Of a stretch of DNA of 64,000 nt, positions 1 through 64,000 are shown in pieces. Numbering within the stretch: the stretch's first letter is position 1; every line of letters starts with the position of its first letter. The notes beneath the pieces are model-generated. The model was not told the DNA's origin. It did no database searches and worked only from the letters and a program-made list of their open reading frames with translations. Where the stretch lies: contig NZ_CP013481.2 in assembly GCF_001465595.2 (NCBI RefSeq), positions 62,001 through 126,000 of the forward strand. The letters run 5' to 3'. This stretch comes from Pandoraea apista (lineage in GTDB: Bacteria; Pseudomonadota; Gammaproteobacteria; Burkholderiales; Burkholderiaceae). The position numbers and the translations under genes were made by a program.

Positions 1-299
1 TAAGGGCTTCGGGCACGTTGGAAGCATGTGACAGAACGTTCTGCAACCCGTGTGAGCATGCGTGTTTCGGGGGCTGCGAAGCTAAGTGCAAATCCCAATG
101 ATCGCGTTGCAGCAAACCACACACAATAACGATTCCCTATGTGCGACCGAACCAAGAATTCGGCGCCACATGCGGGACGCGGGGCATTTCGCTGACGACG
201 CAAACCAGAGCGTCATCTGCCTGCCTCGCGGTTGTCACAGACGATGGTGCCGTGGCGCATACCTGCCTCGCACCGCCAACCAGGAATGTGGCAGGAGAC
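1..299. other. Non-coding left edge, no gene seen
   Basis: No convincing reading frame. The open frames here are only upstream extensions or shadows of the ABC ATPase that begins at 300. A 12-bp perfect palindrome, CAGAACGTTCTG, sits at 32-43. It could be an operator for the ABC operon downstream, but nothing else supports that. The 3' end of whatever lies to the left may be cut off by the window edge. Confidence 0.5.
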
Positions 300-1079
300 A
301 TGGCGAACAACGATTACATTCTCGAGACCCGCGGACTCACGAAAGAGTTTCGCGGCTTCACCGCCGTGAACGGGGTCGACCTGCGCGTTGCGCGCGGCAC
401 CATTCATGCACTCATCGGACCGAATGGCGCAGGCAAGACCACCTGCTTCAACCTGCTCACCAAGTTCCTGGTGCCCAGCGCGGGGACAATTACCTTCAAC
501 GGTGAAGACATCACCCGCGAAGCGCCTGCGCAAATCGCGCGACGCGGCATCATCCGCTCGTTCCAGATCTCTGCCGTGTTTCCGCACCTCACCGTGCTTG
601 AGAACGTGCGCATCGGTCTGCAACGCAACCTTGGCACCGCGTTCCACTTCTGGAGCAGCAGCCGCACGTTGCGCAAGCTCGACGACCGCGCGATGGATCT
701 GCTCGCCGAGGTCGGCCTCACCGAATTCGCCCATACGCTTACCGTGGAACTGCCGTACGGGCGCAAGCGCGCGCTCGAAATCGCGACCACACTTGCTATG
801 GAACCCGAACTAATGTTGCTCGACGAGCCCACGCAAGGCATGGGGCACGAAGACGTCGATCGCGTGACGGCTCTCATCAAGAAGGTGTCGGCCGGTCGAA
901 CGATTCTGATGGTCGAGCACAACATGAACGTGATCGCGGGTATCTCCGACACCATCACTGTGCTTCAGCGCGGCGAGGTGCTCGCTGAAGGCCCGTATCA
1001 CGAAGTTTCGAAGAATCCGCAGGTGATGGAAGCCTACATGGGCACCGCGGACGGTGAAATGCAGGGGGCCCACGGGTGA
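300..1079 (+). CDS. HAAT-family ABC transporter ATP-binding protein (LivG-like)
   Basis: This 259-aa cytoplasmic ATPase energises a branched-chain-amino-acid-type importer. Walker A GPNGAGKTT lies at residues 40-48, the signature is a variant LPYGRKR at 151-157, Walker B LMLLDEP is at 171-177, and the switch His is near 207. The ATG at 300 was chosen over longer upstream starts because GGAGA lies just before it and the LivG-type N-terminus begins there. Its stop overlaps the GTG start of the next ATPase by 3 bases, and the operon continues with a binding protein and two permeases. That is a complete HAAT set. The substrate (amino acid, amide or aromatic acid) cannot be read from the sequence. 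Confidence 0.9.
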   Translation: MANNDYILETRGLTKEFRGFTAVNGVDLRVARGTIHALIGPNGAGKTTCFNLLTKFLVPSAGTITFNGEDITREAPAQIARRGIIRSFQISAVFPHLTVLENVRIGLQRNLGTAFHFWSSSRTLRKLDDRAMDLLAEVGLTEFAHTLTVELPYGRKRALEIATTLAMEPELMLLDEPTQGMGHEDVDRVTALIKKVSAGRTILMVEHNMNVIAGISDTITVLQRGEVLAEGPYHEVSKNPQVMEAYMGTADGEMQGAHG

Positions 1080-1873
1080 GGACGGCTATGTACGGGAATG
1101 GGGGCGGTAACGGTAACGGTAACGGTAACGGCAAGGGCGGTGCGAACATCCCGGCACTGGAAGTCGAGGGACTTCAGGCCTGGTACGGCGAATCGCACAT
1201 CCTGCACGGCGTGGACCTGACGGTGGGCCGTGGCGAAGTCGTCACGCTGCTCGGGCGCAACGGCGCCGGGCGTACCACGACGCTGCGCGCCATCATGGGG
1301 CTGACCGGACAGCGTCAGGGTTCGATACGCATTGGCGGTGAAGAAACCATTCACTTGCCGACGTACAAGGTTGCGCACCACGGCGTGGGCTACTGCCCCG
1401 AAGAGCGCGGTATTTTCGCGAGCCTGTCGTGCGAGGAAAACCTGTTGCTGCCGCCGTATATCGGCATGAGCGGCAATCGTCGCGAAGACGGCGGACTCGG
1501 CATGTCGCTCGAAGAGATCTACGACATGTTCCCCAACCTGAAGGAGCGGCGCCACAGTCAGGGCACGCGTTTGTCGGGCGGCGAACAACAGATGCTGGCC
1601 GTGGCGCGCATTCTGCGCACGGGCGCCAATTTGTTGCTGCTTGACGAGATTTCCGAAGGTCTTGCGCCGGTGATCGTGCAGACGTTGGCACGCATGATTA
1701 CCACGCTCAAGGCGCGGGGCTACACCATCGTGATGGTGGAACAGAATTTCCGTTTTGCGGCTCCGCTGGCCGATCGCTTCTATGTGATGGAGCACGGCAA
1801 GATCGTGGAGCGCTTCGGCGCTCAGGAGCTGGAAACGAAGATGCCGGTGCTGCACGAGTTGTTGGGCGTATGA
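1076..1873 (+). CDS. HAAT-family ABC transporter ATP-binding protein (LivF-like), Arg in Walker A
   Basis: The second ATPase of the importer has 265 aa from GTG 1076, whose start overlaps the previous stop. ATG 1088 is an in-frame alternative. Signature LSGGEQQ lies at 166-172 and Walker B LLLLDE at about 186-191, followed by ISEGLAP, all typical of LivF. Two oddities stand out. Walker A reads GRNGAGRTT (60-68), with Arg where the catalytic Lys is expected. The N-terminus also carries a Gly-Asn run (residues 7-19) encoded by a hexanucleotide tandem repeat (GGTAAC), ahead of the real domain start near residue 27. The fold and neighbours make the family assignment firm; whether it hydrolyses ATP normally is open. 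Confidence 0.88.
   Translation: MRTAMYGNGGGNGNGNGNGKGGANIPALEVEGLQAWYGESHILHGVDLTVGRGEVVTLLGRNGAGRTTTLRAIMGLTGQRQGSIRIGGEETIHLPTYKVAHHGVGYCPEERGIFASLSCEENLLLPPYIGMSGNRREDGGLGMSLEEIYDMFPNLKERRHSQGTRLSGGEQQMLAVARILRTGANLLLLDEISEGLAPVIVQTLARMITTLKARGYTIVMVEQNFRFAAPLADRFYVMEHGKIVERFGAQELETKMPVLHELLGV
1104..1133 (+). repeat. Hexanucleotide tandem repeat GGTAAC encoding Gly-Asn
   Basis: About four to five head-to-tail copies of GGTAAC (last copies diverged to GGCAAG) lie inside the start of the LivF-like gene. The 6-bp period means copy-number changes keep the frame and only lengthen or shorten a Gly-Asn tail. Confidence 0.75.
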
Positions 1874-1943
1874 GGTGAGCTACCCGGTGCGTACGCGTGC
1901 CGGGCGATGGACCCAGGCGATCAAATCCACGAAGGAGACGAAG

Positions 1944-3146
1944 ATGACGATGCGGATGAAGGCGTTGGCCGTTGCGGCTGCGTTCGGTTTTGCGGCAATG
2001 GCCTCGCAGGCCCATGCCGATGGCAATACGGTGAAGATCGGTTTCATTACCGATATGTCGGGCCTTTACACCGACATCGACGGGCAGGGTGGTGCGGAAG
2101 CCATCAAGATGGCCATCGCCGATTTCGGCGGCAAGGTCCTCGGCAAGCCGGTCGAACTGGTCACCGCCGATCACCAGAACAAAGCGGACGTCGCAGCGTC
2201 GAAGGCGCGCGAATGGTTCGATCGCGGCGGCGTCGATATGCTCATCGGCGGTACCAATTCGGGTACCGGTCTGGCGATGAACAAGGTCTCGGCCGAGAAG
2301 AAGAAGGTCTACATCAACGTCGGCGCCGGTTCGGACGCGCTGACCAACGATCAATGCCAGCCGTATGGCGTGCACTACGCCTATGACACCGTCGCGCTCG
2401 CACGCGGCACGGGCTCGGCCGTCGTGAAGGCGGGCGGCAAGTCGTGGTTCTTCCTGACGGCCGACTACGCGTTCGGTCACGCGCTGGAAAAAGCCACGGC
2501 CGATGTGGTCAAGGCCAACGGCGGCACCGTGAAGGGGCAGGTACGTCACCCGCTCTCGGCGTCGGACTTCTCGTCGTATCTGCTTCAGGCACAGTCCTCG
2601 GGCGCGCAAGTGCTGGGTCTGGCCAACGCCGGTGGCGACACCATCAACGCGATCAAGGCCGCGAAGGAGTTCGGTATCAAGGGCAAGATGCAGATCGCCG
2701 GCCTGCTCGTGTTCATCAACGACATTCACTCGCTCGGTCTGGATAACACCGAGGGCATGTATCTGACCGATAGCTGGTACTGGGACAAGGACGAGAAGAC
2801 CCGCGCCTTCGCCAAGCGCTACTTCGACAAGATGAAGAAGATGCCGTCGAGCCTGCAAGCCGGCGACTATTCGGCCACGATGACTTATCTGAAGGCCGTG
2901 CAGGCGGCAGGTACGACCGATGCCGACAAGGTCATGGATCAACTGCACAAGATCAAGATCGACGACATGTTCAGCAAGGGCTACATCCGGAAGGACGGCA
3001 CGATGGTCCACGACATGTACCTGATGCAGGTGAAGTCGAAGGCGGAATCGAAGTCGCCGTGGGACTACTACAAGGTTGTCGCCACGATCCCGGGCGAGAA
3101 GGCGTTCACCACCGAGGCGGAATCGACCTGCAAGCTCCCGAAGTAA
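1944..3146 (+). CDS. HAAT ABC transporter periplasmic substrate-binding protein
   Basis: This 400-aa Leu/Ile/Val-type binding protein (type I periplasmic fold) delivers the solute to the permease pair just downstream. The start ATG 1944 follows AAGGAGACG and gives a clean signal peptide of about 25 residues (MTMRMK, a hydrophobic Ala-rich core, then SQAHA before DGNTVKIGF). The mature start VKIGFITDMSGLY and the segment MLIGGTNSGTGLAM are characteristic of the family. It lies between the ATPase pair and the permease pair of the same strand, so all five genes form one importer. Substrate unknown; relatives carry amino acids, amides or aromatic acids. Confidence 0.9.
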   Translation: MTMRMKALAVAAAFGFAAMASQAHADGNTVKIGFITDMSGLYTDIDGQGGAEAIKMAIADFGGKVLGKPVELVTADHQNKADVAASKAREWFDRGGVDMLIGGTNSGTGLAMNKVSAEKKKVYINVGAGSDALTNDQCQPYGVHYAYDTVALARGTGSAVVKAGGKSWFFLTADYAFGHALEKATADVVKANGGTVKGQVRHPLSASDFSSYLLQAQSSGAQVLGLANAGGDTINAIKAAKEFGIKGKMQIAGLLVFINDIHSLGLDNTEGMYLTDSWYWDKDEKTRAFAKRYFDKMKKMPSSLQAGDYSATMTYLKAVQAAGTTDADKVMDQLHKIKIDDMFSKGYIRKDGTMVHDMYLMQVKSKAESKSPWDYYKVVATIPGEKAFTTEAESTCKLPK

Positions 3147-3227
3147 TCGGCGCGATCTGAAAGCGATGCAACGAAAGCGGCGGGACGTGTGTCCCGTCGC
3201 GACCTTTCTCCCAGAGAATCGATTTCG

Positions 3228-4112
3228 ATGGAATTTCTAGGCATCCCCCTGCCGGCGCTGTTGAGCCAACTGCTGCTGGGACTGGTGAACGGCTCGTTCT
3301 ACGCCATGCTGAGCCTCGGCCTGGCGGTGATTTTCGGTTTGCTCAACGTGATCAACTTTGCGCACGGCGCGTTGTTCATGCTGGGTGCAATGCTCGCCTG
3401 GATGGGCGGCAATTATCTCGGCCTCAATTATTGGGTCATGCTGATTCTCGCCCCCGTTGTGGTGGGTCTCATCGGCATTGTCATCGAGCGCACCATGCTG
3501 CGCTGGATCTATAAACTCGATCACCTCTACGGCCTGCTGCTTACGTTTGGTATCACGCTGGTGCTCGAGGGGGTGTTCCGCTCGATCTACGGCGTATCGG
3601 GTCAACCGTTCGACGCTCCCGAAGCGCTGTCCGGCGCGACCAATCTCGGCTTCATGTTCATGCCGAATTACCGCGCGTGGGTCGTGGTGGCGTCGCTCAT
3701 CGTGTGCTTTGCCACATGGTTCGTGATCGAGAAGACGAAGATCGGTGCGTATCTGCGCGCCGGTACCGAGAACCCGAAACTGGTGGAAGCGTTCGGTGTG
3801 AACGTGCCGCTCATGATCACGCTGACGTATGGCTTCGGGGTCGCGCTCGCCGCGTTCGCCGGGGTGCTCGCCGCGCCCGTCATCCAGATCTCGCCGCTCA
3901 TGGGGCAGTCGATGATCATCACCGTATTCGCGGTGGTCGTGATCGGTGGCATGGGCTCCATCATGGGCTCGATCGTCACCGGTCTGATGCTCGGCGTGAT
4001 CGAAGGCTTTACCAAGGTGTTCTACCCGGAAGCGTCTGCGACCGTGGTGTTCGTCATCATGGTGATCGTGTTGCTGCTGCGCCCGGCTGGGCTGTTCGGC
4101 AAACAAAAGTAA
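3228..4112 (+). CDS. HAAT ABC transporter permease (LivH-like)
   Basis: This 294-aa inner-membrane permease of the LivH type has about eight hydrophobic segments. The N-terminal pattern LVNGSFYAMLSLGLAVIFG followed by NVINFAHGALFMLG is the family hallmark. The ATG at 3228 was preferred to the frame opening at 3189 because the LivH-like sequence starts here; the ribosome site is weak (AGAGAA). The next gene starts 11 bases after the stop, which suggests translational coupling with the LivM-like partner that completes the channel. Confidence 0.9.
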   Translation: MEFLGIPLPALLSQLLLGLVNGSFYAMLSLGLAVIFGLLNVINFAHGALFMLGAMLAWMGGNYLGLNYWVMLILAPVVVGLIGIVIERTMLRWIYKLDHLYGLLLTFGITLVLEGVFRSIYGVSGQPFDAPEALSGATNLGFMFMPNYRAWVVVASLIVCFATWFVIEKTKIGAYLRAGTENPKLVEAFGVNVPLMITLTYGFGVALAAFAGVLAAPVIQISPLMGQSMIITVFAVVVIGGMGSIMGSIVTGLMLGVIEGFTKVFYPEASATVVFVIMVIVLLLRPAGLFGKQK

Positions 4113-4123
4113 GGGGCAGAACC

Positions 4124-5122
4124 ATGCAACAACAGATGCAACAACGGGTGCTTTATTCCCTTCTGCTTCTCGCGCTGATCGTGGCGCCGTTCGCGGGCGC
4201 CTATCCGGTCTTCGTCATGAAGGTGCTGTGCTTCGCACTGTTCGCCTGCGCGTTCAATCTGCTGCTCGGTTTCACGGGGCTGCTGTCGTTCGGTCACGCC
4301 GCGTTTTTCGGCAGCGCGGGCTATATCACCGGCTACGCCATCCGCAATCTGGGCTTTACGCCAGAGATCGGCATTCTCGCGGGCGTGATCGCCGGGGCCG
4401 TGTTGGGGCTCGTCATCGGCCTGCTGGCGATTCGGCGTCAGGGCATCTACTTCGCAATGATTACGCTGGCATTGGCGCAGATGCTGTACTTCCTCTGTCT
4501 GCAAGCGCCGTTCACGGGCGGGGAAGATGGCCTGCAAGGCGTGCCGCGCGGCAGTCTTTTCGGGGTCTTGCCGCTGGATTCGGACCTCACGCTGTATTAC
4601 GTGGTGCTGGCCATTTGCGCGCTGGGCTTCCTGCTCATCATGCGTATCGTGCACTCGCCGTTCGGTCAGGTGCTCAAGGCGATCAAGGAGAACGAGCCGC
4701 GTGCGATTTCGCTCGGTTACGACGTCGATCGCTTCAAGCTGCTGGCGTTCGTGCTGTCGGCCACGCTGGCGGCATTGGCCGGATCGACCAAGACCGTGGT
4801 GCTGGGCTTCGAGACGCTCACCGACGTGCACTGGACAATGTCGGGCATGGTGATCCTGATGACGCTCGTGGGCGGTCTGGGGACGATGCTCGGGCCGGTC
4901 GTCGGCGCGGTGGTCATCATTGTGCTGGAGAACAAGCTCGGCGACATCGGCAACTGGCTGGCAACGGTCACGGGAGTGCCTTGGTTCCAGACGCTAGGCG
5001 AGTCGGTGACGATCGTGATCGGCGCCATCTTCATCATCTGTGTGCTGGCTTTCCGGCGCGGCCTGGTGGGTGAGTTGGTGGCGCGCAGCCGGTTCTTCCG
5101 GACCATGTCGCAAGCGTCGTGA
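4124..5122 (+). CDS. HAAT ABC transporter permease (LivM-like)
   Basis: This 332-aa LivM-type permease forms the heterodimeric channel with the preceding gene. The family motif NLLLGFTGLLSFGHAAFFG and the later KAIKENEPRAISLGYDV (cytoplasmic ATPase-contact loop) are clear. ATG 4124 is preceded by AAGGGGCAG. It is the last gene of the five-gene operon; a stable hairpin follows its stop within 6 bases. Confidence 0.9.
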   Translation: MQQQMQQRVLYSLLLLALIVAPFAGAYPVFVMKVLCFALFACAFNLLLGFTGLLSFGHAAFFGSAGYITGYAIRNLGFTPEIGILAGVIAGAVLGLVIGLLAIRRQGIYFAMITLALAQMLYFLCLQAPFTGGEDGLQGVPRGSLFGVLPLDSDLTLYYVVLAICALGFLLIMRIVHSPFGQVLKAIKENEPRAISLGYDVDRFKLLAFVLSATLAALAGSTKTVVLGFETLTDVHWTMSGMVILMTLVGGLGTMLGPVVGAVVIIVLENKLGDIGNWLATVTGVPWFQTLGESVTIVIGAIFIICVLAFRRGLVGELVARSRFFRTMSQAS

Positions 5123-5127
5123 TCGCA

Positions 5128-5158
5128 GAGTGCGCGCACCGGTTTGGGGCGCGCACTC
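5128..5158 (+). terminator. Stable 3' hairpin after the first ABC operon
   Basis: A perfect 10-bp inverted repeat, GAGTGCGCGC (5128-5137) and GCGCGCACTC (5149-5158), with an 11-base loop, begins 6 bases after the LivM stop. There is no T-run, so it may act in mRNA protection or Rho-assisted ending rather than as a classic intrinsic terminator. Confidence 0.5.
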
Positions 5159-5214
5159 GTCACTCTGGCGCATGTATGTCGGAAAAAACCTAATTCATAG
5201 GGGTAAATGCTGAC

Positions 5215-5243
5215 TTGTGGTGCATCGGGTGCTCCTTTATTCT
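5215..5243 (+). promoter_or_regulatory. Candidate sigma-70 promoter for a small RNA
   Basis: TTGTGG (5215-5220), a 17-base spacer and TATTCT (5238-5243) give a plausible sigma-70 promoter inside an otherwise empty intergenic region. A transcript from about 5250 would run into the strong terminator at 5326-5361. Judged by eye only. Confidence 0.35.
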
Positions 5244-5249
5244 CTCTCT

Positions 5250-5361
5250 CAGTTCGCGTCACGGCAGGATATAGGGGCGAGGAACGAGGAGACAATAAGC
5301 GCGATAACGCGCACCGCCAAAAAGGAAGCGCTGTTGGAGAATGCTCCAACAGCGCTTTTTA
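5250..5361 (+). ncRNA. Candidate small RNA, GGA-rich, with its own terminator
   Basis: This roughly 110-base stretch between a promoter-like sequence and an intrinsic terminator has no reading frame that looks coding. It contains a small hairpin (GCGCG, ATAA, CGCGC near 5300) and repeated GGA motifs (AGGA three times between 5266 and 5291, GGAAG near 5324, GGAG in the terminator stem). GGA repeats in short structured RNAs are the hallmark of CsrA/RsmA-sequestering RNAs, so this is one hypothesis. The simpler alternative is the tail of the ABC operon transcript or an unrelated terminator. Confidence 0.35.
5326..5361 (+). terminator. Strong Rho-independent terminator
   Basis: A perfect 14-bp stem, with left arm AAGCGCTGTTGGAG (5326-5339), loop AATG and right arm 5344-5357, runs into TTTTTATAT. 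An A-run on the left side could let it work in both directions. Confidence 0.9.
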
Positions 5362-5774
5362 TATTGCGCTTCGCCATCGCGCGAAGCCGCCTGCTGCCAA
5401 GGTCCGGCAGTCTGCACGACATCCCTTTGCCCAGTGTTTTCCGTGCGATTCTCGCCATGTTGCGAGAATCGCTTCGCTTAAATATGCGCAATGCGGCCTA
5501 AAAACGCTATGCTCGCCGTTTCATTCTGCGCATTCGATTGTTTCGTCCCATTCGGTCCATTCCGTCGATGTGCCAGTTTTATTCCGTCGGCCCGTTTTGT
5601 TCGGCCCTTTCGATGACCCGGTAGTCGCAGTCGTATGTCCAGCACGCTTTACATTTTGCAATGCGCGCCCTCGCGCTTTAAAGCCGGTGAGTTCGCCCGG
5701 TTGCCGTCACGGGTCCGACGGGGCTGTCTTGCGAAGACGGCCGGTTCGGCCCGGGCGGCATGTATGGGGAATGT
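5362..5774. other. Intergenic region before the TSUP permease
   Basis: No gene is supported. The only clear structure is an 11-bp perfect inverted repeat, GCGATTCTCGC (5445-5455) and GCGAGAATCGC (5462-5472), with a 6-base spacer. It could be an operator or a weak hairpin. TTTACA at 5648 resembles a -35 box but lacks a well-spaced -10. Confidence 0.4.
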
Positions 5775-6557
5775 ATGTTGACGGGCTGGGCGATAACCGA
5801 TTTGCTGATGCTCGCGGGCGGCGCGTTCCTCGCTGGTCTGGTCGACGCCGTGGTTGGCGGCGGCGGGTTGATCTCCGTGCCGACACTGTTTGCCGTTTTC
5901 CCGAACGCTGCGCCGCCGGTGCTGTTCGGCACCAACAAAATGGCCGGTATCTGGGGAACGGCGTCGGCCGCATTGCGCTACGCGCGCGGCGTCCAGCTTC
6001 GTTGGGCGATTCTGGTGCCGGCCACGATTGCGGCATTCGTGTTTTCGTTCTGCGGCGCTTATGCCGTCACGCATATTCCTGCCGACGTGCTGCGCAAGCT
6101 GTTGCCGTTCGTACTCGCCGGGGTCGCGGTGTACACATTGCGCAAAAAGGATTTCGGCACGGTTCACGCCCCTGTGAAGGGTGGGGCGGGGGTCACCCTC
6201 ATGGCGATCGCCGTGGGCGGCGCCATCGGCTTCTACGACGGGTTCTTCGGCCCGGGCACGGGCAGCTTCCTCGTGTTTTTGTTTGTGCGGTTGTTCGGGC
6301 AGGATTTCGTCAACGCGTCGGCATCGTCGAAGATCGTGAACGTGGCAACCAATCTGGCCGCACTGCTGCTGTTCGGCATGGGCGGGCACGTGTGGTGGCA
6401 GGTCGGCATTGGCATGGCGGTCATGAACGTGCTTGGCAGTCAGGTGGGCAGCCGCCTCGCGCTCAAACATGGCGTGGGCTTCGTGCGGCGCATGTTTCTG
6501 GGGGTGCTTGCCGTGCTTATCGTGAAGACGGGTTACGACGCGTTCTTGCGCGTCTGA
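5775..6557 (+). CDS. TSUP (TauE/SafE) family membrane permease
   Basis: This 260-aa integral membrane protein belongs to the sulfite/sulfonate exporter-like TSUP family. It has the two-repeat architecture: GLVDAVVGGGGLISVP near residues 21-36 and GFYDGFFGPGTGSF in the second half. I chose ATG 5775, preceded by GGGGA, rather than ATG 5760. The protein is likely to move small sulfur-containing or organic anions across the inner membrane; family members vary and the substrate is not deducible. It appears to be a single-gene unit between two ABC loci. Confidence 0.88.
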   Translation: MLTGWAITDLLMLAGGAFLAGLVDAVVGGGGLISVPTLFAVFPNAAPPVLFGTNKMAGIWGTASAALRYARGVQLRWAILVPATIAAFVFSFCGAYAVTHIPADVLRKLLPFVLAGVAVYTLRKKDFGTVHAPVKGGAGVTLMAIAVGGAIGFYDGFFGPGTGSFLVFLFVRLFGQDFVNASASSKIVNVATNLAALLLFGMGGHVWWQVGIGMAVMNVLGSQVGSRLALKHGVGFVRRMFLGVLAVLIVKTGYDAFLRV

Positions 6558-6707
6558 GTGGGGGCGTCGAGACGGATCGGGTGAGACAAGGCAGGGCAGG
6601 GCAGGGCAGCGCTGTGCGGGCCCGGTGATGACACATGCGGCTGAAACCACATGTGGGGAAACCGCACTTTACGAGAAGGTACAGGTGCCCGTAAGATGGG
6701 CGACAAT

Positions 6708-6730
6708 TTACCGACTGAGCGGTCGGTTAA
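6708..6730. promoter_or_regulatory. TetR-type palindromic operator
   Basis: ACCGAC (6710-6715), six bases and GTCGGT (6722-6727) lie about 45 bp upstream of the binding-protein start, flanked by TT and TAA. The ACCGAC/GTCGGT half-sites are typical of TetR-family operators; regulators of phenylacetate and acyl-CoA catabolism in betaproteobacteria use closely similar sites. No TetR gene is in the window. Confidence 0.55.
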
Positions 6731-6771
6731 TGTCAAAAAAACGAATTCGAAATTTTTGTGAGGAGACCCAA

Positions 6772-7917
6772 ATGAAACTGAAGTTGCTGTGCATGGCATC
6801 GGCGATGATGCTGGCCGCGGGCGTCGCGAACGCTCAGGTGAAGATTGGCGTGTCGCTGTCGGCGACCGGTCCGGCGGCTTCGCTGGGCATTCCCGAGAAG
6901 AACACCATTGCGCTGATGCCGAAGACGATCGGCGGTCAGTCCGTGCAGTACATCGTGCTCGACGACGCCACCGATACCACCACGGCCGTCAAGAACATGC
7001 GCAAGCTGATTACCGAGGATCACGTCGACGCCGTGCTCGGCTCGACCGTCACGCCGAACTCGCTGGCGATGGTCGACGTGGCTGCCGAGACGCAGACACC
7101 GGTGATTTCGATGGCCGCAGGCGCCGCTATTGTCGAGCCGGTCGACGCCAAGCGCACGTGGGCGTTCAAGACGCCGCAGAACGACATTCTGATGGCGACC
7201 GCCATTGCCAAGCACATGGCCGATCATGGTGTGAAGACCGTGGCGTTCATCGGTTTCTCGGATGCATACGGCGAAGGCTGGTACAAGGAATTCCAGAAGG
7301 CTGCCGATCTGAACAAGATCAAGATCGTGGCGAATGAGCGCTTCAACCGTGCCGACACGTCGGTGACGGGCCAGGCGCTCAAGATCATGGGCGCGAACCC
7401 GGATGCCGTGCTGATCGCCGGTTCGGGCACGCCGGCAGCATTGCCGCAGCGCACGCTCAAGGAGCGCGGCTACAAGGGCAAGCTGTATCAGACCCACGGT
7501 GTGGCCAACAACGACTTCCTGCGCGTTTGCGGTAAGGACTGCGAAGGCACGTATCTGCCGGCCGGCCCGCTGCTCGTGGTCGAGCAACTGCCTGCCGACA
7601 ACCCGGTGAAGAAGTCGGCGGCTGTCTACAAGGCGGCATACGAGAAGGCGTACGGCGCAGGTTCGATCTCGACCTTCGGCGGTCACGCCTGGGACGGCGG
7701 CCTGCTGCTGCAGGCGACGATTCCGGTCGCGCTGAAGAAGGCCAAGCCGGGCACCGCCGAATTCCGTGCCGCGTTGCGCGATGCGCTCGAGAACGTGAAG
7801 GACATGCCGGGTACCGCCGGTATCTTCAATATGAGCAAGAACGACCACAACGGTCTGGACCAACGCTCGCGCGTGATGGTGCAAATCGTCGACGGCAAGT
7901 GGAAATTGGCGAACTGA
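6772..7917 (+). CDS. HAAT ABC transporter periplasmic substrate-binding protein (second system)
   Basis: This 381-aa type I periplasmic binding protein starts at ATG 6772, preceded by GAGGAGA. The signal peptide ends at about residue 21 (GVANA before QVKIGVSLS). The pattern KIGVSLSATGPAASLGIPEKN and a Cys pair in RVCGKDCEGTY place it with binding proteins often tied to aromatic-acid uptake, but that is inference. It is followed by a good terminator and a MarR-type regulator before the cognate permease and ATPase genes at 9.1-12.7 kb. The binding protein can therefore be transcribed independently. The TetR-like palindrome just upstream suggests substrate-responsive control. Confidence 0.9.
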   Translation: MKLKLLCMASAMMLAAGVANAQVKIGVSLSATGPAASLGIPEKNTIALMPKTIGGQSVQYIVLDDATDTTTAVKNMRKLITEDHVDAVLGSTVTPNSLAMVDVAAETQTPVISMAAGAAIVEPVDAKRTWAFKTPQNDILMATAIAKHMADHGVKTVAFIGFSDAYGEGWYKEFQKAADLNKIKIVANERFNRADTSVTGQALKIMGANPDAVLIAGSGTPAALPQRTLKERGYKGKLYQTHGVANNDFLRVCGKDCEGTYLPAGPLLVVEQLPADNPVKKSAAVYKAAYEKAYGAGSISTFGGHAWDGGLLLQATIPVALKKAKPGTAEFRAALRDALENVKDMPGTAGIFNMSKNDHNGLDQRSRVMVQIVDGKWKLAN

Positions 7918-8014
7918 TACGCGCCGGGGCTGCCTATAGCACCTGTAGTCCACAGGCATGCCCCGTTGTCGTATCTGCGGTATCTGGCCCGGTCGGTTTC
8001 GGCCGGGCAGGAAG

Positions 8015-8040
8015 AACGGGCGTTCACGCCCGTTTTTTTT
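8015..8040 (+). terminator. Rho-independent terminator after the binding protein
   Basis: AACGGGCG (8015-8022), loop TTCA, CGCCCGTT (8027-8034), then a run of T to 8040. It separates the binding-protein gene from the regulator gene. Confidence 0.9.
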
Positions 8041-8175
8041 GAGCGCGTGGTAGTTTGGCGCTTCGCAAAGAGACGGCAGGACATGCGATGCGAGCGGCAC
8101 ATGAGAGGCCGCACTGTCCCAACCTGATTGCCGCAGCCGGGGGGCTGACCGGGCAATCCTTTCGAGCGTAAATCC

Positions 8176-8676
8176 ATGACGGGTGAATTCGAACACCGCA
8201 ACCTATCTCTGGTGTTGCTGCAGTCGCGTGAGGCGGTGATGGGGCTGTTCCGGCCGCTGCTCAATTGTTACGACATCACGGAACAACAATGGCGTGTCAT
8301 ACGGGCCGTCAACGATAGCGAATCCGGGGAAATGGAAATCGGACAGGTCGCGCGCGAGTGCTGCATTCTCAGCCCGAGCCTGTCGGGCATGCTCGAGCGC
8401 ATGGAGGCCTCCGGTCTAATCTTGCGCCGTCGTGTGGTCGCCGATCAGCGTCGCGTGATGGTGTCGCTCACGGCGTCGAGCCGCGCGCTGTGCAAGAAGC
8501 TCGGCCCCCTGGTCGAGGAACGTTATCGCTATCTGGAAGACAAGGTCGGGCGCGATACGCTCGCCGAAATCTACCGATTGCTCGACGTGGTGCGTGAGGC
8601 GTTACCGCCTGAAGTCGTGGCGGAAGCGCCTTCGTTGCCGGCCAAGCCGCGCCGTCGTCGCAAGTCGGCCGCGTAA
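8176..8676 (+). CDS. MarR-family regulator, HpaR-like
   Basis: This 166-aa cytoplasmic winged-helix regulator opens with RNLSLVLLQSREAVMGLFRPLLN and TEQQWRVIRAV, which match the HpaR group (repressors of homoprotocatechuate/aromatic degradation operons). The DNA-binding segment runs about residues 50-95 (ARECCILSPSLSGMLERMEASGL, then the wing RRRVVADQRRVMVSLT). The C-terminus is basic (KPRRRRKSAA). It sits between the two halves of the second ABC importer, so it probably regulates that importer in response to an aromatic ligand. No catabolic genes are adjacent, so the ligand is a guess. Confidence 0.85.
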   Translation: MTGEFEHRNLSLVLLQSREAVMGLFRPLLNCYDITEQQWRVIRAVNDSESGEMEIGQVARECCILSPSLSGMLERMEASGLILRRRVVADQRRVMVSLTASSRALCKKLGPLVEERYRYLEDKVGRDTLAEIYRLLDVVREALPPEVVAEAPSLPAKPRRRRKSAA

Positions 8677-9061
8677 GGCGGCGGCAGGCCACGCGAAGGC
8701 TGCTGAGGGCCGTTGAAGGTTCGCGAAGGGTCAGCCTGATGCTTGTCGACAAGGGTGTCGTGAAGCGCGGGCAGCAAGCTTGAGCAGGCGCGGGCGATAG
8801 GTGTGCGCCGAGTCGGGCGCGGCACGCGGGACAGTGCAGATGGCGAAGTGGCAGGAGACAAGATTTCGCCAACTCAGTAGTCGCCCGGGTTTTACCAATG
8901 CATAACGATTTATACAATTCATAATTCGCTGCGCTGCGTCACGGGGAACGTGCGGGGTGTATCGATGTGAAGGGGAACGGGGCGGCGGCGCGCCGCACCG
9001 TGCATCACACCGGCTGTCTCGCCAGCCGGTTCAAGAAGTACTCAAACGAAGTGAGAGGAGC
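8677..9061. other. Intergenic region before the second importer's permease genes
   Basis: No gene is seen. An AT-rich patch at 8895-8930 in a GC-rich background probably holds the promoter and regulator site for the genes from 9062. A perfect 8-bp inverted repeat, ACCGGCTG and CAGCCGGT (9010-9031), could form a leader hairpin about 30 bases before the permease start. Confidence 0.4.
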
Positions 9062-10117
9062 ATGGATCTTTCGATTGCAGCCATCCTGGCGCAGGACGGC
9101 ATCACCACGGGTGCGATTTATGCCTTGCTGGCATTGGCGCTCGTGCTGGTGTTCTCCGTTACCCGCGTCATCTTCATTCCGCAGGGCGAGTTCGTGTCGT
9201 ATGGCGCGCTCACGTTAGCGGCACTGCAAACCCAGAAGTTTCCGCTTACGAGCTGGTTGCTCGTGGCGATGGGCGTCTGCACGTTCGTCGTGGAGACGGC
9301 TAGCGTGCTGCGCCATAGCGAGCGCCGCAAACTGGCGGGCCGTCTGGTACCAGTGTTTGCGGGCAAATATCTGGTCTTTCCGATCGCCGTGTTCTTCGTC
9401 GTCAAGGCGCTTGCCCCGATGACGTTGCCGATGCTCGTGCAGATCGCCGTCACGATGCTGTTGGTCGTGCCGATGGGGCCGATGCTCTATCGTCTGGCCT
9501 ATCAGCCGTTGGCCGAGGCCAGCACGTTGCTGCTGCTCATCGTCTCGGTGGGGGTGCACTTCGCGCTGACCGGGCTTGGGCTGGTGATGTTCGGCGCCGA
9601 GGGTTCGCGCACGCAGCCGTTCTCGGACGCGAGCTTCAACATCGGGTCCGTGATGGTGTCCGGTCAGAGTCTGTGGGTGCTTGGCGTGTCGATCGTGATG
9701 ATTCTGGCGCTGTATTTCTACTTCGACCGCTCGCTCTCGGGCAAGGCCTTGCGGGCCACGGCCGTGAACCGGCTGGGCGCGCGTCTGGTGGGCATCGGCA
9801 CGGTGCAGGCCGGGCGTCTGGCCTTCACGCTGGCGGCCGTGCTGGGGGTGCTGTGCGGCATTCTGATCGCACCGATCACGACCATCTATTACGAGTCGGG
9901 CTTCCTGATCGGCCTGAAGGGTTTTGTGGGCGCGATCATCGGCGGGCTGGTGAGCTACCCGGTCGCAGCGTTGGGCGCCATTCTGGTGGGCCTGCTGGAG
10001 TCGTACTCGTCGTTCTGGGCGAGTGCATACAAAGAGGTCATCGTCTTCACGCTGATCCTTCCTGTGCTGCTGTGGCTCTCGCTCACAAGCAAGCATGTCG
10101 AAGAAGACGAGGAATAA
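9062..10117 (+). CDS. HAAT ABC transporter permease (LivH-like, second system)
   Basis: This 351-aa inner-membrane permease starts at ATG 9062 after GAGAGGAGC. The N-terminus GITTGAIYALLALALVLVFSVTRVIFIPQGEFVSYGAL is the LivH hallmark. At 351 residues it is longer than the usual roughly 290; the extra stretch (about residues 65-120, including SERRKLAGR) lies between early membrane segments. The next gene starts 18 bases downstream. It pairs with the permease half of the following fusion protein. Confidence 0.9.
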   Translation: MDLSIAAILAQDGITTGAIYALLALALVLVFSVTRVIFIPQGEFVSYGALTLAALQTQKFPLTSWLLVAMGVCTFVVETASVLRHSERRKLAGRLVPVFAGKYLVFPIAVFFVVKALAPMTLPMLVQIAVTMLLVVPMGPMLYRLAYQPLAEASTLLLLIVSVGVHFALTGLGLVMFGAEGSRTQPFSDASFNIGSVMVSGQSLWVLGVSIVMILALYFYFDRSLSGKALRATAVNRLGARLVGIGTVQAGRLAFTLAAVLGVLCGILIAPITTIYYESGFLIGLKGFVGAIIGGLVSYPVAALGAILVGLLESYSSFWASAYKEVIVFTLILPVLLWLSLTSKHVEEDEE

Positions 10118-10135
10118 GCCGGGGCGGACCACAGA

Positions 10136-11932
10136 ATGAAAAACAAATACTTCCTGATTTTCCTGGTGGTGCTGGCCGTGTTGCCGGTATTGCCTGCACC
10201 GGTGCGTTTGCCTGAGTACTGGGTGACGCTGCTCAACTACATCGGTCTGTACAGCATTGTGGCTATCGGTCTCGTGCTGCTCACAGGCGTGGCCGGCATG
10301 ACCTCGTTCGGGCAGGCGGCGTTCGTCGGTCTGGGCGCGTATGCGACCGCGTATCTGACGACTGCCTACGGGGCTTCGCCGTGGCTGGGCCTGATCGTCG
10401 GCGTGGCCATCACGGCCGCCGCGGCGCTCGTCATCGGCGCGATCACCATGCGGTTGTCCGGGCACTTCTTGCCGCTGGGCACGATTGCCTGGGGGCTGGC
10501 ACTGTATTACCTGTTCGGCAACCTTGAGTTCCTCGGCAAGTACGATGGCCTGAACGACATCCCGACGATCAACCTCTTCGGCATCGAGTTGGCGAGCGGA
10601 CGTCAGATGTTCTATCTGATCTGGATCGTGGTGGTGCTGGCGGTGGTGTCGATCAAGAACCTGCTCGATTCGCGTCCGGGCCGCGCCATTCGCGCGCTCA
10701 AGGGTGGTGGCGTGATGGCCGAGGCCATGGGCGTGAACACCGCGTGGATGAAGGTCGTGGTGTTCGTATATGCCGCCGTGCTTGCGTCGATTTCGGGCTG
10801 GCTCTATGCGCATTTGCAGCGTGCCGTGAACCCGACGCCGTTCAATCTGAACCACGGCATCGAATACCTCTTCATGGCGGTGGTCGGCGGGGTGTCGCAT
10901 GTGTGGGGCGCGGTGCTCGGCGCGGCGATCCTGACGGTGCTCAAGGACTACCTGCAGAACATTCTGCCGGTGCTGCTGGGGGCCAACGGCAACTTCGAGA
11001 CCATCGTGTTCGGCGTGCTGCTCGTGCTGCTGCTGCAATATGCCCGTGACGGCGTGTGGCCGTTCTTCGGCAAGATCTTCCCGGCACGACGCGTGGCGAA
11101 AGCGCCCGAGCAAGCCGAGCCGCTGGGGCATCGTGTGAAGCCGGCGGTGGGTGAAGTCGTGCTCAAGCTCGAGAAGGCACGCAAGGAGTTCGGCGGTCTG
11201 GTGGCGGTGAACGACGTGTCGTTCGAGGTGAAGGCTGGCGAGATCGTGGGCCTGATCGGTCCGAACGGTGCGGGCAAGTCGACCACGTTCAATCTGGTGA
11301 CGGGGGTGCTGCAAGCCACGCGCGGCGAGATTTCATTCCTCGGCGAGCGCATCGATCGCCTGGCTTCGCGCGAGATCGTCAAGCGCGGCATTGGCCGCAC
11401 TTTCCAGCACGTGCGCCTGATGCCGCATATGAGCGTGCTCGAGAACGTGGCGATTGGTGCGTATCTGCGTGACAAGAACGGGCTGCGCCGCCGTCCGCAA
11501 GGCGGTGTGTGGTCGAGTGTGTTGCGTCTGGATCGTCGAGAAGAAGCGATGCTGCTGCATGAAGCAAAGATGCAGATCGAGCGCGTGGGTCTGGGTGCGC
11601 ACATGTACGACGAAGCGGGCAGCCTGGCGCTGGGGCAGCAACGTATTCTGGAAATTGCGCGCGCGCTGGCGTGCGACCCGACGCTGTTGCTGCTCGACGA
11701 GCCGGCGGCAGGCCTGCGTTACAAAGAGAAGCAGGCGCTGGGCGATCTGCTCAGAAAGCTCAAGGACGAGGGAATGAGCGTGCTGCTGGTTGAGCACGAC
11801 ATGGACTTCGTGATGAATCTGACCGATCACCTGGTGGTGATGGAGTTCGGCACCAAGATCGCTGAGGGGCTGCCCGAAGACGTGCAGAAGAACCCGGCGG
11901 TGCTCGAAGCGTACCTTGGAGGAGTGGAGTGA
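10136..11932 (+). CDS. HAAT ABC transporter permease-ATPase fusion (LivM-LivG)
   Basis: This 598-aa fusion carries two importer functions in one chain. Residues 1 to about 320 are a LivM-type membrane domain ([41 protein letters not shown]). After a charged linker, an ATPase domain starts near residue 342, with Walker [10 protein letters not shown] at 375-383, signature LALGQQR, and Walker B LLLLDEP followed by AAGL. LivM-LivG fusions are known in proteobacteria. The stop overlaps the next ATG by one base (TGATG), indicating coupled translation with the LivF-like partner. With the permease upstream and the binding protein at 6.8 kb it makes a complete importer. Confidence 0.92.
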
Positions 11933-12678
11933 TGGCGGACGCGATTCTTGAGGTCAAAGACCTCGCCGTTGCATACGGCAAAGTCGAGGCGGTGCATGGC
12001 GCGCATCTGCGGGTAGGGGCGGGCCAGATCGTCACGGTGATTGGTCCCAATGGGGCGGGCAAGTCGTCCATGCTCAACGCGATCATGGGGGCGCTGCCGC
12101 ACAATGGTTCCAGCCGTGGGAGCGTGGCGTATCTCGGTCAGGAGATGTCGGCGCTGACCATCGAAGCGCGCGTGTCGCGTGGTATGTGTCTGGTGCCGGA
12201 GAAGCGCGAACTGTTTTCCACGATGACGGTGGAGGATAACCTGCTGCTTGGCGCCTATCGTCGCAAGCGGGCTGGCGAGAAGAACTTCCTGGACCAGATG
12301 GAAGTCGTCTACGAGTTGTTCCCGCGCCTCAAGGAGCGTCGTGTACAGCAGGCGGGTACGCTTTCGGGCGGTGAGCGTCAGATGCTGGCGGTGGGGCGAG
12401 CGCTGATGGCTAAACCCCAGTTGTTGATGCTCGACGAGCCGAGTCTTGGGCTGGCGCCGCTGATCGTGAAGGAAATCTTCCATATCATCAACGACTTGCG
12501 TAAGACGGGCGTCGCTACGTTGCTGATTGAGCAGAACGCACGTGCAGCGTTGCAGGTGGCCGACTACGGCTACGTGATCGAGACTGGCGAACTGGCACTG
12601 GAAGGCCCGGCGCAGGAGCTGGCGAGCAATCCCAAGGTTATCGAGACCTATCTGGGGTTGGCGAAGAAGGCTGCCTGA
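11932..12678 (+). CDS. HAAT ABC transporter ATP-binding protein (LivF-like, second system)
   Basis: This 248-aa cytoplasmic ATPase has an intact Walker [10 protein letters not shown] (38-46), signature LSGGERQ (144-150) and Walker B LLMLDEP followed by SLGLAPL. The ATG at 11932 overlaps the fusion gene's TGA by one base; a GTG three bases earlier is possible but unnecessary. It is the last gene of the unit and is followed by an intrinsic terminator 32 bases later. Its normal catalytic lysine contrasts with the Arg variant in the paralogue at 1.1 kb. Confidence 0.92.
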   Translation: MADAILEVKDLAVAYGKVEAVHGAHLRVGAGQIVTVIGPNGAGKSSMLNAIMGALPHNGSSRGSVAYLGQEMSALTIEARVSRGMCLVPEKRELFSTMTVEDNLLLGAYRRKRAGEKNFLDQMEVVYELFPRLKERRVQQAGTLSGGERQMLAVGRALMAKPQLLMLDEPSLGLAPLIVKEIFHIINDLRKTGVATLLIEQNARAALQVADYGYVIETGELALEGPAQELASNPKVIETYLGLAKKAA

Positions 12679-12710
12679 GGGACGTTGCTCGTCAAGTTTG
12701 TTGTTACGGA

Positions 12711-12741
12711 AAAGCCTGCCAGTATGGCGGGCTTTTTCTTT
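12711..12741 (+). terminator. Rho-independent terminator ending the second ABC operon
   Basis: AAAGCCTGCC (12711-12720), loop AGTAT, GGCGGGCTTTTT, with one G-T pair, then a T-rich tail. It isolates the origin region from transcription coming from the left. Confidence 0.88.
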
Positions 12742-12835
12742 TGTCTGGGGACATGACGGTGGTGCGGTTGGTCGGTATCCGTCCCCAATTTTCTGGGATG
12801 ACATCGACTTGTTTCCACGGGGTGGGTGAACTCAC

Positions 12836-13007
12836 TTATTCACAGTTGCTTGTGGATAGTTGTGGATATCCAAAATCTATGGCGCACTGCCGCAATAAGG
12901 GGTTGCGCGATTTTTTGCAAAATCTCTCGAAATTTCTGCCTGAGGTTATCCACAGAAAAGCAAATTCCCGAATGCAGTTGATCGCCATGACGTGGGTGTG
13001 TGGATAA
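12836..13007. other. oriC: Putative chromosomal replication origin (DnaA-box cluster and AT-rich element)
   Basis: Five DnaA-type boxes fall in about 170 bp. TTATTCACA at 12836 (+) fits the TTATNCACA consensus. TGTGGATAG at 12851 (-) and TGTGGATAT at 12861 (-) each have one mismatch. TTATCCACA at 12946 (+) and TGTGGATAA at 12999 (-) are perfect. Between them lies an AT-rich segment (12908-12936), including the interrupted palindrome GATTTTTTGCAAAATC (12909-12924), a candidate unwinding element in a GC-rich genome. The region is non-coding and precedes parS sites, mnmG, rsmG, parA and parB. In E. coli and several other bacteria oriC lies beside mnmG (gidA). dnaA is not in the window. Confidence 0.75.
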
Positions 13008-13070
13008 GCTGATTTCCGTGCGGTTCGATGCGGCGTGTTTCGGGTTTCGTGGCCTTGGCTTTTGTTTTTT

Positions 13071-13086
13071 GGTTTCACGTGGAACG
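13071..13086. other. parS: Degenerate parS site 1
   Basis: Core GTTTCACGTGGAAC; 3 mismatches to the 16-mer TGTTTCACGTGAAACA. It lies about 65 bp right of the last DnaA box. Confidence 0.5.
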
Positions 13087-13157
13087 TAGGTTTTTTTGGG
13101 GGGCGTTGGAACGCCACGTCCTTCGAATCAGGCGACGTGCTTTCATCCGTCCGGGCA

Positions 13158-13227
13158 GTGGGGGTTGGCGGTGCCCTGACTGCGCTCCAGCTAAAAGTCG
13201 CTCCGTCAGGGCACCACCAACCCCCAC
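13158..13227. repeat. Long inverted repeat, reverse-oriented copy of the array hairpin
   Basis: Two 23-base arms (13158-13180 and 13205-13227) match at 22 positions around a 24-base loop. The sequence GTGCCCTGACTGCGCTCC (13171-13188) is the exact reverse complement of part of the tandem units to the right (GGAGCGCAGTCAGGGCAC at 14200-14217). AAGTCGCTCCGTCAGGGC is the reverse complement of part of the last unit (around 14401-14418). This is therefore an inverted, more perfect copy of the hairpin embedded in each parS unit. Confidence 0.8.
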
Positions 13228-13229
13228 CC

Positions 13230-13503
13230 ATCGAATGCCCCAGTTTCCCGCCCAGGTTTGGCTCGCCCATCCCCAGAGAATCCTTCCACATTCATCTGTT
13301 ATGTCCGCGTCGGCAATGCACCGCCGCGGGGCATCGAGCGTTAGCGCTTGAGGGCAGGCTTATGGCGGGGGAGACAGGCTCAAGCAGAGAATGCCGCACC
13401 TCGTAGGCTAGCGATCAACGCCAAGGGATGCGGTGCAGTCTGGTGTTCCGCTAACGCTGCCTGTTCGGAATCATCTGGATCTGTTTGCCGCGCGCGTCGA
13501 ACC
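13230..13503. other. Non-coding spacer between origin and parS array
   Basis: No gene is supported. It contains a 10-bp inverted repeat, AGCGTTAGCG (13337-13346) and CGCTAACGCT (13449-13458), about 100 bp apart, and a second pair TGCACCGC/GCGGTGCA. The order of the arms rules out one nested hairpin. Role unknown. Confidence 0.4.
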
Positions 13504-13519
13504 TGTTTCGCGTGAAATG
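13504..13519. other. parS: Degenerate parS site 2
   Basis: TGTTTCGCGTGAAATG, 3 mismatches to the 16-mer. It opens a shortened repeat unit of 145 bp. Confidence 0.45.
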
Positions 13520-13648
13520 CACGCCAGTACGCATTCGTGATCTTCGCCGCCCGGAAGCGTGGGAGGGCGTGGCGGGAATGTCTAGGGGTTGGTTGTGGAG
13601 ATGTCCGCTCCGTCGAGGTCAGACGAGGCATCGATCGTCACTCGCCAG

Positions 13649-13664
13649 CGTTTCACTTGAAACA
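13649..13664. other. parS: parS site 3
   Basis: CGTTTCACTTGAAACA: two mismatches, one (G to T) in the central CACGTG. Confidence 0.65.
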
Positions 13665-13874
13665 CGTCCGTCGATCTTGCGAAGGCCATCTCGGGCATAA
13701 ACTTGGCAGAGATTGCCGATGCATCGACGTAACGACCTCCAGGTGGAGCGCAGTCAGGGCGCTGATGATCTTTGCTGCCCGGAATGACGAGAGGGCGAGG
13801 GGGTGTCACGGGGTTTGGTTGGGGGGGATGATTGATCCGTCGTGGCGACCCGAAGTTCGATACTCCGCGACAGG

Positions 13875-13890
13875 CGTTTCACGTGAAACA
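13875..13890. other. parS: parS site 4
   Basis: CGTTTCACGTGAAACA: one end mismatch; the 14-bp palindromic core is perfect. Confidence 0.93.
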
Positions 13891-14103
13891 CGCCGTCGAT
13901 CTTGCGAAGGTTATTCCGGACATAAACTTGGCGAAGATTGCCGGTGCATTGACGGAACGACTTCCAGGTAGGAGCGCAGTCAGGGCACTGATGATCTTCG
14001 CTGCCCGGGATGACGAGAGGGTGAGGGAATGTCTCGGGGCGTGGTTGGTTGGGGAGATGATTGCCCCGTCGTGGCGAATCGAAGCCCGATACTCCGCCGC
14101 CGG

Positions 14104-14119
14104 CGTTTCACGTGAAACA
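14104..14119. other. parS: parS site 5
   Basis: CGTTTCACGTGAAACA: perfect 14-bp core, identical to sites 4 and 6. Confidence 0.93.
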
Positions 14120-14329
14120 CGCCCGTCGATCTTGCGAAGGTTATTCCGGACATAAACTTGGCGAAGATTGCCGGTGCATTGACGGAACGACTTCCAGGTG
14201 GGAGCGCAGTCAGGGCACTGATGATCTTCGCCGCCCGGAATGACGAGAGGGCGAGGGAATGTCTCGGGGCGTGTTGGGGAAGATGATTGATCCGCCGTGG
14301 CGACCCGAAGCTCGATACTCCACCGCCAG

Positions 14330-14345
14330 CGTTTCACGTGAAACA
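14330..14345. other. parS: parS site 6
   Basis: CGTTTCACGTGAAACA: perfect 14-bp core. Confidence 0.93.
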
Positions 14346-14559
14346 CGCCTGTCGATCTTGCGAGGGTTGTCTCAGGTATTAACTTGGCGAAGATTGTCGG
14401 TGCCCTGACGGAGCGACTTCCAAGTGGAGCACAATCAGGGCGCAGGTGATCTTTGCTGCCCGAAAGGAGGCGAGAGCGACGGGGATATGTGGGGAAATGA
14501 TTGTGGGCGGTGGGGGTGACCCGTTGTGGTGAGTCGAAACATCGCTCGTCCTCGTCAAA

Positions 14560-14575
14560 CGTTTCACGTGGAACA
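14560..14575. other. parS: parS site 7
   Basis: CGTTTCACGTGGAACA: two mismatches. It closes the periodic array; site 8 follows 43 bp later. Confidence 0.8.
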
Positions 14576-14602
14576 GTCTCCAAAACCGTAGTTTTCCACT
14601 CA

Positions 14603-14618
14603 TGTTCCACGTGAAACA
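14603..14618. other. parS: parS site 8, beside the mnmG promoter
   Basis: TGTTCCACGTGAAACA: one mismatch. It ends 34 bp before the TATAAT of the mnmG promoter, so ParB bound here would sit over or beside the -35 region. Confidence 0.88.
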
Positions 14619-14626
14619 CCAGGCGG

Positions 14627-14658
14627 TTACAAATGATGCACCGCAATGCCGCTATAAT
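14627..14658 (+). promoter_or_regulatory. Candidate mnmG promoter
   Basis: A perfect -10 box TATAAT (14653-14658) lies 46 bp before the mnmG start. The best -35 candidates (TTACAA at 14627, or CAAATG at 14630 with a 17-base spacer) are weak, so it may need help or be moderate in strength. It is directly adjacent to parS site 8. Confidence 0.6.
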
Positions 14659-14704
14659 TCCGCATTACCGAATCCAGAGAGTTTGCCCGCGCGGCAAAAT
14701 TGCG

Positions 14705-16678
14705 ATGCTTTATCCAACCGAGTTCGACGTGATCGTGGTGGGTGGCGGCCATGCCGGCACCGAGGCTGCGCTCGCCTCGGCCCGCATGGGCTGTAAAACA
14801 CTTCTGCTCACCCACAACATCGAGACGCTCGGCCAGATGAGCTGCAATCCCTCCATCGGTGGGATCGGCAAAGGTCACCTCGTCAAAGAAGTCGATGCGC
14901 TGGGCGGTGCCATGGCAGCGGCAACCGACGAGGGGGGAATTCAGTTCCGTATTCTGAATTCGTCCAAGGGCCCGGCTGTCCGTGCCACCCGGGCACAGGC
15001 CGATCGCCTTCTGTACAAGCAAGCCATTCGCCATCGCCTCGAGAATCAACCCAACCTTTGGTTGTTCCAGCAGGCCGTTGAGGACCTCATCGTTGAAGGC
15101 GAACGCGTTGTCGGTGCCATCACGCAGGTGGGACTGCGCTTCCGTGCCCACGCCGTTGTTCTGACCGCAGGTACCTTCCTCGACGGTAAGATTCACGTCG
15201 GACTGAACAACTATGTGGGCGGTCGTGCCGGAGATCCGGCTGCCGTTAGTTTGTCTGCTCGCCTGAAAGAGTTGAAGTTGCCGCAAGGCCGGTTGAAGAC
15301 AGGTACGCCACCGCGTATCGACGGTCGCTCCATTGACTTCTCTGTCCTCGAAGAACAGCCCGGCGATCTCGATCCGGTACCCGTTTTTTCGTTCCTCGGT
15401 CGCCCCGAACAGCATCCGCGCCAGGTGCCATGCTGGGTCACGCACACCAACGAGCGTACGCACGACATCATCCGTGGCGGGCTCGACCGATCACCGATGT
15501 ACACCGGCGTCATCGAAGGGGTGGGGCCGCGTTACTGCCCGTCCATCGAGGATAAGATCCATCGCTTCGCTGATAAGACGTCGCACCAGATCTACCTTGA
15601 GCCGGAAGGTCTCACGACCAACGAGTTTTACCCGAACGGCATCTCCACCAGCTTGCCCTTCGACGTACAGCTGGCACTTGTTCGCTCGATGAAAGGCATG
15701 GAGAACGCCTACATCCTGCGTCCGGGTTACGCCATCGAATACGATTACTTCGATCCGCGGGGGCTGCGCAGCTCACTTGAAACCCGCGTGATCTCCGGGC
15801 TTTTCTTCGCGGGGCAGATCAACGGTACGACCGGATACGAAGAAGCCGCCGCACAGGGGCTGCTCGCCGGTATCAATGCGGCACTGCAAGTGCAGGGGCG
15901 CGAGGCCTGGTGCCCGCGCCGCGATCAGGCATACCTCGGCGTGCTGGTCGACGACCTGATTACACGCGGCGTATCCGAACCGTATCGCATGTTCACCAGC
16001 CGGGCCGAGTATCGCCTGTCGCTGCGCGAAGATAATGCCGACATGCGCCTGACGGAAATCGGTCGCGAACTCGGGGTGGTCGACGATATCCGTTGGGAAG
16101 CCTTCTGCCGAAAGCGTGACGCTGTTTCACGTGAAACAGAACGTCTCAAATCGACGTGGGTGAACCCGAAGACCTTCCCCGCCGAGGATGCCGTGCCATT
16201 GCTCGGCAAAGCCATCGATCACGAGTATTCGCTCGCTGATCTGTTGCGACGTCCGGAAGTCGGGTACGACGCGCTGATGGCGGTGCAGGGTGGTCGCCTC
16301 GCGCCGGAAGGGCCTTTGGCCGACGATGCGCTGCAAGCCAGCCAGATTCGCGAGCAGATCGAGATTGCGGTCAAGTATCAAGGCTATATCGACCGTCAGG
16401 CCGACGAAATCGGGCGCAAGGAAGCCAACGAGAACACTGTGCTGCCCGCCAGCATCGACTACAACGATGTCAGGGGCTTGTCGATCGAAGTGCGTCAGAA
16501 ACTCAACGCGCAGCGGCCCGAGACCCTTGGGCAGGCATCGCGCATCTCCGGCGTTACGCCCGCTGCGATCTCGCTGCTGATGATCCATCTCAAGAAGGGA
16601 CTCGGACGCCGTCGCGCGTCGGAGGACACGACTGCCGACGCCGCTGCCACCGATGCCGGTGGGCAGCACGCTGCCTGA
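14705..16678 (+). CDS. mnmG: tRNA U34 carboxymethylaminomethyl synthesis enzyme MnmG (GidA)
   Basis: This 657-aa FAD-dependent enzyme, with MnmE, installs the cmnm5 group on wobble uridine of certain tRNAs in the cytoplasm. The FAD-binding motif [15 protein letters not shown] is at residues 8-22, followed by [23 protein letters not shown]. The C-terminal MnmE/tRNA-binding region is present, plus a short Ala-rich tail that makes it slightly longer than the usual roughly 630. I chose ATG 14705 (MLYPTEFDV) over upstream in-frame codons. A perfect parS 16-mer is embedded at 16123-16138 and translates as VSRET. rsmG follows 12 bases after the stop, the classic gidA-gidB pair next to an origin. Confidence 0.97.
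16123..16138. other. parS: Perfect parS site inside mnmG
   Basis: TGTTTCACGTGAAACA matches the universal ParB site at all 16 positions. It lies in the mnmG coding sequence 1.5 kb right of the array, so it is constrained both as DNA and as protein. Confidence 0.95.
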
Positions 16679-16690
16679 CGCGGAGACCTC

Positions 16691-17371
16691 ATGACCGATC
16701 CGCGAAGGACTGCCGCTGGCGGCGGCAACGATCTGGCTACGCTATTGGCCGACGGCATCCGGCAACTGGGCCTGTCCATTAATGATGAACAGCAAGCGCG
16801 CTTGCTGGATTTTCAGGCACTGCTGGCCAAATGGAACGCCTCGCTGCAGATGACCTCGATCCGCGACCCAAGGCAGATGGTCATCAAGCATCTGCTCGAT
16901 TCCCTCTCGATACTGCCGCGCCTCGATCGTGAGCCGATTTCACGTGTTCTTGACGTCGGCTCAGGTGGCGGGTTGCCCGGTGTAGTGCTCGCCATGGTGC
17001 GTCCGGACTGGCAGGTGACGGTCAACGACATCGTACACAAGAAGACCGCGTTCCTCACGCAGGCCCGTGCGACCTTCAAGCTTACCAACCTGACGGTCGT
17101 GACCGGTCGGGTCGAGTCACTTGTCGTTGGTAAGGAAGTGCCGGCACCGTTCGATGCCATCGTCTCGCGCGCCTTCGCAGAATTGTCCGACTTCGTCACG
17201 TTGGCGGGCAATTTACTCGCCCCGGGTGGCAGTTTCTGGGCGATGAAGGGCGTAGCCGCCGAGAATGAGCTGACCTTGCCGGCTGGCTACGAGCTGGTCG
17301 AACGTCTACCGTTGAGTGTCCCGTTTCTTGACGCAGAGCGTCACTTGCTCCGCGTGAAGGTCACGGCATGA
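16691..17371 (+). CDS. rsmG: 16S rRNA m7G527 methyltransferase RsmG (GidB)
   Basis: This 226-aa SAM-dependent methyltransferase modifies G527 of 16S rRNA; its loss in other bacteria gives low-level streptomycin resistance. SAM-binding motif [11 protein letters not shown] lies at 87-97, with [13 protein letters not shown] (48-60) and HLLDSL matching the family's N-terminal motif. A short Gly-rich N-terminal extension precedes the domain. It sits 12 bases after mnmG, and its stop overlaps the lipocalin start (ATGA), so the three are probably co-transcribed. A half-matching parS-like TTTCACGTG occurs near 16939 but the second arm is absent. Confidence 0.96.
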
Positions 17372-17952
17372 ATACGGTAACGCGTTGGATGGGTGCCGCG
17401 ATGGTCGGCTTGTCGGTAGTGGCCGCCGTGGCCTGGGCGCAGTCCGGACAGGAATCGCTGACGACGCGTGTGCGTCCGGTGCAGAAGATCGACAAGGAAC
17501 GCTATGTCGGCACCTGGTACGAAATAGCACGCTACCCGAATTTCTTCGAGCGAAAATGTGTGTCGGACGTGACCGCGGAATACGTGGCACGGGCGGACGG
17601 CAGGATCGACGTCACAAACAAGTGCCGCAAAGAAGACGGTACCTGGGTTAGCGACGCCGGCCTGGCTCGCACCGACGGGCAGGGCACCGGCACCGCTCGC
17701 TTCAAAGTCACCTTCGCACCCGACTGGTTGCGCTGGATTCCCTGGCTTTGGGCGAACTACTGGGTTATCGTGCTCGACGGTGACTACCAGTTTGCCGCTG
17801 TCGGAGAGCCTGGCCGAGAGTATCTCTGGATTCTCGCTCGTACGCCGACGCTCGACGAAAATGCACTGAATCAAATCCGTGCCCAGTTGCGCAAGCAAGG
17901 CTACGACACCGACAAACTGGTGTTGACGCCGCAAAAGGCGAGCACCCCCTGA
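17368..17952 (+). CDS. Lipocalin family protein (Blc-like), secreted
   Basis: This 194-aa protein starts at ATG 17368, overlapping the rsmG stop by 4 bases. An N-terminal signal sequence of about 26 residues (hydrophobic, ending VAWA before QSG) is followed by the lipocalin hallmark [16 protein letters not shown] (residues 46-61). Blc-type lipocalins bind fatty acids or lysophospholipids. E. coli Blc is an outer-membrane lipoprotein, but no lipobox cysteine is seen at this signal cleavage region, so this one is probably periplasmic. Its position between rsmG and parA looks like chance operon membership rather than a segregation role. Confidence 0.88.
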
Positions 17953-17961
17953 GCACAGGGC

Positions 17962-17982
17962 GCCGGCGCTTCTTACGCCGGC
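17962..17982 (+). other. Hairpin between lipocalin and parA
   Basis: GCCGGCG (17962-17968), loop of 7, CGCCGGC (17976-17982). There is no T-run, so it is a partial block or mRNA 3' structure at most. Confidence 0.4.
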
Positions 17983-18102
17983 CAGCAGGCGCAATAACTG
18001 AGCTTTGCTCAGAAAATCGAATTTGCGGGATGTCCCGGTAAGCAGGCAGCAGACCCGCCGTGGCGGGTGGTACGGCGAGTGCGCATTACCGGACTTATCC
18101 CG

Positions 18103-18129
18103 GCATCATCTGCATCAATTGCATCAACA
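18103..18129 (+). repeat. Three 9-bp tandem repeats upstream of parA
   Basis: GCATCATCT, GCATCAATT and GCATCAACA follow head to tail and end 12 bases before the parA ribosome site (GGAGGA at 18141). They could be a regulator-binding array or leader element; function unknown. Confidence 0.6.
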
Positions 18130-18156
18130 CGGCAGCATTCGGAGGACTACATCGGC

Positions 18157-18927
18157 ATGGCGAAAATTTTCTGCGTGGCCAATCAGAAGGGCGGCGTTGG
18201 CAAGACGACCACCACGGTGAACCTCGCTGCCGGATTGGCGTCGCACGGGCAGCGGGTCTTGTTGGTCGACCTCGATCCGCAGGGCAATGCGACGATGGGC
18301 AGCGGTATCGACAAGGCAGCACTCGAGTCGAGCGTGTACGAAGTGCTGGTCGATGGTGCCGATGTGACAACGAGCTGTCAGCGCTCGGAGTCGGGCAGTT
18401 ACGATGTGCTGCCCGCGAATCGCGAGCTGGCCGGGGCGGATGTGGAACTCGTCTCGCTCGAGAATCGCGACACGCGGCTCAAGCAAGCGCTTGCCAAGGT
18501 CGACGACGCTTACGATTTCGTCCTGATCGATTGCCCGCCGACGCTTTCGCTGCTGACCCTGAACGGGTTGTGCGCGGCGCACGGTGTGATCATTCCGATG
18601 CAGTGCGAGTATTTCGCACTCGAAGGTCTGTCGGATCTCGTCAACACGATCAAGCAGGTGCACGCGAATCTGAACCGTGACCTGAAGGTGATCGGGCTGC
18701 TGCGCGTGATGTTCGATCCGCGTATCACGCTGCAACAACAAGTCTCGGAGCAGCTCAAGGAGCACTTCGGCGACAAGGTTTTCAATGCGATCATTCCGCG
18801 CAATGTGCGACTTGCCGAAGCGCCGAGCTATGGCATGCCGGGCGTGGTCTTCGATCCCGCGTCGCGCGGAGCGAAGGCGTATCTGCAATTCGGCGCGGAA
18901 ATGATCGCGCGTATTCAAACTATGTAA
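18157..18927 (+). CDS. parA: Chromosome partitioning ATPase ParA (Soj)
   Basis: This 256-aa MinD/ParA-family ATPase drives separation of replicated origins by binding the nucleoid non-specifically and releasing when stimulated by ParB. The deviant Walker A KGGVGKTTT with signature Lys (K11) and catalytic Lys (K16) is intact, as is DFVLIDCPPTLSLLTLN. I chose ATG 18157, preceded by GGAGGA, over upstream in-frame codons. It lacks the N-terminal helix-turn-helix of plasmid ParA (class Ia), so it is the short chromosomal type. parB starts 27 bases downstream, and the parS array lies 3.5-5 kb upstream. Confidence 0.97.
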   Translation: MAKIFCVANQKGGVGKTTTTVNLAAGLASHGQRVLLVDLDPQGNATMGSGIDKAALESSVYEVLVDGADVTTSCQRSESGSYDVLPANRELAGADVELVSLENRDTRLKQALAKVDDAYDFVLIDCPPTLSLLTLNGLCAAHGVIIPMQCEYFALEGLSDLVNTIKQVHANLNRDLKVIGLLRVMFDPRITLQQQVSEQLKEHFGDKVFNAIIPRNVRLAEAPSYGMPGVVFDPASRGAKAYLQFGAEMIARIQTM

Positions 18928-18954
18928 GGCGCAATCGCGCAGGAACGCATTGTC

Positions 18955-19854
18955 ATGGCGACCAAGACCAACGCACTGAAAAAAAAGGGCCTGGGCCGCG
19001 GCCTCGAAGCGCTGCTCGGCGCGCACGCCGATAACCACAACGGCGCGACCGAAGCGAGTGCCGACGGCGCGCCGTCGGTGATGTCGCTCGAGCGCCTTCA
19101 GGCCGGTAAGTATCAACCGCGCACACGCATGGATGAGGGCGCTTTGCAGGAACTCGCCGCGAGCATTCGCGCGCAGGGCCTGATGCAGCCGATTCTGGTG
19201 CGTCGTGTCGATGGTGAGAAGTACGAAATTATTGCGGGTGAACGGCGCTTTCGCGCCGCGCGCATCGCCGGGCTGTCCGAAGTGCCGGTGCTCGTGCGCG
19301 ATGTCCCTGATGAAGCCGCCGCCGCTATGGCGCTTATCGAGAACATTCAGCGCGAAGATCTGAATCCGCTCGAAGAAGCGCAGGGCATTCAACGCCTGCT
19401 CGGCGAATTCAATTACACGCATGAGCAGGCCGCCGAGTCGCTTGGCCGGTCGCGCAGTGCGGTGTCGAATTTATTGCGTCTGCTCAACCTCGCGCAGCCG
19501 GTGCAGACCATGTTGCTGGCCGGCGATCTCGACATGGGGCACGCTCGCGCGCTGCTCGCGGTAGACGCTGCCACGCAGATTACGCTCGCCAATCAGGTGG
19601 TGAACAAGCGTCTGTCGGTGCGCGACACTGAACGGATCGTCAATGCTTCGCTGAAGCCCCAGGGTGATGGCATTCGTCGCCGCTCGGCGGAAGAGGGCGG
19701 TCGCGATGTGACGCGACTTGAAGAGGAGTTGTCGGATCTGCTCGCCTCGAACGTCAAGATCAAGGTCGGCCGAAAGGGCGCCGGACAACTCACGATCGAA
19801 TTCGGCAGCCTCGATGCGCTCGACGGGATTCTCGCGCGCATTCGTGCCGAGTAA
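18955..19854 (+). CDS. parB: Chromosome partitioning protein ParB (Spo0J)
   Basis: This 299-aa CTP-dependent clamp loads at parS and slides on DNA. The N-terminal ParA-stimulating patch KKKGLGRGLEALLG (about 9-22) carries the Arg/Lys typical of ParA activation. The CTP-binding motif GERRFRAARIAG is near 98-109 and ENIQREDLNPLEEAQG near 126-141. A helix-turn-helix (THEQAAESLGRSRSAVSNLLRLL) reads parS, and a C-terminal dimerisation domain ends the protein. Its target 16-mer is found nine times to the left (four strong, five weaker), including one perfect copy in mnmG. Confidence 0.97.
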   Translation: MATKTNALKKKGLGRGLEALLGAHADNHNGATEASADGAPSVMSLERLQAGKYQPRTRMDEGALQELAASIRAQGLMQPILVRRVDGEKYEIIAGERRFRAARIAGLSEVPVLVRDVPDEAAAAMALIENIQREDLNPLEEAQGIQRLLGEFNYTHEQAAESLGRSRSAVSNLLRLLNLAQPVQTMLLAGDLDMGHARALLAVDAATQITLANQVVNKRLSVRDTERIVNASLKPQGDGIRRRSAEEGGRDVTRLEEELSDLLASNVKIKVGRKGAGQLTIEFGSLDALDGILARIRAE

Positions 19855-19878
19855 TGTCGGTATCCTGATTATCTTTCC

Positions 19879-21075
19879 GTGAACGAACCCGCCGGGTCGC
19901 CGACGCCGGGCAGCACGCCTGCCACGCCGCCGTTGCGAGATGCTGCCAAGGCGCGCGTCTGGCACACGTTGCGTTCGATCTACCAGCGTGTGCGCGGCGA
20001 CAGCGTGCTGCTTATGCTGCTGGCCGGCTTTATCGTGCTACAGGTCGTTCGCCCGGCAAGTGTTGGCGAACTTTTCTCGCGCATCGATCGACACACGATT
20101 CTCACGCTCGCGGGATTATTGATGCTCACGCGCGCCATCGATCAGAGCGGTTTCCTCGATTGGCTGGCGCAGCGATTACTGCGGGCGTTTCGCACGGAGC
20201 GGCGTCTCGCGTTGCTGATGGTGACGTTTGCCGCCGCACTCTCCACGCTGCTCACTAACGACGTGGCGTTGTTCGCCGTCGTGCCGCTTGCGCAATCGCT
20301 TGCCCGGATTGCCCCCGTGAGAATCGAGCGCCTGATCATCTTCCTCGCATTGGCCGTCAATGCCGGTTCGAGCCTCACGCCGCTGGGCAACCCGCAAAAC
20401 CTCTTTCTTTGGCAACAGAGCGGCATGGGCTTCGGCGCCTTCGTCATCATGATGACGCCGCTCACGCTCGCTCTCATGGCCGTACTGCTGCTGACGTGCG
20501 CGGCTGCGTTCGATTCGCGCGCCCTGCATTTTCAGCAGCGCGGCCCGAGGCATGACGTGCGCTGGGCGCTGCTGTGGATCGCCTTGACGCTGTTCGTCGC
20601 TTTCGTCGCACTCGCGGACCATGGGTATGCGGCCTGGGCCTGCGCCGGCGTGGCGGCGGTGCTCCTGGTGGCGCGACGTAGCGCGGTGCTCGGCATCGAC
20701 TGGCTGTTGCTGGCGATTTTCGTGCTGATGTTCGTTGTGCTAAGGGGCGTGGCAGGCATGCCGGAAGTGCGCGCGGCCCTGGGGCATGTGGATTTCTCCG
20801 GCACCGGGATGGCCTATGTGGGGGCGGCGGTGCTGTCCCAAATCATCAGCAATGTGCCGGCGGCGATTCTGCTCGCCGAGTACAGTCACAACTGGCCGGC
20901 GCTCGCACACGGCGTGGCGGTTGGCGGCTTCGGACTGGCGATCGGTTCGTTGGCCAACCTGATTGCATTGCGCATGGCGAAATCGGGAAAGATCTGGTGG
21001 CACTTTCATTGGCTTTCCATCCCGTTTTATCTGATAGCACTTTTCCTTGGGTTTCTGGCCCTGAAATGGGTATGA
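19879..21075 (+). CDS. SLC13/ArsB-like (YbiR-type) anion permease
   Basis: This 398-aa integral membrane protein has about ten hydrophobic segments. LTNDVALFAVVPLA and NAGSSLTPLGNPQNLFLW are the hallmark of the ion-transporter (ArsB/NhaD/CitMHS) superfamily, and the second-half motif SQIISNVPAAILLAEY mirrors the first. The closest match I recognise is the E. coli YbiR group, whose substrate is unknown. The start is uncertain: GTG 19879 gives a soluble tail of about 35 residues rich in Pro and Ala, and no clear Shine-Dalgarno is seen. It lies 24 bases after parB and may be transcribed with it. Confidence 0.82.
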   Translation: MNEPAGSPTPGSTPATPPLRDAAKARVWHTLRSIYQRVRGDSVLLMLLAGFIVLQVVRPASVGELFSRIDRHTILTLAGLLMLTRAIDQSGFLDWLAQRLLRAFRTERRLALLMVTFAAALSTLLTNDVALFAVVPLAQSLARIAPVRIERLIIFLALAVNAGSSLTPLGNPQNLFLWQQSGMGFGAFVIMMTPLTLALMAVLLLTCAAAFDSRALHFQQRGPRHDVRWALLWIALTLFVAFVALADHGYAAWACAGVAAVLLVARRSAVLGIDWLLLAIFVLMFVVLRGVAGMPEVRAALGHVDFSGTGMAYVGAAVLSQIISNVPAAILLAEYSHNWPALAHGVAVGGFGLAIGSLANLIALRMAKSGKIWWHFHWLSIPFYLIALFLGFLALKWV

Positions 21076-21225
21076 TCACGCACCGAACCCCGCTGTGGTG
21101 CAGCGATCATGCAGCGTTCGCCGGGAATGCCGCGCTGCACCATGAGCAAAATCGCGCTCCATGAGAGTTGGCGCCAAATCGAAGCATGCACTGCACAATT
21201 TCGGCGAATTTGTTGCGCGTTTCGA
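21076..21225. other. Intergenic inverted repeat before the atp promoter
   Basis: TGGTGCAGCG (21096-21105) and CGCTGCACCA (21133-21142) form a perfect 10-bp inverted repeat with a 27-base loop. It is probably the transcript end of the upstream permease gene; no T-run follows, so this is tentative. Confidence 0.45.
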
Positions 21226-21255
21226 TTGACTGGGGTTCGTAATGTCCCGTAAAAT
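21226..21255 (+). promoter_or_regulatory. Sigma-70 promoter of the ATP synthase operon
   Basis: TTGACT (21226-21231), 18 bases, TAAAAT (21250-21255): five of six matches in each box. It lies about 65 bp before atpI, as expected for a strong housekeeping promoter. Confidence 0.75.
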
Positions 21256-21319
21256 CTCGCGGATTTATCTGCTTGAAGAGCCCATTCGTTTTGCACGAGT
21301 CGGGCGGGGAGGCAACGAG

Positions 21320-21823
21320 ATGACCGACGATAAACGGTCGAACTTGGAACCGAAACCGCAAGCGCCGGCACGTGCAACATCAGAGGTTTGGGACGACGAG
21401 CAGGAGCAAGAAACAATCGTTCCGCTCACGCGTGCGCAGGCCGAGCGCCTGTTCGGTCCCGAAGTGGGGCGCGCATCCCGTGTGACTCCATTCAGGGTGG
21501 TGGGAGCCCAGGTACTGCTGTCGCTGATAGCGACATTGGCCTGGTGGTTACTCTCGGCATCGCCACGAGACGCGGCGGTGTCTGCATGGCTGGGCGGAAT
21601 GATCGGATGGATACCGGGCGCATTGTTTGCGCTGCGGCTAAGGATGTCAGGTGATCGCCTCTCCGTCAGTTCGTTAGTGATGGGAGAAGCGGTCAAGGTA
21701 GTAACGACGATTGCGTTGTTGACGGCGGTAGCGTTCGGTTATCCAGGAATTCACTGGGTCGCGTTCCTCGTCACCTTCGTGCTGACGCTGAAAGCTTATT
21801 GGCTGGCGATGGTACTGAAGTAG
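21320..21823 (+). CDS. atpI: ATP synthase accessory protein AtpI
   Basis: This 167-aa AtpI-family membrane protein, first gene of the atp operon, is thought to help assemble the c-ring (and import Mg2+ in some bacteria). The start ATG 21320 follows GGGGAGGCAACG. The N-terminal roughly 65 residues are polar and charged ([10 protein letters not shown]), longer than in E. coli AtpI, followed by four hydrophobic segments. The assignment rests on position directly before atpB plus topology; AtpI sequences are poorly conserved. Confidence 0.85.
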
Positions 21824-21893
21824 CGGTGGGAATACCGCTCACGCGTCGACACGCTACCGTGTGCGGATTTTCATAATTGGGTGTTTGATCGCT

Positions 21894-22742
21894 ATGTCAG
21901 TAGAAGCCGGCCACGCTCCGAACCCGTCGGAGTACATTTCGCACCACCTGCAAAATCTCGCGAGTTCGACGCAGACTAGCATTGTCGATTTTTCGATCAT
22001 CAACTGGGACACCATGTTCTGGTCGATCGCGATGGGCGTTCTGGGCTGCTTCGTGCTGTGGATGGCTGCCCGTAAAGCCACGTCGGGCGTGCCGGGCCGC
22101 TTCCAGGCTGCGGTCGAAATGCTCGTCGAGATGGTGGAAGACCAGTCGAAGAGCATCGTGCACGGCAATCGTGCCTTCATCGCTCCCCTCGCGTTGACCG
22201 TGTTTGTCTGGGTCGCGCTCATGAACTCGCTGGACTTGCTGCCCGTCGATCTGCCTTCGAAGGTGATCGAGTGGGTCGGTCTGGGTTCGATCATCACGCA
22301 CCACCGTATTGTGCCGACGGCCGATCTGAACGGCACGCTCGGTATCGCTGTCGGCGTGCTCATTCTGATGCTGTACTACAGCTTCAAGATCAAGGGCGCG
22401 GGCGGTTTCATGCATGAGCTGTTCACCGCACCGTTCGGCAACCACTTCCTGCTGTGGATTCCGAACCTGCTGCTCAACCTCATCGAATTCTGTGCCAAGA
22501 CCGTGTCGCTCGGTATGCGACTGTTCGGCAATATGTACGCCGGCGAACTGGTGTTCCTGCTTATCGCTCTGCTGGGCGGTATCTGGAGCTTTGGCGCGGA
22601 TGCGTCGGTGCTGGGTTTTGTCGGTCACGTCATTGCCGGCACCGCATGGGCGATTTTCCACATCCTGATCGTGTTGCTCCAGGCGTTCATCATGATGATG
22701 CTCACGCTGGTGTATATCGGTCAGGCGCACGACCATCACTGA
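21894..22742 (+). CDS. atpB: F1Fo ATP synthase subunit a
   Basis: This 282-aa inner-membrane subunit forms the proton half-channels against the c-ring. The C-terminal region carries the conserved [25 protein letters not shown], with the essential Arg in [10 protein letters not shown] chose ATG 21894, since sister proteins start with similar EYIxHHLQNL text; a GTG 33 bases earlier has no better ribosome site. It is followed by an 85-base gap and then atpE. Confidence 0.96.
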
Positions 22743-22812
22743 TCGGTCGCTGCGGGTAGTTAAGGGTTTCCCGGTTTTTCAGTTTTTCAAATTTAAAGTT
22801 TCAAGTCTCTAA

Positions 22813-23094
<282 letters not shown>

Positions 23095-23103
23095 GTTTCT
23101 TTC

Positions 23104-23186
23104 GGCCGGTCGCGCATTGATCCGCGCGGCCAACTGGACATGAACGGCGCGCCCAAGCCAGCAGGCACAATGGGGCGCGCTGTTTT
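23104..23186 (+). other. Two hairpins between atpE and atpF
   Basis: A GC-rich imperfect hairpin (23104-23131) is followed by an 8-bp perfect stem, GCGCGCCC (23147-23154) and GGGCGCGC (23173-23180), and then TGTTTTG. Placed directly after atpE, they could slow RNA decay or cause partial termination so that atpE is made in excess over atpF. Confidence 0.5.
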
Positions 23187-23219
23187 GCCAATCGACTCGC
23201 ATCACCGAAAGGAAACACC

Positions 23220-23690
23220 GTGAACATAAACGCAACTCTGTTCGCGCAAACCGTCGTGTTTCTGATCCTGGCATGGTTCACGATGAAGTTCGTGTGGCCG
23301 CCGCTGATCAAGGCTATCGACGAACGCGCGAAGAAAATCGCTGACGGTCTGGCTGCTGCCGATAAGGGCAAGGCTGAACTCGATGCCGCCAACAAGCGCT
23401 CCACGCAAGCCCTCGCGGAAGCCCGCGACGAAGGCGCGAAGCGTATTGCCGACGCCGAGAAGCGCGCACTGGCCGTGGCCGACGAGATCAAGGCCCAGGC
23501 GCAAGCCGAAGCCGCCCGTATCATCGCCAACGCCAAAGCCGAAGCCGAGAACCAGGCCGTTAAGGTCCGTGAATCGCTGCGCGAAGAAGTTGCTGGTCTG
23601 GCTGTCAAGGGCGCCGAGCAGATCCTGAAGCGTGAAGTTGACGCCAAGGCCCACGCCGACCTGCTGAACCAACTCAAGGCAGAGCTCTGA
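23220..23690 (+). CDS. atpF: F1Fo ATP synthase subunit b
   Basis: This 156-aa peripheral-stalk subunit has a single N-terminal membrane helix ([22 protein letters not shown]) and a long Ala/Glu/Lys-rich coiled coil. The start codon is GTG 23220, preceded by AAAGGAAAC; the protein begins MNINATLF as in relatives. atpH follows after two bases. Confidence 0.96.
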
Positions 23691-23692
23691 TC

Positions 23693-24223
23693 ATGGCCGA
23701 ACTCGCAACCATCGCTCGTCCGTATGCCGAGGCGTTGTTCCGCGTGGCCAAGTCCGGCGACCTGAATCGCTGGTCTGAGCTGGTGCGCGAACTGGCGCAA
23801 GTGGCAGCGCTGCCCGAAGTGGCCAACCTGGCCGACGATCCGAAAGTCACGCCGGCGCAAGTCGTCGACGTGCTGACCGCAGCCGTGAAATCGACCGACG
23901 CCGAAGTGCGCAACTTCGTCGCCGCTGTGGTCGAAAACGGCCGTCTGGCCGCAATGCCGGAAATCGCCGGACAGTTCGAAGTGTTGAAGAACACTGCCGC
24001 CGGTTCGGCGGACGCCACGATCGAAAGCGCCTTCCCGCTCGAAGGTGAGCAACTGACCTCGCTGGTCAAGGGCCTCGAGCACAAGTTCGGCCGCAAGCTC
24101 AACCCGAGCGTGACGGTAGATCCGTCGCTCATCGGTGGCGTGCGTGTGGTGGTTGGCGACGAGGTGCTGGACACTTCGGTGCGCGCCCGCCTGGCAGCTA
24201 TGCGGACGTCGCTGACGGCCTGA
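23693..24223 (+). CDS. atpH: F1Fo ATP synthase subunit delta
   Basis: This 176-aa subunit joins the peripheral stalk to the top of F1. The N-terminus [17 protein letters not shown] and C-terminus [29 protein letters not shown] are the conserved delta/OSCP signatures. It begins 2 bases after atpF and precedes atpA by 49 bases. Confidence 0.96.
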
Positions 24224-24272
24224 GCCCGGCGCGATAGCCTGCGACGGCAAGAATTGAATATCAGGAGCACAT

Positions 24273-25814
24273 ATGCAACTCAATCCCTCTGAAATCAGCG
24301 AACTGATCAAGAGCCGGATTCAAGGTCTCGAGAGCGGCGCCGAAGTCCGTAATGAAGGCACCGTGATTTCGGTGACTGACGGTATCTGCCGCATCCATGG
24401 CCTGTCGGACGTGATGCAGGGCGAAATGCTGGAATTCCCGGGCAACACGTTCGGTCTGGCACTGAACCTCGAGCGCGACTCCGTCGGCGCCGTGATTTTG
24501 GGCGAGTACGAGCACATCTCGGAAGGCGACACCGTCAAGTGCACGGGCCGCATTCTGGAAGTGCCGGTCGGCCCGGAACTGAAGGGCCGCGTCGTTGACG
24601 CACTGGGCCAGCCGATCGACGGCAAGGGTCCGATCAACGCCAAGCAAACCGACGCCATCGAAAAGATCGCCCCGGGCGTGATTTGGCGTAAGTCGGTGTC
24701 GCAGCCGCTGCAAACGGGTACCAAGGCTATCGACGCCATGGTGCCGATCGGCCGTGGTCAGCGTGAGCTGATCATTGGTGACCGTCAGACGGGTAAGACC
24801 GCCGTGGCCGTCGACACGATCATTTCGCAGAAGGGCAAGGGCGTGACCTGCGTCTACGTCGCGATCGGCCAGAAGGCTTCGTCGATCATGAACGTGGTGC
24901 GCAAGCTCGAAGAGCACGGCGCGATGGAGTACACGATCATCGTGACCGCCACCGCTTCGGACTCGGCCGCCATGCAGTTCATCGCACCGTACTCCGGTTG
25001 CACGATGGGCGAATACTTCCGCGATCGTGGCGAAGACGCGCTGATCATTTACGACGACTTGACCAAGCAAGCCTGGGCCTATCGTCAGATCTCGCTGCTG
25101 CTGCGCCGCCCGCCGGGCCGTGAAGCTTACCCGGGTGACGTGTTCTATCTGCACTCGCGTCTGCTCGAGCGTGCGGCTCGCGTCTCGGAAGAGTACGTCG
25201 AGAAGTTCACCAACGGCGCAGTCAAGGGTCAAAGCGGTTCGCTGACGGCACTGCCGATCATTGAAACGCAAGCCGGTGACGTGACCGCGTTCGTTCCGAC
25301 GAACGTGATCTCGATTACCGACGGCCAGATCTTCCTGGAAACCGACCTCTTCAACGCAGGCATCCGCCCGGCAATCAACGCCGGTATCTCGGTGTCGCGT
25401 GTGGGTGGTGCGGCGCAGACGAAGGTCATCAAGAAGCTGTCGGGCGGTATCCGTACCGACCTCGCACAGTACCGTGAGCTGGCTGCGTTTGCGCAGTTCG
25501 CCTCGGATCTGGACGAAGCGACCCGCAAGCAGCTCGAGCGCGGCCGCCGCGTGACGGAACTGCTCAAGCAGCCGCAATTCGCGCCGCTGCAAGTGTGGGA
25601 ACTGGCCGTTTCGCTGTTTGCCGCCAACAACGGCTATCTGGACGACCTCGAAATCGCTCAGGTGCTGCCGTTCGAAAAGGGTCTGCGCGAAGTTCTGAAG
25701 ACCAGCCACGGCGCGCTCATCGGCCGTATCGAAGAGACCAAAGATCTCTCGAAGGACGACGAAGCCGCCCTGCACGCTGCGATCAAGGACTTCAAGAAGA
25801 CCGGCGCTTACTAA
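24273..25814 (+). CDS. atpA: F1Fo ATP synthase subunit alpha
   Basis: This 513-aa non-catalytic F1 subunit is the usual length. P-loop GDRQTGKTA is at about 169-177, and the [17 protein letters not shown] signature is near 369-385. [16 protein letters not shown] is the standard start, with AGGAGCAC just before ATG 24273. Confidence 0.98.
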
Positions 25815-25902
25815 TCCGGTTGAATCGGTAACTATTCAACGGACCCGGGAAGGCGCGATGTTCAGGCAAGAACGAATGTCGCGCCGAGACAAGGAGTAAG
25901 CA

Positions 25903-26790
25903 ATGGCTGGAATGAAGGAAATTCGCGGCAAGATCAAGAGCGTGCAAAACACGCGCAAGATCACCAAGGCCATGGAAATGGTGGCCGCGTCGAAGATGCG
26001 CAAGGCGCAGGAACGCATGCGTCATGCCCGGCCGTACGCTGACAAGGTACGCCAGATCGCCGCGCATATGGGCCAGGCGAATCCGGAATACCACCACCCG
26101 TTCATGGTGAAGCATGCCGACGCGAAAGCGGCCGGTGTCATCGTGGTGACGACGGACAAGGGCTTGTGCGGCGGCTTGAACACCAACGTGCTGCGTGCCG
26201 TGGTGACCAAGTTGAAGGCCATCGAAGCGCAAGGTCTGAAGGTCGAAGCCACCGCCATCGGCGGTAAGGGTTTCGGTTTCCTGAACCGTATCGGCGCCAA
26301 GGTGGTTTCGCACGCCGTGCAACTGGGCGACACGCCGCATCTGGACAAGCTGATCGGTGTGGTGAAGGTTCAGCTCGACGCGTACGCCGAAGGCAAGCTC
26401 GACGCCGTGTACCTGGCCTACAACCGCTTCGTCAACACGATGAAGCAGGAAGCTGTGGTCGAACAACTGCTGCCGCTGCCCGAGAAGTTCGAGGGTGCGT
26501 CGGAAGACGCGAGCGCAGTGCCGGCACAGCATTCGTGGGACTACATCTACGAACCGGATGCGAAGACGGTCGTCGATGCCCTGCTGGTGCGTTACGTCGA
26601 AGCTGTCGTGTATCAGGCAGTCGCTGAGAACATGGCGTCGGAACAGTCCGCCCGCATGGTGGCCATGAAGGCCGCATCGGACAATGCAAAGACCGTGATC
26701 GGTGAATTGCAGATGGTCTACAACAAGGGCCGTCAAGCAGCGATTACGAAGGAACTGTCCGAAATCGTGGGTGGCGCCGCCGCTGTGTAA
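25903..26790 (+). CDS. atpG: F1Fo ATP synthase subunit gamma
   Basis: This 295-aa central rotor shaft has N-terminal [28 protein letters not shown] and C-terminal [40 protein letters not shown], the two coiled-coil helices that rotate inside F1. AAGGAG precedes ATG 25903. Confidence 0.98.
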
Positions 26791-26833
26791 GCGGTGGCAC
26801 GGGCCGATGCGCCGTAAGGCGAAATGAATTTGA

Positions 26834-28243
<1,410 letters not shown>

Positions 28244-28390
28244 ACGGTTGAGTGCCGGGCGACGGCGGTGTCTCGCAAGAGGCGCCACCGCACGCCGGCA
28301 GGTGACTGTTGCGGGGCGGGGTAGCGGAGCGAGGACAGCCATGTCCGGACTGGCGCGCCTGCCGCTTCATCACACTCAACGGGAGCGATT

Positions 28391-28807
28391 ATGGCAACCA
28401 TTCACGTAGACGTCGTCAGCGCGGAAGAGCAGATCTTCTCCGGTAAGGCGCGCTTTGTGGCGCTGCCCGGCGAAGCCGGCGAGCTGGGCATTCTGCCTGG
28501 CCACACGCCGCTGATCACGCGTATCAAGCCGGGCGCGGTGCGTATCGAGGACGAAGCAGGTAACGAGGACTTCGTCTTCGTGGCCGGTGGTATTCTCGAA
28601 GTGCAACCGGGCACGGTCACCGTGCTCGCCGACACCGCCATTCGCGGCAAGGATCTGGACGAGGCGAAGGCTGCCGACGCCAAGCGCCGCGCGGAAGAAG
28701 CACTGGCGAACAAGGATTCCAACATCGAGTACGCGACTGCCCAGGCCGAACTGGCCGAAGCCATCGCCCAACTCGCTGCGATCCAGAAGTTCCGCAAGGT
28801 GAAGTAA
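28391..28807 (+). CDS. atpC: F1Fo ATP synthase subunit epsilon
   Basis: This 138-aa subunit, the last gene of the operon, couples rotation and inhibits ATP hydrolysis. The beta-sandwich N-terminus ([37 protein letters not shown]) and two-helix C-terminus are typical. It is set off from atpD by 147 bases, longer than the other late gaps, with GC-rich imperfect repeats but no clear promoter. A terminator follows about 100 bases downstream. Confidence 0.97.
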
Positions 28808-28911
28808 ATCGGCACGGCGGTTGCAGCGGCGTTCTCGTCGGTGCAACACGTCACGCCAGCCGTCGCACGGTGATCGGTGCCGTCAAGACACCCATCGCCG
28901 CGTAGCGGCAG

Positions 28912-28948
28912 AAAGCCCCATGCATGCAAGTGCGTGGGGCTTTTGTTT
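28912..28948 (+). terminator. Terminator of the atp operon
   Basis: AAAGCCCCATGCA (28912-28924), loop TGCAAG, TGCGTGGGGCTTTT, with one G-T pair, then TGTTTTG. Confidence 0.88.
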
Positions 28949-29033
28949 TGTCTGTCGAGCCCGGCCCGGGACCCTGCCCATGTCCGGGAGCCTACTCAAC
29001 TCAGGGCCATCCCCACTCGTTCCGTCACTCGAA

Positions 29034-29054
29034 TTACGTTAACGTAAACGTCAA
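29034..29054. promoter_or_regulatory. LiuR-like (MerR-family) palindrome
   Basis: TTACGTTAACGTAA (29034-29047) is a perfect 14-bp palindrome. It overlaps TTAACGTAAACGTCAA (29039-29054), which fits TTnACGTnnACGTnAA, the pattern of LiuR, the MerR-type regulator of branched-chain amino-acid and fatty-acid degradation genes in proteobacteria. It lies about 130-150 bp before the acyl-CoA synthetase start. Confidence 0.6.
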
Positions 29055-29184
29055 CCTAGCGTGACGCGCTATTGTTATGAAGAGAAGACCGCCGTCGTTC
29101 GATACAGCGACAGGCGGGCCATTCACGCGTGACTGCCACGCGACAGCATTTCGCCATTTCAGCATTGCTTCAGGAGACAAAAGC

Positions 29185-30903
29185 ATGGAAAGCCGGGAAG
29201 GTGCGGGCGTTGTACCTCGTAATGGACTGTCGTATGTGAAGGGCGATACCACCGTGCCGCTTTCGACGTTGACGGTGTTCGGTCTGCTTGCCGAGACGGC
29301 GGCGAAGTTTCCCGAGCGGCAGGCGGTGGTGTTTCGCGAGCAGGGCGTGGACTGGACGTGGCGCGAGTTCATCGCACACGTGGACACCTTTGCCGCGGGT
29401 CTGATTTCGTTGGGGCTGAAGAAGGGCGATCGCGTGGGTATCTGGTCGCCCAACCGTGTCGAATGGCTGGTCACGCAGTTCGCCACGGCGCGCGTGGGCC
29501 TGATTCTGGTGAACATCAATCCGGCGTACCGCCTCGCCGAACTCGAGTATGCGATCAACAAGGTCGGCTGCAAGGCGCTTGTCGCGGCGGAGTCTTTCAA
29601 GACGTCGCGCTACCTCGAGATGCTCAATGTCCTGGCGCCCGAGCTGGCAACGTGTGCGCCCGGCGAACTGAAGTCGGCGAAGCTGCCGTCGCTGCGCACC
29701 ATCATCCGCATGGGCGAGGGCATTACGCCCGGCATGATGAATTACACCGACGTGGTGACCCTCGGCGCCGACGCCGATCTGGTTCGACTGCGCGAGATCT
29801 CCGACGGGCTCGATTGCTTCGACGCGATCAATGTCCAGTTCACGAGCGGCACGACCGGCAGCCCGAAGGGCGCCACGCTGACCCACCACAATATCGTCAA
29901 CAACGGACGCTTCATCGCCATGGCGATGCGCTTCTCCGAGCACGACAGCCTGTGCATTCCCGTGCCGTTCTATCACTGCTTCGGCATGGTGCTCGCGGTG
30001 CTGGCTTGCGTGTCGACGGGCGCGACAATGGTGTTTCCGGGCGAGGCCTTCGATCCGAAGGCCACCATGGCCGCCGTCTCCGAGGAGCGTTGCACGGCGT
30101 TGCATGGCGTACCGACGATGTTCATCGCGCAACTCGATCACCCGGATTTCGGTAACTATCAATTCGATTCGCTGCGCACGGGGATCATGGCGGGTTCGCC
30201 GTGCCCCATCGAGACGATGAAGCGTGTGATCAACGAAATGCACATGAGCGAGGTGACGATCGCCTACGGCATGACGGAGACGAGCCCCGTGTCGTTTCAA
30301 ACCACCACGACCGACCCGCTGGAGAAGCGCGTGACGACCGTGGGGCGCGTGCAACCGCACCTCGAAGTGAAGCTTGTCGACGCCGCCGGCGAGATCGTAC
30401 CGGTAGGCGAGAAGGGCGAGCTTTGCACGAAGGGCTATTCGGTGATGCAGGGCTACTGGGATGACGAACCCCGCACGCGCGAAGCAATCCGCGACGGCTG
30501 GATGCATACGGGTGACCTCGCCACGATCGACGAAGACGGCTATTGCAACATTGTCGGCCGGGTGAAGGACATGCTCATTCGTGGCGGCGAGAACATCTAC
30601 CCACGCGAGATCGAGGAATTTCTGTTCCGTCACCCGAAGGTGCAGGCCGTGCAAGTGTTCGGCGTGCCCGATCCGAAGTATGGCGAGGAAGTTTGCGCCT
30701 GGATCGTCCTCAAGCCGGGCCAGAGCGCAACGGAAGACGACATCCGAGCCTTTTGCAAGGATCAGATCGCCCACTACAAGATTCCACGCTATATCCGCTT
30801 CGTCGACGAAATGCCGATGACGGTCACGGGCAAGGTGCAGAAGTTCATCATGCGCGAAAAGATGGTGGAAACGCTCGGCCTGTCCGAAACGAAGACGGCC
30901 TGA
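29185..30903 (+). CDS. AMP-binding acyl-CoA synthetase
   Basis: This 572-aa ATP-dependent ligase forms acyl-CoA from a carboxylic acid through an acyl-adenylate. P-loop-like [10 protein letters not shown] begins near residue 220. ITYGMTE-type motif [11 protein letters not shown], adenylate-binding [37 protein letters not shown] and the C-terminal catalytic Lys in [10 protein letters not shown] are all present. I chose ATG 29185, preceded by AGGAGA, over an in-frame ATG 108 bases upstream. The LiuR-like palindrome upstream suggests a short or branched-chain acid from Leu/Ile/Val breakdown as substrate, but the sequence alone cannot separate that from medium-chain fatty acids. Confidence 0.92.
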
Positions 30904-30967
30904 GCGGGCGTTCGGGTTCCGGGCACCGGGCACAGAGTGCAGGGTGAAGGGTGCACAGTGCAGAGGT

Positions 30968-31009
30968 AAGGCAGGGCTCGTCCAGGCGGCGAGCCTCTGC
31001 TTATTTTTT
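30968..31009 (+). terminator. Terminator after the acyl-CoA synthetase
   Basis: GGCTCG pairs with CGAGCC across a 9-base loop, extended by a bulged GCAG/CTGC, followed by TTATTTTTT. Confidence 0.75.
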
Positions 31010-31062
31010 GAGCGGGGCCGGGGGCAATGCCGTATCATTCGGGATTACCCTAGGCTTTTGTC

Positions 31063-32274
31063 ATGCCCGCCCATACTTTTCGCACCGTCTTCGTACTAGG
31101 CATTTTGTCGGCGATCGGCTCGCTGTCGATCGACATGTATCTGCCTGCGCTGCCGAGCATTGCGCGTGAACTGAACACGACGGACGCTGCCGCGCAATTC
31201 TCGCTGGCATCGTTCTTCATCGGGCTGGGTCTGGGACAACTGCTGCACGGGCCGCTGGCCGACCGCTATGGGCGCAAACGTCCTCTGTATGCGGGTCTCG
31301 CACTCTATACGCTCGCGTCGGCAGGCTGTGCGCTGGCGACCAATATCGAAACGCTGATCGTCTGTCGTTTCATTCAGGCCGTGGGCGGCTGCGCCTGCTT
31401 CGTGATCGCGCGTGCCATGGCACGCGACTTGTTCGATACGAGCACGGTCGCCCGCGTGCTTTCGCGCATGACCCTCATCATGGGCGCTGCACCGATTCTT
31501 GCCCCGCTCATTGGCGGGCAAGTGCTGCTCTTCGTTGGCTGGCGCTGGATCTTCTGGGGGCTGACGGCCTTCGGGGCAGTCTGCTTTGCGATGTCCGTCT
31601 ACTGGTTGCCCGAGACACGCGCGGCCGCCCGGCAGGCCCGCCATTGGCTCTCGACGGCCTGGCATAACTACGGCGCGCTGGTGCGCGACCGCGAGTTCAT
31701 GGGCAACGCGCTCGCGGGTGGGGTTTCGCAGGCAGGCATGTTCGCCTACATCACGGGCTCGCCCTTCGTGTTCATCAACCTGTATGGTGTCGACCCGGCG
31801 CATTACGGCTGGCTGTTCGGGCTGAATGCCTGCGGCATCATTGCCGGCTCGCAGATCAACGCCCATTTGCTGCGCAAACGGCGTCCCGCCGATGTGTTGC
31901 GCCGCACCAACAATCTGGTCGCCATTCTCGGATTGCTGATGCTCGCAGTGGCGGCGCTGCCAGTGGGCGGCCTGATCGGATTGATGGTGCCGCTCTTTGC
32001 CTATGTCACCAGCCTCGGCTTTTCTCAGCCGAATGCGGTGGCCGAAGCCCTGAATCGCCAGCATCAACGTGCGGGCGCCGCGTCGGCACTCCTTGGTGCG
32101 CTGCAATTTCTCGCGGCGGCGAGCGCCGGCGCGGCTGTCGGGCTGATGCACGCGCATTCGGCAGTGCCAATGGCAGCCGTCATGGCGGTGTGCGGCACGC
32201 TGTCGTGGTGCTTCCACACCGTGTTGATTCGTCGCGCGAAGCCGGCGGCCCCGCCTGCCGCCGGAACCGTGTGA
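31063..32274 (+). CDS. Bcr/CflA family multidrug efflux MFS transporter
   Basis: This 403-aa twelve-segment major-facilitator protein resembles the Bcr/CflA group (bicyclomycin, chloramphenicol and sulfonamide efflux, drug-proton antiport). The first segment contains SIDMYLPALPSIARELNT, a strong Bcr/CflA marker, followed by GLGLGQLLHGPLADRYGRKRPLYAG (loop 2-3 motif A). ATG 31063 directly begins the conserved sequence. It appears to be a single-gene unit between terminators and the flhD upstream region; actual substrates are unknown. Confidence 0.9.
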   Translation: MPAHTFRTVFVLGILSAIGSLSIDMYLPALPSIARELNTTDAAAQFSLASFFIGLGLGQLLHGPLADRYGRKRPLYAGLALYTLASAGCALATNIETLIVCRFIQAVGGCACFVIARAMARDLFDTSTVARVLSRMTLIMGAAPILAPLIGGQVLLFVGWRWIFWGLTAFGAVCFAMSVYWLPETRAAARQARHWLSTAWHNYGALVRDREFMGNALAGGVSQAGMFAYITGSPFVFINLYGVDPAHYGWLFGLNACGIIAGSQINAHLLRKRRPADVLRRTNNLVAILGLLMLAVAALPVGGLIGLMVPLFAYVTSLGFSQPNAVAEALNRQHQRAGAASALLGALQFLAAASAGAAVGLMHAHSAVPMAAVMAVCGTLSWCFHTVLIRRAKPAAPPAAGTV

Positions 32275-32831
32275 GTCCCTTCAACGCCACGTCAATACCC
32301 AGAAATGAGGAGCGCCTCGCGCTACCGGGCGTCTGAAATCTGCAACACGGAAAGGTGCCGTAAGACAAAACGGCGCCGTCAGCGGTGAATTTTCGGGAAC
32401 TGACGTTCGAGCCTACCTTCCAAACCTGAAATTTGGCGAGCGACACTACATCTGTAACAGTTTGTAATTGCACTGTTCCGGCGTCAGCGCGATTGGCAAA
32501 GTGCAATTCAGCGCCCTTGCAAAGTCCCCCGAAATTTTTTGCGAGGATCGCTAAAGTTCGGCAAAACCCCGCCGAAATACAGTCAAGTAGTAGAGCGCAG
32601 CTTCGTGACACTTTCATGAAGTCGTCGCCTGTGTGTCACCGATCGTTCTCCCCGAACGCGTCGTTGGGGCCGTTTGCGCCCTTCGTGTAGGAAAAACTCC
32701 TACAAAAAACTTCCGCTTTTCTTGCCCTCCCATGTAGTTTTTCTCCGATTTCTTTCTCTTTCGCCCTTGTCCACAATGCGGGGGAATAGACAGTAGTACC
32801 GCCAGATTCATCCATTGCGCCGGGGGGGTGC
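32275..32831. promoter_or_regulatory. Long upstream control region of flhDC
   Basis: This 557-bp non-coding region, less GC-rich than its surroundings, holds several possible regulator sites. One is an 8-bp hairpin (32354-32361/32370-32377), perhaps ending the efflux gene transcript. Another is TGTAA repeated at a 10-bp step (32453 and 32463), overlapping an AACAGT/ACTGTT inverted repeat. The third is the perfect inverted repeat TGTAGGA-N5-TCCTACA at 32686-32704. I could not place a single convincing promoter. Such a long leader fits a master regulator that integrates many inputs. Confidence 0.6.
32686..32704. promoter_or_regulatory. Perfect inverted repeat, RcsB/NarL-type operator candidate
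   Basis: TGTAGGA, five bases, TCCTACA, 128 bp upstream of flhD. It resembles the RcsAB box of enterobacterial flhDC (TAGGA...TCCTA style) but is one base longer, so it may belong to another LuxR/NarL-family regulator. Confidence 0.5.
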
Positions 32832-33149
32832 ATGCGAAACAGCGAAACACTGAATGAGATTCGTGAATTGAATCTCTCCTACCTTGTCCTGGCTCAGCGC
32901 CTGATCCGTGAGGATCGCGCCGCAGCCATGTTCCGCCTGGGGATCAGCGACCAGCTTGCCGACGTGCTCGGCAGTCTCACATTGGCTCAACTCGTCAAAT
33001 TTGCGGGGTCGAACCAGCTTTTGTGCCGATTTCGATTCGACGACCACGTGATTCTTTCGACCCTTACGCATGGGGCGAAAGACGTGGGTATGCAGCAGTC
33101 GCATGCATCGATCCTGCTCGCGGGGCAACCCGTCGAGCAGATCGGCTAA
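32832..33149 (+). CDS. flhD: Flagellar transcriptional activator FlhD
   Basis: This 105-aa partner of FlhC in the FlhD4C2 master activator works with sigma-70 on class II flagellar promoters. The conserved stretch [35 protein letters not shown] matches E. coli FlhD closely. ATG 32832 is preceded by a G-run rather than a clean AGGAG. flhC follows after 75 bases. Confidence 0.96.
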
Positions 33150-33224
33150 GCGTACGCACACGCGACACGTGCGGTGCCGTCCCGAGGGGGCGGCGCTCTG
33201 CGTGACTTGCCAGGAAGCCTGTAT

Positions 33225-33821
33225 ATGCGTACCAAAAGCGTCGTTCTTGAGGCCCGTGAGATTCAACTGGCCATCGAGCTGATCGAACTCGGCGCCCGCC
33301 TCCAATTGTTGGAAGCAGAAACGAGCCTGAGCCGCGACCGGCTCATCAAACTTTACAAAGAGCTAAAAGGGGCGTCGCCGCCCAAAGGCATGCTGCCGTT
33401 CTCGACCGATTGGTTCGTGACGTGGCTGCCGAATATCCACTCGTCGCTTTTCCACAACATCTACCGTCATCTGGTGCAGCACGGCGGATGCCAGGGCATT
33501 GAAGCGATCGTCAAGGCGTACCGGTTGTATCTGGAGCATGTGGAACTGCATGGCTGGGAAGCCGTGCTCGGGTTTACGCGTGCATGGACGCTGGTTCGCT
33601 TCTTCGACAGCAAGATGCTGCAAATGACGCCCTGCACGCGCTGCGGCGGACATTTCGTTACGCACGCACACGAACCGCATGGCCAGTACGTTTGCGGACT
33701 GTGCCAACCGCCGTCGCGCGCCGGTAAGACCCGGAAAGCAAAACACGCGCACGCCGCCGATCTGGCGCCGGCCGTGGCGCCGCCCGAGACTGGCACGGAT
33801 ATTTCCCCGCTGGCAGCCTGA
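33225..33821 (+). CDS. flhC: Flagellar transcriptional activator FlhC
   Basis: This 198-aa zinc-binding DNA-contact subunit is the other part of the FlhDC complex. [27 protein letters not shown] is the conserved start. Four cysteines in CTRCGG and CGLC (C-terminal third) form the Zn site. I chose ATG 33225, preceded by AGGAAG, over an in-frame start at 33174 whose translation shows no family similarity. The last roughly 25 residues are a non-conserved tail. Confidence 0.95.
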
Positions 33822-33850
33822 ACGAGCCCACTTCACGAGGTCGCACCCCC

Positions 33851-33878
33851 TACAGTTTCCCTGCGTGTCTGCCGTTAA
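33851..33878 (+). promoter_or_regulatory. Sigma-28 (FliA) promoter for motAB-che
   Basis: TACAGTTT (33851-33858), 12 bases, GCCGTTAA (33871-33878), compared with TAAAGTTT-N11-GCCGATAA. It lies 60 bp before the motA start, where a class III promoter is expected. Confidence 0.7.
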
Positions 33879-33937
33879 GCCCTCTGAACAGGAAGGACAT
33901 TTTTCCGTAGACGTATTTTTGCGAGAGGTATCCGGCA

Positions 33938-34798
33938 GTGCTTGTCGTCATTGGTTACATCATCGTTCTGGCATCGGTCTTTGGCGGCTTCGTCATTGGC
34001 GGGGGCCACTTGGGCGCGCTGTTTCAGCCGACCGAGCTGCTGATCATCGGTGGCGCGGGCGTCGGCTCGTTTGTCGTGGGCAACAACAGCAAGGCGATCA
34101 AGGCGACGATGAAAGCGCTGCCGATGCTGTTCAAGGGCTCGAAATACACCAAAGAGCTGTACATGGAGCTGATGGCGCTCCTGTACGTGTTGCTCGCGAA
34201 GGCGCGCAAGGACGGCATGCTCGCCATCGAAGGGGATGTGGAAGACCCGGCGTCGAGTCCGGTGTTCTCACAGTACCCGCGCATTCTCGGCGAGCCGCGC
34301 ATCATGGAATTCCTCACCGACTATCTGCGCCTGATGGTCAGCGGGAATATGAATGCGTTCGAGATCGAGAACCTGATGGATCACGAAATCGAAACGTACC
34401 GTCACGAGGGCGAAGTCCCGGCGCACTGTCTGCAAAAGACGGGCGATGCCATGCCGGCCTTCGGTATCGTCGCCGCCGTGATGGGCGTGGTGCACACGAT
34501 GGCCTCGGCCGACCAGCCGCCTGCCGTGCTGGGGGCATTGATTGCCCAGGCGCTCGTGGGCACGTTCCTCGGCATTTTGCTGGCTTACGGCTTCATTTCG
34601 CCGCTGGCCCAACTCATCGAGCACCGTATCAACGAGTCGGTCAAGCTCTACGAGTGCATCAAGGTCACGCTATTGGCCAGCCTGAACGGTTATGCGCCGG
34701 CACTCTCGGTCGAATTCGGCCGCAAGGTGCTGTATTCCACGGTACGTCCGTCGTTCGCCGAGCTCGAAGAGCACGTGCGACAGGTCAAGGCACGTTGA
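33938..34798 (+). CDS. motA: Flagellar motor stator protein MotA
   Basis: This 286-aa inner-membrane proton-channel subunit has four membrane segments. The loop AKARKDGMLAIEGDVEDP holds the charged residues that contact FliG, and the conserved Pro lies in GDAMPAFGIVAAVMGVV. The start is GTG 33938, preceded by GAGAGG. motB follows 12 bases after the stop. Confidence 0.96.
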   Translation: MLVVIGYIIVLASVFGGFVIGGGHLGALFQPTELLIIGGAGVGSFVVGNNSKAIKATMKALPMLFKGSKYTKELYMELMALLYVLLAKARKDGMLAIEGDVEDPASSPVFSQYPRILGEPRIMEFLTDYLRLMVSGNMNAFEIENLMDHEIETYRHEGEVPAHCLQKTGDAMPAFGIVAAVMGVVHTMASADQPPAVLGALIAQALVGTFLGILLAYGFISPLAQLIEHRINESVKLYECIKVTLLASLNGYAPALSVEFGRKVLYSTVRPSFAELEEHVRQVKAR

Positions 34799-34810
34799 CG
34801 GGCGGCAGCA

Positions 34811-35815
34811 ATGAGCGAGAAAGAAGAGCGGCCCATCATCGTCAAGCGCCGCGCACGCGGTGCGCACGGCCATCATGGCGGCGCGTGGAAGATTGCCTAC
34901 GCCGACTTCATGACGGCCATGATGGCGTTCTTCCTGCTGATGTGGCTGCTCAGTTCGGTGAGCAGCAAGGAACTGACGGGCATCGCGGAGTATTTCCGCA
35001 CGCCGCTCAAAGTTGCGCTCACGGGCGGCCGTAACGCCGCAGACAACAGCGGCGTGATTCCCGGTGGCGGCACCGACACCACTCGCACCGACGGCCAGAA
35101 GTCGCGTGGCGATCAGGTCAAGTCACGCCAGGCGACCACGACCGAACTGGCCGAGCGCGCCGATGCGCAGCGTTTGCGCGAACTCAAGGCGCGCATCGAG
35201 AAGGCCATCGAAAATAACCCGACGCTCAAACAGTTTCGCAAACAACTGCTCATCGATGTGACCACGGAAGGGTTGCGCATCCAGATCGTCGACGATCAGA
35301 ACCGGCCGATGTTCGCCAACGCGAGCGCGCAGGTCCAGCCGTACATGCGCGACATTCTGCGTGAGATCGGCAAGTCGCTCAACGACGTGCCGAACCGAAT
35401 CAGCCTGTCCGGCCACACCGACGCCACGGCTTACGCGCAGGGTGACAAGAGCTACAGCAACTGGGAGTTGTCCGCCGATCGCGCGAATGCTTCGCGTCGC
35501 GAACTGATTGCGGGCGGACTCGATGGCGACAAGGTACTGCGCGTGGTGGGCCTGGCGTCTACCGTGCCGCTCGACCGTGACGACGCGTACAACCCGATCA
35601 ACCGTCGCATCAGCATCATTGTGCTCAACCGCCGCGCAGAGCAGTCGGTCAAGCACGAAGGCGACCAACCGACAATCGACGCCGCGAACGTACGCGGCGC
35701 AGGAAGTGACGCGGTGAACGCCGCCATCAACGGCACGTTGCCTGCCGTGCCGGGCCTGCCCACGCCGCCCGCACCGCCCACGGCACCGGCGGCGCCGGGT
35801 GCGACCGCGCGATAA
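34811..35815 (+). CDS. motB: Flagellar motor stator protein MotB
   Basis: This 334-aa proton-channel partner of MotA is anchored to peptidoglycan. A short basic N-terminus precedes the membrane helix with proton-binding Asp32 (KIAYADFMTAMMAFFLLMWLL). A periplasmic OmpA-like domain follows (SLSGHTDATAYAQGD). The C-terminal tail is Ala/Pro-rich. It is proton-type by the MotAB pattern rather than PomAB. Confidence 0.96.
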   Translation: MSEKEERPIIVKRRARGAHGHHGGAWKIAYADFMTAMMAFFLLMWLLSSVSSKELTGIAEYFRTPLKVALTGGRNAADNSGVIPGGGTDTTRTDGQKSRGDQVKSRQATTTELAERADAQRLRELKARIEKAIENNPTLKQFRKQLLIDVTTEGLRIQIVDDQNRPMFANASAQVQPYMRDILREIGKSLNDVPNRISLSGHTDATAYAQGDKSYSNWELSADRANASRRELIAGGLDGDKVLRVVGLASTVPLDRDDAYNPINRRISIIVLNRRAEQSVKHEGDQPTIDAANVRGAGSDAVNAAINGTLPAVPGLPTPPAPPTAPAAPGATAR

Positions 35816-35832
35816 CCGACAAGAGGAGACGC

Positions 35833-36216
35833 ATGCAAGCCCTTCGTAACACGATTCTCGCCGTCGACGATTCCGCGTCGATGCGTCAGATTCTGGCGGC
35901 AACGCTCGACGAAGCCGGCTACGCCGTGACGACCGCCCGCGACGGGCAGGAAGCCCTGGCGCTGGCGTCGAACGCGAGCTTCGATCTGGTGCTGACCGAC
36001 CAGCACATGCCCGGCATGGATGGTTTGTCGCTCATTCGTGCACTGCGCGAACTCGATGCGTTTGCCCAGACGCCCATTCTGGTGCTCACGACGGAAGTCG
36101 ATGGCGCGTACAAGACGGCAGCCCGCGAAGCGGGCGCCAGCGGCTGGCTGATCAAGCCGGTCGACCCCGAAGCATTGGTCGACGTGGTGGGCTCGCTCGT
36201 CGGCGAAGGCGCATGA
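35833..36216 (+). CDS. CheY-like response regulator
   Basis: This 127-aa single receiver domain has acidic pocket VDD at 11-13, phospho-acceptor Asp in LVLTDQHMPGMDG (about residue 56), Thr in VLTTE and Lys in WLIKPVD. It lies between motB and cheA and is distinct in sequence from the second CheY at 48.0 kb, which is closer to the E. coli motor-binding CheY. It may act as a phosphate sink or a secondary motor regulator. Confidence 0.92.
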   Translation: MQALRNTILAVDDSASMRQILAATLDEAGYAVTTARDGQEALALASNASFDLVLTDQHMPGMDGLSLIRALRELDAFAQTPILVLTTEVDGAYKTAAREAGASGWLIKPVDPEALVDVVGSLVGEGA

Positions 36217-36258
36217 CGATGGCGTCGATGGCACAACCAAGTTAGGACGAGGAAATCG

Positions 36259-38460
36259 GTGGATATCACCCAGTTCTACCAGACCTTTTTCGATGAAGCG
36301 GAAGAGTTGCTCGCAGAGATGGAGCACCTCCTGCTCGCGCTCGATATCAATGCGCCGGACAACGAGCAGCTCAACGCGATTTTCCGTGCGGCTCATTCGA
36401 TCAAGGGCGGCGCCGCTACGTTCGGTTTCACTGCGCTCACCGAGACCACTCACCTGCTGGAAAACCTGCTGGACCGCGCGCGTCGCGGCGAATTGCAGTT
36501 GCGCACCGAGATGGTCGACACCTTCCTGGAAACCAAAGACGTGTTGCATCAACAGTTGAATGCCTACCGCGCCTCCAGTGAGCCTGATGTCGAGGCGATG
36601 ACGCGCATCTGCGCGATTCTTCAGCAACTGGCCGCCGAAGAAGGCGGTGCGCCGGCCTCTGCCGCGCCGGTCACGCCCGCTGCGGCGGCACCCGCGCCGG
36701 CCGCCCCGGCCGCGCCCGCAGCAACAGCAGCAACCCCAGACACCGGTGCCGGCACTACCGATGCAAGCGGCGCACCCGCGAGCCCCGTGCCGCCGGGTCA
36801 GACGCGTCTGAAAGTCACGCTCACTGGCGTGGGCGAAAAGGACCAGGCGTTGCTTGCCGAAGAGCTGGGTAACCTCGGTCAGGTTGCCGGCCGTCAGTCC
36901 ACGCCCGACGCGCTGCACCTGTGGCTCGACACGACCTGCGGCGCCGACGACATTCTCGCCGTGTGTTGCTTCGTGATCGAGCCGTCGCAGATCGATGTGC
37001 AGGACGCATCTGCCGCCCCCGCTGCCCCCGCTGCACCGGTACAAGCCCCGGCCGCAGCACCGGTCCAGACTGCCGAGATCTTCACGCAAGCGCCCGCGGC
37101 TTCGGCGCCCATCGAAGTGCCCGCAGCACCGGCGCCGGTGGCTGCGCCGCCTGCGCCAGAGCAGATCGTCGTGCCCGCCGCGCCTGTGGCGCAGGCAGGT
37201 GCCGGCGGCAATGGCGCGCATCATCCGCCGGAAAAGCGCGCGGCGGCGGCACCTGCCGGCGGCGCTGCCGGACACGAGAACAGCTCGATTCGCGTGGGTG
37301 TGGAAAAGGTCGATCAGCTCATCAATCTCGTAGGCGAATTGGTGATTACGCAGGCCATGCTCGCGCAAACCGCGAGCAGCCTCGATCCGATGCTGCACGA
37401 CCGCCTGTTCAATGGCATGGGCCAGCTCGAGCGCAACGCGCGCGATCTGCAAGAGGCGGTGATGTCCATCCGCATGATGCCCATGGACTATGTGTTCTCG
37501 CGTTTCCCGCGTCTGGTGCGCGATCTCGCAAGCAAGCTGGGCAAGCAAATCGAACTGGTCACGTTCGGTCAGGCGACCGAGCTGGACAAGAGCCTGATCG
37601 AGCGCATTATCGATCCGCTCACGCACCTGGTGCGTAACAGTCTGGACCACGGTATCGAAACATCGGAAGCGCGTCTGGCTTCGGGCAAGGACCCGGTCGG
37701 TCAACTGGTGCTGTCCGCCGCGCATCAGGGCGGCAACATCGTGATCGAAGTGAGCGACGACGGTGCGGGTCTGCGTCGCGAGAAGATTCTCGCCAAGGCG
37801 CAGCAGCAGGGCATGAACGTGTCCGACTCGATGACTGACGAGGAAGTCTGGCAACTGATCTTCGCGCCGGGCTTCTCCACGGCCGAAGCGGTGACCGACG
37901 TATCGGGCCGCGGCGTGGGCATGGACGTCGTCAAGCGAAACATCCAGCAGATGGGCGGCCATGTGGAGATTCTGTCCACGCGCGGCAAGGGCACCACGAT
38001 CCGCATCGTGCTGCCGCTCACGCTCGCGATTCTCGACGGCATGTCCGTCAAGGTCGGCCCCGAGATCTTCATCCTGCCGCTGAACTTCGTGATGGAGTCG
38101 CTGCAACCACGCCGCGATGACATTCGCGCCGTGACCGGCGAAGGTCAGGTCGTGCTGGTGCGAGGCGAATACCTGCCGCTCGTGGAGCTGTACCGCGCCT
38201 TCGACGTGCCGGACGCACGCCTCGACCCCACGCAGGGCATCATCGTGATCCTTCAGGCCGAAGGCCGCCGCTTTGCGTTGCTGGTGGACGAGCTGGTCGG
38301 ACAGCAGCAGGTCGTGGTGAAGAACCTCGAAACCAATTACCGCCGTATTCACGGTATTTCCGCCGCCACCATCATGGGTGACGGCAGTGTGGCCTTGATC
38401 GTCGACGTGGCGGCGCTTCAGCGCGGTCAGCGCTCGGCGTCGGCCACCATCTTCAACTGA
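36259..38460 (+). CDS. cheA: Chemotaxis histidine kinase CheA
   Basis: This 733-aa cytoplasmic kinase phosphorylates CheY and CheB under receptor control. The domains run in order. Hpt has phospho-His46 (FRAAHSIKGGAATFG). A first Ala/Pro linker leads to a P2 CheY/CheB-binding domain (around 175-250), then a long second Ala/Pro linker (around 250-325). P3 dimerisation starts SIRVGVEKVDQLINLVGELVI. The P4 ATPase has N-box HLVRNSLDHGIE and G-boxes DDGAGL and GRGVGMD. The CheW-like P5 ends the protein. The start is GTG 36259 after AGGACGAGG. Confidence 0.97.
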   Translation: MDITQFYQTFFDEAEELLAEMEHLLLALDINAPDNEQLNAIFRAAHSIKGGAATFGFTALTETTHLLENLLDRARRGELQLRTEMVDTFLETKDVLHQQLNAYRASSEPDVEAMTRICAILQQLAAEEGGAPASAAPVTPAAAAPAPAAPAAPAATAATPDTGAGTTDASGAPASPVPPGQTRLKVTLTGVGEKDQALLAEELGNLGQVAGRQSTPDALHLWLDTTCGADDILAVCCFVIEPSQIDVQDASAAPAAPAAPVQAPAAAPVQTAEIFTQAPAASAPIEVPAAPAPVAAPPAPEQIVVPAAPVAQAGAGGNGAHHPPEKRAAAAPAGGAAGHENSSIRVGVEKVDQLINLVGELVITQAMLAQTASSLDPMLHDRLFNGMGQLERNARDLQEAVMSIRMMPMDYVFSRFPRLVRDLASKLGKQIELVTFGQATELDKSLIERIIDPLTHLVRNSLDHGIETSEARLASGKDPVGQLVLSAAHQGGNIVIEVSDDGAGLRREKILAKAQQQGMNVSDSMTDEEVWQLIFAPGFSTAEAVTDVSGRGVGMDVVKRNIQQMGGHVEILSTRGKGTTIRIVLPLTLAILDGMSVKVGPEIFILPLNFVMESLQPRRDDIRAVTGEGQVVLVRGEYLPLVELYRAFDVPDARLDPTQGIIVILQAEGRRFALLVDELVGQQQVVVKNLETNYRRIHGISAATIMGDGSVALIVDVAALQRGQRSASATIFN

Positions 38461-38477
38461 AGTCGGAGACGCGTTAG

Positions 38478-38993
38478 ATGGACAACCTTTCGCAAGAGCA
38501 TGCCGTGTCGCGCCAGGGCGGCGCCATGCAGACCGATGGCGACGGTCAGGAATTTCTGGTCTTCACGCTGGGTGAAGAGGAATACGGTATCGATATTCTG
38601 AAAGTGCAGGAGATTCGCGGTTACGACGCGGTCACCCGCATCGCCAACGCACCGGACTTCATCAAGGGCGTGATCAACCTGCGCGGCATCATCGTGCCGA
38701 TCGTGGACATGCGCATCAAGTTCCGTCTGGGCCGTGTCGAGTACGACACGCAGACGGTCGTCATCATTCTGAACGTGGCAGGTCGCGTGGTCGGCATGGT
38801 GGTCGATGGCGTGTCGGACGTGCTCACGCTCGCGCGCGGTGAAATCAAGCCCGCGCCCGAGTTCGGCGCCCAACTGGCCACCGAGTACATCACGGGTCTG
38901 GGCACGGTCGAAGGCCGCATGCTGATCCTGATGGACATCGAGAAGCTGATGACCAGCGACGACATGGCGCTCATCGAGCGTCTGGCGAGCTGA
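38478..38993 (+). CDS. cheW: Chemotaxis coupling protein CheW
   Basis: This 171-aa adaptor links CheA to chemoreceptors. [35 protein letters not shown] and [14 protein letters not shown] are standard CheW motifs. It starts 17 bases after cheA. Confidence 0.97.
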
Positions 38994-39116
38994 GTTCCGG
39001 CGGACCGGACGCCGAGCGCAAGGCAGCGAGCGCCGATGTGAACGACGGGCCGAGACACCCGCAGCATTACCCCATAGACCATAACCCATTTACCGCAGTC
39101 CACGGAGACCGAGCAC

Positions 39117-41486
39117 GTGCGCGATAACCAGCCCGTCACCCAAAACGAATTCGTCATCGGCGAGCATCAGTACCTGATCTCGCGAACGGATCTCAAGGGG
39201 CGGATCACGTATGCCAATCCCGCCTTCGTCGAGGTGAGCGGTTATACGCGTGATGAACTGCTGGGCGCGCCGCACAACATCGTGCGCCATCCGGACATGC
39301 CGTCGGAGGCATTCGGCGATCTGTGGGAGACGATCCAGCGTGGCGACACCTGGACCGGGCTGGTGAAGAATCGCCGCAAGAACGGCGATTACTACTGGGT
39401 GCTGGCGACGGTAACGCCAACGCTGGAGAACGGTGCGGTGGTGGGCTACACGTCGGTGCGCGTGCGTCCGGCGCCGGGCGCGACTGCGCAAGCGGAAGAC
39501 ATCTACGCGCGCTTTCGCAACGGGCAGGCCGGTAATCTGCGCATTCGCGGCGGGCAGGTCGAGCGCGGTGGTATCGCGGCGCTGGCGCGCAAGGTGCGGC
39601 TCGACACGCTGCGCGCGCGGCTGACCGGCATTATCGTGCTTGGCGCGATTCTCCTCGCCGTGGTCGGCGGGCTGGGCCTGTGGGGCGTGTCGAGCAGCAA
39701 TCAGAAGCTGTTGCAGGTGTATCAGAACGGCATGGTGCCGGTCAGCACGCTGGGCGTGATCGGCCAGAAGCTCGACCGCGACGTGTTGCTCGTGGCGGAA
39801 GCCGTGGGTAACCCGAACCTCGACGCGATGAAACGCGCGGGCGATGAAATTGCGGGCAGCCTCGACGAGATCAATCGTCAGTGGGCGGAGTACATGAAGT
39901 CGGTCGACCCGGCAACGCAGGCGCAGGCGGAGCGTTTCAACGTGATTCGTCAGCGCTTCACGACCGACGGTCTGCAACAGACGGTCGAGATGCTCAAGGC
40001 CGGCTCGGCCGAAGGGGCACAGCAGACGTACCTCGAAAAGGTGAAGCCGGCCTACGGTCCGATGCGCGACGAGCTGAACGTGCTCACGCGTCTCGAACTC
40101 ACGCAGGCGACCGATCTGTATCAGCAGTCGCAGAAGGAACACACGCTCGTGCGCGGCGCCACGGTGGTGGCGGTGCTCGGCGGGATTGTCGTGCTGTTCG
40201 TGCTCGGCAGCATTCTGCGCCGCGCGATCAACCATCCGCTGCGGGTTGCCCTGTCGATGTCGAAGCAGATCGCGGCGGGCGACCTGACCGGCAAGGCGGA
40301 AAGCACCGGCCGCGACGAAATCGGCCAGTTGCTGTTCGGCCTCACGGTGATGAAGAACAGCCTGCTGTCGATTGTCTCCGACGTGCGCGAAGGTATCGAA
40401 TCGATCAACGTGGCCTCGCGTGAAATCGCCGCAGGCAACACCGATCTGTCGGCACGCACCGAGCAACAGGCCGCCTCGCTCGAACAGACGGCGTCGTCGA
40501 TGGAACAGCTTACCGCCACGGTCAAGCAGAACGCCGACAACGCGCGGCAAGCGAGCGCAATGGCCGTGAACGCGTCGGAAATTGCTGCGCGAGGCGGCCA
40601 GGTGGTCGGCAACGTGGTCGACACCATGGACGGTATCTCGACAAGCTCGCACAAGATCGTCGACATCATCAGTGTGATCGAAGGCATTGCCTTTCAGACC
40701 AACATCCTTGCGCTGAACGCCGCTGTGGAAGCGGCTCGTGCGGGCGAGCAGGGCCGTGGCTTCGCGGTGGTGGCGGGCGAAGTGCGCACGCTGGCGCAAC
40801 GCAGTGCGGCGGCCGCGAAGGAAATCAAGGTGCTGATCGAAGACTCGGTCGGACGCGTGGAAAACGGTTCGGCGCTCGTGGCGCAGGCCGGTCAGACCAT
40901 GAACGAGATCGTGCAGGCGGTCAAACGCGTGACCGACATCATGGGCGAGATCTCGGCAGCCTCGGCGGAGCAGTCGAGTGGCATCGAACAGGTCAACCGT
41001 GCCGTGACGCAGATGGACGAAGTCACACAGCAGAACGCGGCACTCGTGGAAGAAGCGGCCGCGGCGGCGGGCTCGCTCGAAGATCAGGCACATCGCTTGC
41101 GCGATGCCGTCTCCGTGTTCCGCGTCGGCGACAGTCTCAAGGTGGCCGGGGCGCCCGGCGCCACCGTGAAACGTACAGCCTCTGCCGTGCGGCAGTCGGG
41201 CGGGGTTGCGCCGGCAGTCTCGACGGCATCGACGGCATCGGCGGCAACGGGCAAAGCCACGGCATCGGCGGCCGGTGCTGCACCGGCACGCGCCAGTGCT
41301 GGCGGGGGCGCTACGCGCACCGTTACGCGCCGTCCGCAGTCGCCCGCCCCTGCGGCCGTGAGCCCGCAGGAAGACGCACAGGTACTGCAACTGGCAGCAC
41401 GACGGGGTAAGGCACCGGCGGCCGGATCGACGGGGACAACGTCGACGGCGAATTCAAGCGATCCGGGTGACTGGGAAGAATTTTGA
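39117..41486 (+). CDS. Chemoreceptor with N-terminal PAS domain (Aer-like)
   Basis: This 789-aa receptor opens with a cytoplasmic PAS domain (about 10-120: [42 protein letters not shown]), as in the redox/oxygen sensor Aer. Unlike short Aer it then has two membrane segments (near 163-187 and 345-366) around a periplasmic ligand-binding domain, a HAMP domain and an MCP signalling domain with the [36 protein letters not shown] hairpin tip. The C-terminus ends DWEEF, close to the NWETF tail that tethers CheR and CheB. The start is GTG 39117. It is the first of three receptors in a row. Confidence 0.93.
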
Positions 41487-41548
41487 CGTTTCGATGATTC
41501 AGATGGGTATGCCGGCCACGGGCCGGTCTTCACGGGGTAGAGGTCGTT

Positions 41549-43309
41549 ATGTTTAAGAATGTCACCATCCGGGCCCGGCTGACGCTGGCGCTAGGACTCT
41601 TCATGGTGCTGCTGGTCGTAGGCGCCGCTGTGGGTCTCGTCTCGCTGCGACAAAGCAACGCGTCGTTGCAGGAGATTTACTCGAACGACATGGCGTCGGC
41701 GCGCTCGCTCGCGCAAACGACGATCTCGACACTGGGCGCACGCGTGACCCTCTCGCGCATCGAATTCATTGCCGATCCGACCGAAATCAAGACCGCGATC
41801 GAGAGCGTTCGCAATAACCTGAAGAAGGCCGACGACGCCTGGGCCGCCTACGCGGCACTGCCGATGAGCGATGGCGAGAAGAGCATCGCCGACGCCGTGA
41901 TCGTCGCACGCGGCAAAGTGGTCAACGACGGCATTCTGCCCGCCCTGAAGGCCATTGAATCCGGCGATATTCCCGACTTCCACGCCAAGACGGTGATGGA
42001 CGTGCCGCGCCTGTTTGCCGATTACACGAAGGCAATGACGGCGCTGGCCGATTTGCAGGTCAAGAACGCCGAAGACCGTTACCTCGCTGCGCAGAGCCGT
42101 TACACGATGGTGATGTGGATGGTCGGCATCGGTCTGGTCGTGGGCTTGCTGGTCGGTATCGTGACGCAGATCACGCTCACACGCGCCATCGTCGGCCCGA
42201 TCGACGACGCCATCAAGCACTTCGAGAAGATTGCCGGCGGTGACCTCACGCAGCGCATCGACGTGTGGAACGAGACCGAGACCGGGCGTCTGTTCAAGGG
42301 CGTGAAGCACATGCAGGAAAGCCTGGTGCGCACCGTGGCGGAAGTTCGCTCGGGTACCGAGTCGATTACGTCGGCTGCGCAGCAGATCGCCGCAGGCAAC
42401 ACCGATTTGTCGGCGCGTACCGAACAGCAAGCCGCGTCGCTCGAAGAGACCGCTTCGTCGATGGAGCAGCTCACGGCGACCGTGCGTCAGAACGCCGACA
42501 ACGCACGTCAGGCCAGCCAGCTTGCCGTGAACGCGTCGGAAATCGCCACGCGCGGCGGCGAAGTCTCCGGGCAGGTCGGCGAAACCATGGACGGCATTTC
42601 GGCCAGCTCGAACAAGATTGTCGACATCATCAGCGTGATCGACGGCATTGCCTTCCAGACCAACATTCTCGCGTTGAACGCCGCCGTGGAAGCGGCCCGT
42701 GCGGGCGAGCAGGGCCGTGGCTTCGCGGTAGTGGCCGGTGAAGTTCGCACGCTGGCGCAGCGCAGTGCGGCCGCCGCCAAGGAAATCAAGGCGCTGATCG
42801 AAGAGTCGGCGCGCCGCGTGCAAGACGGCACGGCACTCGTGGCCCAGCAGGGGCAGACGATGGGCGAGATCGTGCAGGCGGTCAAGCGCGTGACCGACAT
42901 CATGGGCGAGATTTCGGCAGCCTCGGCAGAGCAGTCGAGCGGTATCGAGCAGGTCAACCGCGCGATCACGCAGATGGACGAAGTCACGCAACAGAACGCG
43001 GCGCTCGTGGAAGAAGCGGCCGCTGCCGCCGGCTCGCTGGAAGAGCAGGCCAATCGTCTGAAGTCGGTGGTGTCGGTGTTCCGTCTGGATGCCAGCCAGG
43101 CAGCGACAAGTCACGCGGCCCCGGCGCTGGCGGCGCTGCCGCCGGCGGCACGCCCGGCAGTGAAGAAGGTGGCGGCGCCTGCTGCTGCGGCGCCAGCGGC
43201 CAAGGCGGCATCGGCACCGTTGCGCAAACCGGCGCCGGCCGCAGCCGCTCCGGCGGCCAGCGCCCGCACCGGCACGGACGACGCGAGCGGCGATTGGGAA
43301 ACCTTCTGA
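41549..43309 (+). CDS. Methyl-accepting chemotaxis protein, four-helix-bundle type, with DWETF tail
   Basis: This 586-aa classic receptor has membrane helix 1 near 10-32, a periplasmic four-helix-bundle sensor ([27 protein letters not shown]), membrane helix 2 near 188-212, HAMP and a signalling domain. The tail ends DWETF, matching the NWETF pentapeptide, so it should be a high-abundance-type receptor that recruits CheR/CheB. An Ala/Pro linker of about 70 residues carries the tail. The signalling domain DNA is nearly identical to that of the next gene. Confidence 0.94.
42382..42990 (+). repeat. Near-identical MCP signalling-domain DNA, copy 1
   Basis: This segment matches 44324-44932 in the next receptor at an offset of 1942 bp. 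The stretch from 42511 to about 42720 differs at only two or three positions, including silent sites. The PAS receptor (about 40440-41050) shares the protein sequence but is more diverged in DNA. Confidence 0.85.
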
Positions 43310-43487
43310 TCGCCCAACGCGCGCTTCGAAGCAACACGGTGAAACCTACTGGAACGGTGCACGCGTCTTTCCCCGAGTCGCATGAGAAGGAATCGGGAAA
43401 GCGCGTGTCTGCAAGTGGCAACAATCGGTAAGACAGAACGCCGTCGCGAGCCTCGCGCCGCGACGTGCAGCAGGTGGAGGTCACATC

Positions 43488-45113
43488 ATGAAGCAGTTGA
43501 GTCTCAAAGCAAAACTCTGGTCCGCGCTCGCGCTGATGTGGCTGGGGCTTTTGATTCTCGGCGGCTGGGCTGCCTGGCATGAACGCGGCACGATGATGTC
43601 GGAGCGGCGCACGGCGGTGGAGAACGTCGTCACCAGCGCCGACGGTATCGTGCGCGACTACGCGGCGCAGGCCGCAGCGGGCAAGATCTCCCTGGACGAG
43701 GCGAAACAGCAGGCCATGGCCCGCCTGAAGACCATGCGTTACGGGGATAGCGGCTATGTGGTCATCTTCGACACGAAGCCCACCGTACTCATGCACCCGA
43801 CGCTCGCCGATCTGGTGAACAAGGACGTCTCCAACTACAAGGACTCGAACGGCAAGCTGCTCTATGTCGAGATGGCGCAAGTCGCCAAGGGCAAGGGCGC
43901 GGGCTTTGTCGACTACTACGGCCGCGTGGCCGGCAGCGACAAGCGCCTCGCAAAGCTGTCGTTCGTGAAGTACTTCGCGCCCTGGGACTGGGGCATGATG
44001 AGCGGCGTGTACGTGCAGGACATCGACGAAGCGTTCTACAGTACGCTGGTGCGCCTGGGTATTGCGCTGCTGGTCATTGGCGCCATCGTCACGACCGCCA
44101 TGGTCGCGATTATCCGCAACGTGCAACGCAGCCTCGGCGGCGAGCCCGAATACGCGGCCGAAATCGCACAACGTATCGCCAGCGGCAACCTTCACAGTCA
44201 TGTCAACGTGGCGCCGGGCGACACCACAAGCCTGGTCTACGCCATGCAGCGCATGCAGCAAACACTCGCCGAGACCATCGGACAGATTCGGCAGGGCACC
44301 GAGTCGATCACAACCGCCGCGCGCGAGATCGCCGCAGGCAACACCGATTTGTCGGCGCGCACCGAACAGCAAGCCGCGTCGCTCGAAGAGACGGCCTCGT
44401 CGATGGAGCAGCTCACGGCGACCGTCAAGCAGAACGCGGACAATGCGCGCCAGGCCAGCCAGCTTGCCGTGAACGCGTCGGAAATCGCCACGCGTGGCGG
44501 CGAAGTCTCCGGGCAGGTCGGCGAAACCATGGACGGCATTTCGGCCAGCTCGAACAAGATTGTCGACATCATCAGCGTGATCGACGGCATTGCCTTCCAG
44601 ACCAACATTCTCGCGTTGAACGCCGCCGTGGAAGCGGCTCGTGCGGGCGAGCAGGGCCGTGGCTTCGCCGTGGTGGCAGGCGAAGTGCGCACGCTGGCGC
44701 AGCGCAGTGCGGCCGCCGCCAAGGAGATCAAGGCGCTGATCGAAGACTCGGCGCGTCGCGTGCAAGACGGCACGGCACTCGTGACGCAACAGCGTCAGAC
44801 GATGGACGAGATCGTGCAGGCGGTCAAACGCGTGACCGACATCATGGGCGAGATTTCGGCAGCCTCGGCGGAGCAGTCGAGCGGCATCGAACAGGTCAAT
44901 CGTGCCGTGGCGCAAATGGACGAAGTGACGCAGCAGAACGCGGCGCTCGTGGAAGAAGCGGCCGCTGCTGCCGGTGCACTGGAGTCGCAGGCGCACGAGC
45001 TGCGCGAAGCGGTATCGGTGTTCCAGACGAGCGGTGCGGGTGGCGCGAGTGTGCATGCCGTGAGCGCCGCGCGCCGCGAACCAACGCCGCAACCGTTGGC
45101 TCGCGCGGCATGA
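43488..45113 (+). CDS. Methyl-accepting chemotaxis protein, single-Cache type
   Basis: This 541-aa receptor has membrane helix 1 near 13-30 and a periplasmic sCache_2-type sensor ([40 protein letters not shown]...[22 protein letters not shown]). Helix 2 is near 187-207, followed by HAMP starting [19 protein letters not shown] and a signalling domain. Single-Cache sensors of this kind often bind small organic acids. It has no NWETF-like tail (ends PLARAA), so it would depend on neighbours for CheR/CheB. An AGGTGGAGG ribosome site precedes ATG 43488. Confidence 0.93.
44324..44932 (+). repeat. Near-identical MCP signalling-domain DNA, copy 2
   Basis: Partner of 42382-42990. The DNA identity includes third-codon positions, which suggests recent duplication or ongoing gene conversion. 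Confidence 0.85.
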
Positions 45114-45172
45114 GTGCGAGCACGCAGCGAGCATGACGCAAGCCAACTGACGCCGTAGCAAAGTGAGAAACC

Positions 45173-46123
45173 ATGACTGATTCGCGCAATACCTCGCAGC
45201 TCTCGCGCCGTGGTGCCGCCAGCAATGCCGGCGCAGACGGTGGCGGCAGCTCGCGCAGCGCGGATTTCGCGCGCGCCAGCGGTGCGGCCCTCTCCGGGGA
45301 GCGCGATTTCGCGTTCTCGCTGGCCGATTTCAGCCGCATCCGCAACCTGATCTATCAACGTGCCGGCATTGCGCTGGCCGAACACAAGCGCGAGATGGTG
45401 TACAGCCGTATTGCGCGGCGTTTGCGCGCGCTCGGCATGACCAGCTTTACGGAATACCTCGATATGCTCGAGGCCGATACGGGCGACAGCGAGTGGGAAG
45501 CGTTCACCAACGCGCTGACGACCAATCTCACGTCGTTCTTCCGCGAATCGCATCACTTCCCGCTGCTCGCCGACTTCGTGCGCCAGCGTGCCAAGCCGAT
45601 CTCGGTCTGGTGCTGTGCGGCGTCGACCGGCGAGGAGCCGTATTCGATTGCGATGACGCTCGTTGACACGCTCGGCTCGCGCCCCAACGCGAGCGTGCTG
45701 GCCACCGACGTCGACACGCAGGTGCTCGCACGCGCCTCGGCGGGTGTCTACAACGGGGAGCAGACCGGCAAGCTCACGCAAGAGCAATTGCGCCGCCACT
45801 TCCTGCGGGGCACCGGTGCGAACGCGGGCAAGATCAAGGTGCGCCCGGAGTTGCAGCAACTCGTGACGTTCGAGCCGCTGAACCTGCTGGCGCCGTCGTG
45901 GCAAATCGGCGGGCCGTTCGACGTCATTTTCTGCCGTAACGTCATGATCTATTTCGACAAGGCGACGCAGGCGCGCATTCTCGAGCGCTTCGTGCCCTTG
46001 CTCAAACCTGACGGACTGCTCTTCGCCGGGCACTCCGAGAACTTCACCTATGTGAGCCGGGCGTTCCGACTGCGAGGGCAGACGGTGTACGAACTGGCCG
46101 GAACGAGTGCACGGGGAGCCTGA
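45173..46123 (+). CDS. cheR: Chemotaxis protein methyltransferase CheR
   Basis: This 316-aa SAM-dependent enzyme methylates receptor Glu residues. The N-terminal helical CheR domain ([35 protein letters not shown]) is followed by the SAM domain with [18 protein letters not shown] and [16 protein letters not shown] non-conserved stretch of about 40 residues rich in Ser, Ala and Gly precedes the first domain. It may bind the DWETF tail of the receptor at 41.5 kb. Confidence 0.96.
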
Positions 46124-46124
46124 T

Positions 46125-46799
46125 ATGTCCCAGCCATTGGCCGAAGCCCTCGCGACCAACCACTACTTCGACAACGCGTTCAATACGCAGGCGGTGAAGC
46201 TGCTGCCCTCGGAGTATTACGTCACGACCGAGGACATCATGCTCGTGACCGTGCTGGGTTCGTGCGTGGCGGCGTGTGTGCGCGACAGTGTCACCGGTAT
46301 TGGCGGCATGAATCATTTCATGCTGCCGGACGATGGCGAAAGCGAGCGCGACCGTATACTCTCGGCGTCCATGCGCTATGGCGCATACGCCATGGAAATG
46401 CTCATCAACGAGTTGATCAAGCTCGGTGCGAAGCGCGAACGTCTCGAAGCGAAAGTCTTCGGCGGCGGCGCGGTGCTGGCGGGCATGACCACATTGAACA
46501 TCGGCGATCGCAACGCGAATTTCGTGCTGCGCTATCTCGAGATGGAGCAGATTCGCGTGACCGCGCAGGATCTGCTCGGACCGCATCCGCGCAAGGTGTG
46601 CTTTTTGCCGCGCACCGGGCGGGTGATGGTCAAGAAGCTGGGCGACCGGGGCGATCCGGCTATCGTTCAGCGCGAACAGGCGTACGCGCAGCGTTTGCGC
46701 GCACGCGAAGTACGGGGCTCCGTAGAACTCTTTGCGCCACCGGCCAGAAATGCCAAGCCTCGGCCGGGGCCTGACAACCGACAAATGGAGGAGGCTTGA
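46125..46799 (+). CDS. cheD: Chemoreceptor glutamine deamidase CheD
   Basis: This 224-aa enzyme converts specific receptor Gln to Glu. Catalytic Cys is in [12 protein letters not shown] and His in [10 protein letters not shown]. Start ATG 46125 lies 1 base after the cheR stop, with GGGGAG ahead. The last codons overlap the cheB start by 4 bases, so cheRDB translation is coupled. Confidence 0.95.
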
Positions 46800-47875
46800 G
46801 CGAACCAATCAAAGTCCTGTGCGTGGACGATTCCGCACTCGTGCGAAGCCTGATGACCGAGATCATCAATGCACAACCGGACATGACCGTCGTGGCGACC
46901 GCACCCGATCCGCTCGTGGCGCGCGACCTGATCAAGCAGTACAACCCGGACGTGCTTACGCTCGACGTCGAAATGCCGCGCATGGACGGACTGGACTTCC
47001 TCGAGAAGCTCATGCGCTTGCGTCCGATGCCGGTGTTGATGGTGTCGTCGCTGACCGAGCGTGGCTCGGAGGTCACAATGCGCGCGCTTGAACTCGGCGC
47101 AGTGGACTTCGTGACCAAGCCGCGTCTGGGCATTCGCGACGGCATGCTCGAATACGGCGAGATGATCGCCGACAAGATTCGCGCGGCCGCCCGCGCCCGT
47201 GTGCGCAGCGCCCCGCCCAAGAGCGCGGTGCCCGTGCCGGTCGAAGCGGCGCCAATGTTGCGCAACCCGCTCGTGTCGACGGAGAAGCTGATTATCATTG
47301 GCGCGTCGACCGGGGGGACCGAAGCGATTCGCGAGGTGCTCGTGCCGATGCCGCCGGATGCGCCGGCGATTCTGATCACGCAGCATATGCCGGCGGGCTT
47401 CACCAAGTCGTTTGCGCAGCGCCTGAACGGGCTGTGCCGCATTACGGTGAAGGAAGCCGAGCATGGCGAGCGGGTGTTGCCGGGACACGCGTACATCGCA
47501 CCGGGCGGCGACACGCATTTGCAGCTCTCGCGTAGTGGTGCAAACTATGTGGCCTTGCTCGACCCGGCGCCGCCGGTGAATCGACATCGGCCGTCGGTCG
47601 ATGTATTGTTTCGCTCCGCAGCGGTGCATGCCGGACGTAATGCCATCGGGGTGATTCTCACGGGCATGGGCCGGGACGGTGCGGCCGGTCTCGTGGAGAT
47701 GCGCCGGGCCGGCGCGTACACCTTCGCGCAGGACGAAGCGAGCTGTATCGTGTTCGGCATGCCGCGCGAGGCCATTGCGATGGGTGGCGCGGAAGAGGTG
47801 GTGCCGCTGCACGAGATGGCCCGCAAGGTGCTGCATCAGGTCTCGAAATTTGGCGAACGCACCCAACGGGTATAG
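46796..47875 (+). CDS. cheB: Chemotaxis methylesterase/response regulator CheB
   Basis: This 359-aa two-domain enzyme removes receptor methyl groups when phosphorylated. The receiver has phospho-Asp57 ([13 protein letters not shown]). The esterase Ser is in [11 protein letters not shown], His in [10 protein letters not shown] and Asp in [12 protein letters not shown]. The likely start is TTG 46796, overlapping the cheD stop, with AGGAGG just upstream; no better ATG precedes the conserved [14 protein letters not shown]. Expression is followed by a T-rich stretch with a short GGCG/CGCC hairpin (47890-47903). Confidence 0.95.
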
Positions 47876-48010
47876 TAAAGCGCTTTTTGGCGTTTTTTCG
47901 CCGTATGGTTCGTAACGATTTGCGGACACACTCAGGGCACTGAGTGATGGCGGAATTTGCCCATGAATATCGCCGGCCCCCCGAGGGGCGCCGGCCGAAT
48001 TGGAGTAATG

Positions 48011-48409
48011 ATGGTAGACAAGAACATGAAATTCCTGGTCGTCGACGATTTTCCGACGATGCGCCGGATTGTGCGAAACCTGCTCAAGGAGCTGGGCTTC
48101 TCCAATGTCGACGAAGCGGAAGACGGTGCGGCGGCGCTGGCCAAGTTGCGCGGCGGTAGCTTCGAATTCGTGGTGTCGGACTGGAACATGCCGAACATGG
48201 ACGGGCTGACGATGCTCCAGCAGATCCGCGCCGACCCGAACCTCTCGAAGCTGCCGGTGCTGATGGTGACGGCCGAAGCGAAGAAGGAGAACATCATCGC
48301 CGCCGCCCAGGCCGGTGCGAGCGGTTACGTGGTCAAGCCGTTCACAGCGGCGACCCTGGATGAAAAGCTGGGCAAGATCTTCGAGAAAATGGAAAAAACG
48401 GGGGCCTGA
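48011..48409 (+). CDS. cheY: Chemotaxis response regulator CheY (motor-binding type)
   Basis: This 132-aa receiver is very close to E. coli Che[26 protein letters not shown], phospho-Asp57 in [10 protein letters not shown], and Lys in YVVKPFT. Phospho-CheY binds FliM and reverses the motor. I chose ATG 48011, spaced 5 bases from GGAG; ATG 48008 directly before it is too close. cheZ starts 2 bases after its stop, which supports this being the main motor CheY of the two. Confidence 0.96.
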
Positions 48410-48411
48410 GC

Positions 48412-49086
48412 GTGACCCACGAGGCGAGCACTGAATGGCCGGGTGAGCCCAATGGCGCTTACGTGACCGGCGAGGCGGACCCGGCCGAGCGCATGCTGAT
48501 GCGCATCGGCCAGTTGACACGCATGCTGCGCGACAATCTGCGTGAGCTGGGTCTGGACAAGCAACTCGAGCAAGCTGCCGAGGCGATTCCCGATGCGCGC
48601 GACCGGCTGAACTACGTCGCGACCATGACCGAGCAGGCGGCGGTGCGGGCGCTCACGGCCATCGAACTGGCCAAGCCCCTTCAGGATCGCCTCGAAGCGG
48701 ACGCCAACGCACTCGACGCGCGCTGGGCCAAGTGGTTCGACGAGCCGCTCGAACTCGAAGATGCGCGCAAGCTCGTGGTCGAGACACGCACCTATCTGCG
48801 CCGCGTGCCCGAAGACACGCGCGCGACCAACAACCATCTGATGGAAATCATGATGGCGCAAGACTTCCAGGATCTGACCGGCCAGGTCATCAAGAAGATC
48901 ATGGATGTCGTGCAGGAAATCGAGAAGCATCTGCTCCAGACGCTGCTCGACAATATGCCTCCGGAGAAGCGCAAGGAGGCCGAAGACTCGCTGCTCAACG
49001 GGCCGCAGATCAAGAAGGAAGGCCGTACCGACATCGTGGCCGATCAGGGGCAGGTCGACGATCTGCTCGCCAGTCTCGGCTTCTGA
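48412..49086 (+). CDS. cheZ: CheY phosphatase CheZ
   Basis: This 224-aa helical protein dephosphorylates CheY-P. The active-site segment [18 protein letters not shown] is intact. The C-terminal CheY-binding helix [13 protein letters not shown] ends the protein as in E. coli. The start is GTG 48412. Confidence 0.95.
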
Positions 49087-49282
49087 GCAAGCCCCCTCGC
49101 CAGCCGGTTGACCGGCTCGGCGGGCGTGGCGAACGCGGCTTTCCGGCGCTTGCACCGTCGCCGTTGGGCCGCTGTCACGAAATACCGCCCAATCCCGCCT
49201 CTATTCCCCCCTTTGTGACTTGACGGTTACGGCCATAATCGGTCGCGATAGGGTGGGTTCGTCCGCCCGCTGTGGATAGGGC

Positions 49283-50434
49283 ATGGCAGAGGAAAGCGAT
49301 CTCGAAAAGTCGGAACCTGCGTCCCCCCGGCGCCTTGAAAAGGCGCGCGAGGAGGGACAGGTTGCGCGTTCGCGCGAGCTTTCCACGTTCGCCTTGCTGG
49401 CGGCCGGGGTCGCCGGCCTGTGGATGACCGCCGACCGGATCTCGCAGGGCTTCGCGCAGCTCATGCGCCACGGCATGGCGTTTGAGCCGGGCACCGCCCT
49501 CGACACCCATCGCATGCTGTCCTACGCCGCCCACTCGGGCGCCGACGCCCTCGTCGCCATTGCCCCGCTGCTTGGCGTGCTGGTGCTCGCAGCGATCGCC
49601 GCCCCGATGGCGCTTGGCGGCTGGCTCTTCACGACCCAATCGCTGGCCCCCAACTTCGGTCGCCTGAATCCGCTCAAGGGGCTGGGCCGCATGTTTTCCA
49701 CGCAGGGCCTGATCGAATTGATCAAGGCGGTGGCGAAGACCCTGCTGGTCGGCGCCGTGGCCTACTGGGCGATCGCGCGCGACAAAGACGCCGTGATGGG
49801 GCTGATGACTCAGTCTCCGCGCGCCGCGCTGCCGCATGTGGGCGAGATGATCGTGGTGTGCTGCGCGTTCATCGTGTCTTCGCTGTTGCTCGTGGCGGCC
49901 ATCGATATTCCTTACCAGCTCTGGCAGCACTACAAGAAGCTGCGCATGACCAAAGAGGAAGTGCGTCAGGAAAACAAGGAGTCGGAAGGCGATCCGCACC
50001 TCAAGGCGCACATTCGCCAGTTGCAGCGCCAGACCGCGCGCCGCCGCATGATGCAGGACGTGCCCAAGGCCGACGTGATCGTGACCAACCCGACGCACTT
50101 TGCCGTCGCGCTCGAATACAAGGACGCCATGCGCGCGCCGCGTGTGCTGGCCAAGGGTACCGACCTGGTGGCGCAGCGCATCCGTGAAATGGGTGCCGAG
50201 CACAACATCCCGATTCTCGAAGCCCCGCCGCTCGCGCGCGCGCTGCACGCGCACGTGGAGATCGGTCAGGAAATTCCGGCCACGCTGTACACGGCCGTAG
50301 CCGAAGTGCTGGCGTGGGTCTTCCAGCTTCGCCGCTGGCGTGCCGAAGGGGGCGTGGAACCGAACGTTCCGTCGGACCTGCCGGTGCCGGCCGAACTCGA
50401 CGCGCCGCGGCGCGCCGGGTCGAAACGAGTGTAA
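49283..50434 (+). CDS. flhB: Flagellar type III export protein FlhB
   Basis: This 383-aa export-gate switch protein has an N-terminal ESDLEKSEPASPRRLEKAREEGQVARSRE signature, four membrane segments, then a cytoplasmic autocleavage domain with intact NPTH in VTNPTHFAVALEY (about residues 269-272). It begins a unit with flhA (3-base gap), flhF and flhG. The 196-base gap upstream of it contains TTGACG near 49220 but no well-spaced -10. Confidence 0.96.
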   Translation: MAEESDLEKSEPASPRRLEKAREEGQVARSRELSTFALLAAGVAGLWMTADRISQGFAQLMRHGMAFEPGTALDTHRMLSYAAHSGADALVAIAPLLGVLVLAAIAAPMALGGWLFTTQSLAPNFGRLNPLKGLGRMFSTQGLIELIKAVAKTLLVGAVAYWAIARDKDAVMGLMTQSPRAALPHVGEMIVVCCAFIVSSLLLVAAIDIPYQLWQHYKKLRMTKEEVRQENKESEGDPHLKAHIRQLQRQTARRRMMQDVPKADVIVTNPTHFAVALEYKDAMRAPRVLAKGTDLVAQRIREMGAEHNIPILEAPPLARALHAHVEIGQEIPATLYTAVAEVLAWVFQLRRWRAEGGVEPNVPSDLPVPAELDAPRRAGSKRV

Positions 50435-50437
50435 CGA

Positions 50438-52543
50438 ATGAACCTCAACCCTCGCGCGAACCAGTTGCTGCGCTCGTCGCAATTGCTCCTCGGCGGCAGT
50501 CTGAAGTCGCTCGCCGCGCCGGTGCTGATCATCATGATTCTGGGCATGATGATCCTCCCGTTGCCGCCGTTCATCCTGGATCTGCTGTTTACCTTCAACA
50601 TCGCCCTCGCGGTGATGGTGCTGCTCGTGAGCATGTACACGCAAAAGCCGCTCGACTTCGCGGCGTTCCCGAGCGTGCTGCTGTTCTCCACGCTGTTGCG
50701 ACTGTCGCTGAACGTGGCGTCCACCCGCGTGGTGCTGCTCGAAGGGCACACCGGCCCGGACGCCGCCGGTAAGGTGATCGAGGCGTTCGGCCACTTCCTC
50801 GTGGGCGGCAATTACGCCGTCGGTATCGTGGTGTTCATCATCCTCGTGGTCATCAACTTCATGGTGATTACGAAGGGTGCCGGCCGTATTGCGGAAGTGG
50901 GTGCGCGCTTCACTCTCGACGCCATGCCCGGTAAGCAGATGGCCATCGACGCCGACCTGAACGCCGGCCTGATCGGCGAAGAGGAAGCGCGCAAGCGCCG
51001 CTCGGTGATCGCACAGGAAGCCGACTTCTACGGTTCGATGGACGGTGCGTCGAAGTTCGTGCGCGGCGACGCGGTGGCCGGTCTGCTCATCATGGTCATC
51101 AACATCGTTGGCGGCCTGATCGTCGGCGTGGTCCAGCACGGGCTCGACATCGGCCTGGCCGCCAAGAACTACACGCTGCTGACGATCGGCGATGGTCTCG
51201 TTGCGCAGATCCCGGCACTGGTGATCTCGACGGCCGCCGGTGTCGTGGTCTCGCGCGTGGCGACCGACGAAGACGTCGGCCAGCAGGTCGTCTCGCAACT
51301 GTTCAGCAATCCGCGGGTGCTGGGCATCACGGCGGCGATTCTCGGCCTGATGGGTCTGATCCCGGGCATGCCGCACTTCGCCTTCCTGCTGCTGGCGATC
51401 GGTCTCGGGGCACTCGCCCGCTGGCAGTTCCGCAAGGCCGAGGCCGCCAAGCAACAGGCGACGCGCCCCACGCCGGTGGCCGCGACTGCGCCGGCCGAAG
51501 TGGCCGAAGCCTCGTGGGACGATGTGGCGCTCGTCGACCCGCTGGGGTTGGAAGTCGGCTATCGCCTGATTCCGCTCGTCGACCGCAATCAGGACGGCGA
51601 GTTGCTCAAGCGCATCAAGGGCATCCGCAAGAAGTTCGCCCAGGAAATCGGCTTCCTCGCGCCGGTGGTGCACATCCGCGACAATCTGGAACTGCGTCCG
51701 AATCAGTACCGCATTACGCTCAAGGGCGTGATCATCGGCGAGGGCGAAGCATATCCGGGCCAGTTGCTCGCGATCGATCCGGGGCAGGTCACGGCGCCGT
51801 TGCAAGGCACGCCGACGCGCGACCCGGCTTTCGGCCTGCCGGCCATCTGGATCGATGTCGGGCAACGCGATCAGGCGCAGGCGTACGGTTACACGGTGGT
51901 CGATGCCGGCACCGTCGTCGCCACGCATCTGAATCACCTGATCAATGCCCACTCGCACGAACTGCTGGGGCGTCAGGAAGTGCAGCAGCTCATCGAACGC
52001 ATTGGCAAAGACGCGCCCAAGCTCATCGAAGATCTGGTGCCGAAGACCATTGCGCTCACCACGTTGCAAAAGGTGTTGCAGAACCTGCTCGAGGAGCGGG
52101 TGCCGATTCGCGACATGCGTACGATCATCGACACCATTGCCGAACACGGCGCGCGCGTGCAGGACCCGCACGATCTCACGGCGCTGGTGCGCCTGTCGCT
52201 GGGCCGCGCGATTACGCAGAGTGTGTTCCCGGGCAGCGGCGATCTCGAAGTGGTGGGGCTCGACGCCAATCTCGAACGAATTCTCACGCAGGCGCTGTCC
52301 GCGGGTGGAGGCACCGGTCTCGAACCGGGCCTCGCGGACACGTTGTTGCGCGAAACACAGGCAGCCGTGGCGCGTCAGGAGCGCCAGGGCCTGCCGCCGG
52401 TATTGCTGGTTCAACATCCGCTGCGCTCGCTGCTCTCGCGCTTCCTGCGCCGCAGCCTGCCGCAGCTCAAGGTTTTGTCGTATGCGGAAGTGCCTGACAC
52501 ACGGAACGTGAAAATGACGGCACTCATCGGAGGTCAAGCGTGA
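50438..52543 (+). CDS. flhA: Flagellar type III export gate protein FlhA
   Basis: This 701-aa export-gate protein has about eight N-terminal membrane segments including the FHIPEP-family signature region (VLLFSTLLRLSLNVASTRVVLLEGH). A cytoplasmic domain, SD1 to SD4, forms the nonameric ring. Full length. Its stop overlaps the flhF GTG start (GTGA). Confidence 0.96.
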   Translation: MNLNPRANQLLRSSQLLLGGSLKSLAAPVLIIMILGMMILPLPPFILDLLFTFNIALAVMVLLVSMYTQKPLDFAAFPSVLLFSTLLRLSLNVASTRVVLLEGHTGPDAAGKVIEAFGHFLVGGNYAVGIVVFIILVVINFMVITKGAGRIAEVGARFTLDAMPGKQMAIDADLNAGLIGEEEARKRRSVIAQEADFYGSMDGASKFVRGDAVAGLLIMVINIVGGLIVGVVQHGLDIGLAAKNYTLLTIGDGLVAQIPALVISTAAGVVVSRVATDEDVGQQVVSQLFSNPRVLGITAAILGLMGLIPGMPHFAFLLLAIGLGALARWQFRKAEAAKQQATRPTPVAATAPAEVAEASWDDVALVDPLGLEVGYRLIPLVDRNQDGELLKRIKGIRKKFAQEIGFLAPVVHIRDNLELRPNQYRITLKGVIIGEGEAYPGQLLAIDPGQVTAPLQGTPTRDPAFGLPAIWIDVGQRDQAQAYGYTVVDAGTVVATHLNHLINAHSHELLGRQEVQQLIERIGKDAPKLIEDLVPKTIALTTLQKVLQNLLEERVPIRDMRTIIDTIAEHGARVQDPHDLTALVRLSLGRAITQSVFPGSGDLEVVGLDANLERILTQALSAGGGTGLEPGLADTLLRETQAAVARQERQGLPPVLLVQHPLRSLLSRFLRRSLPQLKVLSYAEVPDTRNVKMTALIGGQA

Positions 52544-53802
52544 AGATTCGGAAATTCTTTGCGGGCACGTGCCGCGATGCACTGCGCCAGATTCGCGAGG
52601 AAATCGGACCCGATGCGGTCGTGTTGTCCAACCGCTCGGTGGCCAATGGCGTGGAAATCGTCGCGTTGGCGGAAGAGGATCTCGACGCGCTGGCGGGTGG
52701 CGATATGCCGACGCACCGGCCGCGTCCGCGCCCGGCGGCGCCTGCGCCGGCTGCCACGACGCACGCGCTCGGCACACATGACGCGGCGGCGGCAAGCGCG
52801 TTCGCCCAGACCATGATGGGTGAACTTCAGAGCATGCGCGGTTTGCTCGAAGAACAGGTCGCGGGGCTGGTCTGGAACGACAAACAGCGCCGTTCGCCGG
52901 CGCAGGGCGAGATTCTGCGCACACTGCTCGCTGCCGGATTTTCGGCGCAACTGGGCCGCGCGCTGCTGGAACATCTGCCGGAAGGGAGCGACCGTGAGAG
53001 TGGGCTCGAATGGGTGAAGAACGCGCTCAAGCGTAACTTGCCCATCATGCCGAACGAAGACGAACTGATGGACCGCGGCGGCGTGTATGCGCTGATGGGC
53101 CCGACCGGCGTGGGCAAGACCACGACGACGGCCAAGCTTGCGGCGCGCTGTGTGATGCGCCATGGCGCCGAGAAACTCGCGCTGCTCACGACCGATAGCT
53201 ATCGTATTGGCGGACACGAACAGCTTCGCATCTACGGCAAGATTCTCGGGGTGACGGTGCATGCGGTGAAAGACGCCACGGATCTGCGTCTTGCGCTGAC
53301 CGAGTTGCGCAACAAGCACATGGTGCTGATCGACACGGTCGGCATGAGCCAGCGCGATCGTACGGTGCCCGAACAGGTGGCCATGCTGTGCGGTGCGCAA
53401 ACGCCGGTGCAGCGTCTGCTGTTGCTTAATGCAACGAGTCACGGCGACACGCTCAACGAAGTGGTGCATGCCTATCGCAGCGCCAGCGAGGAGGGCGGCG
53501 GCGATCTCGCCGGGTGTATCCTGACGAAACTCGACGAGACGACCAATCTCGGCTCGGTGCTCGATACGGTGATACGTCACCGTTTGCCGGTGCATTACGT
53601 TTCCACGGGGCAGCGCGTGCCGGAGAATCTGCACGTTGCGGATCGGGAGTTCCTGATCGAAACGGCGCTCTCTGCGCCGGTGACGGGCTCGCCGTTCGTG
53701 CCGGCCGAGGAAGATTTGCTGGCGGTAGTGCGCGGGGTCGATCCCAACTACAGCGGGCTGTTCGCGCCTGCTCAACCTTCAGGCGAGGCCTGCTTTGGTT
53801 AA
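52540..53802 (+). CDS. flhF: Flagellar SRP-family GTPase FlhF
   Basis: This 420-aa GTPase sets flagellar placement and number in polar-flagellate bacteria. A variable B domain (about 40-90, Ala/Pro-rich) is followed by the N-domain and G-domain with GPTGVGKTTTTAKLAAR (about 187-203), DSYRIGGHEQL, LIDTVGMSQRD and ILTKLDET. The start GTG 52540 overlaps the flhA stop. flhG overlaps its last codons. Confidence 0.95.
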   Translation: MKIRKFFAGTCRDALRQIREEIGPDAVVLSNRSVANGVEIVALAEEDLDALAGGDMPTHRPRPRPAAPAPAATTHALGTHDAAAASAFAQTMMGELQSMRGLLEEQVAGLVWNDKQRRSPAQGEILRTLLAAGFSAQLGRALLEHLPEGSDRESGLEWVKNALKRNLPIMPNEDELMDRGGVYALMGPTGVGKTTTTAKLAARCVMRHGAEKLALLTTDSYRIGGHEQLRIYGKILGVTVHAVKDATDLRLALTELRNKHMVLIDTVGMSQRDRTVPEQVAMLCGAQTPVQRLLLLNATSHGDTLNEVVHAYRSASEEGGGDLAGCILTKLDETTNLGSVLDTVIRHRLPVHYVSTGQRVPENLHVADREFLIETALSAPVTGSPFVPAEEDLLAVVRGVDPNYSGLFAPAQPSGEACFG

Positions 53803-54649
53803 ACTCGTAGTCGATCAGGCTGAGGGGCTGCGCCGGTTGGTGGCGCGCCATGCCACGCGTATCGTCGCGGTGGTGGGGAGTGCGCCTGAAGCGGGTCAGA
53901 CGAGTGTTGCGCTGAATCTGGCCAGCGCCCTGGCCCATCACGGTCAGGATGTCGTGCTGGCCGACGAGAGCGGCCATGCCGCGCCGGCGCTGGGCTTGCC
54001 GCTGCGCGGCGACATTCACGACGTGCTCGCCGGGCGCGTGTCGCCCGAGGCGATCCGTGTTCACACGCGCGACAACGTGATCCTGGTGCCGGTGGCGCAC
54101 CGTCATCCCGAACGTATCGATGCGTCGCGCGCGTTGCCGCTGCTCACGACGGGCGAGCCCGATATCGTGGTCATCGACTGCACGCATGCCGGCGCGGTGC
54201 TCAGCCCGTTGGCCGCGCACGCGCACGACGTCATGGTGGTGCTCGGCCGCGAGCCGGCATCGATTACGGGGGCGTATTCGTGGATCAAGCAGGCGCATTT
54301 CGAGTATGCGCTGGCGCAATTCCGGGTACTGGTGAACCGGGCAGAAGATGTGGAGGCACGTGTGGTGTGCCGCAATCTGGCAACGACGGCGAGCCGCTAT
54401 CTGGCGGTGTCGCTGGAACTGGCCGGTCATGTGCCGACGGATCGGCAGGTCATGCGTGCGCGGCAACTGACGCGCACCGTGGTCGATGCGTTCCCGATGG
54501 CACCGGCGGCGGTCGCATATCGTCAGTTGGCGGCACAAGTGATGCATTGGCCGTTGGCGATGCGAGAGACGGGTCCGGCGGCGCTCGGCGCCGATCGTGG
54601 CAGCGAGCTGGCGCATGGTGTGGGTGCGCTCAGCGCCCACACGGTCTGA
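53795..54649 (+). CDS. flhG: MinD-like flagellar number regulator FlhG (FleN), atypical Walker A
   Basis: This 284-aa protein pairs with FlhF to control flagellar number and position. The start is TTG 53795, overlapping the flhF stop. The N-terminal DQAEGLRRLV carries the DQAxxLR motif that stimulates FlhF GTPase. The ATP-binding site is degenerate: the expected KGGxGKT reads GSAPEAGQTS (about 28-37), with neither signature Lys nor catalytic Lys, while the following VALNLASALAHHGQDVVLAD and VVIDCTHAG keep the MinD fold. Position and N-terminus make FlhG the clear call, but ATP-dependent dimerisation is doubtful. Confidence 0.88.
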   Translation: MVKLVVDQAEGLRRLVARHATRIVAVVGSAPEAGQTSVALNLASALAHHGQDVVLADESGHAAPALGLPLRGDIHDVLAGRVSPEAIRVHTRDNVILVPVAHRHPERIDASRALPLLTTGEPDIVVIDCTHAGAVLSPLAAHAHDVMVVLGREPASITGAYSWIKQAHFEYALAQFRVLVNRAEDVEARVVCRNLATTASRYLAVSLELAGHVPTDRQVMRARQLTRTVVDAFPMAPAAVAYRQLAAQVMHWPLAMRETGPAALGADRGSELAHGVGALSAHTV

Positions 54650-54686
54650 GCGTCACGGCACGCGTCGAGAGGAAGCGGAGGGAAAC

Positions 54687-55415
54687 ATGTATACCGCGCG
54701 CGGGAAGGTCGACACGAACGACACGCTGACCCAATACGCGCCATTGGTGCGCCGTCTGGCGCTGCAATTGATGGCGAAGCTGCCGGCGAGCGTGGAATTG
54801 GAAGACCTGATTCAGGCGGGCATGCTGGGGTTGCTCGATGCGTCGAACCGGTATCAGGAGACGCAGGGTGCACAGTTCGAAACGTACGCGAGCCAGCGCA
54901 TTCGCGGGGCAATGCTCGACGAGTTGCGCGAGCTGGATTGGGCGTCGCGCGGCATTCGCAAGACGGCGCGTCAGATCGAACAGGCGGTGCAGCGGCTGGA
55001 GCAACGGCTGGGCCGGGGGCCGTCGGAGAGCGAGATTGCCGGCGAGATGTCGATCGGTCTGTCCGAGTATCAGCAGATGTTGCAGGACGTGCATGGCTGC
55101 CAGTTGATTTATTACGAAGATTTCGAAGCCGCGGACGAAGAGCCTTTCATCGACCGGATCTGTTCAGACCCGGGCGCCGATCCGTTGACGATGCTGCTCG
55201 ACGAGGGGCTGCGCAGCGGCGTGGTCGATGCCATCGAGCACTTGCCCGAGCGCGAGAAGCTGCTGATGAGTTTGTACTATGAGCAGGGGCTGAACCTTCG
55301 CGAGATTGGTGCAGTGCTCGAAGTCAGCGAGTCTCGCGTTTGCCAGTTGCACAGCCAGGCAATCTCCCGCCTGCGCGCGACACTGCGTGAAAAGGCGTGG
55401 ACGTCGGCGAACTGA
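54687..55415 (+). CDS. fliA: Flagellar sigma factor FliA (sigma-28)
   Basis: This 242-aa sigma factor transcribes class III flagellar and chemotaxis genes. Region 2 (YAPLVRRLALQLMAKLPASVELEDLIQAGMLGLLDA), region 3 and region 4 (LPEREKLLMSLYYEQGLNLREIGAVLEVSESRVCQLHSQAI) are complete. I chose ATG 54687 after GGAGGGAAAC, 37 bases after flhG. Its partner anti-sigma FlgM is encoded convergently 0.6 kb away. Confidence 0.97.
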   Translation: MYTARGKVDTNDTLTQYAPLVRRLALQLMAKLPASVELEDLIQAGMLGLLDASNRYQETQGAQFETYASQRIRGAMLDELRELDWASRGIRKTARQIEQAVQRLEQRLGRGPSESEIAGEMSIGLSEYQQMLQDVHGCQLIYYEDFEAADEEPFIDRICSDPGADPLTMLLDEGLRSGVVDAIEHLPEREKLLMSLYYEQGLNLREIGAVLEVSESRVCQLHSQAISRLRATLREKAWTSAN

Positions 55416-55482
55416 GTGGCATCAGGTCACGGTTGCTCGACCGTTTGCGCATCTCGCCTCGGCGCCACTCAGGAATTTTTTA
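55412..55482 (+). terminator. Terminator of fliA
   Basis: CTGAGTGGC (55412-55420) pairs perfectly with GCCACTCAG (55464-55472) around a structured 43-base loop (inner ACGGT/ACCGT), followed by six T. The left arm includes the fliA stop codon. Confidence 0.7.
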
Positions 55483-55535
55483 GGGATGAGCCTGAACCGG
55501 CTCGCGAGCACGAAGCTCTCGACGAACTAACCCTG

Positions 55536-55994
55536 TCAGGCCGTTACGCTGCCGCCGCTTGAGCGCGGCGTGGTGCGCCCGTCCGGGCCATACAACGGCG
55601 CGTTCTTCTCCGGGCCGTACAGCACGTTCAGGGCTTGCTGGGTGTAAGTCAGACGCGTGTGGATGAGCACGCCATTCGTATCGTTGGCGCGCTTGGCGTC
55701 CAACGCAGCGGCGAGCAGCGCCTGCCATGCGGATTCGATGCGGGCGTCGGCTGCGGCGGCGGCCGCGGCGCCAGCCTCGTCGGGCGAGTAGCCCAGGGCT
55801 TCCAGCTGTGCGTCGCGCTCGCGACCGAGTGTTGCGAGTTCCGCCACTGCGCGAGTCTTGCGTTCGGTCAGCTCTGGCAGCGCGTCGAGCGTGCCGCTGA
55901 CCAATGCCTGCTGTTCTTCGCCAAGCAACGCCGAAAACGCGCCAATGGCGGTCGTCTCGGCAGACAGGGCGTTCAGCAGGGCATCAGTAGTCAT
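55536..55994 (-). CDS. flgN: Flagellar export chaperone FlgN
   Basis: This 152-aa helical chaperone serves the hook-filament junction proteins FlgK and FlgL. It is weakly conserved in sequence; LLGEEQQALVSGTLDALPELTERKTRAVAELATLGRERDAQL is the typical FlgN coiled segment. The gene overlaps flgM by 4 bases (ATGA) on the minus strand, and fliA converges from the other side. Confidence 0.88.
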   Translation of the reverse strand: MTTDALLNALSAETTAIGAFSALLGEEQQALVSGTLDALPELTERKTRAVAELATLGRERDAQLEALGYSPDEAGAAAAAAADARIESAWQALLAAALDAKRANDTNGVLIHTRLTYTQQALNVLYGPEKNAPLYGPDGRTTPRSSGGSVTA

Positions 55995-56329
55995 GACTTC
56001 GATTGCGTCGAAAGCAGATCGCGCGCGGTCGCAATGAGACCGTCCGCAATCTTGGAAGGATCAATGGTGAGCTGGCCCTTGGCAATCGCGTCTTTGATCG
56101 CGGCTACCTTGGAAACGTCGATATCTGCCGAGCCCGTCTGAGCCAGCGCTGCCTGCAAGGCGCGCATTTCCGACGACAGCGCGCTCGTGCTCACGCTCGC
56201 GCCGCTGCCGGCGCTCGCCACAGGGGCGGCAGAGCCGTCGGCATTCACAGCGCCGGTGGCCGTCCGATCAGCCGTCGCCTTGTTCGCGCCGACGCCAGTC
56301 AACGGATTGGCGGGTGGTTCGATTTTCAT
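55991..56329 (-). CDS. flgM: Anti-sigma-28 factor FlgM
   Basis: This 112-aa protein holds FliA inactive until it is exported through the completed hook. MKIEPPANPLTGVGANK is the family start, and the C-terminal SADIDVSKVAAIKDAIAKGQLTIDPSKIADGLIATARDLL is the FliA-binding segment. The start at 56329 follows GGGGAAAG; in-frame codons further upstream would extend into the promoter. A sigma-28 promoter lies 25-50 bp upstream. Confidence 0.94.
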   Translation of the reverse strand: MKIEPPANPLTGVGANKATADRTATGAVNADGSAAPVASAGSGASVSTSALSSEMRALQAALAQTGSADIDVSKVAAIKDAIAKGQLTIDPSKIADGLIATARDLLSTQSKS

Positions 56330-56354
56330 GTGCTTTCCCCAGAAACCTGCCTGT

Positions 56355-56381
56355 GTAACGGCATTATCCGCCATAACTTTA
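56355..56381 (-). promoter_or_regulatory. Sigma-28 (FliA) promoter for flgMN
   Basis: On the minus strand TAAAGTTA, exactly 11 bases, GCCGTTAC, against TAAAGTTT-N11-GCCGATAA. This gives FliA-driven expression of its own anti-sigma factor, a known feedback design. Confidence 0.8.
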
Positions 56382-56442
56382 GGCAAGTAACATACAGTTA
56401 CCAGTCCAAGTGCCCGGGTATTTTCAGTGAATACTTAAGCGT

Positions 56443-56456
56443 AGTAAGCGCTTACT
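56443..56456. other. 14-bp palindrome at the flgA stop
   Basis: AGTAAGCGCTTACT is a perfect palindrome touching the flgA stop codon. No T-run; possibly chance. Confidence 0.4.
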
Positions 56457-57490
56457 CAAAGTGCAACTTCGACCTCGATGTTGCCGCCTTTGCCTGTCTT
56501 GACCGTGCCGCTGACGACCTGTCCGGCGCGGGTTCGTACCTGAACCGGGTCGCCGGCGCTGGCGCGCGACAGCACCTGACCTTCGGTGCTGACTTCGAAT
56601 CCCGAGCCGCGCGAGACCACGCGAACCGTCTGTCCCTGCTGGACCGCAATCGCACTGCGCAGCAGATCGGAGCGGATCGGCAGACCCGACGTAATGCGGT
56701 TCACCGCCACGGTGCCCACGATCTGACCGGCATCGGTGGCCACGGTGCGCGGCAGCAGCGTGAGATCGCCCTGGCGCGGCGAGAGATCGTTCGGGCCGAT
56801 AGTCTCGCCCGGATTGATCTGGCGTGCGGCCACGAAGTACGTCGCATTGATGCTCACACGGGCTTGCAAATACAGCGTCCACGGGCGTTCGCCCGAGCAG
56901 CGCACACCCACTGTCGTCGATCCCCACAGGCGCGCGCCGGGCGGCAGGAACGGTTCGAGCACGGGGCAGGCGGGCATGCGATCCGAGACGGCGTCGCCGA
57001 CCGTAATCGCGACGCGTCCCGGCAGCCCGGTCGTCTGTTCGCGCAGGAACCGTTCGGCGGTTTGACGAATGGCGTCGGTGTTCTGGAACTGAGAATTCTG
57101 AGGCGCAGCGGCCTGGGGTGCCTGCGCGTTCACGCTCGCAACGCCGGCGTTGCCGACGTTCGCACCATTCGGATTGGCGTTCGCGCTCGTGACAGGGCGA
57201 ACCACGCTCGGTACGTTCGACGCGACACCGCCAGACACGGCATTGTTGCCGGGGATGACGATTGCGCCCGGGCCGAGCGTGCTGCCGAGGTTCTGTGCCG
57301 CGGGGTCGGTGGCGATGCCGGCGGCGGTGGGGGCGGCAGCTTGCGCGAAGCCCGGAACTGCCAAGCCGGCCAGACTCAGGCAGACCGTCAGCACACGCAG
57401 GCCGGAACCCACGGACGCGCACAGACCCTGCCGCTGCGCGTGGCGCGCGCGGGGGGCACTGGCAAGACCGCTGCCGAATTTGCCTGCCAT
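56456..57490 (-). CDS. flgA: Flagellar P-ring assembly chaperone FlgA
   Basis: This 344-aa periplasmic chaperone assembles the FlgI P-ring. I chose the start at 57490 (MAGKFGSGL), preceded by AAGGAG seven bases away; an in-frame extension to 57580 lacks a ribosome site. A basic N-terminus of about 30 residues precedes the signal-peptide core (LTVCLSLAGLAVPGFAQA). A long Ala/Asn/Gln-rich variable stretch (to about 150) follows, then the SAF-type domain with INPGETIGPNDLSPRQGDLTLLP and the C-terminal QVVSGTVKTGKGGNIEVEV. Longer than E. coli FlgA because of the variable insert. Confidence 0.93.
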   Translation of the reverse strand: MAGKFGSGLASAPRARHAQRQGLCASVGSGLRVLTVCLSLAGLAVPGFAQAAAPTAAGIATDPAAQNLGSTLGPGAIVIPGNNAVSGGVASNVPSVVRPVTSANANPNGANVGNAGVASVNAQAPQAAAPQNSQFQNTDAIRQTAERFLREQTTGLPGRVAITVGDAVSDRMPACPVLEPFLPPGARLWGSTTVGVRCSGERPWTLYLQARVSINATYFVAARQINPGETIGPNDLSPRQGDLTLLPRTVATDAGQIVGTVAVNRITSGLPIRSDLLRSAIAVQQGQTVRVVSRGSGFEVSTEGQVLSRASAGDPVQVRTRAGQVVSGTVKTGKGGNIEVEVAL

Positions 57491-57901
57491 CCTGACTCTC
57501 CTTGCTGCCGTCACCCGATGGTTGGGGTGCGCAACGCTCAACCTGCCCTGATACTCGTCGATTCGTGAAGCCGACGGCACCAGGCAGTGTCCCTGTGCCT
57601 GGGGGGCGAACCCCGCCCGGTGCCGTCAGGAAGCCATTCTAGAGATGTCCCCGTGCGGGGCATGGCCCGAAATGGCGGTCAATCTCCTTCCTATTCCTCC
57701 GATTGAATCCCGGGGGGTACGCATACGATGCGAAGCATGCCAAAAGGTCCGTACTTTTTCCGGACCCGGCAGGACACCCCGTCTGCGCATCGCGCGGCGT
57801 CCGCCAGATTCGTCTGCGCAGACCCGGCGCCGCTGGCGCACCACGGGCAGATTTCTTGTGCAGTACCCAGCATCAAGGCAAGCATCGGGCGAGACGAGAT
57901 C
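57491..57901. promoter_or_regulatory. Divergent control region between flgA and flgB
   Basis: This 411-bp intergenic region should hold promoters in both directions. The 9-bp perfect inverted repeat GACGGCACC (57574-57582) and GGTGCCGTC (57620-57628) encloses a second GC-rich palindromic stretch. GGTCCG (57746-57751) and CGGACC (57761-57766) form another inverted repeat nearer flgB. FlhDC-dependent class II promoters are expected here, but I could not identify FlhDC boxes by eye. Confidence 0.55.
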
Positions 57902-58339
57902 ATGGACAAACTGGACGCGGCATTGCGATTTTCCCAGCAGGCGCTGGCCATGCGCGCCTACCGTCAGGAGGTGATCTCGTCGAACATCGCCAACGCGGAT
58001 ACGCCGGGATACAAGGCTCGCGATGTCGACTTCAACAATGCATTGAGCCAGGCGGTCGAGCGCGGCGCACAGCAGCAGCTCGCCACCGAGTCGAGCGTGT
58101 CGCTCTCGCGCACGTCGTCGCGCCACATCGCCGCGCGCGGTGTGAGCACCGCGCCGCCGCTGGGTGGACCCGAGCTGCTGTATCGCGTGCCGTATCAGCA
58201 AAGCGTCGACGGCAACACCGTCGAACTCGATGCCGAGCGCGTGAACTTCGCCGATAACGCCGTGCATTACCAAACGGGCCTCACGGTCCTGTCCAGCCAG
58301 ATCAAGACGATGCTGGCAGCCATCACGAGTCAAGGGTAA
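57902..58339 (+). CDS. flgB: Flagellar basal-body rod protein FlgB
   Basis: This 145-aa proximal rod subunit is exported without a cleaved signal. The N-terminal [38 protein letters not shown] is the rod/hook family motif, and the C-terminal helix holds [17 protein letters not shown] chose ATG 57902, preceded by GAGACGAG. It starts the flgBCDEFGHI run. Confidence 0.96.
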
Positions 58340-58344
58340 GCGCC

Positions 58345-58749
58345 ATGCCACTCATGAGCATCTTCGACGTTGCCGGCTCGGCCATGACGGCCCAGTCGCA
58401 GCGCATGAACGTTACGGCCAGCAACCTGGCCAACGCCGAGTCGGTGACCGGCCCGGACGGTCAGCCTTATCGCGCCAAACAGGTGGTGTTTCAGGTCAAC
58501 CCGGTGGCGGGCACCGATGTGGGTGGCGTGAAGGTGGCGGGCGTGGTCGACGATCCGTCGCCGCTCAAGACCGTGTACGACCCGAAGAATCCGGCAGCCA
58601 ATGCCCAGGGCTACGTGACCATGCCCAACGTGAATCCGGTGGAGGAGATGGTCAACATGATCTCCGCTTCCCGTTCTTATCAGGCCAACGTCGAGGCGCT
58701 CAATACCGCCAAGACGCTGATGCTCAAAACCCTCACGGTCGGCCAGTAA
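58345..58749 (+). CDS. flgC: Flagellar basal-body rod protein FlgC
   Basis: This 134-aa rod subunit starts 5 bases after flg[38 protein letters not shown] and the C-terminal [27 protein letters not shown] are diagnostic. ATG 58354 is a possible alternative start. Confidence 0.96.
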
Positions 58750-58772
58750 GGGGCCGCGCGGAGACCAGAACA

Positions 58773-59504
58773 ATGGCAAGTATCAATACGTCGAACGCTG
58801 CCAATTTCTCGCAGTCGTTCCTGGATTCGATCAACGGCACGGCGAGCAACAGCTCCAGTTCGAAGTCCTCGGCCGGTTCCGCAGACGATCTGCAGAACAG
58901 CTTCCTCAAGTTGCTCGTCGCGCAGATGAACAACCAGGACCCGCTCAACCCGATGGACAACTCGCAGGTGACCTCGCAGCTCGCGCAGATCAGCACGGTC
59001 TCGGGCATCACCCAGTTGAACACCACGCTCTCGTCGGTGACCTCGCAGCTCAACTCGACGCAGAGCCTGCAAGCCGCTGCGCTGGTCGGCAAGGGCGTGC
59101 TGATCCCGGGCACCAACATCGGTGTGGGCAGCACCACGGCCACCGACGGCACGGTCACCAAGACCGCCACGCCGTTCGGCTTCGAACTGCCGAGCGACGC
59201 CGACACCGTCACGATCCAGATCAAGGACAGCACCGGCAAGGTGGTGCGCACGGTCAACGCCGGCGCGCTCGATGCCGGTGTGCAGGCCCTTACGTGGGAT
59301 GCGAAGGACGACGCCGGCACCGCAGTGGCGGACGGCAAGTACACGCTGACGGTGACTGCCACGGCCAACGGCAAGGCCGTGACGCCGACGCTGCTCTCCT
59401 ATGCACAGGTGCAGAGCGTGGTGGCCAGCACAACGGGTTCGCCGCTGCTTAACGTCGGCACGGGCTCGAACATCAAGCTCTCCGACGTGCGCGAAATCCT
59501 GTAA
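58773..59504 (+). CDS. flgD: Flagellar hook capping protein FlgD
   Basis: This 243-aa scaffold supports hook assembly. The conserved LQNSFLKLLVAQMNNQDPLNPMDNSQVTSQLAQISTVSGI motif is near residues 47-86, after a Ser/Asn-rich start. The C-terminal FlgD Ig-like domain includes ALTWDAKDDAGTAVADGKYTL. Confidence 0.96.
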   Translation: MASINTSNAANFSQSFLDSINGTASNSSSSKSSAGSADDLQNSFLKLLVAQMNNQDPLNPMDNSQVTSQLAQISTVSGITQLNTTLSSVTSQLNSTQSLQAAALVGKGVLIPGTNIGVGSTTATDGTVTKTATPFGFELPSDADTVTIQIKDSTGKVVRTVNAGALDAGVQALTWDAKDDAGTAVADGKYTLTVTATANGKAVTPTLLSYAQVQSVVASTTGSPLLNVGTGSNIKLSDVREIL

Positions 59505-59578
59505 CCGATCTGACGTAAGCCCTCAACCGTTTTCATCGCGACAGACATCGTCGACAACCGAATTTCAGGAGTATCACC

Positions 59579-60835
59579 ATGGCATTTTCGACCGGATTGA
59601 GCGGCCTGAACGCCGCCTCCAAGGACCTGGACGTCATCGGCAACAACGTGGCCAACGCGGCCACCGTCGGTTTCAAGCAGGGTCAGGCGCAGTTCGCCGA
59701 CATCTACGCCAACTCGCTGTTCGGTGCCGGCAACAACACGGTCGGTATCGGTACGCGTGTGTCGACCGTCGCACAGCAGTTCACGCAAGGCGACATCACG
59801 GTCACGAACCGTCAGCTCGACCTCGCAATCTCGGGTAACGGCTTCTTCCGCGTGTCGAACAACGGCACGATCGCCTACACGCGTAACGGCCAGTTCTCGC
59901 TCGACAAGAACGGCTACATCGTCGACGCCAACGGGGATCACCTGACCGGCTACCTCGCCGGCCCGAACGGCATCATCAACAGCGTCTCGCCGGTCGATCT
60001 GCAGATTCCGACGGGCGACCTGGCGCCGACCGCGACCACGAAGATCACCGGCCAGTTCAATCTGGACTCGCGCAGCGCAGTCAACGCCACGCCGTTCTCG
60101 ATCACCGATCCGAACTCCTACACTAACGCCACGTCGCTCAAGGTCTACGACTCGTTGGGGAATTCGCACGACGTCAATCTGTACTTCAAGAAGACGAGCA
60201 TCGATCCGGTGACCAATAACGCCACGTGGACGGTGTACGCCTCGGTCGACGGCACGACGCAAGTCGGCGCCGGCCCGATCGGCACCATGACGTTCAACTC
60301 GGCCGGTAGTCTGGTTGCACAGACGGATTCGACCGGCGCGGCCGTGACCGGTCCGATCACGTTGCCGACGATCACCTACGGCAACGGCGCGTCGAACGCC
60401 AACCTGACACTGAACCTGTCGGGCACCACGCAGTACGGCAACACATACACGCCGAACACGCTCACGCAAGACGGTTACACGTCGGGTCGCCTGACGGGCT
60501 TCACGTTCAACGCCGACGGCACGATCGTGGGCACGTACTCGAACACGAAGTCGATCACGCTGGGTCAGGTCGCCCTCGCCAACTTCAACAACGTGCAGGG
60601 TCTGATTCCGCTGGGCAACAACCTCTGGGCGGAGTCGGCCGATTCGGGCATTCCGATCGTGGGCGTGCCGGGCGGCACCAACCTCGGCAAGCTGCAAGCC
60701 GGCGCCGTGGAAGCGTCGAACGTCGACCTGACGGCGGAACTGGTCCACATGATCACTGCGCAGCGTAACTATCAGGCCAACGCGCAGACGATCAAGACGG
60801 AAGACCAGTTGATGCAGACGATGGTGAACCTGTAA
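59579..60835 (+). CDS. flgE: Flagellar hook protein FlgE
   Basis: This 418-aa hook subunit has FSTGLSGLNAASKDLDVIGNNVANAATVGFKQGQAQFAD at the N-terminus and NVDLTAELVHMITAQRNYQANAQTIKTEDQLMQTMVNL at the C-terminus. A Thr/Asn/Gly-rich outer domain lies between them. Length is close to the E. coli protein. The AGGAG ribosome site precedes ATG 59579. Confidence 0.97.
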   Translation: MAFSTGLSGLNAASKDLDVIGNNVANAATVGFKQGQAQFADIYANSLFGAGNNTVGIGTRVSTVAQQFTQGDITVTNRQLDLAISGNGFFRVSNNGTIAYTRNGQFSLDKNGYIVDANGDHLTGYLAGPNGIINSVSPVDLQIPTGDLAPTATTKITGQFNLDSRSAVNATPFSITDPNSYTNATSLKVYDSLGNSHDVNLYFKKTSIDPVTNNATWTVYASVDGTTQVGAGPIGTMTFNSAGSLVAQTDSTGAAVTGPITLPTITYGNGASNANLTLNLSGTTQYGNTYTPNTLTQDGYTSGRLTGFTFNADGTIVGTYSNTKSITLGQVALANFNNVQGLIPLGNNLWAESADSGIPIVGVPGGTNLGKLQAGAVEASNVDLTAELVHMITAQRNYQANAQTIKTEDQLMQTMVNL

Positions 60836-60875
60836 GGCGGACGGCGCGTATGCGTAACTTGGACGGAGGGTGTCG

Positions 60876-61619
60876 ATGGATCGTCTGATCTATATCGCCA
60901 TGACGGGCGCGAAGCAGGCGATGGAGCAGCAATCGACCACCGCCAACAATCTGGCGAACGTGTCGACGCCGGGCTTTCGCGCCCAGCTCGCAGCGTTTCG
61001 CCAGACCCCTGTGCGCGGCGCAGACGGCACGACGGGCACGCGTACGTTCGTGACCACGTCGACACCGGGCACCGACTTCACGCCGGGCGCCATGCAGCAG
61101 ACCGGCCGCGCACTCGACGTCGCCATTCAGGGGCAGGGCTGGCTGGCCGTGCGCGATGCGCAAGGCCGCGAAGCCTACACCCGGGGCGGCAACCTCGAGA
61201 TGACGGCCGACGGCCAGATCACGCTGCACGGATTGCCGGTGATGACCGACGCCGGGCCGGCCGCGGTGCCGCCGGGCGCGGCCGTGACCATCGGTTCCGA
61301 CGGCACCCTCTCGGCACTGGGGCAGGGCGATCCGCCCAACTCCATCGCGGTCATGGGGCAGTTGAAGCTGGTGAATCCGCCGGAAGGCAATCTGGTGCGC
61401 GGCGACGACGGTCTGTTCCGCACGGCGAACAACGCACCGGCGCAGGTCGATCCGAATGTCGTGGTGGTCGGGGGCTCGATCGAGACCAGCAACGTCAATC
61501 CGGTCAGTGGTCTGGTGAACATGATTTCGCAGTCACGGGCTTTCGAGATGCAGATGAAGATGCTCTCGAGCGCCGATACCAACGAACAAACCGCCAACCA
61601 GTTGCTGAACTTCAGCTAA
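60876..61619 (+). CDS. flgF: Flagellar basal-body rod protein FlgF
   Basis: This 247-aa rod subunit opens [38 protein letters not shown] and ends [10 protein letters not shown] chose ATG 60876, spaced 5 bases from GGAGGG; the GTG 6 bases earlier overlaps that ribosome site. Confidence 0.95.
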
Positions 61620-61686
61620 CGCGAGGGCAGTGTGCCCAGGTCGCCCGCGACCTCGCACTGCCACCGCACACGGGGAGAATGACCCA

Positions 61687-62469
61687 ATGATCCGTTCGCT
61701 CTACATCGCTGCTACCGGCATGAACGCCCAGCAGACGAACATGGACGTGATTTCGAACAACCTTGCCAACACCAGCACGAACGGCTTCAAGAAAGGCCGC
61801 GCGGTGTTCGAGGACCTGCTGTATCAGACGATCCGCCAGCCCGGCGCGCAGTCGTCGCAGCAGACGCTGCTGCCCTCGGGTCTGCAACTGGGCACCGGTG
61901 TGCGCCCGGCTGCGACCGAGCGCATCTTCACGCAGGGCAACCTGACCTCGACGAGCAATGCCAAGGACGTGGCCATCAACGGCGACGGTTTCTTCCAGGT
62001 GCTCATGCCGGACGGCACGACCTCTTATACGCGCGACGGCTCGTTTCAGGTCGACAACAACGGTCAGCTGGTGACGGCGTCGGGTTTCCCGATTCAGCCG
62101 GCAATCACGATTCCGGCGAACGCGCTGTCGCTGACCATTGCCCGCGACGGTACGGTCTCGGTTACGCAACCGGGCAGCACGGCCAACGTGCAGATCGGTA
62201 CCTTCCAGCTCGCCACGTTCATCAACAACGCCGGCCTGCAAAGCCTGGGCGATAACCTGTACGCCGAGACGGCCGCCTCGGGCGCGCCGAACGTGGCGCA
62301 ACCGGGTACCAACGGTGCGGGCGTGCTCAATCAGAACTACGTCGAAACGTCGAACGTGAACGTGGTGGAAGAACTGGTGAACATGATTTCCGCGCAGCGC
62401 GCCTATGAAATCAACTCGAAGGCGGTCACGGCATCCGACCAGATGCTGCAACGTCTGACCCAGATGTAA
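61687..62469 (+). CDS. flgG: Flagellar distal rod protein FlgG
   Basis: This 260-aa distal rod subunit is exactly the usual length. It has [48 protein letters not shown] and the C-terminal [31 protein letters not shown] chose ATG 61687 over an in-frame start 57 bases upstream that has no family similarity. Confidence 0.97.
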
Positions 62470-62499
62470 GCGGCGGTTCGCCGCTGAAAGTGCTTAGGA

Positions 62500-63234
62500 A
62501 TGAACGTCGATATGTCCGCTCAAACGACTTCCCCGACTGCAACGCAACGCAGCGCCGGACACGCGCGGTATCTTGCGCTCGTGGCCGCCGCGGCGCTGAG
62601 CGGTCTGGCGGGCTGCGCCTACGTGCCGCAGGAACCGGTCGTAAACGGACCCACGACCACGCGCCCGCCGCCCCCGCCGATGGCGGCCGATCCGGAAGGC
62701 TCGATCTACCGTCCGCTGTACTCGAATCGCCCGCTGTTCGAAGACCGCCGCCCGCGTAACGTTGGCGACATTCTCACGATCGTCATCAACGAAAACACGG
62801 CGGCGAGCAAGAACTCGGCGGCCAACACGACCCGCGCGGGCAGTGGCACGCTGACGCTGAATCAGACGCCGGGCGTGATCGGTGGCGTGCTCAACAATCA
62901 GGGACTGGATGCGAGCGGCGCAAACAAGTTCGACGCCAAGGGCGCAGCCAACGCCAACAACGTGTTCTCCGGTCAGATCACCGTGACCGTGATGGAAGTG
63001 CTGTCCAACGGCAATCTGGCCGTGGCCGGCGAGAAACAGATCGCCATCAATCAGGGCACGGAGTACATCAAGTTTTCGGGCATTGTCGCCCCGCAGACCA
63101 TTTCGGGCGCGAACACCGTGCCTTCGACGCAGGTGGCCGATGCGCGCATCGAATACCGTGGCAAGGGCTACATCAATGAAGCCGAAACCATGGGCTGGCT
63201 GCAACGCTTCTTCCTCAACGTTTCGCCCTTCTGA
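62500..63234 (+). CDS. flgH: Flagellar L-ring lipoprotein FlgH
   Basis: This 244-aa outer-membrane ring protein has a lipoprotein signal ending at a lipobox LAGC (Cys about residue 38), then [37 protein letters not shown] and the C-terminal [27 protein letters not shown] 62512 is a possible alternative start; the N-terminus is longer than usual by about 10 residues either way. The stop overlaps the flgI ATG by one base. Confidence 0.95.
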
Positions 63235-64000
63235 TGTCGAACATGCCGTTCCTGCCGCGCCGCGCGCCCCAACACCGTCACCTTCGCCGGGCTGTCCGTC
63301 GCTTCGTTGCCACGCTTGCCGTGGCGGGCGCGGGCGCTGGCGTGCTGCTGGCGCCGGGGGCAGCCCACGCCGAGCGGCTCAAGGAGCTGGCGTCGATTCA
63401 GGGCGTGCGCGATAACCAGTTGATCGGCTACGGCCTCGTGGCCGGTCTCGACAACTCGGGCGACCAGACCACGCAAACGCCGTTCACCGTGCAGAGCATG
63501 ACCAACATGCTCTCGCAGTTGGGCATTACCGTTGCGCCCGGCACCAACATGCAGTTGAAGAATGTGGCCGCCGTGATGGTGACGGCCACGCTGCCGGCAT
63601 TCACGCGCCCCGGCCAGGCCATCGACGTGGTGGTGTCCTCGATGGGTAACGCCAAGAGTTTGCGCGGCGGCACGCTGCTCATGACCCCGCTCAAGGGGCC
63701 GGACGGTCAGGTCTACGCGCTCGCTCAGGGCAACCTGTTGATCGGCGGCGCCGGCGCGTCGGCGAACGGGTCGAGCGTGACCATCAACCAGTTGGCGTCG
63801 GGCCGGATTCCGAATGGCGCCATCGTCGAGCGCGCCGTACCGACGGCCATGGGCGGCCAGCCGGGCACCGTGCAGATGGAACTGAACGCCACGGACTTTT
63901 CGACCGCGCAGCGCGTGGTCGACGCCGTGAACCGGCGCTTCGGTTACAGCACCGCACAGGCGCTCGACGGCCGCGTGATTTTGCTGCGCACGCCGACAGA
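63234..64000 (+). CDS. flgI: Flagellar P-ring protein FlgI (partial, runs off window)
   Basis: The first roughly 255 residues of the periplasmic P-ring subunit are present; the 3' end lies beyond the right edge. A basic start is followed by a signal peptide ending GAAHA before [26 protein letters not shown], the FlgI hallmark, then NMLSQLGI and [15 protein letters not shown]. It starts at ATG 63234 within TGATG of flgH; ATG 63243 is an alternative. FlgA from the divergent minus-strand unit is its chaperone. Confidence 0.95.

Follow-up and report, generated by a model that had tools for sequence, protein, structure and literature searches.

Tandem parS-bearing units upstream of mnmG in Pandoraea form a satellite-like array that is probably the chromosomal centromere

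Organization of the mnmG–parAB locus

The window, i.e., the whole 64-kb stretch of DNA analysed here, corresponds to C1:62001-126000 of the Pandoraea apista genome G000 (5.57 Mb, two contigs). A head-to-tail array of four direct units of 226, 229, 226 and 230 bp is located 5′ of mnmG, and the gene order is branched-chain amino-acid transporter operon, array, mnmG–rsmG–(lipocalin)–parA–parB, with parAB starting 3.5 kb downstream of the array. A parS-like site, defined as a 16-mer with at most three mismatches to the 16-bp palindrome TGTTTCACGTGAAACA, stands at the start of each of the four units. The features of the locus, in window positions, are as follows.

12836-13007, no strand assigned: DnaA-box cluster of five 9-mers (two perfect), putative boxes by sequence, with order and spacing kept in array-bearing Pandoraea
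13071-13086, + strand: outlying parS-like site with 3/16 mismatches, from the 16-mer search
13149-13228, − strand: solitary inverted copy of the unit hairpin element, strongly paired, from sequence and folding
13504-13649, + strand: degenerate partial unit with a decayed parS at 13504-13519, matching the 3′ part of the unit, without hairpin
13650-13875, + strand: unit 1, 226 bp, parS at 13649-13664 (2/16 mismatches)
13702-13784, + strand: hairpin element of unit 1
13876-14104, + strand: unit 2, 229 bp, parS at 13875-13890
13927-14008, + strand: hairpin element of unit 2
14105-14330, + strand: unit 3, 226 bp, parS at 14104-14119
14157-14240, + strand: hairpin element of unit 3
14331-14560, + strand: unit 4, 230 bp, parS at 14330-14345; it has diverged more than units 1-3
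14383-14465, + strand: hairpin element of unit 4
14560-14575, + strand: parS closing the array, 2/16 mismatches
14603-14618, + strand: parS adjoining mnmG
14633-16678, + strand: mnmG (gidA), with a mechanically assigned ORF start
16123-16138, + strand: exact parS within mnmG; the exact core is present in mnmG of 65/65 outgroup loci
18067-18927, + strand: parA
18955-19854, + strand: parB, with GERRFR at residue 95

The window contains nine parS-like 16-mers (starting at 13071, 13504, 13649, 13875, 14104, 14330, 14560, 14603 and 16123), compared with 0.19 expected by chance, and none of 100 shuffled windows reached nine. From 13504 onwards the spacings are 145, 226, 229, 226, 230 and 43 bp, and Tandem Repeats Finder reported a repeat of period 226 at 13643-14462 (3.6 copies, 87% matches). 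Both agree with the earlier note, which had described five parS sites spaced 226, 229, 226 and 230 bp apart through repetition of the whole unit. Its other structural claims were borne out as well: the two central units, called nearly identical, share 96% identity across 156 bp, and the 145-bp sequence that precedes the array is a partial unit. At its other end the array is closed by the fifth parS (14560), and the site at 14603, 43 bp beyond it, is probably the ancestral upstream site, judged by its position. Three of the array sites have a perfect 14-bp parS core. Across the whole G000 genome, eight of the nine cores with at most one mismatch fall inside C1:75072-78137, and the ninth, at 3.79 Mb, is at about chance level (estimated at ~1 per genome). 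No other tandem array with a period of at least 60 bp was found in 437,967 scanned bases of G000. The array is located on the 5,493,967-bp contig C1 and had no match among 72,556 plasmid records, and import from a plasmid was rejected on this basis.

ParB has the ParB_N, HTH_ParB and ParB_C domains and is of the chromosomal type; Spo0J, Noc and ParB are among its structurally solved relatives, and its GERRFR motif is presumably a CTP-binding box. For mnmG, translation may really begin at the ATG at 14705, since the alignments with many relatives start only near residue 20-25 (and some at residues 3-10). Beyond what the earlier note described, the locus has a parS inside mnmG (16123), a hairpin in each unit and a DnaA-box cluster upstream.

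DnaA boxes and the position of the origin

A cluster of DnaA-box-like sequences (four to six boxes, two of them perfect and 52-54 bp apart) lies upstream of the array in all 21 array-bearing genomes covered by the survey, which skipped loci with less than 2 kb of upstream sequence. It was found in none of four array-less Pandoraea (P. terrae, G023, G025, G029) and in none of five outgroups, three of which had no box and two a single one. The cluster may perhaps act in DnaA titration or in regulation, or may be a second origin.

The dnaA gene, with a four-box cluster of its own, is located at the end of C1, ~76 kb from the array if the contig is circular. The cumulative GC-skew minimum lies 11 kb (G000) or 17.6 kb (G012) from the dnaA end and ~65-67 kb from the array. 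Judged by these positions, the array lies near the origin without adjoining it; of the earlier placement "beside oriC", the proximity stands and the immediate adjacency is rejected. Four more DnaA-box-like sites were observed in L133 (G000 C1:20023-20253), ~9 kb from the GC-skew minimum, and represent a candidate origin.

Distribution of the array and its single origin in Pandoraea

Relatives were collected by MnmG similarity, and the best 80 of 588 loci comprised 15 Pandoraea loci and 65 from other Burkholderiaceae. MnmG identity to G000 is 95-97% in 12 of the 15 Pandoraea loci and 88-94% in the other three. No parS array was found at any of the 65 outgroup loci; within 700 bp upstream, each of them has a single core with no more than one mismatch, 58-500 bp from the MnmG match; seven have one extra 2-mismatch parS upstream, and some have weak sites several kb off. 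The order livF–mnmG–rsmG–parA–parB is common to the window and the three outgroup loci examined. The livF–mnmG synteny is conserved, and the spacer between the two genes measures ~150-370 bp in these three outgroups, 1.3-1.4 kb in five array-less Pandoraea loci (two of which apparently represent a single genome) and 2.0-2.8 kb in the three loci with an array for which it was measured, among them the window.

A tree was built from mnmG DNA with 36 rows, four of them outgroups, and the array state was scored as at least four upstream parS sites. The state changes once, inside Pandoraea. At least four sites (counts of 4-12, which are lower bounds for rows whose contig ends inside the array) are present in 28 of the 32 Pandoraea rows; the anhela and G024 rows are identical, and the independent count is therefore one lower. 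The exceptions are G023, G025 and G029, with one site each, and P. terrae, with three close sites. G003 (a 1.2-Mb genome with two sites) was left off the tree, as its mnmG anchor was not found. The tree sister of G000, G026, shares the site layout of the window (142, 227, 213, 180, 220, 43), but its units are decayed. The array is thus not an accident of one assembly. In the same intergenic region of P. terrae (L019), 38-bp tandem repeats were observed at 4757-4849 and 5724-5841, with no parS array.

A hairpin element within the unit

The hairpin element occurs in all four units of the window and forms the second conserved block in the cross-species alignment of units. It is present in the array region of 17 of the 19 array-bearing genomes scanned. 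Of their 80 units of 180-300 bp, 64 contain it, and these come from 15 of the 19. Among forward copies, 51 of 59 start 50-60 bp past the parS core and the other eight at 41-78 bp; five in-unit copies are inverted, four of which belong to the 189-bp units of G013, at 71 bp. No hairpin was found inside a 180-300 bp unit in G016 and G008, and the clade of G007, G010, G011 and G027 lacks the element.

An alignment was assembled from 17 hand-picked copies, in most cases one per species and with preference for well-preserved copies, a choice that favours pairing. In it, 15 of 24 stem pairs have changes on both sides. Cells changed on both sides number 42, whereas shuffles give 12.5 and slid controls no more than 14; the share of cells that pair is 96.3%, as against 87.0% for shuffles and 47.3% or less for slid controls. 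In these 17 copies the element thus behaves as a conserved stem-loop, which shows that pairing was kept across lineages. In the window, the best 90-nt stem of unit 3 reaches -41.7 kcal/mol against a shuffled mean of -33.9 (sd 3.6), and 13150-13235, a long near-perfect palindrome in reverse orientation to the unit hairpins, folds as RNA at -55.5 kcal/mol. Inverted copies of the hairpin were also observed upstream of the array in many Pandoraea.

Within 437,967 bp of G000 the five hairpin matches are all at the array locus, and within 360,000 bp of G012 the ten matches all fall on the piece that carries mnmG. From other Pandoraea genomes, 16 loci away from mnmG were chosen, and all 16 carry a dispersed copy, none of which has a parS with at most two mismatches beside it. 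Since such parS-less dispersed copies exist, the unit probably acquired its hairpin from a dispersed palindrome. The covariation does not show a function in segregation, because different dispersed versions may have been copied in different lineages. The element is thus a passenger, i.e., a dispersed palindromic repeat caught beside parS, or else a second functional part, and the covariation is compatible with both. Assignment to a known RNA family was rejected (three weak matches, all far below the gathering score).

Evolution of the repeat units

The period of regular arrays differs between species: 225 bp in G012, 228 in G017, 231 in G002, 233 in G019 and 234 in G028, and further 189 bp in G013, 266 in G020 and 279 in G030. 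A nearest-unit test was applied to 12 species chosen for regular units of 215-240 bp, with units outside this range and other species left out. In 41 of 44 cases the nearest unit came from the same genome, and the three exceptions all pair the sister species G012 and G021. Homogenisation is not general, since eight unit sets (G009, G010, G014, G016, G022, G026, G027 and G001b, the second contig of G001) have a mean within-genome unit identity of 0.42-0.56 at spacings within 150-320 bp, which is close to or under the baseline from shuffles, 0.51 (sd 0.04).

Across 23 unit sets, the core difference is 0-0.107 and the spacer difference 0.064-0.386; in the older-looking arrays of G009, G014, G016, G022, G026 and G027 the cores are still intact (0-0.036) although the spacers have drifted (0.33-0.39), an apparent conservation that is inflated by the delimitation of units at recognisable parS. 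When unit boundaries were instead located by spacer similarity in 14 genomes, 91 of 93 had a parS core with at most two mismatches and 67 of 93 an exact one, although some bias remains because the queries were cut between recognised parS. The two boundaries without a good parS are in G002 (seven mismatches) and G013 (four).

The constancy of the period was assessed by comparing the squared length difference between units with the summed squared indels. The ratio of observed to expected length variance ranges from 0.02 to 3.3 across 16 unit sets, and the low values (0.02-0.5) include young regular arrays. In diverged arrays it is 0.27 (G001b), 0.36 (G009), 0.69 (G027), 0.88 (G022), 1.62 (G026), 1.93 (G020), 2.09 (G014) and 2.69 (G030), values that carry the alignment noise of such divergence. 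Selection on the period is not supported, as diverged arrays have no consistent excess of constancy, within what alignment noise allows the test to resolve. In several Pandoraea species the parS spacing is irregular, including the clade of G007, G010, G011 and G027, in which several irregularly spaced parS occur without the hairpin. We take regular phasing as a by-product of copying: selection for it is not borne out, the spacing in diverged arrays varying about as indels predict.

Taken together, these results support an array that is satellite-like in form and in mode of evolution. The description of an amplified tandem centromere array of satellite-like form extends to most of the genus examined, with varying copy number, lineage-specific periods and homogenised units in the regular arrays. 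The comparison across relatives suggested in the earlier note thus revealed variation in both copy number (4-12 upstream sites) and period (189-279 bp).

Multiple parS sites in other genomes

A pattern of three parS sites at spacings of 204-234 bp was searched in 399 genomes of the order and 398 of the phylum, each sample including two Pandoraea. It matched 2/399 order genomes (G000 and G121) and 1/398 phylum genomes (G000). G121 is a Candidatus Ichthyocystis, with a MetK identical to that of a Candidatus Ichthyocystis, and carries 13 parS at 205-226 bp, all inside a 12.4-copy 220-bp repeat in the metK–dapF interval (L157:14565-17287). In its congener G076, four parS follow one another at exactly 389 bp within a repeat of 3.4 copies in the same interval (L169:12562-13870). 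Compared by blastn, the units of G121 and G076 share only parS with the next bases (17 bp) and two 10-bp chance matches. The Ichthyocystis arrays are an independent case, unrelated to the array of Pandoraea. That parS arrays in general carry a hairpin was rejected: a single unit from each Ichthyocystis array gave -17.3 and -15.5 kcal/mol, compared with shuffled means of -18.2 and -14.3. As neither of these units has a stem beyond its shuffles, parS arrays do not need a hairpin.

At least four exact cores are present in 18 of the 399 order genomes, including G000, G076, G121 and G271, in searches that by design miss arrays of variant sites. The spacings in G271 are irregular (301, 121 and 88 bp), and in the other 14 genomes the sites are scattered or on different contigs. 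In the phylum sample (398), 14 of the genomes with at least four cores were followed and have, among the matches listed, scattered sites or irregular clusters (G539, G743, G769); the sample also includes eleven further genomes with four sites (G466, G586, G590, G625, G640, G702, G704, G714, G716, G763 and G766), as well as G440 and G571. One parS pair, 233 bp apart, was found in G686 of the phylum sample.

Comparison with known systems

The locus has the characteristics of a chromosomal ParABS centromere, i.e., a 16-bp palindromic site, parA and parB nearby and an origin-proximal position. Like the sopC type, it consists of head-to-tail repeats with putative ParB sites; unlike it, these are 226-230 bp units on a 5.49-Mb contig and not 43-bp repeats on an F-type plasmid. 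Eukaryotic satellite centromeres consist of tandem monomers that undergo concerted evolution, with species-specific period and copy number. The Pandoraea array shares these traits, which is a likeness of evolution and not kinship; unlike them, it spans kilobases and not megabases, has a sequence-specific loader and involves no histone variant.

The sopC centromere of the F plasmid (parS-F) is described as twelve 43-bp tandem repeats with ten 16-bp ParB motifs (PMC6238139). Both systems are tandem direct repeats with putative or known ParB sites, but sopC is plasmid-borne with a short unit and another site sequence, whereas the Pandoraea units measure 189-279 bp, are chromosomal, contain a hairpin and differ in copy number and period between sister species. 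In Myxococcus xanthus, 22 parS are reported in ~3 kb, 4 kb upstream of parA (PMC3899335), and 7 of 24 parS on the minus strand (PMC3778016); this cluster is chromosomal like the Pandoraea array, and the passages describing it, on which the comparison is based, do not mention whole-unit repeats. For chromosome 1 of Burkholderia cenocepacia only two parS are given, with the same site sequence as in Pandoraea (PMC7022226), in agreement with the outgroup loci studied here. REPs are described as 20-40 bp long (PMC3733652); the Pandoraea hairpin resembles REP-type repeats in being palindromic and having dispersed copies, but it is ~70-80 bp long and has no copy outside the locus in 438 kb of G000.

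Plasmids are thus already known to carry tandem arrays of ParB sites and M. xanthus to have densely clustered parS, and the earlier suggestion that no bacterial equivalent had been described is too strong (PMC6238139, PMC3899335). Among the literature matches listed, no title or abstract opening reported whole-unit tandem parS repeats on a chromosome, which does not establish their absence from print, and none of those pairing "Pandoraea" with "parS" concerned parS arrays, judged by title and abstract start. As far as these matches show, the new elements are a chromosomal whole-unit satellite with concerted evolution, the composite parS–hairpin monomer and the recurrence in another family of the order.

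Interpretation of the array

We consider it probable that the array is the chromosome's centromere, a clustered ParB loading platform produced by tandem amplification of a composite unit (parS, ~52 bp, hairpin element). Binding and loading of ParB at the array are predicted. ParB-CTP dimers would enter at every parS, clamp shut and slide away from it; with several loading ports in 1 kb, loading would be faster and the partition complex for ParA (and SMC) denser. ParB is reported to load at parS and to redistribute over ~15 kb (PMC9242446). Unequal recombination between near-identical units would expand, contract and homogenise the array, selection would discard arrays that lose parS, and the ~230-bp period would reflect how long the amplified unit is, with no tuning of the distance.

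Additional copies may contribute little, since a single parS near oriC is described as sufficient in P. aeruginosa (PMC4368675). This observation also favours a neutral origin, in which slippage or unequal crossing-over expands a recombination-prone palindrome next to parS, and the parS sites come along without benefit; the hairpin is a plausible trigger, unit length varies by species and a constraint on the period was not shown. We nevertheless regard neutral duplication as unlikely: in the most diverged arrays the spacers differ by up to 39% while the cores differ by 0-4%, 438 kb of G000 contain no second array with a period of at least 60 bp, the array is present in 28 of the 32 Pandoraea rows, and a second lineage, Ichthyocystis, also has arrays at parS.

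It is rather more doubtful that the array serves the DnaA-box cluster or the expression of mnmG instead of adding segregation strength, with ParB spread over 2 kb repressing or insulating mnmG, or coupling ParA/ParB to a DnaA-binding site. The match between cluster and array (21/21 array-bearing genomes covered, against 0/4 other Pandoraea and 0/5 outgroups) speaks for such a role, but the association is weak because it amounts to a single event if both arose on one branch; furthermore, array length varies while the cluster is unchanged, and GC skew places the origin near dnaA. The earlier note had also named an assembly artefact, to which several draft contigs ending inside arrays (L011, L014, L016, L034) might point; this is hardly credible, as the array lies within a 5,493,967-bp contig and multi-parS clusters occur in the one-to-three-contig assemblies of G005, G012, G013, G018, G020, G026 and G027.

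Beyond the centromere reading of the locus, a wider proposal is possible, though as a whole we hold it only tentatively: bacterial chromosomes could have true satellite centromeres, whose Pandoraea monomer would join two functional parts, parS and, mostly 50-60 bp further on, a hairpin able to form a cruciform, would have arisen with a new DnaA-box element and would undergo concerted turnover, with an independent case in Ichthyocystis built from other monomers at another locus. The hairpin would then perhaps act as a supercoil sink, a recombination hotspot or a barrier that keeps ParB clamps local. If this proposal is true, bacterial centromere satellites with a known 16-bp site and a known loader would make the preference for tandem repeats testable in a simple cell, where copy number, spacing and homogenisation can be varied one at a time, and they would show how ParB loading scales with closely spaced parS.

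The genus itself supplies natural variants, ranging from 1 to 12 upstream sites at one locus, and Ichthyocystis offers a second lineage for comparison. In L011 and L110 (G001, P. aquatica), whose contigs break inside the array, alternating spacings of ~96-101 and 274-294 bp were observed, like a two-site higher-order repeat. G018 (L120) carries two parS triplets (225, 223 and 223, 225 bp) ~1.08 kb apart, resembling a duplicated block of units.
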